The notes under the pieces were generated by a model, which was not told the DNA's origin, made no database searches, and saw only the letters and a list, made by a program, of their open reading frames with translations. Positions 1-36,835 of a DNA stretch of 36,835 bases are shown piece by piece (position 1 is the first letter of the stretch; each line of letters opens with the position of its first letter). Location of the stretch: positions 1 to 36,835 of the forward strand of contig JAACJG010000022.1 in the NCBI GenBank assembly GCA_009917695.1, in the 5' to 3' direction. The stretch comes from Candidatus Rifleibacterium amylolyticum (lineage in GTDB: Bacteria; Muiribacteriota; Ozemobacteria; Ozemobacterales; Ozemobacteraceae). Position numbers and translations under genes: made by a program.

Positions 1-73
<73 letters not shown>

Positions 74-94
74 AATTATTGAAATCTGATACCG

Positions 95-151
95 TGAGAT
101 TGCTTCGTCGTTCTGCGTAGCTTTACGCGTAGCAGAACTCCTCGCAATGAC
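95..151. repeat. REP-like 'CATTGCGAG...GAAGCAATCTC' repeat in the rRNA leader
   Basis: On the minus strand the segment reads GTCATTGCGAGGAG, then a central part, then CGACGAAGCAATCTC. This frame resembles a non-coding repeat seen in many unrelated bacterial genomes. The central part has a short stem (TTCTGC at 111-116 with GCAGAA at 132-137) and two direct copies of GCGTAGC (115-121 and 128-134). It lies between the putative rRNA promoter and the 16S gene, so it would be transcribed as part of the leader. A shorter fragment, CATTGCGAG, recurs near 25711. Identification rests on memory of the repeat, not on a search. Confidence 0.6.
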
Positions 152-180
152 ACCGAATCAGAAGTTCTCATTATAGGATA
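152..180 (-). promoter_or_regulatory. rrs: Possible rRNA operon promoter (-10 at 170-175)
   Basis: A perfect TATAAT is present on the minus strand (170-175), about 100 bases before the 16S gene. TTGAAT hexamers lie upstream on the same strand, but their spacing to this -10 is either too short (13) or too long (20). The -35 is therefore unresolved, and a UP element or factor-dependent promoter is possible. A placement further upstream is not excluded. Confidence 0.35.
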
Positions 181-181
181 G

Positions 182-211
182 TTGATCTATTCAAGATTCA
201 ACGTTTATAAA
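182..211 (+). promoter_or_regulatory. Possible plus-strand promoter facing away from the rRNA operon
   Basis: TTGATC (182-187) and TATAAA (206-211) are separated by 18 bases, a sigma70-like arrangement. Transcription would start near 218 and run toward a terminator-like structure ending at 320. No protein-coding gene lies between, so this could drive a small RNA. The region is AT-rich, so chance occurrence is a real possibility. Confidence 0.3.
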
Positions 212-217
212 CATCAC

Positions 218-320
218 ATTTACTGCGATGCTCAAAGGATCTCATTAACTTAATAACAAGACCCGCTTGGCGTCATAATAAGTCTTCTGATCTTATTCTC
301 AATGAGCTGCGGGCTTTTTT
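218..320 (+). ncRNA. Candidate small RNA between rRNA operon and pcm
   Basis: No open reading frame of note is present. The segment ends in a terminator-like structure: CCCGC (262-266) can pair with GCGGG (309-313), an inner stem AATAAG/CTTATT (277-282, 292-297) fills the loop, and TTTTTT follows at 315-320. A sigma70-like promoter lies just upstream. Together these would give a transcript of about 100 nt. No known RNA family was recognised, and the call rests only on promoter and terminator signals. Confidence 0.25.
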
Positions 321-560
321 GGCCCGTCCTGCCGGGGCAGGAAGTTCATCTTACCAAAAACCGATCACCAAGTCAACTCTTATCTAAAAAATTTTTGTAC
401 AAAAGCCAGCATTTTTTTTCTAAACGAGTGCCCGCAGGAAAAACTTCGATTAACCCTCTCAGTTCCTGCCTATATGCCCTGGAAATGAAGTATTTTCGCT
501 TATGGATTCAGCCCGGGCGATCTGTTAAAATGTAAAAAAGAGAGATCGAGGAGGACGCAA
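321..560. other. Intergenic stretch before pcm
   Basis: AT-rich DNA with no convincing gene. It contains a perfect short hairpin, CCTGCC-GG-GGCAGG (328-341), directly after the T-run at 315-320. Near the end are a weak -10-like TAAAAT (526-531) and a good ribosome binding site (GAGGAGG, just before the pcm ATG). A 77-codon frame in this stretch has no recognisable protein character and is not annotated. Confidence 0.5.
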
Positions 561-1295
561 ATGAAGGGAAAAACAATGGCCTGGCCACTGCTTGTCATCG
601 CCGCTTTGCTAGTGACAGTAAGTCTGCTGCCGGGAAGTTGCGCAGACCAGATCTTGCCAGTGGAGGAAAAAACAATGGAAGAAGCCCGCGAAGCTATGGT
701 TCGCCTGTTGATCGCCTACGGCGTGCGCGACGAAAAAGTTATCGCAGCGATGCGCAAAGTTAAACGCCATAATTTTCTTCCTGCCGGCTACTTCAGCAGA
801 GACGCCTATGGCGATCACCCTCTCCCGATAGGCCATGACCAGACAATTTCACAGCCATACATAGTTGCCTATATGACCGAAAGAATCGCACCCAGGCCCG
901 GCGAGAAAGTCCTGGAAATCGGCACCGGATCGGGTTATCAGGCTGCAGTTCTGGCGGAACTTGGAGCTGATGTATACAGTATTGAGATTGTGCCTGAGCT
1001 GGCTTCTCATTCAATCGAAGCTCTGGCCAGAGAAGGCTACAAATGCACGGTTAAATGTGGAGACGGCTACCAGGGCTGGCCAGAACATGCACCGTTTTCA
1101 ATGATAATAGTCACCTGCGCTCCAGAAGAATTACCAGAGAAGCTGGTTGAGCAGCTTGCCGACGGCGGCCGCATGATTCTGCCGCTTGGCGCATATTCCC
1201 AGAGACTGGTAATTCTGCGAAAAAAGGGAGAGCGCTTCATAACCGAAGACGATCTGCCGGTACGCTTTGTGCCAATGATAAAAGGCACGAAATGA
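561..1295 (+). CDS. pcm: Exported protein-L-isoaspartate O-methyltransferase
   Basis: PIMT transfers a methyl group from SAM to isoaspartyl residues in aged proteins, starting their repair. The 244-residue product carries the SAM-binding motif VLEIGTGSGYQ (117-127), the family signature TISQPYIV (95-102) and the post-motif region MIIVTCAPEELPEKL (181-195). The first 28 residues are a charged start plus a hydrophobic stretch ending in SCA-D, a likely Sec signal peptide. A lipobox reading is poor because the residues before Cys27 are P-G-S. The ATG is preceded by GAGGAGG at good spacing. The enzyme core is complete and of normal length; the leader makes it longer than the cytosolic E. coli enzyme. 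Export is unexpected because SAM is cytosolic, although PIMTs with leaders are known in other bacteria. Confidence 0.93.
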   Translation: MKGKTMAWPLLVIAALLVTVSLLPGSCADQILPVEEKTMEEAREAMVRLLIAYGVRDEKVIAAMRKVKRHNFLPAGYFSRDAYGDHPLPIGHDQTISQPYIVAYMTERIAPRPGEKVLEIGTGSGYQAAVLAELGADVYSIEIVPELASHSIEALAREGYKCTVKCGDGYQGWPEHAPFSMIIVTCAPEELPEKLVEQLADGGRMILPLGAYSQRLVILRKKGERFITEDDLPVRFVPMIKGTK

Positions 1296-1335
1296 ATCTT
1301 TTTTACCGGTAAGGCACAACTACCACTCAACCTGC

Positions 1336-1364
1336 TTAACATTTGCAGCTAAATGCTTTATACT
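1336..1364 (+). promoter_or_regulatory. Sigma70-type promoter for the proline-rich protein
   Basis: TTAACA (1336-1341) and TATACT (1359-1364) each match the consensus at five of six positions and are separated by exactly 17 bases. The start site would be near 1371, giving a leader of about 35 nt with AGGAG just before the ATG at 1406. The gene can therefore be transcribed independently of pcm. Confidence 0.6.
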
Positions 1365-1405
1365 TGTCTGAAGCAGTACATTCTGCATTTGTACAGGAGT
1401 AGACA

Positions 1406-2173
1406 ATGAAGTATTTCAGTATTGGGCATAGAGCAGTGCTTGCAACTGTTTTGCTCGGCGCACTGACAACTGGATCCTATGGTAGCGACGGTCTTATTCT
1501 GCCAATGCCAGGGAAAAAGGCCATCGAAAAGGCGTCTGCTACCGTTAACCTGCCAAAAAAGCAGCCAGAAGCCCAAAAAACCAATGGCTCAGGCGCAATC
1601 ATTCCACTGCCCAAACAGATTAAACCCCTTCCCCAGCCCACCGAACCTGAAGAACCTGTCGCGACAACGCCAGTTCAAGACAAGCCGCTGTTGCCAATCG
1701 CGACACCTCCTCCACCAGAGCCAGTTCTGATGGATGACATACCTGTTCCTCCCGACGAAGTGGTAATAAGCCCGAGCGATTCATTAAACGATCTCATACC
1801 ACCCGCCCCGCCCCCGGAAGTCCCCGTCGACAACAGCGCCGGCGGTGGCACACTGCCTGTGTTCCCCAAGGATACCAGTTCGGCCATTTTTATGGTCATG
1901 AAAAGCTGGCAATGCGAAAATTACGATGGCAACACCCTGCTTTCTCATGCTGTCGAAGTTTACAGCAAAGAGGCTGACGATATTTTCAGAATCGAAGGAC
2001 TGAACCCCGGCGATGAATTTCTGATCACCGTTGAAGAAGAAGATATCACTCTCGACGAGCTTCTCGATATTCTCGCCATGAAATCAGGGCGCGACTGGGG
2101 CGTCGACATTCCTTCCAAAGTCATTTATTTCTATCCCAAAGGTGTAAAAGCAGACGCATACAACGTCTGGTAA
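1406..2173 (+). CDS. Exported proline-rich protein with STN-like C-terminal domain
   Basis: The 255-residue product begins with a signal peptide (1-26). Residues 30-150 form a low-complexity linker rich in proline and acidic residues, with two related segments, ILPMPGK (31-37) and IIPLPK (65-70). The folded part is C-terminal (160-255). Within it, residues 197-246 (GLNPGDEFLITVEEEDIT, then LDELLDILAMKSG, then VIYFYPKG) have the beta-alpha-beta pattern of secretin/TonB N-terminal (STN) or pilotin-like domains. That resemblance is by eye and weak. A periplasmic partner or envelope-tethered role is a guess. AGGAG at good spacing supports the start. The downstream phosphatase begins 16 bases after the stop, so the two are probably co-transcribed. 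Confidence 0.8.
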   Translation: MKYFSIGHRAVLATVLLGALTTGSYGSDGLILPMPGKKAIEKASATVNLPKKQPEAQKTNGSGAIIPLPKQIKPLPQPTEPEEPVATTPVQDKPLLPIATPPPPEPVLMDDIPVPPDEVVISPSDSLNDLIPPAPPPEVPVDNSAGGGTLPVFPKDTSSAIFMVMKSWQCENYDGNTLLSHAVEVYSKEADDIFRIEGLNPGDEFLITVEEEDITLDELLDILAMKSGRDWGVDIPSKVIYFYPKGVKADAYNVW

Positions 2174-2189
2174 AAGATTGGAGACAAAC

Positions 2190-3212
2190 ATGAAAAGAGC
2201 TTTTTCGGTTGTACTGGTGATGTTTCTTCTGGTGCTGACAGCCAGCACCCCGACCTGTGCGCGTGACTGGGAAAAATACCCGGCATGGCTCGAAATTACT
2301 GGAGCCCGGCGCGTTTATGCAGTTGGCGACATTCACGGAGCCTTTGATGAACTTACTTCTACTCTCGAAACATTAAAAGTTGCTCAAAGAACATCCCCGA
2401 CCTCATTCAGATTCAAATGGGCCGGTGAGGATGCTGTTCTGATTTTTCTCGGCGACCTTAATGACCGCGGCCTGCATACCAAGCAGGTATATGATGCCGT
2501 AATGGATCTGCAGCTGCAGGCAGAAAAAGCTGGCGGACAGGTTGTCGTTCTCATGGGAAACCACGAAGTCATGCTTCTCAACGGCCAGGTGGAAGAATGG
2601 GCGAAAACTCTGACTTCACACAAAAAACAGCATTATCAGAACACGCTCGACTCTTTTACCAGGGATGGACTGGATTTTCATGAAGCCATCTCGGAAAAAG
2701 GCGTCTATGGAAGCTGGATTCGCAACCGCCCGTTGTTTGCGGTTATCAACGGCTTCATGTTCGTTCATGGCGGACTGCCCAACACGCCTGTCACGAAATC
2801 GACGCTGGCTGCTGATTACAAAGACGACATCGAAAAAGGCGATTTCAAAAAAGGCATTTTCATGAACCATGACAGCGTTCTCTGGAACCGTGACTGGTGG
2901 AAAGACGACGTTCTTGTCAGCCGCAATCTCAAGGTTCTTGGCGTCATGGGTGTTGTATTCGGCCACACAATCGGCGCTCTTGGCGAAAAAGGGCGCATAG
3001 TGGTAAAAGACAACCGGCTTATTTCGATCGACGTCGGCATGACGCCAGCTTATGGTAACAGCAAGGGTGGCGGTCTTATCATCAGCACTACCGCGAGCGA
3101 CCACATGGTATTTCGCGCGGTTTATCCGGACCGACCTGAAGAACTGCTGTTCAGCGTAAAAATGCCGGCATCGGCTTATCCCTCTGCCCGCCGATATTAT
3201 CAGGTGCGCTGA
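2190..3212 (+). CDS. Exported calcineurin-like (PPP/Shelphs-type) phosphatase
   Basis: All core metallophosphoesterase motifs of the PPP branch are present: GDIHG (46-50), GDLNDRG (88-94), GNHE (123-126), VHGG (192-195) and GHT (258-260). They bind a two-metal centre that hydrolyses phosphomonoesters. The layout resembles the bacterial Shewanella-like phosphatases, several of which act on phosphotyrosine. Residues 1-24 form a signal peptide, so the enzyme should act in the periplasm. The ATG at 2190 is chosen over an upstream in-frame TTG at 2178 because GGAG (2180-2183) sits six bases before it and the signal peptide then starts correctly. The product is 340 residues. The substrate is unknown. 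The gene ends just before a strong terminator. Confidence 0.9.
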   Translation: MKRAFSVVLVMFLLVLTASTPTCARDWEKYPAWLEITGARRVYAVGDIHGAFDELTSTLETLKVAQRTSPTSFRFKWAGEDAVLIFLGDLNDRGLHTKQVYDAVMDLQLQAEKAGGQVVVLMGNHEVMLLNGQVEEWAKTLTSHKKQHYQNTLDSFTRDGLDFHEAISEKGVYGSWIRNRPLFAVINGFMFVHGGLPNTPVTKSTLAADYKDDIEKGDFKKGIFMNHDSVLWNRDWWKDDVLVSRNLKVLGVMGVVFGHTIGALGEKGRIVVKDNRLISIDVGMTPAYGNSKGGGLIISTTASDHMVFRAVYPDRPEELLFSVKMPASAYPSARRYYQVR

Positions 3213-3230
3213 GCTGATTGAGCTTACAGA

Positions 3231-3263
3231 AAACCGCCACTTCGCAGGGAGTGGCGGTTTTTT
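3231..3263 (+). terminator. Rho-independent terminator after the phosphatase gene
   Basis: An 11-bp stem, AAACCGCCACT (3231-3241) with AGTGGCGGTTT (3250-3260), encloses an 8-base loop and runs into a T tract. It closes the plus-strand unit that ends with the phosphatase. Confidence 0.93.
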
Positions 3264-3272
3264 TATCATTTG

Positions 3273-3281
3273 TGCTATATT
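3273..3281 (+). promoter_or_regulatory. Extended -10 promoter for the glycosyltransferase gene
   Basis: TGCTATATT fits an extended -10 element (TGn followed by TATATT). It lies immediately after the terminator of the previous gene. No clear -35 is seen. A start site near 3288 would exclude the in-frame TTG at 3270 and supports translation from the TTG at 3312. Confidence 0.45.
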
Positions 3282-3311
3282 CATGCGCAAAGTCAAACCC
3301 GGAGCAAAGCA

Positions 3312-4814
3312 TTGACCGAGAACACTCAGACCAGCAACGCGCCAGCAGATATCACAGCCAGATATAACCGGCTTTTTTACATACTCACAGCAGCTCTTTT
3401 TCTGTTCAGGCTTTTTATATCGCAGTATCTCGATCTGACGCCCGACGAGACATATTATTGGGAACTGGCGCGCCAGATCGACTGGTCTTACTACGATCAC
3501 CCGCCGATGGTGGCCTGGCTGATTTCTCTGCTAAGATTGATTCCGGGTGATACCCAGCTGCACATACGAATTTTAACTATTGCTGGAACAGCCTTCGCCG
3601 GCTGGGTGCTTTTTGCAATCGGCCGCGACTGCCTCAACAATGTCCGCGCCGGATTCTGGGCGGCATTTATGCTCAATTTCACGCCGGCCGGTATGGCACT
3701 CGGCTTTATAACAACTCCAGACACACCTCTCGCGATATTCTGGAGCCTGGGCATCTACGCTTTCCTCAAAGCGCTCAATGACAAGCGTGACCGCTGGTGG
3801 ATCGTTACCGGGATTGCGCTTGGCTGCGGTGCTCTGAGCAAATACAACATGATTTTGTTTGTTCCTGGCGTTGCTATTGCCATACTCACGTTCAAGCGCT
3901 ATCGACACCTTGTCACCACCCGCCGCTACTGGCTGATGGTGCTGCTGGCAGCGCTTGGCACCGTGCCGATACTTTACTGGAACAGTCAGCACGACTGGAT
4001 ATCCTTTAAGTTTCAGCTCGATTCCAGACTGGCTGGCAATACCAGATCGCTGGCACATAATCTTGGCGAGTTCATCGGCGGCCAGCTTGGAACCATCGGC
4101 CTGACGCTCTGGCCGGTGCTGTGGTTCGCTGCAATCACCACTGCCATAAGCTCTTACAAACGTGACGATGAAAAACGGTTTTTTCTGGCCTGGCTGACTC
4201 TTCCGGCGATGGTTTTCTTCACCTATACCGCGATGAAATCAAAAATTGAAGCGAACTGGCCACAAATCGCCTATTTAAGCACCATGCTGCTGGCAGCTGA
4301 ATGGTTGTGCGAGCCTGGAAAAGGGCGACGGCGCATTTACTGGGTTCTCGGGCCATCGGCCGCTCTGGCCGTCATAGCTGTCACACAGACACTAACGCTC
4401 GCACTGCCACTTCCCGCCAATGCGGATATAAGCCTCAGACTGCATGGCTGGCGGCAAATGGGAGAATTTATCAAACAGATCGACAACGAAACCGGCAACA
4501 AGCTTTTATTTGCCGGTCAGGGAGCGACTCTGACCACTCTGGCCGCCTATTATGGCGGACTGCCTTCTTCGCGTATCGCTGAAATAGTTTCTTACGGCAA
4601 TTTCAAGGTATGGCTGAAAGACAAACAGCTGCCGGCTGGCAGCGATATGATATTCGTAGACGACAACAGACATTCTGAAGCCATGAACTGGGCAACCAGA
4701 TTCGGCAGCCATGAAGCCAGATCATACGACATTCATCATGCCGGAAAAAAGATTCGAACGATCAATATTACCCACATGAAGGATCTGAAGGAGCCCATGG
4801 CTTTTCGCCGCTGA
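3312..4814 (+). CDS. GT39/ArnT-like membrane glycosyltransferase (PMT_2 family)
   Basis: This polytopic membrane protein (500 residues, about ten or more hydrophobic segments) belongs to the GT-C dolichyl-/polyprenyl-phosphate-sugar transferases. The hallmark is the first periplasmic loop: LTPDETYYW (42-50) followed by SYYDHPPMVAWL (59-70), matching the DE(A/T)YYW...DHPP pattern of GT39/ArnT-like proteins. The acidic residue there is the catalytic site in the family. Such enzymes move a sugar from a lipid carrier to lipid A, protein or another acceptor on the outer face of the inner membrane; the acceptor here is unknown. The TTG start at 3312 follows GGAG (3301-3304) with a 7-base gap. The gene appears monocistronic and converges on the GNAT gene. 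Confidence 0.9.
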   Translation: MTENTQTSNAPADITARYNRLFYILTAALFLFRLFISQYLDLTPDETYYWELARQIDWSYYDHPPMVAWLISLLRLIPGDTQLHIRILTIAGTAFAGWVLFAIGRDCLNNVRAGFWAAFMLNFTPAGMALGFITTPDTPLAIFWSLGIYAFLKALNDKRDRWWIVTGIALGCGALSKYNMILFVPGVAIAILTFKRYRHLVTTRRYWLMVLLAALGTVPILYWNSQHDWISFKFQLDSRLAGNTRSLAHNLGEFIGGQLGTIGLTLWPVLWFAAITTAISSYKRDDEKRFFLAWLTLPAMVFFTYTAMKSKIEANWPQIAYLSTMLLAAEWLCEPGKGRRRIYWVLGPSAALAVIAVTQTLTLALPLPANADISLRLHGWRQMGEFIKQIDNETGNKLLFAGQGATLTTLAAYYGGLPSSRIAEIVSYGNFKVWLKDKQLPAGSDMIFVDDNRHSEAMNWATRFGSHEARSYDIHHAGKKIRTINITHMKDLKEPMAFRR

Positions 4815-4832
4815 TCAGGCCCGCAGCCTTTT

Positions 4833-5504
4833 TCATGCTTCAGAATTACCGAGCCAGCCCTGCGTCATCCAGGAATCCGCCTTCGCGTCATACTCGTCGG
4901 CAAGCATGCTCATCAGCACAGAATCCTGCCAGGCACCGTCGACAAAGAGACTTTTGCGCAATATACCCTCGCGCATAAATCCCAGTTTGCAGGCAAGCCC
5001 GAGCGAAGCAGCATTATCACTGACAATATGCAGCCACAACCTGTGCAGACAGACTTCTTCAAAAGCGAATGAAATGAGAGTCGCCAGGCTCCTGGTCATC
5101 AGACCATTTCGCCAGAATTCATGCGACATCCAGTATGAGATGCCAGCGGAATGCTGTATGCCGAAATCTACCGAATGCAGTGCAATCCTGCCGATCAGCT
5201 GATTCGAGTCAGACTTGAAAACACCAAGATCAAGTCGCCTGCCACTCCTCGCCAGAAGGTGATCTTCGGCAATCAGGCTCTGCATGGTCTGTAGACTGAT
5301 TCTGTCAGGCAGCGGCTGCAGCCAGCGGCTAAGATACGCTCTATTTGCGCCGTAAAGCTGCCTAAGCTCCTCGGCCTGGGAACGATTAAGTCGCTGAAGA
5401 TAGATTTCACGCGCATAAAGACGTCGACCGGGTGGCATTATTGCTGAGAAGACTTCTGGCGGGCGCTGAAGAAAACCCGTCCGGTTACCGGCTTTTCGAG
5501 TCAT
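4833..5504 (-). CDS. GNAT acetyltransferase (RimJ/RimL-like)
   Basis: The 223-residue product has the RimJ/RimL layout: a beta strand near LYAREIYLQRL (29-39), the core strand IGRIALHSVDF, the SYWMSHEFWRNGLMT segment that replaces the usual acetyl-CoA-binding loop, and the C-terminal ASLGLACKLGFMREGILRKS motif typical of N-alpha-acetyltransferases of this group. It would acetylate an N-terminal or small-molecule amine. The start codon overlaps the metH stop (ATGA), implying translational coupling. A second in-frame ATG at codon 23 would remove an atypical N-terminal extension. A direct link to methionine metabolism is not evident. Confidence 0.85.
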   Translation of the reverse strand: MTRKAGNRTGFLQRPPEVFSAIMPPGRRLYAREIYLQRLNRSQAEELRQLYGANRAYLSRWLQPLPDRISLQTMQSLIAEDHLLARSGRRLDLGVFKSDSNQLIGRIALHSVDFGIQHSAGISYWMSHEFWRNGLMTRSLATLISFAFEEVCLHRLWLHIVSDNAASLGLACKLGFMREGILRKSLFVDGAWQDSVLMSMLADEYDAKADSWMTQGWLGNSEA

Positions 5505-8500
5505 GGCACAAAATAACGGGCATGATGATTGAGAATGACAAAACCCGAAACTGAAAGCTCAGGAACCATCTGGTCGGAAGTCGTCAGGCTCAAACCGATT
5601 CTGTCTGCCTGAAGAAGCCTGAACAATTCACGTTGTGCCGACAAATCAGGACATGCCGGGTAGCCAAAAGAATAGCGGCAACCGATCAACTGCTCGGCGG
5701 TCAGCGGCTTATCCTGATTCAGCTCGCGGTGAACGTGCCGGTGAACATAGGCGGCGGCACAGTCAGCCAGCTCAGCGCCCAGGCCATGCAAAAGATGATA
5801 ATCGCAGTAGCGGTCGGCACCAAAAAGCTTCTTTTCCGCCTTGATGACGCGATTTCCAACGGTTACCGCCCAGAGAACAATAGTATCTTCGCGTTCATCG
5901 ACGAAGTCGCTGATACAGAGATGTGGCGCCCGGCCCTGTCTCGGGAAATTGAACTCGCCAATTTTCAGGTCAGTTTCGTCATATATGGCGATCGAGTCAC
6001 CATGCGCCCGACACCGGTAATAGCCGTATACTGCTCGACTCTCGAAGAGATTTTCTTTTTCGTCGAGATCGACGAACTTCTTCAAAGCAGGCATGGCCTG
6101 TTTTTCGAGGAGCTCAGCATATTTTACCTCTGGCAGATCTCCGCGTTTATAGCCCCAGCGCGCCTCAAAGAGAACCTTGTGCGACAACAATTTGAAAAGT
6201 TCAGAAGACTCGATGTCAAGCAGATGACTACCGGCAAAAGGTGCTTTGAATGGCTTGAAATCAGCAAAAAACTGATGCCGGTTCGCTTCTGAGCGGGGTG
6301 CCGAAAGATTGGCAACTGTTGTGTTGTTTTCTGTAACCGGTCTGCTATCAGATGGCGTCGGTTTTGCTGTCTGCTTCGGTTTTTCAGTGAGCTCCTGCAT
6401 GATCTTGATCGAATCTATGGCATCACGCGCATAAAAAACTCTGCCGCGGTACATAGCCTTGAGATCATTGTTGACATATTCAGGAGTCAGTGCGGCACCA
6501 CCGAGAATTACAGCCGGCAGAAAATCACGACGGTTGAGCTCTTCGAGATTCTCTTTCATAATCTGCGTCGAACGCACGAGAAGGCCGCTCATGCCGATTA
6601 CGCCGGCCTTATGTTCGTGAGCGGCTCTGATCATTGCATCGATATCGACCTTGATGCCGAGATCGACAACAGAATATCCATTGTTAGAGAGCATGATATT
6701 AACGAGATTTTTGCCAATATCATGCACGTCTCCGGCGACAGTAGCGAGAATCATTTTTTTATCGGGATCGGCTTCGGTTTTTTCCATAAATGGTCTAAGC
6801 AGATCGACAGACTTTTTAACGACCTCAGCCGATTGCAGCACAAACGGCAATTGCAGTTTACCTGAAGCAAAATACTCGCCGACTTTTTTCATCGCCGGCA
6901 GCAGAATCTCGTTAATGATGATCACTGGCTGGCGCTCGTTACGAAGCTCTTCCAGAAGCTTTTCCAGAGAAGCCGAGTCGCCTTCGACGACTTTTTCGAA
7001 CAAACGCTGGTCTGGTGGCAGCTTTTCGAAATCGATACGCTCATGCGCAGCGGCACTTGTTGCTGCCATATAAGCCGCCAGTTCGCTGCCGTCGCCATTT
7101 TTGTTATAGATCAGGTCGAGTGCAATCTGCTTTTCATGTTCAGATATTGAAAACATTGGAATAATCCGGGCAGGGTTGACAATAGCGCAGGTCAGCCCCT
7201 TCTCGACTGCTTCGGCAAGAAAAACAGAATTGAGTAATTCGCGCGAAGCCTGCTGCAGCCCGAATGAGACATTGCTGACGCCCAGACTTGTGTTGGCTTC
7301 GGGAAATTCTCGACTCACCAGTTCTACCGCCTGCAAAGTTTCAGCGGCAGCGCTGCGAAGTTGCGAATCGCCGCTGGCGACAGTGAAAGTCAGCGTATCG
7401 AAAATCAGGTCACTATCGCGAAAGCCGAATTCATCGACGAGCAAATCGCGCAGACGCCTGGCAATCGCCAGCTTCTTTTCGGCAGTCTTTGCCATGCCTT
7501 CTTCGTCGATGGTCAGACAGATCAGCGCGGCGCCGAAACGACGGGCGAGCGCAGCAATGCGCCTGAGGCGCTTTCCACCATCTTCAAGATTGACCGAATT
7601 GATGATACAGCGGCCGCCATGGCTTTTAAGCGCGGCCTCGATAGCTTCAGGAGAGGTTGAATCTATTACCAGCGGCAGGTTGACCTGGGTAGCGAATTTT
7701 GGCACCAGACGATGCATATCGGCAACTTCATCGCGCCCGACATAGGCGACACACAGATCGAGCATGTGGGCGCCACCCTTTGCCTGTTCGCGCCCCATCG
7801 CTACCATGCCGTCATAATCGTTGGCGAGCAGCAGATCTTTGAACTGGCGTGCACCGTTGGCATTGGTACGCTCGCCAATCATGGCAGGAGCCGGCTGCTG
7901 GCGCAGAGAAACAGCCGAAAACAGGCTGGCAACCCTGGCCTTTCTGACAACATTTCGCCGGGCCGGGCGCAGGTTCTCTAAACGTTTAACGACAGCGGCA
8001 AGATGGTCTGGGCGGGTTCCACAACAGCCGCCCACCATGTTAACACCGTATTCTTTTACAAAGCGCTCATGAAAGTCAGCGAATTCCTGAGGGGTCATGC
8101 GATAAAAAGGTTTGCCATCGACATTCTCAGGCAGACCGGCATTAGGCATGACACCGACAGCACGTGGCCAGTGCTCGGCCAGATGTGCGACATGCCGAAC
8201 CATTTCGAGCGGGCCGGTGGCGCAGTTAATGCTCAGCATATCGATAAAATCGTAAGGTTCGAATACTGTCGTTATTGCGCTGATATCGCTGCCCACCAGC
8301 ATGGTGCCATTCGGTTCGAGGGTAACAGACACAACAACCGGACAGCGTCTTCCCGCGCTGGCAAAAACACTTTCGGCAGCATAAAGCGCAGACTTTATCT
8401 GCAACAGATCCTGGCAGGTCTCGATCTGGAATATATCAACGCCGGCATTCAGCAGTGCCCGCATCTGTTCTTCGTAGGCGGCCGCCATCTCGTCGAACGA

Positions 8501-8902
8501 GATATTGCCGAGCGAAGGCAGCAGAGAACCCGGCCCAATCGACCCTGCGACCAGCCGGCGCGGGCCAGTCGGGCAGTCGGCTATCGCCTCTTTTGCCATT
8601 TCTACAGCTCGACGGTTTATTTCTTCAACACGATTTTCGAGGCCGTATTCGCGCAAGGTAATACGCGTGCCGCCAAAGGTGTTGGTCTCAAGAACATGAC
8701 AACCGGCCTCAAGAAAGCCACGATGTACCCTGATGACCGCTTCGGGGCAATAGAGATTCAAGGCCTCGCTGCAACCGTCATGACCGCCAAAGTCTTCAGA
8801 AGCAAGACCCTGCGTCTGCAGGTTGGTGCCCATGGCGCCGTCGTAGATCAAAACCCTTTCTTCAAGCAGTTTTCTGAATTCTTCGACACTGATCGGCTGC
8901 AT
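5501..8902 (-). CDS. metH: Cobalamin-dependent methionine synthase
   Basis: This enzyme moves the methyl group of methyl-tetrahydrofolate to homocysteine through cobalamin. All modules are visible in the 1133-residue protein. The homocysteine domain has DGAMGT (21-26) and zinc ligands C227 and C293-C294 (GGCCGT). The pterin domain spans about 335-600 and begins at MIGERTNANG. The B12 cap and Rossmann region carry GDVHDIG (724-730), with His727 as the lower cobalt ligand. A polar linker occupies about 840-880. The SAM-binding reactivation domain has RYSFGYPACPD (1076-1086). The protein ends soon after this motif, lacking the C-terminal tail of the E. coli enzyme. The ATG at 8902 follows GGAG by six bases; an ATG four codons earlier overlaps the upstream stop (TAATG). 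Confidence 0.96.
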   Translation of the reverse strand: MQPISVEEFRKLLEERVLIYDGAMGTNLQTQGLASEDFGGHDGCSEALNLYCPEAVIRVHRGFLEAGCHVLETNTFGGTRITLREYGLENRVEEINRRAVEMAKEAIADCPTGPRRLVAGSIGPGSLLPSLGNISFDEMAAAYEEQMRALLNAGVDIFQIETCQDLLQIKSALYAAESVFASAGRRCPVVVSVTLEPNGTMLVGSDISAITTVFEPYDFIDMLSINCATGPLEMVRHVAHLAEHWPRAVGVMPNAGLPENVDGKPFYRMTPQEFADFHERFVKEYGVNMVGGCCGTRPDHLAAVVKRLENLRPARRNVVRKARVASLFSAVSLRQQPAPAMIGERTNANGARQFKDLLLANDYDGMVAMGREQAKGGAHMLDLCVAYVGRDEVADMHRLVPKFATQVNLPLVIDSTSPEAIEAALKSHGGRCIINSVNLEDGGKRLRRIAALARRFGAALICLTIDEEGMAKTAEKKLAIARRLRDLLVDEFGFRDSDLIFDTLTFTVASGDSQLRSAAAETLQAVELVSREFPEANTSLGVSNVSFGLQQASRELLNSVFLAEAVEKGLTCAIVNPARIIPMFSISEHEKQIALDLIYNKNGDGSELAAYMAATSAAAHERIDFEKLPPDQRLFEKVVEGDSASLEKLLEELRNERQPVIIINEILLPAMKKVGEYFASGKLQLPFVLQSAEVVKKSVDLLRPFMEKTEADPDKKMILATVAGDVHDIGKNLVNIMLSNNGYSVVDLGIKVDIDAMIRAAHEHKAGVIGMSGLLVRSTQIMKENLEELNRRDFLPAVILGGAALTPEYVNNDLKAMYRGRVFYARDAIDSIKIMQELTEKPKQTAKPTPSDSRPVTENNTTVANLSAPRSEANRHQFFADFKPFKAPFAGSHLLDIESSELFKLLSHKVLFEARWGYKRGDLPEVKYAELLEKQAMPALKKFVDLDEKENLFESRAVYGYYRCRAHGDSIAIYDETDLKIGEFNFPRQGRAPHLCISDFVDEREDTIVLWAVTVGNRVIKAEKKLFGADRYCDYHLLHGLGAELADCAAAYVHRHVHRELNQDKPLTAEQLIGCRYSFGYPACPDLSAQRELFRLLQADRIGLSLTTSDQMVPELSVSGFVILNHHARYFVP

Positions 8903-8913
8903 GCTTTTCTCCA

Positions 8914-10752
8914 TTATCCGAGCACTTCTATGACTTTGAGAACATTTTCGACCCGGCCAAATGGCACGCTTATCTGCACTCCATCGACGATTTTTCGCAC
9001 CCGTTCAAGGGCTTCGCGTGCTATGGCGATACCTTCCTCGCGCTGAGCCTCTACGGTGTCTGCCTTGCGCATTCTTGCCAGAAGAGGCTCTGGCACCGAG
9101 GCACCCGGCACTTCGTTGTTCATGAATTCAGCGTTTTTGAGACTGGCGAGCGGCCAGATTCCAGCAAATACAGGAATTCGCACATGACTGATACGATCGA
9201 GAAAACGTTCAAGCAGTTCTATGTCGAATACCGGCTGGGTAATGGCGTACTCAGCGCCGGCATCGACTTTCCATTCAAAGCGGCTGACTTCGAGGTCGAG
9301 ATCGATTGCGCCAGGGTTGGCACCAACTCCACAGACAAAAGCTGTTGGCTTGCCGATAGCATTGTTACCTAGATCGCGGCCGTGATTAAGACGATGAATT
9401 ACGTTTACCAGACCGATCGAATCGATATCGAAAACCGCCGTTGCCTGCGGATAATTGCCAACTTTGGGCGGGTCACCGGTAATCGCGAGAATATTTCGCA
9501 GCCCAATCGCATAGGCACCCAGCAGATCGGACTGGATACCGAGAATATTGCGGTCACGACAGCAATAATGAAGAATAGTCTCGATTCCAACCTTCTGCTC
9601 GATCAGAAGGGACATGGCAAGTGGACTCAAACGCGCTGAGGCACGCGGGCCATCGGGAATATTAATAGCATCGATTCCCGCTTCTTTAAGCTGCTTCGCT
9701 CTCTGTATAACCTGTTCGGGGTCACACCCCTTGGGCGGTGTGAGTTCTGCTGTCACTACGAACTTATTTTCTGCGAGTTTTTTGCCCAGAGCCGATTTTT
9801 GTGGTAAAGCAACGACTTCGACCTGAGCCTCAACATTATCAACCTGACGAAACTGCTGTAGTATTGCGCCTTTGCCGCCTGGCGAAAGTGCTTTAGCGGA
9901 GTTGGCGACCCACTTGATATGCTCCGGCGTGGTACCGCAGCATCCGCCGACCATGCGGACGCCAAGCTGAAAGAAACGGCGGGCGTATTCGCCAAAATAT
10001 TCTGGGTTACAGAGGTAAATCATGCGGCCATCGACGACCTTCGGCAGACCGGCGTTCGGCTGTGCAATCAGATTGAGGCTGGTGAGCGAACGCATCTTTT
10101 CGATGGCATCATACATTGTTTTGGGCCCGACGGAGCAGTTCAAACCTATAAAATCAGCGCCCCAGCTTTCGAGCTTGGGTGTGAAAACATCGACTGTCGT
10201 TCCATAAAGGGCATTGCCGTCTTCGTTGATGGTCATCGATGCGATAATCGGCTTGTCGGTAAGTTTCCGCACGGCTTTGATCGCCTGATGAATTTCGTTG
10301 AGATCAAAAAAGGTCTCCAGAATAAAGAGATCGACGCCGCCCGCGAGCAAACCACGCGCCTGCTCGGTAAAAGCTTCTTCTGCCTCTTCGATTGAGGTTT
10401 TGCCCCAGGGTTCGATACGTATGCCAAGCGGACCGATCGAACCAGCGACCCAGGCATTATTACCAGCCGCTTCGCGAGCCAGCTTCGCCGCCTGAAAGTT
10501 GATGACTTCGAGCTTATCGGCAAGACCGTGTGGTTCGAGTTTGAAGCGGTTGGCGCCAAACGAGTTGGTTTCGAGCACCATCGCACCGGCAGCCAGATAT
10601 TCGCGGTGAACTTCCTGAATCAGAGCCGGTTGTGACAAATTAAGCTCGTCATAGACTCGATTGATATAGACGCCCTTTTCATACAGCCGCGTGCCCATGG
10701 CGCCATCAAAGATTACCAGATTTTTTTCAGCGAATTCACGAAAATCCTGCAA
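8914..10752 (-). CDS. Bifunctional homocysteine S-methyltransferase / 5,10-methylene-THF reductase
   Basis: The N-terminal half (1-290) is a homocysteine methyltransferase domain with DGAMGT (16-21) and zinc cysteines C206 (GLNCSVGP) and C271-C272 (GGCCGT). The C-terminal half (325-612) is a methylene-THF reductase TIM barrel, with FVVTAELTPPKG at its start and ITGDPPK near 425. This is the architecture of Bacillus subtilis YitJ, with similar length. The reductase supplies methyl-THF, which the adjacent MetH consumes. The start is placed at TTG 10752 because AGGGG lies just upstream and because an earlier TTG at 10785 falls inside the -10 box of the promoter. It is the first gene of a three-gene operon. 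Confidence 0.95.
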   Translation of the reverse strand: MQDFREFAEKNLVIFDGAMGTRLYEKGVYINRVYDELNLSQPALIQEVHREYLAAGAMVLETNSFGANRFKLEPHGLADKLEVINFQAAKLAREAAGNNAWVAGSIGPLGIRIEPWGKTSIEEAEEAFTEQARGLLAGGVDLFILETFFDLNEIHQAIKAVRKLTDKPIIASMTINEDGNALYGTTVDVFTPKLESWGADFIGLNCSVGPKTMYDAIEKMRSLTSLNLIAQPNAGLPKVVDGRMIYLCNPEYFGEYARRFFQLGVRMVGGCCGTTPEHIKWVANSAKALSPGGKGAILQQFRQVDNVEAQVEVVALPQKSALGKKLAENKFVVTAELTPPKGCDPEQVIQRAKQLKEAGIDAINIPDGPRASARLSPLAMSLLIEQKVGIETILHYCCRDRNILGIQSDLLGAYAIGLRNILAITGDPPKVGNYPQATAVFDIDSIGLVNVIHRLNHGRDLGNNAIGKPTAFVCGVGANPGAIDLDLEVSRFEWKVDAGAEYAITQPVFDIELLERFLDRISHVRIPVFAGIWPLASLKNAEFMNNEVPGASVPEPLLARMRKADTVEAQREEGIAIAREALERVRKIVDGVQISVPFGRVENVLKVIEVLG

Positions 10753-10784
10753 TTGCTTTTCCCCTGTGTTTAAATTCGGGCACA

Positions 10785-10813
10785 ATAATGAGCCTTTTGC
10801 CCCGCGCTGTCAA
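10785..10813 (-). promoter_or_regulatory. Sigma70 promoter of the methionine operon
   Basis: A perfect TTGACA (rc of 10808-10813) and CATTAT (rc of 10785-10790) are separated by 17 bases. The start site would be near 10778, leaving a leader of only about 25 nt before the TTG start at 10752. That is too short for a SAM or cobalamin riboswitch, so no such control is expected here. Confidence 0.7.
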
Positions 10814-10834
10814 GTGCTTAACATTTTTCGCAAT

Positions 10835-10867
10835 TAAAAAAGAGCTGCCCGAAGACAGCCCTTTTTC
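10835..10867 (-). terminator. Rho-independent terminator of the subtilisin gene
   Basis: On the minus strand, AAAAAGGGCTG pairs with CAGCTCTTTTTT (one G-U pair) around a small loop, ending in a T-run. It lies about 20 bases after the protease stop and separates that gene from the methionine operon promoter. Confidence 0.8.
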
Positions 10868-10886
10868 TTATTGACTTAGGATTGGT

Positions 10887-12416
10887 TTACTTGTGCAGCT
10901 GATTGGCAACTCTTGCAGCAGTGGCTTCTTTGAGAAGAGCCTGAGCAGCTTCGCCGCCGTTCTGGCTGACGCTGATGGCAAGAGACTTGAACTGGCCTTC
11001 GTCGAGATCGAGAGAGCGTTCGACGATGGAACGGGCCAGCGGAGCCGCCAGCGGCGATACAGCCTGCATGCCGACGAGAGCTTTTTCTGCATGCAGTGCC
11101 GATTCATAGGCACTGAAAGACGAAGCAAGGCCGCTGTTCTGCAGGATCTTTTCGACGATTTTGTAAGAATCGATCAAACCAGAACCGAATTTGCCGTCTT
11201 TACCTGCAGCACCAAGATCAAGAGCGGTTTCTTCGGCGATCAGGCGAACCTGGTCAATGGTGAGAGTCGGATCAGCCTGATACATGAGAGCGGCAACGCC
11301 GGCTACGTGCGGGCAGGCCATCGAGGTTCCGCTGTTACTGACCAGACCACCACCGATCTTGCAGGAAATGATTCTGTCGCCGGGAGCAGCCACGTCAGGC
11401 TTCATGAGCGGAGCGCCATCCCAGGCTACGGGACCCTGGCTGCTGAAATAAGCAAGTGCATTGGTCGAAGTTGTCGCGGCAACAGCCCATGAATGCGGGA
11501 AAGCAGCCGGGGTTCCGACTTTGCCGCCCCACATGCCATTGTTGCCGGCGGCGAATACCGGCAGAATTCCGGCAGCAACCCAGTTTTCAACAGCAACCCA
11601 GAAGGTCTTGCTGGTAGAATCGTTTGAACCCCATGAGTTGTTAATGAGTCTGGGACCATCGTTGGTTTCGGCGATGCCATCGGGGTCGAGCATCCACTGC
11701 ATACCGGCCAGAAGAACTTCTTCAGTGGTGCCGCCGCTGGTATCGAATACGCGACCAATGATCAGACGGGCGCCTGGTGCAACACCGACGCCTTCACTGC
11801 CGGCAACGGTTCCGGCGACGTGAGTGCCATGGCCCTGAGTGTCGGTTGGAGTTTCTGACTGATCGACCGTGAAGTCTTTGAATTTGAGGATCTTGCCTTC
11901 GAAAGCAGGATGTGAGCCATCGATACCAGTGTCGATGATACCCACAACAACGCCGGCGCCATCGATTCTGAATTGTTGCCATACTTCAGGTGCGCGAACT
12001 TTCTGAACGCCCCACTGAATAACGGCTGGATCAGCTTTAACGACTTTTTTATCGATATCTTTGTCGATATAAACCTGGTATTTGTTGCGATAAACTTCGG
12101 CTACCGCAGGCAGTTTTGCGATGCGGGCAATTTCGTCTTCGCTGGCGTCAAGCGCAAAAGCGTTGGCGATCCAGAGCGGGTTCATATTCGAGCTGGTCGG
12201 CGACTTGATTACTTTGGTCACTGACTTGAGGTTGTTTCTCAGATTCTGCTGAAGCGCGCTGATTACCTGGTTGCGATTTGCGCCCTGCAATTTCACATTA
12301 TCAGCCTTGAAGCGCACGATGTACCTTACGGTTTCATCCTGACTGGCCATGACTGCATGCCCGGCAAAAAGGGCAAAAACAAGAAAAACACAAAGAATCT
12401 GCAGACCTTTTCTCAT
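10887..12416 (-). CDS. Secreted S8 family serine peptidase (subtilisin-like)
   Basis: This is a 509-residue preproprotease. Residues 1-24 form a signal peptide. Residues 28-117 resemble an I9-type propeptide (TVRYIVRFK, ending near YRNKYQVYI). The catalytic domain has Asp162 (IIDTGIDGSHPA), His196 (GHGTHVAGTVAG), oxyanion Asn292 (AAGNNG) and Ser365 (GTSMACPHVAG), so it should be active. Residues 430-509 form an alanine-rich helical C-terminal extension of unknown role. It probably degrades extracellular protein. A possible promoter lies at 12445-12473, and AAGGAG is 11 bases before the ATG. It is followed by its own terminator, so it appears monocistronic. Confidence 0.96.
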   Translation of the reverse strand: MRKGLQILCVFLVFALFAGHAVMASQDETVRYIVRFKADNVKLQGANRNQVISALQQNLRNNLKSVTKVIKSPTSSNMNPLWIANAFALDASEDEIARIAKLPAVAEVYRNKYQVYIDKDIDKKVVKADPAVIQWGVQKVRAPEVWQQFRIDGAGVVVGIIDTGIDGSHPAFEGKILKFKDFTVDQSETPTDTQGHGTHVAGTVAGSEGVGVAPGARLIIGRVFDTSGGTTEEVLLAGMQWMLDPDGIAETNDGPRLINNSWGSNDSTSKTFWVAVENWVAAGILPVFAAGNNGMWGGKVGTPAAFPHSWAVAATTSTNALAYFSSQGPVAWDGAPLMKPDVAAPGDRIISCKIGGGLVSNSGTSMACPHVAGVAALMYQADPTLTIDQVRLIAEETALDLGAAGKDGKFGSGLIDSYKIVEKILQNSGLASSFSAYESALHAEKALVGMQAVSPLAAPLARSIVERSLDLDEGQFKSLAISVSQNGGEAAQALLKEATAARVANQLHK

Positions 12417-12444
12417 ACTCTTATGTACTCCTTACAAGGTTATT

Positions 12445-12473
12445 CTTTTATGCTAGCACATACTGTTCGACAA
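12445..12473 (-). promoter_or_regulatory. Possible promoter of the subtilisin gene
   Basis: On the minus strand TTGTCG (rc of 12468-12473) and TAAAAG (rc of 12445-12450) are 17 bases apart, each matching four of six consensus positions. The start site would be near 12438, about 20 bases before the ATG. Confidence 0.4.
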
Positions 12474-12500
12474 AAACAACAACGCATTTTTTATCAAAAC

Positions 12501-12523
12501 AACAGGCGCTAAAATAACCTGTT
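12501..12523. repeat. Short inverted repeat upstream of the subtilisin promoter
   Basis: AACAGG (12501-12506) and CCTGTT (12518-12523) form an inverted repeat with an 11-base centre, about 30 bases upstream of the possible -35. It could be an operator or simply chance. The rest of 12524-12704 shows no gene or clear terminator. Confidence 0.3.
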
Positions 12524-12704
12524 CAACTGACTTTTGTATGACTTTTATGCATATTAAAACATATACCCGGGCTCTCGGCCGGCGAAAATTTAATGTGACC
12601 TGCTATAGCTGTGCATCAAAGTCTACGCTTTGGGGAGGCCTGACGGCGCCATATGCCTATAGCTTAATGCAATCGCCCTTCTACTTCGCGCGGAATTATT
12701 GCTT

Positions 12705-14018
12705 TCAGGGAGTGACGGTGCTGGTTGCGGCAAAAATCTGCAGCATTATCAGTACCCCGAAGATTATCGACAGCAGGGTCGTTGGAATTCCAAAGCGGGC
12801 GTAACCCCAGAAGGATATGCTGCAGCGGTCTTTGGCTGATTCGGCTACGATCAGGTTGGCAACTGAACTGAACAATGTCATGTTGCCGGCAACCGTACTT
12901 ACATAAGCGAGAATACTCCAGAACAGCTCAGAATTGCCAAGCGATGGCACGCTGCTCGCTGCCAGAAGCACGTAGGGGACATTCGACAGAACGTTCGAAC
13001 CCAGCAGGGTAACGCCGGAAAAAATCCAGACCTGCGATGAAAGGCTGCCAGAAACCATCTGCAGAGGGCTTTCGGTTATTATTCTGGCCAGACCACTGGT
13101 CTGCAGACCGCCGATGACGACGAACAGAGAAGCAAAAAACAGCAGCAGGGACCACTCGACCCGGGCCAGAATGTCAGCCGGATCTCTGCGATGAAAGGTT
13201 ATGACGACGACAGCGCCGGCAAGAGCCGAAAAAGCCATTGAAAAACCTGTAGCAAAACCGAGGCACGTCAAGCCCAGACCAAACAGGCCGATGCGCAGAC
13301 GTCTGGTTTTGGCAACCTCTTCTACATCGCTGATCTCAGAATCTTCTTCTAATCCAGCGTTCACAGCTGTTTCAGGCAGCAACAACTGATTGCGGTAGTA
13401 AAGCCAGGCCAGCAGAGAGTTGAACCCCATGGCAACAAGAACCGGCAAAGACATTACAGCAATGAATCTGAGGTAGTTCATACCAGAAAGATTGCCAACG
13501 ATCATGTTCTGCGGATTGCCGGTCAGCGTCAGCGCAGAACCGATGTTGGCCGATGTTACAAGCACGATCAGATAAGGGAAAGGATTAAGGCGCTTATGGC
13601 GACAGATCGCAAGAACGAGTGGCGTCATGACCACGCAGACAGTATCGTTGACCAGAATGGCAGAAGAAAGCGCTGATATAACAGAAAGAGCCATCAACAG
13701 GCCGAATGGTGAATCGACCTGCGCAACTCCGCTGGTAAATTTTTGAAACAGGCCGGCGGCACGCAGATGTTCGGCTATTATCATCATGCCGAGCAACAGG
13801 CATATTGTGTCCCAGTTCACCAGAGTATAGGCTTCTTCCGGGCTCATGACACCGCACAGAACCATGAGTACCGCACCCAGCATCGCAGCCGATGGTCGTC
13901 CGATCGGAAGCAGCTGCATGCGCCGCACCGAAATCATGATAAAAGTAAATACAAAAATGAGTCCTGCTGACCAGGGGTGACGAAGGCCTTCGCCGGCGGC
14001 CGCTCCGATTGTTTCCAT
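12705..14018 (-). CDS. ArsB/NhaD-superfamily permease (SLC13/ion transporter type)
   Basis: A 437-residue membrane protein with about 11-12 hydrophobic segments arranged as two repeats. Each repeat holds a family motif: GSALTLTGNPQNMIVG in the first half, and SNVPYVLLA with VAGNMTLFSSVANLIVAES in the second. These match the re-entrant substrate-binding loops of the ArsB/P-protein/NhaD/CitM group (ion transporter superfamily). The substrate cannot be fixed from sequence: arsenite, Na+/H+ exchange or a di- or tricarboxylate are all possible. It is far from the arsenic island and has no ars-like neighbour, so arsenite is not favoured. AGGAG lies six bases before the ATG. It is divergently oriented from the peptidase operon. 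Confidence 0.85.
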   Translation of the reverse strand: METIGAAAGEGLRHPWSAGLIFVFTFIMISVRRMQLLPIGRPSAAMLGAVLMVLCGVMSPEEAYTLVNWDTICLLLGMMIIAEHLRAAGLFQKFTSGVAQVDSPFGLLMALSVISALSSAILVNDTVCVVMTPLVLAICRHKRLNPFPYLIVLVTSANIGSALTLTGNPQNMIVGNLSGMNYLRFIAVMSLPVLVAMGFNSLLAWLYYRNQLLLPETAVNAGLEEDSEISDVEEVAKTRRLRIGLFGLGLTCLGFATGFSMAFSALAGAVVVITFHRRDPADILARVEWSLLLFFASLFVVIGGLQTSGLARIITESPLQMVSGSLSSQVWIFSGVTLLGSNVLSNVPYVLLAASSVPSLGNSELFWSILAYVSTVAGNMTLFSSVANLIVAESAKDRCSISFWGYARFGIPTTLLSIIFGVLIMLQIFAATSTVTP

Positions 14019-14128
14019 TTTCTGCTCCTGCCTTACAGTCGGCGATTATATGCTCTTCTACCTTTGTTGGCAAGTTTGTAAAAAATAGTATGAATTGCCG
14101 GACAGCGAAGAAATCAGCTCTGATAATT

Positions 14129-14158
14129 TTGACCAGACACCCGCCTGCGTGCTATAAA
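14129..14158 (+). promoter_or_regulatory. Sigma70 promoter of the peptidase-phosphatase-kinase operon
   Basis: TTGACC (14129-14134) and TATAAA (14153-14158) are separated by 18 bases; each matches five of six consensus positions. The start site near 14165 supports translation from the ATG at 14189 and rules out the long upstream in-frame extension. Confidence 0.65.
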
Positions 14159-14188
14159 GTCACAAATCTACATCAAGGAATGATCGCA

Positions 14189-15994
14189 ATGAGTAAAGGT
14201 GTCGTCTGGGATCTTACCAGCTATTTTGCTTCGTTCAACAGCCCTGAAATGCAGCAGTTCAAAAAAGAAATGAATGCCATGATCGACAAAATGCGAACCG
14301 AGAGTAGCACATTGGGAGCTCTCAACAAAAGCAACCTTGAGCAATGGGAAAAACTTGTGCTCGACTTTGAGCAGCTGACCCGCCGCCTTTCACACTATGG
14401 CTCTTACGTTGGATGTCTGCATTCCGCCGATGCCAACAACGAAGAATACGGCAAAGAATCAGCCGAAACCGACACTATCGGCGCTGAATTCAGCAAAATT
14501 GTGATCAACCTCAAAATGGGCCTTAAAAACGCTGAGGATGCAGACTTTAAAGCCTTCTGCCAGCGCGAGAAACTTGCTGACATCAGCTTTCACCTTAGCG
14601 AGCTGCGCGAAGAAGCTCAGAAAACCATGAGCAGCGAGCTTGAAACTCTGGCCGCCGATCTCAGCGTCGATGGTTTCAGTTCCTGGGATCGACTATACAA
14701 CGTGCTTGCCGGCAAGCTCTGTTTCGACATGCACTGGCCCGATGGCCGGGTTGAAAAGACGCCAATGGCACAATGCCGTTCACTGATGCAGGACTCAGAC
14801 CGCAAGGTGCGTCAGGCGGCATTCGAACACGGCAACAAGGCGTGGGAACAGGTCGAAGACGTCTGCGCCGCCTCGCTCAACGCTATTTCCGGCACCAGGC
14901 TCCTTCTTAACCGACGCCGCGGCTTCGAGCATTTTCTCGACGTATCGCTGCTGCAGTCGCGCATTTCGCGCAAGACCCTCGACGCCATGTTCCAAGCTAT
15001 CGCCGAATGCCGACCCTTCATTCAGAAGCTCGGCAAGGCCAAGGCCAAGGCCCTCGGCCAGGAAAAACTTGCCTGGTATGACTGCGAAGCGCCGCTGGCG
15101 ATTCCTTCGCTCAACCGCTACAGCTGGGATGAATGTGTAAACATGGTCGAAAAAGCATTCGCGCGGGCATATCCCGAGCTGTGCAACTTCTTCAAAGATG
15201 CGCTGGCAAAGAAATGGGTAGAATCAGAGCCTCGCCAGGGCAAGCGCCCGGGCGCCTTCTGCACCGGCTCTCTGCTGACCGAAGAATCGCGCGTCTTCAT
15301 GAGCTATGCCGGCAGTCTCAATGACATATCGACGCTTGCCCACGAAATCGGCCATGCCTTTCACAGTGCACAACTCAACGGACTGCGCCCGCTGTGCCAG
15401 GAGTACCCGATGACCCTGGCTGAATCAGCTTCGACCTTTGCCGAAATTCTGCTGGCCGAAGGCATCATGACCGACCCGGACAGCACCGACGCCCAGAAAC
15501 TCAGCGTGCTGACCTCTACGGTCAACCACGGCATAGCTTTTCTTATCGACATACCGATCCGATTCAACTTTGAAAAAGCCTTTCACGAAGAACGAATGCG
15601 CGGCGAAGTCAGCGTTTCGCGCTTCAAGTCTCTGATGACTGAGGCGATGCAGAGCCAGTTCGGCGATCTGCTCGAAGAAAATGGCGCCAACCCGTTCTTC
15701 TGGGCTTCCAAGATGCATTTTTACCTGACCGGTGTCAGCTTCTATAATTATCCGTATACCTTCGGCTACCTGCTCAGCCGCGGGCTGTTCGAAATGTTCA
15801 AACGAGAGGGCAAAGCTTTTCTGCCGAAATACCAGGAGTTTTTGCGATACTCAGGCAGCGATATGGCGCAGACCGTCGCTCAGAACACTCTGGGAGTCGA
15901 CCTCGAAACTACCGACTTCTGGAAGCGTGCGATAATGAGCCACGAACCAGAACTTGCCGAATTCGAAACTCTCGTCAAAAAGGTGCTTGGCTGA
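14189..15994 (+). CDS. M3 family oligoendopeptidase (PepF-like)
   Basis: A zinc metallopeptidase of 601 residues, the usual length for M3B oligoendopeptidases. The catalytic HEIGH motif is at 385-389 (ligands H385 and H389, general base E386), and Glu412 in MTLAESASTFAE is the likely third ligand. There is no signal peptide, so it acts in the cytosol on short peptides, probably in peptide recycling. The ATG at 14189 is chosen because AAGGAA lies eight bases upstream and the promoter maps just before it. It is the first gene of a tight three-gene operon, with three bases separating its stop from the next start. Confidence 0.94.
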   Translation: MSKGVVWDLTSYFASFNSPEMQQFKKEMNAMIDKMRTESSTLGALNKSNLEQWEKLVLDFEQLTRRLSHYGSYVGCLHSADANNEEYGKESAETDTIGAEFSKIVINLKMGLKNAEDADFKAFCQREKLADISFHLSELREEAQKTMSSELETLAADLSVDGFSSWDRLYNVLAGKLCFDMHWPDGRVEKTPMAQCRSLMQDSDRKVRQAAFEHGNKAWEQVEDVCAASLNAISGTRLLLNRRRGFEHFLDVSLLQSRISRKTLDAMFQAIAECRPFIQKLGKAKAKALGQEKLAWYDCEAPLAIPSLNRYSWDECVNMVEKAFARAYPELCNFFKDALAKKWVESEPRQGKRPGAFCTGSLLTEESRVFMSYAGSLNDISTLAHEIGHAFHSAQLNGLRPLCQEYPMTLAESASTFAEILLAEGIMTDPDSTDAQKLSVLTSTVNHGIAFLIDIPIRFNFEKAFHEERMRGEVSVSRFKSLMTEAMQSQFGDLLEENGANPFFWASKMHFYLTGVSFYNYPYTFGYLLSRGLFEMFKREGKAFLPKYQEFLRYSGSDMAQTVAQNTLGVDLETTDFWKRAIMSHEPELAEFETLVKKVLG

Positions 15995-15997
15995 TCG

Positions 15998-16612
15998 ATG
16001 CTGCCACAGAAACGCAGAGAGCTGGTTTTGCCGGCCAAATGCAGCGAAAAAAAGTTGTGCGTGGCCTTTTTCGATGCCGACAACACTCTGCGCGAAACTC
16101 ACAGCAAAAAGCAGTCGCCGCATGGCCGCCACGACGTAATGATTTTCCGGCATGCGGCCGACAAGCTCAAAGCGCTGACCGAAGCCGGCTGGCTGCTGGC
16201 GATTGTATCCAACCAGGCGGGCATAAGCCTCGGATATATCTCGAAAAACGAGGTTGAAGAAGCCATGCAGGAGACAATTCGCCAGTTCGCCGAACTTGGC
16301 GCGGTTTTCAACTATTACGATTACGCCGAGAAATACGATGAGAATCGTAAACCTGACTGCGAAATGGCCTGGCGGCTCGAGCGCAAGCTGCACCAGCACA
16401 AACGCCGCATCGACTGGCAACAGAGCTTCATGGTCGGCGATGCTGCCTGGAAAAAGGCCAGGGATCTTCAACCAGACGGCTCACCCGGCGAAGATCATTC
16501 AGCCGCCGACCGGATGTTCGCCGAAAACATTGCATTGAAGCACCCGGGCTTCGGGTTCTTCCATCCCCGTGATTTTTTTGGTAAGCTGCACGGCGAATTC
16601 AACGCAAGGTAA
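15998..16612 (+). CDS. HAD-IIIA phosphatase, PNKP 3'-phosphatase-like
   Basis: HAD motifs are complete: FFDADNTLR (24-32; nucleophile D26, acid/base D28), IVSNQAG (69-75; S71), NRKP (116-119; K118), and the acidic pair near VGDAAW (146-151) and DHSAADRMFAEN (166-177). The C-terminal pattern S-x2-DR-x-FAEN...FFHPRDFF resembles polynucleotide kinase 3'-phosphatases (FS..DR.FA.N...TPEEFF). It is also close to histidinol-phosphatase and heptose-bisphosphatase relatives, so the substrate, a DNA or RNA 3'-phosphate or a small molecule, is open. No kinase domain is attached. It is sandwiched between peptidase and protein kinase with gaps of 3 and 6 bases. Confidence 0.8.
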   Translation: MLPQKRRELVLPAKCSEKKLCVAFFDADNTLRETHSKKQSPHGRHDVMIFRHAADKLKALTEAGWLLAIVSNQAGISLGYISKNEVEEAMQETIRQFAELGAVFNYYDYAEKYDENRKPDCEMAWRLERKLHQHKRRIDWQQSFMVGDAAWKKARDLQPDGSPGEDHSAADRMFAENIALKHPGFGFFHPRDFFGKLHGEFNAR

Positions 16613-16618
16613 AAAGAC

Positions 16619-19237
16619 ATGAGCAGCCAGAATCCAACTATCGGCCAGGCACCGGCTCCCGGCACGATAATCAACGGCTGCCGGATCATCGCTGAAATTG
16701 GCGCCGGCGGCATGGGCACGGTTTACAAGGCTGTCGATGAAAGTCTCAACCGCCATGTCGCCATCAAAATCATGCATCAGGCGACCGACAACCGCATCGG
16801 CCGCACCCGCTTTCTGCGTGAGGCCTCGGCGATCGCCCGCCTCGACCACCCTGGTATCGTAAAAATCTACAGTTACGGCGAGTACAACGAGCAGCCATTT
16901 TTTATCATGGAACTGGTAGAAGGCTGGTCGATACGCGACTTTATCACGCGCTGTCGCTACATTCACAATGCAGAGCACTCGATCAGCGACCTGCGAATGT
17001 CGGGCTACATACGCGAGGCCGCGCCGGGCACCCCTTATTTTCTGCAGGATCACCTGACCAACCCGGTTAACGACCCGAATTACCCGGCCCGCGTACGCAA
17101 ACTGATGGCGTCGGCGGCATCGGCGCTGGCAGCAGCTCACCGTCTGCAGGTCATTCACCGCGACATCAAAGCCTCGAACCTGCTGATAAACAATGACACA
17201 ATGCTAAAGCTGATCGACTTCGGACTGGTTAAAAAGAGCGGCGACAGCGAACTGACGCGGCCGGACCAGTTTATGGGCACTCTCTCTTACGCAGCTCCCG
17301 AGCAGCTGATGGGTAACCGCGCGCAAATAACCACACTCACCGACATCTACAGCCTGGGTGTCGTCATGTATGAACTCGCCTGCCTGCGCCACCCGATAAC
17401 GGCCGAAGACCCGGCAGCAATAGTTTCGGCGATCAGCCGCGGCGATATTGCGCCGCCGAAAGCTCTCAACACACATATTTCGGAAGAATTTTCAGCATTG
17501 ATCATGAAATGTCTCAAAACTGAGCCGGCACAGCGTTTTGCCAATGCCGACGAACTGGCAGAAGCCCTGCAGGAGCACTATTCTGCGCCCACCTGGTTTT
17601 CCGGTTTCAAAGAAATACTAAAAGGCTGGTTTTTCAGGGAAACACCCGGCGAAGTCGCCAGCCCGCAACCCACCCAGACAGTGGCGCCAGCTGTTTCCCC
17701 CTCTGAAAGCGAATCGCCAAAATCGGTCGCACTCAGGTTTCTCGACAGTGCCCGCAAAAAATTCTTCGTGAGTTTTGCCGTGATCGAGGCGATTGAAGAC
17801 CTCAGACAGGCTTTTGAACTCGACCCAGGCAATGCCGACACACTTTTTCTGATCTGCTTTGCGCTCAACACGATCGGGGAGCGAGCCGAGATCAAAACCT
17901 TGATCGATGCCTCGGCCGAGCTGATAAGTCGCAGCGACGAAAAAGCCTCGGGAAAATTTATACTGACCCGCTCTATCTTTCTGTTGCGCGATTACGAAGA
18001 AGGTCGCAAACAGTCGATTCGCCTGCGCCAGATATACAGCGACGATCAGGACTTTCACTTCGCGCTGTTCTTCTGCCTCGAAACGCTTGGGAACTACAAC
18101 GAGGCCATTGAAGTCGGCAACGAACTCGCCCGCTTTTCGCGCAAGAACAACATTGTCGCGGTTGCCCAGAGTGAATGTTACTTTTCGGTCATGGATTTCG
18201 ACAGTGCGATCGAGGTGCTGCGCGAGCGCATCGAGAAATACCCGGATTACCACAATCTGCGTCTCAAGGTTATTCAGGCGCAACTCTTGAGCGGCCGCTT
18301 CGAGGAAGCTGCCGATGAGACCCGGCAATCGCTCGACAAAGACCCGAACAACATGCTTTTGCAGTTCTATTACAGCCGCATTCTCTCGCTGATGGAAAAA
18401 TACCAGCAGTCTTTTGATACCATGCGCCGCGCAGTTGGCACGCCCGGAGACGAAGGTCTACGCGCCATGGGCTACTACTCGCTCTATCGGCTCGCAGAGG
18501 TCCTTGAAAAGCCGGAATCGGCCGAACGCTTCATCGCCCAGGCGAGAAAGCTCAAGCCTGAGATCGCGTTCATGACCAATCGAGAGCTGGCTGAACATGT
18601 TGCAAAAGACACTCTGCCAGGCATCGCCGAAGAACTCGGCAATCTGGAATGGTTCGCAACTGCCCGAAAATACGCGCAAAAAATCTGCATCGACACGCTC
18701 GACGTGCGGGCTTACACAATAGGCAACTATGGCTGTACATCAGTTCTGGTCGTGCAGAAAGACGGAACTATCAAACATCAGGCAATCTTCAGCAATTTCA
18801 ATCTGCATGAAGGCGAAGAGCTCTACACCCAGCTCTGGTTGCCGGAAACGCCAGAATCACCCTTTATCGACCAGAATGGCAACATTCTGACATCGGCATT
18901 CTACCCGACACAGGGCAAAATCAGCGGCGGCATTGTCTCGCTTACCTTCGCCGAACCCTGGAACACCGGACAAAGCAGCTACATCTGCTGCCGTCTTTCT
19001 GACACCAGGGTTATCGAGACAAAGAACAGTCAGAAATTCGTGCTGCCACATCTGCCGCAGCCGGCATGCAGACGCCAGGCCTTTCTCATTGTGCTGCCCA
19101 TCAGCGCCAGCCCGACAGCTTTTTCTCAACAGCCCGATGAAATAGTAGAATACAAGCGCTCAAAGGTCCTGTGCTACCTGCCATATCTGACCGCAGGCGC
19201 CGCCTTCAAGCTCGAATTCAACCTGACAGGCCGGTAA
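16619..19237 (+). CDS. Serine/threonine protein kinase with TPR region and orphan C-terminal domain
   Basis: An 872-residue soluble protein. The Hanks-type kinase domain (about 21-315) is complete: GAGGMG loop (28-33), K50, E68, HRDIKASN (180-187), DFG (200-202) and APE (226-228). About 50 extra residues (111-160) sit between the hinge and the helix before HRD. A proline-rich linker (about 340-370) leads to TPR-like helical repeats (about 375-650), a likely partner-binding surface. The last 200 residues are a beta-rich domain I do not recognise. No transmembrane segment or PASTA domain is seen, which sets it apart from PknB-type receptors. It ends the operon and converges on the next gene with an 11-base gap. 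Targets are unknown. Confidence 0.92.
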   Translation: MSSQNPTIGQAPAPGTIINGCRIIAEIGAGGMGTVYKAVDESLNRHVAIKIMHQATDNRIGRTRFLREASAIARLDHPGIVKIYSYGEYNEQPFFIMELVEGWSIRDFITRCRYIHNAEHSISDLRMSGYIREAAPGTPYFLQDHLTNPVNDPNYPARVRKLMASAASALAAAHRLQVIHRDIKASNLLINNDTMLKLIDFGLVKKSGDSELTRPDQFMGTLSYAAPEQLMGNRAQITTLTDIYSLGVVMYELACLRHPITAEDPAAIVSAISRGDIAPPKALNTHISEEFSALIMKCLKTEPAQRFANADELAEALQEHYSAPTWFSGFKEILKGWFFRETPGEVASPQPTQTVAPAVSPSESESPKSVALRFLDSARKKFFVSFAVIEAIEDLRQAFELDPGNADTLFLICFALNTIGERAEIKTLIDASAELISRSDEKASGKFILTRSIFLLRDYEEGRKQSIRLRQIYSDDQDFHFALFFCLETLGNYNEAIEVGNELARFSRKNNIVAVAQSECYFSVMDFDSAIEVLRERIEKYPDYHNLRLKVIQAQLLSGRFEEAADETRQSLDKDPNNMLLQFYYSRILSLMEKYQQSFDTMRRAVGTPGDEGLRAMGYYSLYRLAEVLEKPESAERFIAQARKLKPEIAFMTNRELAEHVAKDTLPGIAEELGNLEWFATARKYAQKICIDTLDVRAYTIGNYGCTSVLVVQKDGTIKHQAIFSNFNLHEGEELYTQLWLPETPESPFIDQNGNILTSAFYPTQGKISGGIVSLTFAEPWNTGQSSYICCRLSDTRVIETKNSQKFVLPHLPQPACRRQAFLIVLPISASPTAFSQQPDEIVEYKRSKVLCYLPYLTAGAAFKLEFNLTGR

Positions 19238-19248
19238 GCAGAAACAGG

Positions 19249-20097
19249 TCAGTGAAAGAGTTTTATTTTAACCCGCTTCAGCCCTTTGCCAACGCGACCG
19301 CCCGACACGACGCGATTCAGACCGACATAAATATCGTAATTTGGCTGACCTTCAGCGTCTCCCTGCCCGGCAAGGCTGAAAACATACTCAGACTTTACCG
19401 CTCCATCGACGCCCTTGTCGTTATGCCATGAAACCTGATTATTGCTGATTTCAAGCACAACCACTGCACCAGGCACTGCAACCCCTGCTGAGCGGGCAAG
19501 AATTTTGGCTTCGCCGGTCGGTGCTGTGTCATCGCCAAAGATCGTCAGATCCGGCCCCAGAATCTGCACTTCGCTGTCACGGGTCTGATCTGCGCCATCT
19601 CCGCCATGGCCATTATTCGAGACGGAATCTCCGATATTGAGAGTCCATCCGTCGATTTCATCGCCATAATGCAGTTCAAAGCGAGCTTTGGTAAATTCAG
19701 TCTTTGCCGGGTCAAGAACTACTTTGACAACAGCCTGGCAGGATGAATCAGAGGCAAACAGTTGAACGGCCTCCGGCTTTCTGCTGCCAAAACGCCGGTC
19801 AATCAGATCAATTTCACAATCAGCATCAGCCGCCAGTTCCTCTACCGGAATATTAGAGAAGTTTTCTTCAGTTACGCCTCCAGAGTCTTTTCCATAGGTA
19901 TAACAGTTGTAACCGGCCGGCTTGCCATTGCCCACGCCGTATGGAAAGTCACAGTTCCTGACAGGCATTTCATCCGAGCGTTTCTCGATTGCCGGCTGCG
20001 CTGCTTCAACCGTAGCCTCAGACTCAGCCCAGAGAACCGTATTCATGCCCGCAAAGACGACCGGAAGACAACAGACCAGCAAAAACAATCTTTTCAT
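19249..20097 (-). CDS. Exported protein of unknown function, four cysteines
   Basis: I do not recognise this 282-residue protein. A signal peptide (1-24, ending VLWA-ES) precedes an acidic linker. The mature part has exactly four cysteines (C49, C65, C94, C120), suggesting two disulfides. The second half is beta-rich, with a Gly/Asp/Asn-dense loop (GDSVSNNGHGGDGADQT, 156-172) that could bind calcium. This looks like a beta-sandwich extracellular domain, but no family is claimed. AGGGAG precedes the ATG. An extended -10 promoter lies about 35 bases upstream. Confidence 0.8.
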   Translation of the reverse strand: MKRLFLLVCCLPVVFAGMNTVLWAESEATVEAAQPAIEKRSDEMPVRNCDFPYGVGNGKPAGYNCYTYGKDSGGVTEENFSNIPVEELAADADCEIDLIDRRFGSRKPEAVQLFASDSSCQAVVKVVLDPAKTEFTKARFELHYGDEIDGWTLNIGDSVSNNGHGGDGADQTRDSEVQILGPDLTIFGDDTAPTGEAKILARSAGVAVPGAVVVLEISNNQVSWHNDKGVDGAVKSEYVFSLAGQGDAEGQPNYDIYVGLNRVVSGGRVGKGLKRVKIKLFH

Positions 20098-20129
20098 ACA
20101 ACTCCCTCGCAGACCAGATGTCTGAAAAG

Positions 20130-20138
20130 ATTATACCA
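20130..20138 (-). promoter_or_regulatory. Extended -10 promoter of the four-cysteine exported protein
   Basis: On the minus strand the sequence TGGTATAAT combines a TGn extension with a perfect TATAAT (rc of 20130-20135). A weak TTGCAT lies 19 bases upstream. The start site would be near 20123, about 25 bases before the ATG. Confidence 0.55.
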
Positions 20139-20357
20139 GATTCATCTTCGTAAAATGCAATCGGTAATCAGGCAATACTCTGGCAGCAAAAATCCTGTTC
20201 AGGCAGCAGATCTGCACCTCACCATAGAAGTCCACTGCAAAAAGAATTGACTCTGTTACCTGAATCACAATAATCTGAATCTGAAGACAATCTTAAAAAT
20301 CAGCCACAGACAGTGACTCTGCCGGTTCAATCTTTTAAGGTCGTAAGGAGGAACACA

Positions 20358-20981
20358 ATGAAGCGAATGTTTTATACATTGCTGGCAGTTACAATGCTGG
20401 TAATGCTTTCACCAAATATACTTCCGGGAGGCGAAACAGTGAGAGAATGCTGTCGCAAACAGTATCTGATTTATCGATCAGATAATCCATGGGGTGATTA
20501 CACGAAGAGCTACGAGCAGGAACAGGCGGGCAAACAGATTGCTGCCGTCGAACTGACCGACGAATATGAGCGAATTGTGAGTCTGGCCAGCTACACCATC
20601 GACGGACAGTCTCTTCTGGCAGATGACCGCAAGAATCAGCGCATAGTCGCCAATCAGGCTTTTTTCAGCCCGCTGGCGCGGCCTGACGTTACTGCTTTAC
20701 GCGCCGGAGAAAAGTTTATCGTCGGCAAAGCTCTAGATTCAAGGCTCTATGCAGACCCGGGATTTCTCGTATCATTTCTTATGTATTCGCAGCTGATTCA
20801 GACTTACCACCACATGGAAGCCACCTTGAATCTACGACATGAAGAAGATTCAACAGAATCATTTTCAGCCATTTTCGACGGAGTTCACGTTTATTTCACC
20901 AATGAAAAAAACGAACATTCCTACAGTTTCAAAATCAGCATCGACAAAAAAACCGGCGAAATAAGCGTCACCAAAGAATAA
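20358..20981 (+). CDS. Exported protein of unknown function
   Basis: A 207-residue protein with a signal peptide (about 1-25, hydrophobic core YTLLAVTMLVML). The mature part has a Cys-Cys pair near its start (RECCRKQ), then a mixed alpha/beta region, and ends in a YSFKISIDKKTGEISVTK segment that reads like paired beta strands. I do not recognise the family. The ATG at 20358 is fixed by a strong AAGGAGG seven bases upstream, which excludes the 15-codon upstream extension. The gene lies between divergent and downstream exported-protein genes, so an envelope role is likely but undefined. Confidence 0.78.
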   Translation: MKRMFYTLLAVTMLVMLSPNILPGGETVRECCRKQYLIYRSDNPWGDYTKSYEQEQAGKQIAAVELTDEYERIVSLASYTIDGQSLLADDRKNQRIVANQAFFSPLARPDVTALRAGEKFIVGKALDSRLYADPGFLVSFLMYSQLIQTYHHMEATLNLRHEEDSTESFSAIFDGVHVYFTNEKNEHSYSFKISIDKKTGEISVTKE

Positions 20982-21061
20982 GCAAGTGGGCTGTACTTGT
21001 TGAAAAGACTGTGATAGTATCAAACCGCTGAAATTGATAACACAGTTTTACCGGAGGCTTT

Positions 21062-22948
21062 ATGGATCTTAAACGCAATTTCTTCATGCTCTTTCTTGGC
21101 CTGGCGCTTGTATTTTCAACTGGCTGCGGCGGCGGGGGCGGCAGTGGAAGCGGTCTGTTGCCGACACCGACAGCCGGCACCACGACTCTGAGCGGCTCGC
21201 TGCTGCTGACCGACCCGACCGACACCGGCTCTCTCAGAGCCGCTGCCGCACCGACACAGGCCAACATCAGTCTGCACTACCTTACTGCCGGCGGCCTGGA
21301 AGTGCCGCTCAAACAGGGCGTGATTGCGCAGATAATTGGCAACGGTGCGAGCTATGAGTTCAATTTCGACTACGATGCGATTGCCGGCAGTCGCCGCAAC
21401 TTCATTCTCAAAGCCGCTCTTGACAACGGCCAGATAATCGAAGGCGTCGTGCCGATGAACCCTGGCGACAAGGATGTCAAGGCACCACCTATCACTCCTT
21501 TTGATAAAGGTATGGCCCGCTTCGTTAAAGAAGCCGCCATCAAAGGTAATCCTGATGTGAGTATCGGTGATCTTATGTCGATGTTTCCGCCTAAGGTGAT
21601 TTTCGGCCTTTCCGAGGCTGATCTGCGAACGCTTGCTGGCGAATTTGTCGCCAGAGAAGCTAAAATTCAGACGCTTGCAACAACTTTTGGCGGGGAAGTC
21701 GCCGGCAAAATTGAGCAGCTGCGCGAATTCGCTTTTGAGGCGGCGCGAGACATAAGGGAATTCACGGCAAAATATCCGGAGATGGTCACTCCTGCCGAAA
21801 TGCGAGAACGCTACGAACAGATGATACGCAACCGCGCGCAGTCTCTCGGTTTGCCTTCAGACGCGCTGAAAGCTATTGAAGATATTGACCTGCAGCTTGT
21901 ACAGGGCATTGGCGACCAGACGCCCGGCATGAGCCTGCCACCTGATTTCTTAGATGATTTCAAAGGAATGGGTCTGGCAGTAGAAGCGCGCAACCGCATG
22001 GAACTTCTTTCACAGGCTCTGAAAACCCTGGCCGTTTACGCTGATATTGCAGATTTGATCGAAGCTTTCGACATTGCACTCGCTCGTATGTATGATGTAG
22101 TTCAAATGCAAAGGCCTGAAAACCTCGATGGTTTCATGTATGTCGATCCGGCCATACTGATCTTCGAAAAAGCCAGATTCATCGTATTCAAAGATCTCGG
22201 GCTTCTCGAAAAAACCGAAGATTTACCGCCACTCCTTTTCAAACTTATGCCAAGACCCGAAGACTTCGGCCCGGTTTACAACCAGCCGCCGATCGACTTT
22301 GACGACGATACCGTCTGGATACTCCCATATCCTGGCAAAGACGAAGCTTTTGCCGCGAACCTGCGCAAAATGATGATACAGACCGAAGACCCGGCACAGA
22401 TTGCCAACATGCACAAATTGCTGCTGAGTAACCTGATGGGCCGTATCAACGAGAACTTTGACAGGCTCAAATTTGCCGGCACTCCACCAACCGGCGAAAA
22501 CCGCAGTAAATTCGTCGAGGCTCTGTCCGTGCTGCTGGCCGAGCCGATGGATCCGGCCGTCTTTGGCTTCGACCCCGGCTACAACCCCGGAATTCCCGGC
22601 GCTGAACCCGGCTGGGAGGGCCCTGAACCGACAGAACCCATTCTGGAGCGCTACCAGAAACTTCATGGAACCCTCATCAAGCTTGAAATACCAAAAGTGC
22701 GCAACGGCGCGACTTATGAGTATGCTCTCAAAGAATTTGAGAATGCCGATACTACGAGCAGCGGCGGCTGGGCGAACCAGTATCACGCCTACATCTTCGC
22801 CAACGATCAAGATCTCAGCAAATACGTCGGCGTCACCGGCATATGCGTTCTCAAATTTCTCTCAGAACCTCTTTCAGAGCCGACATTCAATCAGCCAGAA
22901 GCGCCCGGCTTCACGTTTGTCGAATTTCATCCCGATCCGGTGAATTGA
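21062..22948 (+). CDS. Polyglycine-start lipoprotein of unknown function
   Basis: A 628-residue lipoprotein. The signal ends in a clear lipobox, STG-C22, followed immediately by five glycines and a Ser/Gly stretch, a flexible tether between lipid anchor and fold. Residues 40-145 look beta-rich (LSGSLLLTDP, ISLHYLTAGG, FILKAALDNG), possibly a carboxypeptidase-regulatory-like or Ig-like domain. Most of the remainder (about 160-480) is helical and acidic. No enzyme motif is seen. The leader and lipobox closely match those of the 855-residue lipoprotein at the right end of the window. GGAGG precedes the ATG, and a strong terminator follows the stop. Confidence 0.85.
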   Translation: MDLKRNFFMLFLGLALVFSTGCGGGGGSGSGLLPTPTAGTTTLSGSLLLTDPTDTGSLRAAAAPTQANISLHYLTAGGLEVPLKQGVIAQIIGNGASYEFNFDYDAIAGSRRNFILKAALDNGQIIEGVVPMNPGDKDVKAPPITPFDKGMARFVKEAAIKGNPDVSIGDLMSMFPPKVIFGLSEADLRTLAGEFVAREAKIQTLATTFGGEVAGKIEQLREFAFEAARDIREFTAKYPEMVTPAEMRERYEQMIRNRAQSLGLPSDALKAIEDIDLQLVQGIGDQTPGMSLPPDFLDDFKGMGLAVEARNRMELLSQALKTLAVYADIADLIEAFDIALARMYDVVQMQRPENLDGFMYVDPAILIFEKARFIVFKDLGLLEKTEDLPPLLFKLMPRPEDFGPVYNQPPIDFDDDTVWILPYPGKDEAFAANLRKMMIQTEDPAQIANMHKLLLSNLMGRINENFDRLKFAGTPPTGENRSKFVEALSVLLAEPMDPAVFGFDPGYNPGIPGAEPGWEGPEPTEPILERYQKLHGTLIKLEIPKVRNGATYEYALKEFENADTTSSGGWANQYHAYIFANDQDLSKYVGVTGICVLKFLSEPLSEPTFNQPEAPGFTFVEFHPDPVN

Positions 22949-22960
22949 TAACACAAGCGT

Positions 22961-22999
22961 AAACAGCGGGCAGTCACAACGACTGCCCGCTGTTTTTTT
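22961..22999 (+). terminator. Strong Rho-independent terminator
   Basis: A perfect 15-bp stem, AAACAGCGGGCAGTC (22961-22975) with its complement (22981-22995), encloses a 5-base loop and runs into a T tract. It closes the lipoprotein gene and insulates the arsenic operon that follows. Confidence 0.96.
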
Positions 23000-23045
23000 A
23001 TAGAAAGATTCTTCGGCAGTGTTCTAATCAAATACCTTTGAATTC

Positions 23046-23092
23046 AGCCAGACACCTTTTATTGCAATATTGAACCGAGAATATATCTGGCT
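23046..23092 (+). repeat. Inverted repeat upstream of the left ars operon
   Basis: AGCCAGA (23046-23052) and TCTGGCT (23086-23092) are perfect complements separated by 33 AT-rich bases. The structure lies upstream of the arsR promoter, so it is not in that transcript. It may be an operator for another factor, or chance. Confidence 0.35.
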
Positions 23093-23098
23093 GTTTTG

Positions 23099-23160
23099 CC
23101 AAATAACCAATTAATAGTTGACAACCACACAGCATTTGGTTATTTTACCAAATGACCAAT
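23099..23160. promoter_or_regulatory. ArsR operator cluster of the left ars operon
   Basis: Three related half-sites are present: CCAAATAACCAAT (23099-23111), its near-inverse TTTGGTTATTT (23135-23145) and CCAAATGACCAAT (23148-23160). The last two build a perfect palindrome, ATTTGGT-N6-ACCAAAT (23134-23153), centred on the -10 box. Repressor binding there would block RNA polymerase, as known for ArsR-family operators. The outer direct copy could hold a second dimer. Confidence 0.75.
23118..23146 (+). promoter_or_regulatory. Promoter of the left ars operon
   Basis: A perfect TTGACA (23118-23123) and TATTTT (23141-23146) are separated by 17 bases. The -10 is the exact spacer of the operator palindrome. 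The start site near 23153 gives a leader of about 30 nt before the arsR ATG. Confidence 0.8.
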
Positions 23161-23182
23161 AAACAAATTTACGAGGCATGCA

Positions 23183-23545
23183 ATGAACGACGAACAAAGA
23201 GTGTTAATCGAAGCCAAGACTGAAGTCCTCAAAGCCCTCGCCCACCCCACCCGACTTTACATCATCGAACAACTAGCACAGGGCGAGCAGTGCGTATGCA
23301 AGTTCGTCGAAGCTATCAAAGCTGACTTTTCAACGGTTTCCAAGCACCTTGCCGTTCTCAAGAATGCCGGCCTGGTCGAAGTCAATAAGCGCGGCCAGCT
23401 GGTGTTCTACCGGCTGCGCATGCAATGCCTGCCGAATTTTCTTAACTGCATCGGCAAGGAGGTCGCCGAAAACAGCGCTGCCCGCTCAAGAATCATCAAC
23501 CACCAGCATAGACACAACAAAGTCAAAGAACCCATGGAGGCCTGA
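23183..23545 (+). CDS. arsR: ArsR/SmtB family repressor (left operon)
   Basis: A 120-residue winged-helix regulator. It has the classical metal-binding box in the form GEQCVCKFVEA (C37, C39), the recognition helix STVSKHLAVLKNAGLV (50-65) and the wing GQLVFYRLR. Two further cysteines (C82, C89) follow the wing, and the tail is His-rich (HQHRH). In ArsR proteins the CxC box binds trivalent arsenic and releases DNA. The extra cysteines could provide a third thiolate or set selectivity for organic arsenicals; that is inference. It autoregulates through the palindrome over its own promoter and leads a six-gene operon, two bases before the permease ATG. Confidence 0.94.
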   Translation: MNDEQRVLIEAKTEVLKALAHPTRLYIIEQLAQGEQCVCKFVEAIKADFSTVSKHLAVLKNAGLVEVNKRGQLVFYRLRMQCLPNFLNCIGKEVAENSAARSRIINHQHRHNKVKEPMEA

Positions 23546-23547
23546 AT

Positions 23548-24852
23548 ATGAACTACTGGAAAAAGGAATGGAAAAGCTTTCTCACCATCACCGTCGTCTT
23601 TCTTGCATGCTATTACCTTCCGGTAGGCACGCCACGGTTTGACAACGCGGTTCTTGAGGCATTCCACCTGGTTAAATGGTATGCGCAGGAACACGTTCTG
23701 CTCTGCCTGATTCCAGCCTTCTTCATAGCCGGTGCCATAGGCGTATTCATCAGCCAGGCCTCAGTCATGAAATATCTCGGCGCCAAGGCCAACAAAGTGC
23801 TGGCATACGGCGTTGCTGCTGTTTCAGGCACAATTCTGGCGGTCTGCTCATGCACGATTCTGCCGCTTTTCTCTGGCATTTACAAAATGGGAGCCGGACT
23901 CGGCCCGGCCTGCGCCTTCCTCTACTCGGGGCCGGCCATCAACGTGCTGGCGATAGTATTGACCGCCCGTATTCTCGGGCCTGAGCTTGGAATTGCCCGT
24001 GCTGTTGGCGCCGTGCTGTTCAGCATCATCATCGGTCTGCTCATGCACATTATCTTCCGCAAAGAAGAAGAAGCCAAGGCCGCGGCACAGATGATGATGC
24101 CCGAACCAGAAGTGAAGCGCTCGCTGCTGCAGAACTCGCTCTATTTCGCATCGATGGTATTGATTCTGGTTTTCGCCAACTTCGGCAAGCCTGATTCAGC
24201 CGAAGGCATCTGGGCAACCATTCATGGTGCCAAATGGATGCTGACGTCGATATTTTCTGTAGCTCTGGCAATCATGCTGGTGCTCTGGTTCGAGCTCAAG
24301 GCCTGGAAAGCGATAGTTACAGGTATCGCCGTAGCAACGGTCGGCTACAACTACCCCACCGAACCGCTTATCGCGTTCACTGTCGGCACCATGGGCCTGG
24401 CGCTTTTCACCAGCACCCAGGAGGGCGAACTGTCTGAATGGTTCTCGACTTCATACGATTTCGCCAAGCAGATTCTGCCGCTGTTGCTTTTCGGCGTCGT
24501 CATCGCAGGCGCTCTGCTCGGGCGCGTCGGCAACGAGGGTCTGATTCCCTCTGCATGGGTCGCCCAGGCAGTCGGCGGCAACTCACTTTTTGCCAACTTC
24601 TTCGCTTCGTTCGCCGGAGCATTCATGTATTTTGCAACCCTGACCGAAGTGCCTATTTTAGAAGGCCTGATCGGCAGCGGCATGGGGAAAGGGCCGGCGC
24701 TGGCTCTGCTGCTGGCTGGCCCCGCCTTGAGCCTGCCGAACATGCTTGTCATCAGATCGGTTCTCGGCACTAAAAAGACAGTTGTTTTCGTAACTCTGGT
24801 AATTGTCATGGCCACGTTCAGTGGCATGCTTTTCGGAACAATCTACGGTTAA
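23548..24852 (+). CDS. YraQ/ArsP-type permease (DUF318 family)
   Basis: A 434-residue membrane protein with about ten hydrophobic segments in two similar halves separated by a charged cytosolic loop (about 170-190, KEEEAKAAAQMMM). The first half carries the family signature VCSCTILPLFSGIYKMGAGLGPACAF with C100 and C102; the second half has LTEVPILEGLIGSGMGKGPALALLLAGPALSLPNM. Family members include ArsP, which exports trivalent methyl- and aromatic arsenicals, and proteins annotated as Cu/Zn effluxers. Its place behind an ArsR and before ArsF/ArsG-like genes favours organoarsenical export. It could pair with ArsM in the facing operon, which makes methylarsenicals. Confidence 0.88.
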   Translation: MNYWKKEWKSFLTITVVFLACYYLPVGTPRFDNAVLEAFHLVKWYAQEHVLLCLIPAFFIAGAIGVFISQASVMKYLGAKANKVLAYGVAAVSGTILAVCSCTILPLFSGIYKMGAGLGPACAFLYSGPAINVLAIVLTARILGPELGIARAVGAVLFSIIIGLLMHIIFRKEEEAKAAAQMMMPEPEVKRSLLQNSLYFASMVLILVFANFGKPDSAEGIWATIHGAKWMLTSIFSVALAIMLVLWFELKAWKAIVTGIAVATVGYNYPTEPLIAFTVGTMGLALFTSTQEGELSEWFSTSYDFAKQILPLLLFGVVIAGALLGRVGNEGLIPSAWVAQAVGGNSLFANFFASFAGAFMYFATLTEVPILEGLIGSGMGKGPALALLLAGPALSLPNMLVIRSVLGTKKTVVFVTLVIVMATFSGMLFGTIYG

Positions 24853-24868
24853 TGGAGGTCTAAGTAAT

Positions 24869-25102
24869 ATGAAAATTCAAATTCTCGGCACCGGTTGCCC
24901 CAAATGTCACAAACTGGCTGAAGAAGCCGAAACCGCCGCAAAAGAACTCGGCCTGAGCTACGAACTGGTAAAGGTCACCGATATCAACGACATCATGGGC
25001 TTCGGCGTCATGATCACCCCGGCTCTGGCAGTCGACGGCAATGTAAAATTCGCCGGAAAAGTGCCTGGCGTCGAAGAAATCAAGAAACATCTCAAAGGAT
25101 GA
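24869..25102 (+). CDS. Cytosolic mini-thioredoxin (redox-active disulfide protein 2 type)
   Basis: A 77-residue thioredoxin-fold protein of the TM0996/MTH895 group. It begins MKIQILGTGCPKCHK, with the redox pair C10-C13 (CPKC) at the end of the first strand, and has the cis-proline region MITPALAV further on. There is no signal peptide, so it acts in the cytosol. GGAGG lies ten bases before the ATG at 24869. This group often accompanies YraQ-type permeases and ArsR regulators. Likely roles are thiol reduction for the permease or for the membrane relay encoded downstream; the electron donor is not visible. Confidence 0.9.
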   Translation: MKIQILGTGCPKCHKLAEEAETAAKELGLSYELVKVTDINDIMGFGVMITPALAVDGNVKFAGKVPGVEEIKKHLKG

Positions 25103-25163
25103 GCGCGTTGCAAAAACGCTGCTGATAGCTGAAATCAATATTTATAAAAAGTTGAGAACCTGC

Positions 25164-25697
25164 GTGAAATTCAATAAAACTGTAATATGTGCCATATTCT
25201 TTATTTCTCTGGCGATGGTTGGTTTTGGAGCTGGCCCCTGTTGTCCCGGGCATGACAGTGACTCCACCAGCACGCAGCTTCCTGCAAAAACCGAAGCCGC
25301 CGCAGCAACAGAAGAAGCAGCAGACACATCGGTCGAAAAAAACATTGCCGAATCAGCTGTCGTTGAGCCTCAGACTGCTGCAAAGCCAAAAATGATCGAA
25401 TTTGGATCAAAGCAATGCAAAGCCTGCAAAGCGATGGAACCGGTCATGGAAAACCTTAAAAAAAGCCATTCAGAAGTGTTCGACATTGAATTCGTCGATG
25501 TCTGGCTGCCGGAGAACCAGACATTTGCAAAGAGCTACAGCATATCTTCGATTCCGACTCAGGTTTTTCTCAATGCTGCCGGAAAAGAAATAGCCCGCAA
25601 CACCGGGTTCTTCTCTGAAGAAAGCATTCTGGCCAAATGGCGCGAACTCGGTGTTGATGTCGATGCCAACAAGACTGATACCCCAGCTGAAGACTAA
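25164..25697 (+). CDS. Exported thioredoxin-family protein (CKAC)
   Basis: A 177-residue protein with a signal or anchor segment (about 5-23), a Cys pair just after it (C26-C27, GPCCPGH), an Ala/Glu/Thr-rich linker (about 35-75) and a thioredoxin domain. The active site is C85-K-A-C88 in IEFGSKQCKACKAMEP, and the cis-proline is P131 (SSIPTQVF). It is probably periplasmic and may be the ArsE-position partner of ArsF. The start is uncertain: GTG at 25164 gives a compact signal peptide, while TTG at 25152 adds four residues. Neither has a strong Shine-Dalgarno site. Confidence 0.88.
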   Translation: MKFNKTVICAIFFISLAMVGFGAGPCCPGHDSDSTSTQLPAKTEAAAATEEAADTSVEKNIAESAVVEPQTAAKPKMIEFGSKQCKACKAMEPVMENLKKSHSEVFDIEFVDVWLPENQTFAKSYSISSIPTQVFLNAAGKEIARNTGFFSEESILAKWRELGVDVDANKTDTPAED

Positions 25698-25745
25698 TCT
25701 TAAAAAGTCATCATTGCGAGTTAAAGATTTATAGAGAAGAAAAAA

Positions 25746-26246
25746 ATGCCTGACCGAAAAAAACTCCAAAAGCTTATCAGTAATCTGCTGATTGCCTTTG
25801 TGCTTATCACCATAGGTTTTTCCCTCGGCAAGCACAGCGTGCTCAACCGTATGACGGCAGATGCGGCTACGGTTTCAGCGAGCAACAGTTCCCTGCCCGA
25901 TATAAAAAAAGCGGTTAAGATTTTCTACATGCACAGCACCTTTCGTTGTGTTACCTGCAGCGCAGCCGAAACACTTGCGCTGGATCTTGTCGACAAGGAA
26001 TTCGCAGAAGCCAGAAAGACTCAGACACTGCTTTGGGAGAACGTCAACTTTCAGGAAAATGCAGCGTTGGCAAAAAAATTCGATGTAATCGCCACCTGCA
26101 TGGTGATCGCGACTGTCGAAAATGATCAAATCATTGACTTTGTCAGACTCGACGACATTTTGACGCTTTCTGACAAGCCCGAAGAATTCAACGCCTATGT
26201 CAGAAATGCTGTCAGCAAAGAGCTTGGCAAGATGGCCGGGAGTTAA
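25746..26246 (+). CDS. ArsF-like membrane-anchored redox protein
   Basis: A 166-residue protein with one N-terminal membrane segment (12-28) and a thioredoxin-like domain facing outward. The key segment is FYMHSTFRCVTCSAAE (60-75), with C68 and C71 (CVTC); a third cysteine, C118, lies in IATCMVIATV at the cis-proline position. This pattern matches the family named nitrophenyl compound nitroreductase subunit ArsF, described with ArsE and ArsG in nitroaromatic arsenical resistance. Family recognition is by motif and by the adjacent ArsG-like gene. The biochemical role in this organism is unproven. The ArsG start lies one base after its stop. Confidence 0.82.
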   Translation: MPDRKKLQKLISNLLIAFVLITIGFSLGKHSVLNRMTADAATVSASNSSLPDIKKAVKIFYMHSTFRCVTCSAAETLALDLVDKEFAEARKTQTLLWENVNFQENAALAKKFDVIATCMVIATVENDQIIDFVRLDDILTLSDKPEEFNAYVRNAVSKELGKMAGS

Positions 26247-26247
26247 C

Positions 26248-26940
26248 ATGGACTGGATAAGTATCTCTTCAGCCGCCTGGCTTGGCATTCTCACCGCCAT
26301 CAGCCCCTGCCCTCTCGCCTCGAATGTTGCGGCAATATCCTTTATTGGCCGCCAGCTGCACAGCAAGACGGCTATTCTTGGCTCCGGCCTTCTCTATACC
26401 ACCGGGCGCACACTGACCTATGTCGTGCTCGGAGCGCTGATGGCAAGCGGCCTGCTGGCCAGCGGCGAAATTTCACGATTTCTGCAAAGGTATCTCAATG
26501 AGCTTCTCGGGCCTTTATTGATTATTCTCGGCATGATTCTTCTTAACATGATCGGCGGCAGCATAAGTATCAACATGGCTGGCGAAGGCATTCAGAGAAA
26601 GGCGCAACAACATGGCACGCTTTACGCTTTTCCTCTGGGCGTGCTGTTCGCGCTTTCATTCTGCCCGGTTTCAGCCGGGCTTTTCTTCGGCGGTCTGGTG
26701 CCGCTCGCTGCCGGAGCGAACTCCGCCGTCATGCTGCCTTTGATCTATGGTATCGGCACTGCGGTTCCCGTGGTTGTTTTCGCATTTCTGATCGCCTTCG
26801 GCAGTCAGTGGCTGGGCACAGCCTTCAACAGCCTGAATAAAATCGAATTTTTCGTCAGACACGCCACCGGCATAATTTTCATTCTTGTCGGCATCTATTA
26901 CAGCCTCGCCTATGTCTACGGCATCATGTTGTTCACCTGA
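26248..26940 (+). CDS. ArsG-like membrane protein of the CcdA/DsbD-TM superfamily
   Basis: A 230-residue protein with six or more transmembrane segments. Its signatures are SPCPLASNVAAISFIGR (19-35) and LSFCPVSAGLFFGGLVPL (137-154), each holding one cysteine (C21, C139), the same halves-of-a-pair layout as CcdA. Relatives are annotated as ArsG, an aromatic aminobenzylarsenical efflux permease. Whether it moves arsenicals or electrons is discussed under findings. The ATG at 26248 is preceded by GGGAG five bases upstream and begins one base after the ArsF stop. It ends the plus-strand operon, 17 bases from the acr3 stop on the other strand. Confidence 0.85.
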   Translation: MDWISISSAAWLGILTAISPCPLASNVAAISFIGRQLHSKTAILGSGLLYTTGRTLTYVVLGALMASGLLASGEISRFLQRYLNELLGPLLIILGMILLNMIGGSISINMAGEGIQRKAQQHGTLYAFPLGVLFALSFCPVSAGLFFGGLVPLAAGANSAVMLPLIYGIGTAVPVVVFAFLIAFGSQWLGTAFNSLNKIEFFVRHATGIIFILVGIYYSLAYVYGIMLFT

Positions 26941-26957
26941 TCCGATAAAATCTTGGA

Positions 26958-28148
26958 CTACGCCTGTGCCGACTTGAACCAGTGTTTGGTCTTCAAACAG
27001 AAACGCACGAGCATGAGCATGACCGGCACTTCGATCAACACACCAACGACCGTTGCCAGCGCGGCACCGGAAGAAAGTCCGAACAACATGACAGCAGTGG
27101 CAATAGCGACTTCAAAGTGATTTGATGCGCCGATCATGGCGGCAGGAGCGGCGTCTTCATATTTGAAGCCAAGAAATTTTGCAGCAACGTAGCCAAGTAC
27201 GAAAATCAGAATTGTCTGGATGAACAACGGAATGGCTATCCAGAGTATGGTGAGCGGGTTGGCAACGATCACTTCGCCTTTGAATGAAAACAGCAAAACC
27301 AGAGTAGTCAGAAGCGCCAGAATGGTAACCGGCGTGAGAAAGTGCAGAAACTTTTCCTTGAACCACTCTTCGCCCTTTTTTGCGATAATCAGTTTGCGCG
27401 AGAAAAAACCTGCGACCAGCGGCAAGGCAACGTAAATCGCCACAGACAGCAGCAGTGCCTGCCACGGCACCGGCAGCTTCCCGACGCCAAGAAGAAAGCC
27501 TCCGAGAACCCCATAAAGCAGCAGCATGGTCAAAGAGTTAACAGCGACCATAACAAGAGTAAGACCATCGTTGCCGCGTGAGAGATAGCCCCAGACCAGC
27601 ACCATCGCTGTACAGGGTGCAATTCCGAGCAGAATGGTACCGGCGAAGTAACTGCGCCAGAGAGGAACCTGCAGCATCTTGACGCCGTCATGCAGCACTA
27701 CTGTTCCGGCTCCGTGCGTGGCGCCAACATCGAGATCGAGGCCAAACGGCATTTTTACCAGATCGACAGCTTCAGTGCCGATAAATGACTGGAGCAGGTA
27801 GCCAAGAAAGAAATAGGCGATCGCATACATGGTAAAGGGCTTGATCGCCCAGTTGATGAAAAGAGTCAGGAAAACCGGCCTGCCGCTTTTACCTGCCTTG
27901 ACGACCTCGGCAAAGTCGATCTTGACCATGATGGGATACATCATCAGAAACAGACATATCGCGATCGGAATCGATACGACCGGTGCTTCATTGACATAAA
28001 TTGCCATACCGTCGAGAGTTCTGGCAAGATCGGGAGCGACCTTGCCAAGAATTATGCCGCCAACGATGCACAAAAAGACCCAGAGTGACAGGTATTTCTC
28101 GAACACGCTGGTCATCTGCCGTTCTTTGTTTTCAGTATTTTCGTTCAT
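26958..28148 (-). CDS. acr3: ACR3 family arsenite efflux transporter
   Basis: A 396-residue, ten-helix transporter that exports arsenite using the proton motive force. Diagnostic segments are [21 protein letters not shown] (99-119), the essential cysteine region [18 protein letters not shown] (C179) and [21 protein letters not shown] in the ninth helix. Compared with ~350-residue bacterial members it has an insertion at about 122-165 (the FIGTEAVDL...VLHDGVK segment) between helices 4 and 5. The ATG at 28148 follows GGAG by six bases, preferred over a start six codons earlier. It is the last gene of the minus-strand ars operon, after a gap of about 120 bases from arsM. Confidence 0.96.
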
Positions 28149-28270
28149 GATTCTCTCCGTTCTCATTTCTCAAAATTTCGATCTGGCCGGGCCTCTGTAA
28201 CTTCGGTCAGCAGCCTGACTGCTTTTTTTCAAGCATAAAGCTTATACATGAGTATTCACTTCACTCCTAA

Positions 28271-29062
28271 CTATCTTTTTACAGCCCTGATTGAAGCCGA
28301 ACAGACATATTTCTCGGCGTCAGGGAACCAGGTTTTGATGAATTCTGCGCTCTCGGGCTTGAGATCGACCTGAACCGAATCAAAGCCTTGTCTGATCAGA
28401 ATCTGTTCGAGTTCGCCGACCGAAACTGCGCCGGCCACGCAGTCGCAGTATGCTTCCTGGCTGTTCTGCATCTTTTCCGGCAACGGTTTGAGCGCTACCA
28501 CATCAGAAACAGCTATGCGGCCCTGCTGGCGCAGTACCCTGTATGCCTCTGCAAAAACCGCAGGCTTGTCGGGGGAGAGATTGATTACACAGTTAGAAAT
28601 GATCACATCGACACTGCTGTCAGCCACTGGCAAATGCTCTATTTCGCCAAGTCTGAATTCAACATTGGCGAATCCTCCATTTATGGCGTTTTTGCGCGCC
28701 TTACTGACCATCTCTTGAGTCATATCGACACCGATTACCCGGCCTTCGGCACCGACCTGGCGGGCAGCCAGAAAACAGTCGAACCCGCCGCCGCTGCCGA
28801 GATCGAGAACTGTCTCGCCTGGTTTGAGTTGCGCGAGTGCCTGCGGATTACCGCAGCCAAGGCCCATATTGGCGCCTTCCGGCACTGTCGAAATGTCGTT
28901 TCCTGAATATCCGAGTTTTTCAGATACTTCCGGATGTCCGAACGGGTCAGAGCAGCAACCAGCCGACGGGCCACAGCACCCACCGCCACCAGCAGCAACT
29001 TTTGCGTATCTCTGACTTACCTTCTGGCGAATTTCATCATCTTTGATCACTTTAAAATCCAT
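28271..29062 (-). CDS. arsM: Arsenite S-adenosylmethionine methyltransferase
   Basis: ArsM adds methyl groups to trivalent arsenic, giving methylated and volatile products. In the 263-residue protein the SAM site is VLDLGSGGGFD (85-95). The three conserved arsenic-binding cysteines are recognisable: C70 in GLGCGNP, C158 in ISNCVINLSPDK, and C208 in YCDCVAGA. Two Cys pairs (C29-C30, C36-C37) form a Gly/Cys-rich N-terminal patch common in bacterial ArsM. The ATG at 29062 begins one base after the arsC stop and is preferred to a GTG three codons earlier inside arsC. Its product, methylarsenite, could leave through the YraQ/ArsP-type permease of the facing operon. Confidence 0.95.
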   Translation of the reverse strand: MDFKVIKDDEIRQKVSQRYAKVAAGGGGCCGPSAGCCSDPFGHPEVSEKLGYSGNDISTVPEGANMGLGCGNPQALAQLKPGETVLDLGSGGGFDCFLAARQVGAEGRVIGVDMTQEMVSKARKNAINGGFANVEFRLGEIEHLPVADSSVDVIISNCVINLSPDKPAVFAEAYRVLRQQGRIAVSDVVALKPLPEKMQNSQEAYCDCVAGAVSVGELEQILIRQGFDSVQVDLKPESAEFIKTWFPDAEKYVCSASIRAVKR

Positions 29063-29063
29063 G

Positions 29064-29489
29064 TCAAACACCTTCTTTCTTGAGGTTTCTGATAAATTCT
29101 GCTATTTCATCGCGAACGCGGCGATAGCAGTTGAGAATCTGCTCTTCATCTTTGAGGCCTGCCGCAAGAGCCGGCGGGTCATCTAAAGGCACATGCACGA
29201 CTCTGGTTTTACCTGGAAAAATCGGGCAACTCTCATTTGCCTTGCTGCATACGGTAACGATCAGATCGAACTCCTGCCCGACAAACTCGCTGAGCAACTT
29301 GGATCGATGCTTTGAGATATCGACCCCAACCTCATTCATAACGCGTATCGCGTACTGATTCATACCGTGCGTGGCGACTCCGGCAGAAAAGGCTGCGAAT
29401 TCGTCACCACGAAGATGGCGCAGCCAACCTTCGGCCATCTGGCTTCGACAGGAATTGCCGGTGCACAAAAATAGAACGCGCTTTTTCAT
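29064..29489 (-). CDS. arsC: Thioredoxin-coupled arsenate reductase
   Basis: A 141-residue protein of the low-molecular-weight phosphatase fold. The P-loop CTGNSCRS (C9-x5-R15) holds the nucleophile C9; C81 and C88 in VCSKANESCP relay the disulfide to thioredoxin; DDPP is the general acid loop. This marks the Staphylococcus pI258/Bacillus type, not the glutaredoxin type. It reduces arsenate to arsenite, which acr3 exports and arsM methylates. The start overlaps the arsR stop by four bases (ATGA), so expression is coupled to arsR. Confidence 0.97.
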   Translation of the reverse strand: MKKRVLFLCTGNSCRSQMAEGWLRHLRGDEFAAFSAGVATHGMNQYAIRVMNEVGVDISKHRSKLLSEFVGQEFDLIVTVCSKANESCPIFPGKTRVVHVPLDDPPALAAGLKDEEQILNCYRRVRDEIAEFIRNLKKEGV

Positions 29490-29890
29490 CGCTGCTTACC
29501 TCTATTTCTGCTGACAGGCTTGCCTGGAGTGCACTTATCCAGTGGCTGACAGAGCTTTTCCGGCGGCATTGCAAATATCTCTGCAAGCCTGCCCCGGTCT
29601 GCTTGCATTCTGGGCGATCCAGCAAGTTCGCCAGACAACCAGGTGGCAAGTCTGGCATTGTCACCGAGCCATTCTCGACTGACCCGGTAATGAGCCCAGC
29701 GGCCTTCTTTGCGCTGATCGAGAATACCGGCCTGATACATCAGAGCCAGATGTTTTGAAGTAGTTGAAGATGCCAGGCCCAGCAGGGCAACAATCTGGCA
29801 GACGCACAGTTCCTGCTCATGCAGAGCCATGAATATACGCAAACGGTTCTCTTCAGCCAGAACTCTTAAGGTATTCAGGGTTTCTTTCAT
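29486..29890 (-). CDS. arsR: ArsR family arsenic-responsive repressor (right operon)
   Basis: A 134-residue winged-helix repressor with the canonical As(III) box ELCVCQIVALLGL (C29, C31), recognition helix SSTTSKHLALMYQAGIL and wing GRWAHYRVS. The C-terminal tail has two more cysteines (KLCQPLDKC). Its box is closer to the classical type I ArsR consensus than that of the left-operon repressor. It heads the arsR-arsC-arsM-acr3 operon and probably binds the palindrome overlapping its own promoter. Confidence 0.95.
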   Translation of the reverse strand: MKETLNTLRVLAEENRLRIFMALHEQELCVCQIVALLGLASSTTSKHLALMYQAGILDQRKEGRWAHYRVSREWLGDNARLATWLSGELAGSPRMQADRGRLAEIFAMPPEKLCQPLDKCTPGKPVSRNRGKQR

Positions 29891-29913
29891 ATAATCGCCT
29901 TACAATATAAGTC

Positions 29914-29937
29914 ATATTTCGCCATATAACGAAATAT
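29914..29937. promoter_or_regulatory. ArsR operator of the right ars operon
   Basis: A perfect inverted repeat, ATATTTCG (29914-29921) and CGAAATAT (29930-29937), with an 8-base centre. It overlaps the -10 box of the minus-strand promoter. Its half-site differs from AAATRACCAA used by the left operon, suggesting separate regulators. Confidence 0.75.
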
Positions 29938-29961
29938 ATATAATTATCTATTTTTAATCAA
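29933..29961 (-). promoter_or_regulatory. Promoter of the right ars operon
   Basis: On the minus strand TTGATT (rc of 29956-29961) and TATATT (rc of 29933-29938) are 17 bases apart. The -10 lies within the right arm of the operator palindrome. The leader would be about 35 nt. Confidence 0.65.
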
Positions 29962-30137
29962 GATAAATGATTATTTTGCGATCCGGCTTAATGTGATACC
30001 ATTATCAACGAGCACCCTTATGCATAAGCAATACTGAGTGGCGACAACCAAGCCATATACCGCGAAATCTTGCAGGCACAGGGATGTAGAGATACAAGTT
30101 TGAACGGATCGGTTTGAACGCGGAAAGAGGAACTTCA

Positions 30138-31439
30138 ATGGCTCATAACACAGTAAAAGCTGGTTTTGCAGCACTGGTAGAAAGAATCAACCTATATCCG
30201 CAGGGAGCTACCGAATCTGAGCTTCTTTACAAAATTCTGCAAATCCTTTTCAAGGAACAGGAAGCCAGCCTGGTAGCATCGCTGCCCATCAAGCCCTTTA
30301 CGGCACGCAGAGCGGCTTCAATCTGGAAAATGCCAGAAATGAAAGCTCGCGAAATTCTGGAGAGTCTTGCAGACAGAGGCTTGATGGTCGATATGGCGCA
30401 CGGCAAGGACACCCTTTACGCCCTTCCGCCGCCCATGGCCGGCTTTTTTGAATTCTCGCTGATGCGGGTTCGCCCCGACATGGATCAGAAGGCTCTGAGT
30501 GAGCTTTTCTTCCAGTATTTGAACGTCGAAGAAGACTTTATCAGAGAGCTCTTCACCGAAGGCGAGACAAAGCTGGGGCGGGTGTTTGTCAACGAGCAGG
30601 CCCTTATGCAAAAGAGCAATCTGATGGTTCTCGATTACGAGAAGGCTACTGAAGTAATCGAGACCGCTTCGGCAATCGCAGTCGGCATGTGCTATTGCCG
30701 CCATAAAATGATGCATCTCGATCGAGCCTGCGACGCGCCGATGGACATCTGCATGACTTTCAACGTCGCCGCAGAATCTCTGATTCGCCATGGAAACGCG
30801 AAAAGAATCGACAAAAAAGAGTGCCATGATCTTTTGCAACAGGCTTATGATCACAATCTGGTTCAATTTGGCGAGAATGTCAGGGAAAGTGTAAACTTTA
30901 TCTGCAACTGTTGCGGTTGCTGCTGCGAAGCGCTGCTTGCCGCCAAACGCTTCGCGATTCTTCACCCGGTTCACACCACAAATTTCATGCCCGAGATTAA
31001 CAAGGATAAATGCGTTGGCTGCGGCAAGTGTGTAAGCATCTGCCCGGTTGAATGTATCAGCCTGGTTTCAGCAGAAGACAGCGGCAACCCGAAACGCAAA
31101 GTAGCGCAGATCAATGCTGAAACCTGCCTCGGCTGTGGACTTTGTTTTAAAGAAAGAACGCGCGACTGCATCGATCTGAAGGCCAGAGACAAACGCGTGA
31201 TTACTCCGGTTAATGGCACTCACTTAAGAGTACTGATGGCAATAGAAAGAGGCAAACTGCAGAACTTCATCTTCGACAATCGCGTCCTATGGCATCACCG
31301 GGCACTGGCCGCAGTTTTAGGAGCTATTTTGAGCCTTCCCCCGATCAAACAGGTTCTGGCAAACAAGCAGATCAAATCAAGATACTTTGCTTTCCTGTCG
31401 GAGAGATTCGAAAAACTTTATTATCGCCCAGCGGAGTGA
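30138..31439 (+). CDS. Cys-rich 4Fe-4S ferredoxin-like protein with winged-helix N-terminus
   Basis: A 433-residue soluble protein. The N-terminal part (about 20-100) looks like a winged-helix fold. Two cysteine groups follow: CYCRHKMMHLDRACDAPMDIC (C185, C187, C198, C205) and ICNCCGCCCEAL (C256, C258, C259, C261-C263). A ferredoxin domain then has one standard cluster site, CVGCGKCVSICP (C292, C295, C298, C302), and an altered one, CLGCGLCFKERTRDC (C330, C333, C336, C344). The pattern matches (4Fe-4S)-binding proteins of anaerobes with an NCCGCCC box; their role is uncharacterised, probably electron transfer. GAGGAA lies just before the ATG at 30138. The gene is divergent from the right ars operon. 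Confidence 0.87.
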   Translation: MAHNTVKAGFAALVERINLYPQGATESELLYKILQILFKEQEASLVASLPIKPFTARRAASIWKMPEMKAREILESLADRGLMVDMAHGKDTLYALPPPMAGFFEFSLMRVRPDMDQKALSELFFQYLNVEEDFIRELFTEGETKLGRVFVNEQALMQKSNLMVLDYEKATEVIETASAIAVGMCYCRHKMMHLDRACDAPMDICMTFNVAAESLIRHGNAKRIDKKECHDLLQQAYDHNLVQFGENVRESVNFICNCCGCCCEALLAAKRFAILHPVHTTNFMPEINKDKCVGCGKCVSICPVECISLVSAEDSGNPKRKVAQINAETCLGCGLCFKERTRDCIDLKARDKRVITPVNGTHLRVLMAIERGKLQNFIFDNRVLWHHRALAAVLGAILSLPPIKQVLANKQIKSRYFAFLSERFEKLYYRPAE

Positions 31440-31523
31440 AAAAGCGATCTGGCCTTCAGACCTTGCAATTTTTAGTAAGCTTTTGTATATAAACGACTTT
31501 TAAACCTGAAATGGAGCATAATT

Positions 31524-32177
31524 TTGACCGGCCAAATCGCTACAGAGTCTGAGCTTTGTCCTTTATGCGGCGCCATCAGCCAGGACTTTTTCAGACAGCA
31601 ATACTTCGGCTGCCCAGAGTGTGGCGGTATTTTCATGGCACCGCACCTGCGGCTAAATGCCGACAGAGAAAAGGCCAGATATGAAACCCATAACAACGAC
31701 GTAAACAATCCAGGGTATCAGAAGTTTGTCGAACCAATTGTCAGTGCAGTTCTGTCAGATTTTTCGCCTGTGCAGCGCGGTCTCGATTTTGGCGCCGGAA
31801 CCGGCCCGGTAATTTCCAGTCTTCTTCAGAAAAGAGACTACAACATAGTTCAATACGACCCGTTTTTTTTCGACAAGCCGGAGTTGCTTCAGCAAAAATA
31901 CGATTACATAGTATGCTGCGAAGTTATAGAACACTTCTATCACCCGGCCGAAGAGTTTCGCCGTCTGCGCGATCTTCTAATCGACGGCGGCCGAATTTTC
32001 TGTATGACCATGCTATACGAAGATGAGATCGACTTTGCCAGGTGGTTTTATAAAAACGATGAAACCCATGTTTTTTTCTATCGCTCGCAGACTCTGGCCT
32101 GGATAGAAAAACACCTGGGTTTCTGCGCCCTCAAAGTCACAAACCGGCTGATTGAACTGGCCCGCAGTAATCTTTAG
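31524..32177 (+). CDS. Zinc-ribbon class I SAM-dependent methyltransferase
   Basis: A 217-residue protein. The N-terminus has two CxxC knuckles, CPLC (12-15) and CPEC (30-33), forming a small zinc ribbon. The rest is a class I methyltransferase: motif I GLDFGAGTGPV (86-96), acidic end of strand 2 in VQYDPFF, and the VCCEVIEHFYHPAEEF segment typical of Methyltransf_23-like enzymes. The substrate is unknown. The TTG start follows GGAG by eight bases and is needed to include the first knuckle. It is not obviously co-transcribed with its neighbours. Confidence 0.87.
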   Translation: MTGQIATESELCPLCGAISQDFFRQQYFGCPECGGIFMAPHLRLNADREKARYETHNNDVNNPGYQKFVEPIVSAVLSDFSPVQRGLDFGAGTGPVISSLLQKRDYNIVQYDPFFFDKPELLQQKYDYIVCCEVIEHFYHPAEEFRRLRDLLIDGGRIFCMTMLYEDEIDFARWFYKNDETHVFFYRSQTLAWIEKHLGFCALKVTNRLIELARSNL

Positions 32178-32278
32178 CCAGATCCTGAAAGCATCTTTTC
32201 TATTGTAAAGGCAGAATATAGCAACAGTTTGTGAAGGATTGTGGTGGATTACTGAAAAATAATGGAGGATTGACTGAG

Positions 32279-33574
32279 ATGAAAAAAATTTGCATAACTA
32301 TTGTGCCGGTAATTTTCGTTTTTGTGTTTTTCTGTTCAGCAAATGCGCATGCCGGCGGATTCCAGATTTATCAGGCGGCAGCTGCTGATGCCATGGCGCT
32401 GGGTGCAGCCACCGTCGGGCGCGATGACCTTGTCTCAAGCGCCTGGTATAACCCGGCAGCGGTTATGGAGTTCAAAGACACCAGATACAACTCGGGCTAC
32501 TCTCTGGCAAAAATAAACTGGACCTACGAGCCTGGCAATGGTCTGGCAAAGATGAAAGTCAAAGACAAAACTCAGCTGGTTCCCGGCTCACATCTCATTC
32601 ACCCGCTGAACAGCCGATATACTGCAGCATTTTCGTTTTACACGCCCTATGGCCTGGGAATGAAATGGCATGACCACGATGTGCAGCGTCTTATTGACTC
32701 CGGGCTGTATAATGACCCCGGTTCTTCTCCGGCAGGAATGCTTGTCACCAAGGCCATTACCACCACTGCCGACCTCAAGGTGCCATATTTCAACTCGACT
32801 ATCGCGACACGCCTTTCTGACAAGTTTTCGCTGGCCGCTGGATTCAGCGTGATCAAGGCAGATTTCAAACTGCGTTTTCTCTCAAAAAGCACTATTTTGC
32901 CGGCAACCGTCGCCTGGAACGACTTCACCGAATACCGTGCCGATGGCTGGGGGCTTGGTTATATTCTGGCCGGACACTATAACACCGGAAAAGACTGGAA
33001 GTTTGGCATGCGCTACCTCTCCAACGCCGACGTTAAAATGCACGGCACCGTCGAGAATCATCCGACGGCCGGCGACACCTACATGAAGGGAACGATGAAA
33101 CTGCCGGCAACTCTCACTGTTGGATGTGTCAACTCCGGAATAGATCGCTGGCAGCTCTCTTTCGACGTCATGTGGACAGAATGGAACCGGTTCAATCAGC
33201 TCAAAATCGACCCACGCTACGCATGGCAGCCAGCTGACGGCGGCTTTACTGCACCCAAAAACTGGAAAAACACTTTTTCATACAGGTTTGGAGCTGAATA
33301 CAGGTATTGCGAGCACTGGACCCTTCGCGGCGGCTATGTTTACGACAATTCACCAATACCTGACACAACCAGAAACTTTGAGTTGCCGGGCACTGATGGC
33401 CATATCTTTTCGCTTGGCGCGTCGAGAAAGACTGAGAAATACATTTTCGACGTTGGCTACAGCTACATGGTGCTCGATGACGGCAAAGCAGGTCAGATTC
33501 CGCTTAATGGCATCGGCAGATTCACCGGCGCCGACAACCACTTTCTCATGTTCAGCTACAGCATGAAGCTGTGA
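32279..33574 (+). CDS. OmpP1/FadL family outer membrane transport protein
   Basis: A 431-residue outer-membrane beta-barrel. A signal peptide (1-25, ending AHA-GGF) is followed by the FadL hatch and NPA region: GGFQIYQAAAADAMALGAATVGRDDLVSSAWYNPAAVMEF, where the NPA motif is diagnostic. Alternating hydrophobic strands fill the rest, and the protein ends in an aromatic-alternating strand (HFLMFSYSMKL) typical of barrel C-termini. FadL relatives take up hydrophobic compounds such as fatty acids or aromatic hydrocarbons. The ATG at 32279 gives a clean signal peptide; the upstream in-frame GTG would place 16 polar residues before it. The gene proves an outer membrane. Confidence 0.93.
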   Translation: MKKICITIVPVIFVFVFFCSANAHAGGFQIYQAAAADAMALGAATVGRDDLVSSAWYNPAAVMEFKDTRYNSGYSLAKINWTYEPGNGLAKMKVKDKTQLVPGSHLIHPLNSRYTAAFSFYTPYGLGMKWHDHDVQRLIDSGLYNDPGSSPAGMLVTKAITTTADLKVPYFNSTIATRLSDKFSLAAGFSVIKADFKLRFLSKSTILPATVAWNDFTEYRADGWGLGYILAGHYNTGKDWKFGMRYLSNADVKMHGTVENHPTAGDTYMKGTMKLPATLTVGCVNSGIDRWQLSFDVMWTEWNRFNQLKIDPRYAWQPADGGFTAPKNWKNTFSYRFGAEYRYCEHWTLRGGYVYDNSPIPDTTRNFELPGTDGHIFSLGASRKTEKYIFDVGYSYMVLDDGKAGQIPLNGIGRFTGADNHFLMFSYSMKL

Positions 33575-33587
33575 AATCAAGACCTTC

Positions 33588-33914
33588 TCAATGAGACCAT
33601 TTTCTGACGGCATCTTTGAATGCATAAGGATCTTCGGGAGTAAAACGTATTTCTTTAAAGTAGCCGCAGTTGCGGGTAATACCAACATGCGTGAATACAT
33701 CGGCAAAGTCAAGCTTGAGTGCGCCCCATGAAGTTCTGATCACCGGTGGCCTGAAAATATCAATGTTGACAAAGTCGGCGCGCCTGATGACGATAGTTGT
33801 AAAAAAGAGCTTGAATTCAAGCTCGATGCGGTCTTCGTAAATACTGTAGGTATTCCAGAAGCTCTTAAAACAGCCTTCTGAGCGATAAAGCAACCGGCTG
33901 CCATCTTCACCCAT
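33588..33914 (-). CDS. Small PH-like domain protein of unknown function
   Basis: A 108-residue protein without a signal peptide. The pattern of strands (YSIYEDRIELEFKLFFTTIVIRRADFVNIDIF, then a loop, then CGYFKEIRFTPEDPYAFKDAVRK with a final helix) resembles bacterial PH-like domains, as in other small predicted PH proteins. That fold call is by eye. It lies convergent with the porin gene, 13 bases from its stop, and GCGGGG precedes the ATG. Function unknown. Confidence 0.65.
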   Translation of the reverse strand: MGEDGSRLLYRSEGCFKSFWNTYSIYEDRIELEFKLFFTTIVIRRADFVNIDIFRPPVIRTSWGALKLDFADVFTHVGITRNCGYFKEIRFTPEDPYAFKDAVRKWSH

Positions 33915-34074
33915 AATTACCCCGCTCTGTCTGTAACAAATTGCTGCTTCCTGCAGTTTAGCCCAATTTGATTGAATCTACAATGGGTGCAAAAAATTTG
34001 GGGATACTTTAAAAAGTTACTAATTGCATTTCCTGCAAAAGTTTGCATGAAGTTTTATCTACAGCTCAATCTGT

Positions 34075-34111
34075 TTGACATATTGTCCGATCTGGATAGT
34101 TTATATGATTG
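34075..34111 (+). promoter_or_regulatory. Possible promoter of the repeat lipoprotein gene
   Basis: A perfect TTGACA (34075-34080) lies upstream of a TATATGAT stretch (34102-34109), but the spacing of about 21 bases is longer than ideal. The rest of 33915-34170 is AT-rich intergenic DNA with no gene seen. Confidence 0.35.
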
Positions 34112-34170
34112 TCGTCGGGGAAATGTCGCTCTCGACAACAGATGAAAAGGATTCTGGAGGACCTGCGAAG

Positions 34171-36738
34171 ATGAAATACCTGTTCAGAGCATTTATCGTG
34201 TTAACTTTTGCCATCGCCCTTATTGCCACCGGCTGTGGCGGCGGAGGTGGCGGTGGCGGGACCTACTTGCCGCAGTCGTCTGAAACAGGTTCGATCAGTG
34301 GTCAGATTGTTAACAACACTATTTCCATCGGTGGTGGCAGCGTGCGCTCGCAAGCAGCAGGAACCGAAGAAGTTAAAGTGTATGTAGAACAAAATCCAAC
34401 ACTGACGACACTGGCCGACAGTGCCGGTAAATTCCTGCTCGAAAATGTTCCCGCCGGCGTAGTAAACCTGGTCGCCGAGCACAAAACCGCCGACGGCCAG
34501 CTGTTCAGAATGCGATCAGACGAAATCACCGTCGAAGCAGCAAAAACCAGCGAATTACCGGCGGCCATCTCTGTCATCAAAGCTGACAAAGAAATCAGCG
34601 GGCGTGTTATCAATGCCGACACAGCCATGGCTATCCAGGGTGTCACAGTTTCTGCATGGGGCAAGACAGTTACTACTGACGCCAACGGCAGTTTCTCTCT
34701 AAAAGAGCTTCCTGATCTGGCTTTTCAGTTCAAGCTGAGCAAAGACGGATTTGAAACAAAGATCCAGACAGTAGAAACCAGCGGAGACTTCGCACAGTCT
34801 TTTCTAGTTGAGCTTAAGCCGGTAGCTGCAGTAGCACCTGGTGCGTCAACAGGCACTATCAAAGGCAAAGTTGTCTCAACCATGAATATGTTTCAATTTC
34901 CTGCAGAAGGCGCCAATGTATTCTGCGAACAGTATATGAATCTTACAGCCACAACTGATGCTGAAGGCAACTTCACCATAAGCAACATACCTGCTGGAAA
35001 AGTATACATAACGGCAGTGAGTGCTGATGAAGCCAACCGTGGCCGCACCGAAGAGTTAACTCTGAGCGCAGGACAAACTCTTGACCTGAGTGGTTCACCA
35101 ATTACGCTAACCTTCGCATCAAGGTCTGTTGGCGGTTTCATAAATGTGACAGGAGGCACTGACGCTGATCTCGTCGGCATAAAGGTCACTGTTCTCGAGA
35201 AAACAGTATTATCAGATGCTGACGGCATGTTCAGGATTTTGAATCTGCCAATGCAGAAAGTAACAGCTCGATTTGAAAAATCTGGCCTGGTCAGCAAGGA
35301 GATTGAAGTTGATCTTGCACCTGGAGATTTCAATCAAATCGTTGAAATGGAACTTCTGAAGCTGGAAGAAGTCGTTCCTGAAGTCGAAGATGAAGGGCCA
35401 TTGCGTGATATAAACACCATAGCAAAAAGCATATATAAAATGCCGCTCGACGAAAACAACATTTTGCTGACAGCTCAGGCTGTGGTGAAACTACCTGAAA
35501 TAACAGGTCTGCGACGAAGTGACCTATACATGTTCTCAAATGACGGTGGCCCTGGCTCATTCGAAACTCAGGTCGAAACGGATGGTTTTATTCCTACCCG
35601 CGCCATTACTGCCAGCTCCTCACCTGCTCTGGTAATGTTTGGAATCAAAGATGAACATTACCTCTACACTTATCACCCAATGCTGCTCAAAGTCTGGCAT
35701 CCCTATGATACAGAATACGACAACTATATAGATTCGAGATCTACAGCTGAAGCGCTGGTGATCTTTGACAAGGTTCTGTGGACTCTGGACAGGGATCAGT
35801 TTTTGCTGGCGCTCAAAAAAGTCCGCAACCACAGCGCCCTCAACGATCTGATCAGTGCAGTTGAGCTTGCTCTGCGCGTTCCGGAACCAGAAACTCTGTA
35901 CAGCGACACGCTCATGCAGAAATCTGCTGCCATAGCTCAGGCGGTCGCGCAGGAACTCAAAGTCGGGCCTTATGCAGCATCGATGCGTTCGTCGCGCCTG
36001 ATGCCCTCTATGCGCGCTGCCATTGGTGAGGTATCGGACAAAGCCGTTTACGTAGAAGATGATGGTGCGCGCAGCGCATCGACAGTATTACTCACCAACC
36101 GGTCTTATTGCCATTATACGGTCAGCATAACCAACGACATGACCTACCAGACAATAAAATCACCGGCCGGCAACAATTATTTTGCGCTCGAACGTTCGAC
36201 GCACACCAGCTATACCTGGAGCTGGCCACCTGATCGTAAAAAGCAGGTTACAGTAGACCTTGGCCCGGGTGAATTTACGACAACATTCACCAAACAAAAG
36301 GGTCTGTCCGTTTTCGACGGTCTGATGACCCTTGCCGGAACGGTAATCGGTGCCGGTGCTTCAAGTTATGAAGAACTGGACGACGGCTACAAAATGCTTT
36401 CCACAACGGGACAGGGCGTGCTGGAAATTATCAATAAAGCTACAACAGCTCAGATCAACTCATCGGCAGACGCTCTTGCGCTTGCCGACGAACTGCTGTT
36501 CTCGACCGGCAAGATGGGCTTCGAAGTACTCATGGATTTTGCGCCAAAATACTTTGGCGCCAAGCTCGCACGCGAACTCAAGAATTCATGGTTCAAGACC
36601 GCTGCCAAATTCATGGCAAAAAAGGCTTTGATCTGGGGCGTAGCAATCTACAATACCACTGATGTGGCATTGATTATCTATGACGTAGCCAAAACGCCTG
36701 ATTCCTACCATATGAATTCGGATAAGGAATTAAAGTAA
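34171..36738 (+). CDS. Lipoprotein with four carboxypeptidase-regulatory-like repeats
   Basis: An 855-residue surface or periplasmic lipoprotein. Lipobox ATG-C22 is followed by eight glycines. Four beta-sandwich repeats of the carboxypeptidase regulatory-like type follow at about 40-105, 140-200, 228-285 and 318-385. Each has the pattern I-x-G-x-V ... A-x-V ... T-x-A-D-G-x-F-x-L-x-N-x-P-A-G. Residues 400-690 are unassigned. The last 150 residues are helical, with a hydrophobic segment (AKKALIWGVAIYNTTDVALIIYDVAK) near the end. Such repeats are usually adhesive or structural. The ATG at 34171 (GGAGG ten bases upstream) starts the signal peptide; an upstream in-frame TTG overlaps the possible -35. 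Confidence 0.88.
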   Translation: MKYLFRAFIVLTFAIALIATGCGGGGGGGGTYLPQSSETGSISGQIVNNTISIGGGSVRSQAAGTEEVKVYVEQNPTLTTLADSAGKFLLENVPAGVVNLVAEHKTADGQLFRMRSDEITVEAAKTSELPAAISVIKADKEISGRVINADTAMAIQGVTVSAWGKTVTTDANGSFSLKELPDLAFQFKLSKDGFETKIQTVETSGDFAQSFLVELKPVAAVAPGASTGTIKGKVVSTMNMFQFPAEGANVFCEQYMNLTATTDAEGNFTISNIPAGKVYITAVSADEANRGRTEELTLSAGQTLDLSGSPITLTFASRSVGGFINVTGGTDADLVGIKVTVLEKTVLSDADGMFRILNLPMQKVTARFEKSGLVSKEIEVDLAPGDFNQIVEMELLKLEEVVPEVEDEGPLRDINTIAKSIYKMPLDENNILLTAQAVVKLPEITGLRRSDLYMFSNDGGPGSFETQVETDGFIPTRAITASSSPALVMFGIKDEHYLYTYHPMLLKVWHPYDTEYDNYIDSRSTAEALVIFDKVLWTLDRDQFLLALKKVRNHSALNDLISAVELALRVPEPETLYSDTLMQKSAAIAQAVAQELKVGPYAASMRSSRLMPSMRAAIGEVSDKAVYVEDDGARSASTVLLTNRSYCHYTVSITNDMTYQTIKSPAGNNYFALERSTHTSYTWSWPPDRKKQVTVDLGPGEFTTTFTKQKGLSVFDGLMTLAGTVIGAGASSYEELDDGYKMLSTTGQGVLEIINKATTAQINSSADALALADELLFSTGKMGFEVLMDFAPKYFGAKLARELKNSWFKTAAKFMAKKALIWGVAIYNTTDVALIIYDVAKTPDSYHMNSDKELK

Positions 36739-36753
36739 GATTTAATCATGGTT

Positions 36754-36835
36754 TTACATGTCCCAGACATCATCGAGTTTGTCTCTTTGAGGCCTTCTAT
36801 CGAAGGTTTCGGTAAGAGCAAGCCTCCAAAGGTCG
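36754..36835 (-). CDS. C-terminal end of a minus-strand gene (partial)
   Basis: The minus strand is open from the window edge to a TAA stop at 36754, giving 26 residues that read DLWRLALTETFDRR and end KLDDVWDM. The segment is polar and charged, with codon choice like neighbouring genes. It converges on the lipoprotein gene with a 15-base gap. Too little is visible to assign a family. Confidence 0.5.
   Translation of the reverse strand, partial: DLWRLALTETFDRRPQRDKLDDVWDM

Follow-up and report, generated by a model that had tools for sequence, protein, structure and literature searches.

A co-oriented M3 peptidase, PNKP-type phosphatase and Ser/Thr kinase gene triple in Candidatus Rifleibacterium amylolyticum and its relatives

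The locus and its promoter

The window analysed here, 36,835 bases long, is one whole contig of the 5.39-Mb genome of Candidatus Rifleibacterium amylolyticum. Three open reading frames follow one another on its + strand behind a promoter-like element:

14129..14158, + strand: promoter TTGACC-18-TATAAA, with TG one base before the second hexamer (sequence, looser script scan)
14189..15994, + strand: M3B oligoendopeptidase, 601 aa (TIGR02290, PF01432; HEIGH zinc motif)
15998..16612, + strand: PNKP-type HAD phosphatase, cytosolic form, 204 aa (PF08645 over profile positions 2–161 of 161)
16619..19237, + strand: soluble Ser/Thr kinase with TPR repeats, 872 aa (PF00069 and TPR families)

The gap between peptidase and HAD genes is 3 bases and that between HAD and kinase genes 6 bases, all three frames being open; on re-inspection the first-pass annotation was correct in its three tight ORFs, their order and both gaps. 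It had also posited one clear promoter. The sequence TTGACC-18-TGCTATAAA at 14129–14158 matches the consensus at 10 of 12 positions and carries the TG extension. A stricter scan listed no + strand site above 9/12 before the peptidase, and it misses this element because it requires the second hexamer to end in T. Four of five same-genus genomes (the window's, G023, G024 and G026) have a TTGACC-18-TGnTATAA element 59–62 bases upstream of the start codon, and the single-promoter claim is therefore supported within the genus. The fifth, G025, retains the second hexamer with its TG but not the first hexamer, and the element is absent from the other genera tested (G006, G007, G019–G022).

Other features of the window adjoin the triple or lie further upstream. 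A divergent gene for a citrate/arsenite-type transporter (12705–14018) has a strong promoter-like element on the − strand (14073–14045, TTGCCA-17-TATAAT, 11/12). Past the kinase stop, a convergent 282-aa ORF begins after 11 bases (19249–20097, − strand), with no family match and no relative among the fetched stretches. At 8914–10785 (− strand), homocysteine S-methyltransferase and methylenetetrahydrofolate reductase domains are fused in one gene.

Three enzymes of known families

The peptidase scores 585.1 bits against TIGR02290, above the cut-off of 561.7, and also matches PF01432; its translation carries HEIGHAFHS, an HExxH zinc site. It is thus alike to the PepF-like M3 family in score and motif and differs in its operon partners. 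Its close orthologues in G021 and G022 fall just below the TIGR02290 cut-off (532.6 and 542.5 vs 561.7). No signal or membrane segment was found in it, its top 19-residue hydropathy being 1.23 vs 2.26 and 2.32 in two controls from the window.

The HAD protein matches PF08645 (PNK3P) at 86.6 bits (cut-off 22) over positions 2–161 of 161. It falls below the cut-offs of the DNA 3'-phosphatase equivalog TIGR01664 (77 bits vs 107.65) and of bifunctional PNKP, TIGR01663 (59.9 vs 502.8). The families named in the first-pass annotation (M3 peptidase, PNKP-like HAD, kinase-TPR) were thus right, with the reservation that the HAD protein lies under the DNA 3'-phosphatase cut-off. No C-terminal polynucleotide 5'-kinase domain is present; the 204-aa protein stops after the phosphatase domain, and the window form has no export signal. 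Its sequence matches in the PDB are mouse PNKP (1yj5/3zvl, E about 1e-10), and the top Foldseek match of its low-confidence AlphaFold model (mean pLDDT 56.4) is 3u7f, mouse PNKP with ssDNA (E 1.6e-5). This model, like that of the kinase C-terminus, is poor because no alignment was supplied. The nearest named relatives of the HAD are from Candidatus Riflebacteria.

The HAD retains the active-site residues of PNKP. In PMC7746193, the phosphatase and DNA-site residues of PNKP are given as D171, D173, T217, N218, Q219, R259, K260 and D289, as in-silico predictions described as agreeing with experiments. Pairing residue numbers from the motifs in an alignment to mouse PNKP, we found that D26, D28, S71, N72, Q73, R117, K118 and D148 of the HAD align with these positions, while F306 of the same list falls on H167. 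Among 14 HADs, D26, D28, N72, Q73, K118 and D148 are invariant and S71 and R117 nearly so; D171 and R172 of the HAD are also invariant in the 14 rows, and the C-terminal DxSxxDRxFAxN motif is present. The PNKP-like identity proposed at first reading therefore holds at the level of active-site residues. The HAD resembles mammalian PNKP (1yj5, 3zvl, 3u7f) across the whole phosphatase domain, in its catalytic residues and in the C-terminal D-x-S-x-x-D-R-x-F-A motif, but it is bacterial, only 204 aa long, below the TIGR01664 cut-off, and has neither a kinase nor an FHA domain.

The kinase matches PF00069 at 170.6 bits (cut-off 31.7) and comprises a kinase domain (about 20–320) with an insert (about 112–157), TPR repeats (about 380–650) and a beta-rich C-terminal region. 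Residues H180 R181 D182, K184, N187 and D200 F201 G202 are invariant in 10 rows. Like the Hanks-type kinases PknB and StkP, its best solved matches, it has a core with HRDIKxxN, DFG and APE-region motifs; unlike them, it has no PASTA domain, no membrane segment, a roughly 45-residue insert in the catalytic domain, and TPR repeats plus a C-terminal domain outside known families. Against NF033483 (PASTA kinase PknB/Stk1) it reaches 244.2 bits, below the cut-off of 450. PDB kinases match it in two stretches that flank the insert (window 16950–17090), which carries a conserved GYI/L-K/R-E ... PYFL ... DP.Y pattern in 10 homologues. The kinase has no membrane segment (top 19-residue hydropathy 1.16), and we rejected a membrane or exported location for kinase or peptidase, as neither has a hydrophobic segment. 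The C-terminal 283 residues of the kinase have no Pfam match even at E 10, and their low-confidence model (mean pLDDT 56.4) matched no fold at E 0.001. The same region turned up in 16 of 381 genomes, none from outside this phylum; conserved family-wide, it is a candidate sensor.

Gene order and family history in the phylum

All three proteins were used as queries against 39 genomes of the phylum; 36 stretches were retrieved, and the ORFs on them were grouped into clusters. With the HAD family proper defined by 40% identity or more, 16 members were found in 15 of the 39 genomes. Nine genomes (genera g1, g3 and g9) have the cytosolic form, with no leader, and in all nine the peptidase gene immediately precedes it. 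The kinase comes next in seven of these (the window's genome, G023–G026, G014 and G015), with −20 to +11 bases between neighbouring genes and HAD and kinase genes overlapping by 1–20 bases in six of the seven triples. Thirteen genomes contain a kinase that is at least 45% identical across most of its assembled length. Several cases stand outside or adjust these counts: the G009 kinase, undecidable since it begins 93 bases from a contig end; G027, of the window's genus, where kinase (likewise undecidable) and peptidase are both cut off by contig ends and the searches gave no operon-type HAD; and two peptidase-kinase pieces of G020 (94% and 97% identical fragments), counted once. A 1141-aa relative of the kinase in G017 lies apart from both peptidase and HAD.

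The M3-HAD-kinase order recurs in a second genus (G014 and G015 of g9), with HADs 56% and kinases 51–52% identical. None of the window's other genes occurs there in the 15 kb examined, a view restricted to the downstream flank, since the contigs break off within the peptidase gene. Flanking genes are partly conserved too within the window's own genus, so the same-genus triples weigh less and the g9 pair weighs most. The first-pass annotation had named neighbourhood conservation in relatives as the test of its own grouping; that test was run here, and the grouping survives as not incidental. Incidental neighbours are thus rejected as to order, which recurs in a second genus, although a joint task is not thereby proved.

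The triple is also taken apart in some lineages. G006 and G007 have peptidase-HAD gaps of 155 and 121 bases, and genome searches found no kinase orthologue in either. G019–G022 yielded no HAD; in G020 and G022 the kinase directly follows the peptidase (gaps of 10 and 12 bases), in G019 it lies 2,436 bases away, and in G021 it is on another contig. Such partial operons and separations argue against an obligate three-part machine, a model we rejected because sister genera can lack either the HAD or the kinase.

The operon-type HADs form one clade (support 100/100; nine of 16 tree rows) on a long stem of 1.1 changes per column. The kinase tree, drawn without the 1141-aa relative of G017, joins g9 and g11 (100/99) with g1 outside, whereas the peptidase tree leaves g9 unplaced relative to g1/g3 and g11; the peptidase and kinase trees were made without the G016 peptidase, the broken G023 peptidase and the G023 kinase fragment. 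Since the peptidase tree does not place g9, any order of gains and losses rests on the kinase tree, from which the simplest story would be a triple in the common ancestor, with g11 later losing the HAD and g3 the kinase.

Seven other HADs come from six genomes (G011, G012 with two, G013, G016, G017 and G031) and show, by eye, hydrophobic leaders at their starts. The leader is clear by hydropathy in six of the seven (1.72–2.13, either N-terminal or immediately after an internal start codon); the G016 HAD has a W-rich leader that is not its hydropathy maximum (1.42, elsewhere), and the operon-type HAD of G007 reaches 1.57, so the measure overlaps between the two forms. From their leaders, the non-operon HADs appear to be exported. 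In G013 an exported-type HAD lies near the peptidase on the same strand with one DUF2339 gene between them, and export and operon are therefore not perfectly exclusive. Scanned neighbours of the other exported HADs show no common function.

One G012 gene (L115, 9659–11440) joins an exported PNK3P-type HAD to a ComEC/Rec2-like metallo-beta-lactamase domain with HPHRDH. This domain matches PF00753 at 70.5 bits and TIGR00361 at 137.5 bits, under the equivalog cut-off of 190.05, at positions 436–662. It resembles ComEC/Rec2 in matching the C-terminal part, but differs in being soluble, fused to an exported HAD and present in G012 only. The fusion favours a nucleic-acid substrate. The cytosolic HAD probably derives from an exported member of its family that, in sister genera, would deal with extracytoplasmic nucleic acids.

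The PF08645 cut-off was exceeded in 129 of 286 genomes, with matches in two of 14 control genomes (E. coli and Deinobacterium chartae). Three of four outside loci inspected resemble GmhB/HisB types. The cut-off is loose and admits GmhB/HisB-like proteins, so PF08645 alone cannot show that the HAD is rare. A profile built from 14 HADs matched in 15 of 381 genomes, every one of this phylum, at 324–354 bits; the best score beyond these was 57 bits. With the HAD as query, phages yielded a single weak crAssphage-like match and plasmids none. The fourth outside locus (L149, 988–1959, in G093) encodes a PNKP-type phosphatase-kinase fusion from another bacterial lineage in which, read by eye, N replaces the first catalytic D, the nucleophile.

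A putative turnover cassette and competing readings

The long evolutionary persistence of this adjacency suggests a shared function of the three genes. Gene order, tight spacing, the conserved promoter, intact catalytic motifs in all three proteins and the lack of an export signal are read from the sequence itself; the substrates, co-transcription, the regulation and targets of the kinase, a role in stress (the first-pass annotation had suggested a stress-response module whose kinase could control peptide turnover or end repair) and salvage rather than repair are what we infer. Our leading interpretation, offered tentatively and with somewhat less than even confidence, is a clade-specific cytosolic turnover cassette in which the kinase would share its expression with a peptidase and a phosphatase acting on nucleic-acid 3' ends. 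The genes would form one predicted transcription unit, ancestral to a family sub-clade (g1, g3, g9 and g11), with members lost in some lineages. The peptidase would cut short peptides in the cytoplasm, and the Mg-dependent HAD, with Asp26 as putative nucleophile together with Asp28, would strip 3'-phosphates from DNA or RNA fragments, which could then be degraded further or re-used. The kinase may sense or dock something through its TPR and C-terminal domains and phosphorylate target proteins, so that the turnover of peptides and of nucleic-acid fragments would be adjusted together.

A more specific version, which we consider unlikely, is a kinase-governed cytosolic salvage cassette that would tune peptide cleavage and the cleaning of nucleic-acid 3' ends jointly, its phosphatase having been recruited from the exported PNKP-like family, partly fused to a ComEC-like nuclease-fold domain, that would process extracytoplasmic nucleic acid. 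If true, it would constitute a bacterial branch of PNKP phosphatases serving nutrient or DNA uptake and not repair. The family of each enzyme is known, and the three-gene combination appears new to the literature searches made, which at title level gave no description of a peptidase, a PNKP-type HAD and a kinase together. The papers found on the phylum are, by their titles, metagenome papers only, and we know of no model organism in it. A stand-alone bacterial PNKP-type phosphatase with cytosolic operon-bound and apparently exported forms has a substrate that is testable in vitro, and the reason for its pairing with a protein kinase and a peptidase is likewise open to direct in vitro test.

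The three genes might instead be co-transcribed with no joint task, as cytosolic housekeeping or accessory genes that share a convenient promoter and keep their order by inertia. The existence of partial operons and separations speaks for this, as do the different peptidase neighbours elsewhere (an RNB set in G005, G016 and G017; other gene sets in G008 and G012). We nevertheless find it doubtful, if a real contender, since the order persists at about 50–56% HAD and kinase identity in g9, where the visible flank is wholly replaced, and the spacing stays within −20 to +11 bases across the seven triples.

Two further readings assign the HAD a different substrate or setting. As half of a writer-eraser pair, it would remove protein phosphates placed by the kinase, with the peptidase perhaps among the targets; the adjoining kinase and phosphatase genes, overlapping in six of seven triples, fit this, but G006 and G007 have the HAD and lack the kinase, G019–G022 have the kinase and lack the HAD, and the nearest solved HAD relatives are PNKP, a DNA-end enzyme whose DNA-contact residues the HAD keeps, all of which makes the pairing improbable. 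In animals, PNKP cleans 3'-phosphate DNA ends. That task and the conserved PNKP-site residues would suit single-strand-break repair, with the HAD cleaning ends for polymerase and ligase and the kinase as a damage-responsive regulator. We hold this to be improbable too: the genes scanned around the window operon include no repair gene, the HAD protein has no 5'-kinase domain, apparently exported relatives cannot act on the chromosome, and the peptidase is left without a place.

As regards the turnover cassette, the peptidase genes of genera g2 and g10 give a weak hint. There the next gene has no named family and is followed by an RNB exoribonuclease-type gene (G005, G016 and G017; scanned by profile in one of the three), and the G018 contig ends after the familyless gene. 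This peptidase may repeatedly accompany nucleic-acid 3'-end enzymes, although the recurrence could be coincidence. The middle gene encodes a protein of 374–483 aa with no family, and the peptidase-to-RNB stretches span L121 4786–10094, L123 4772–10039 and L120 8903–14290.
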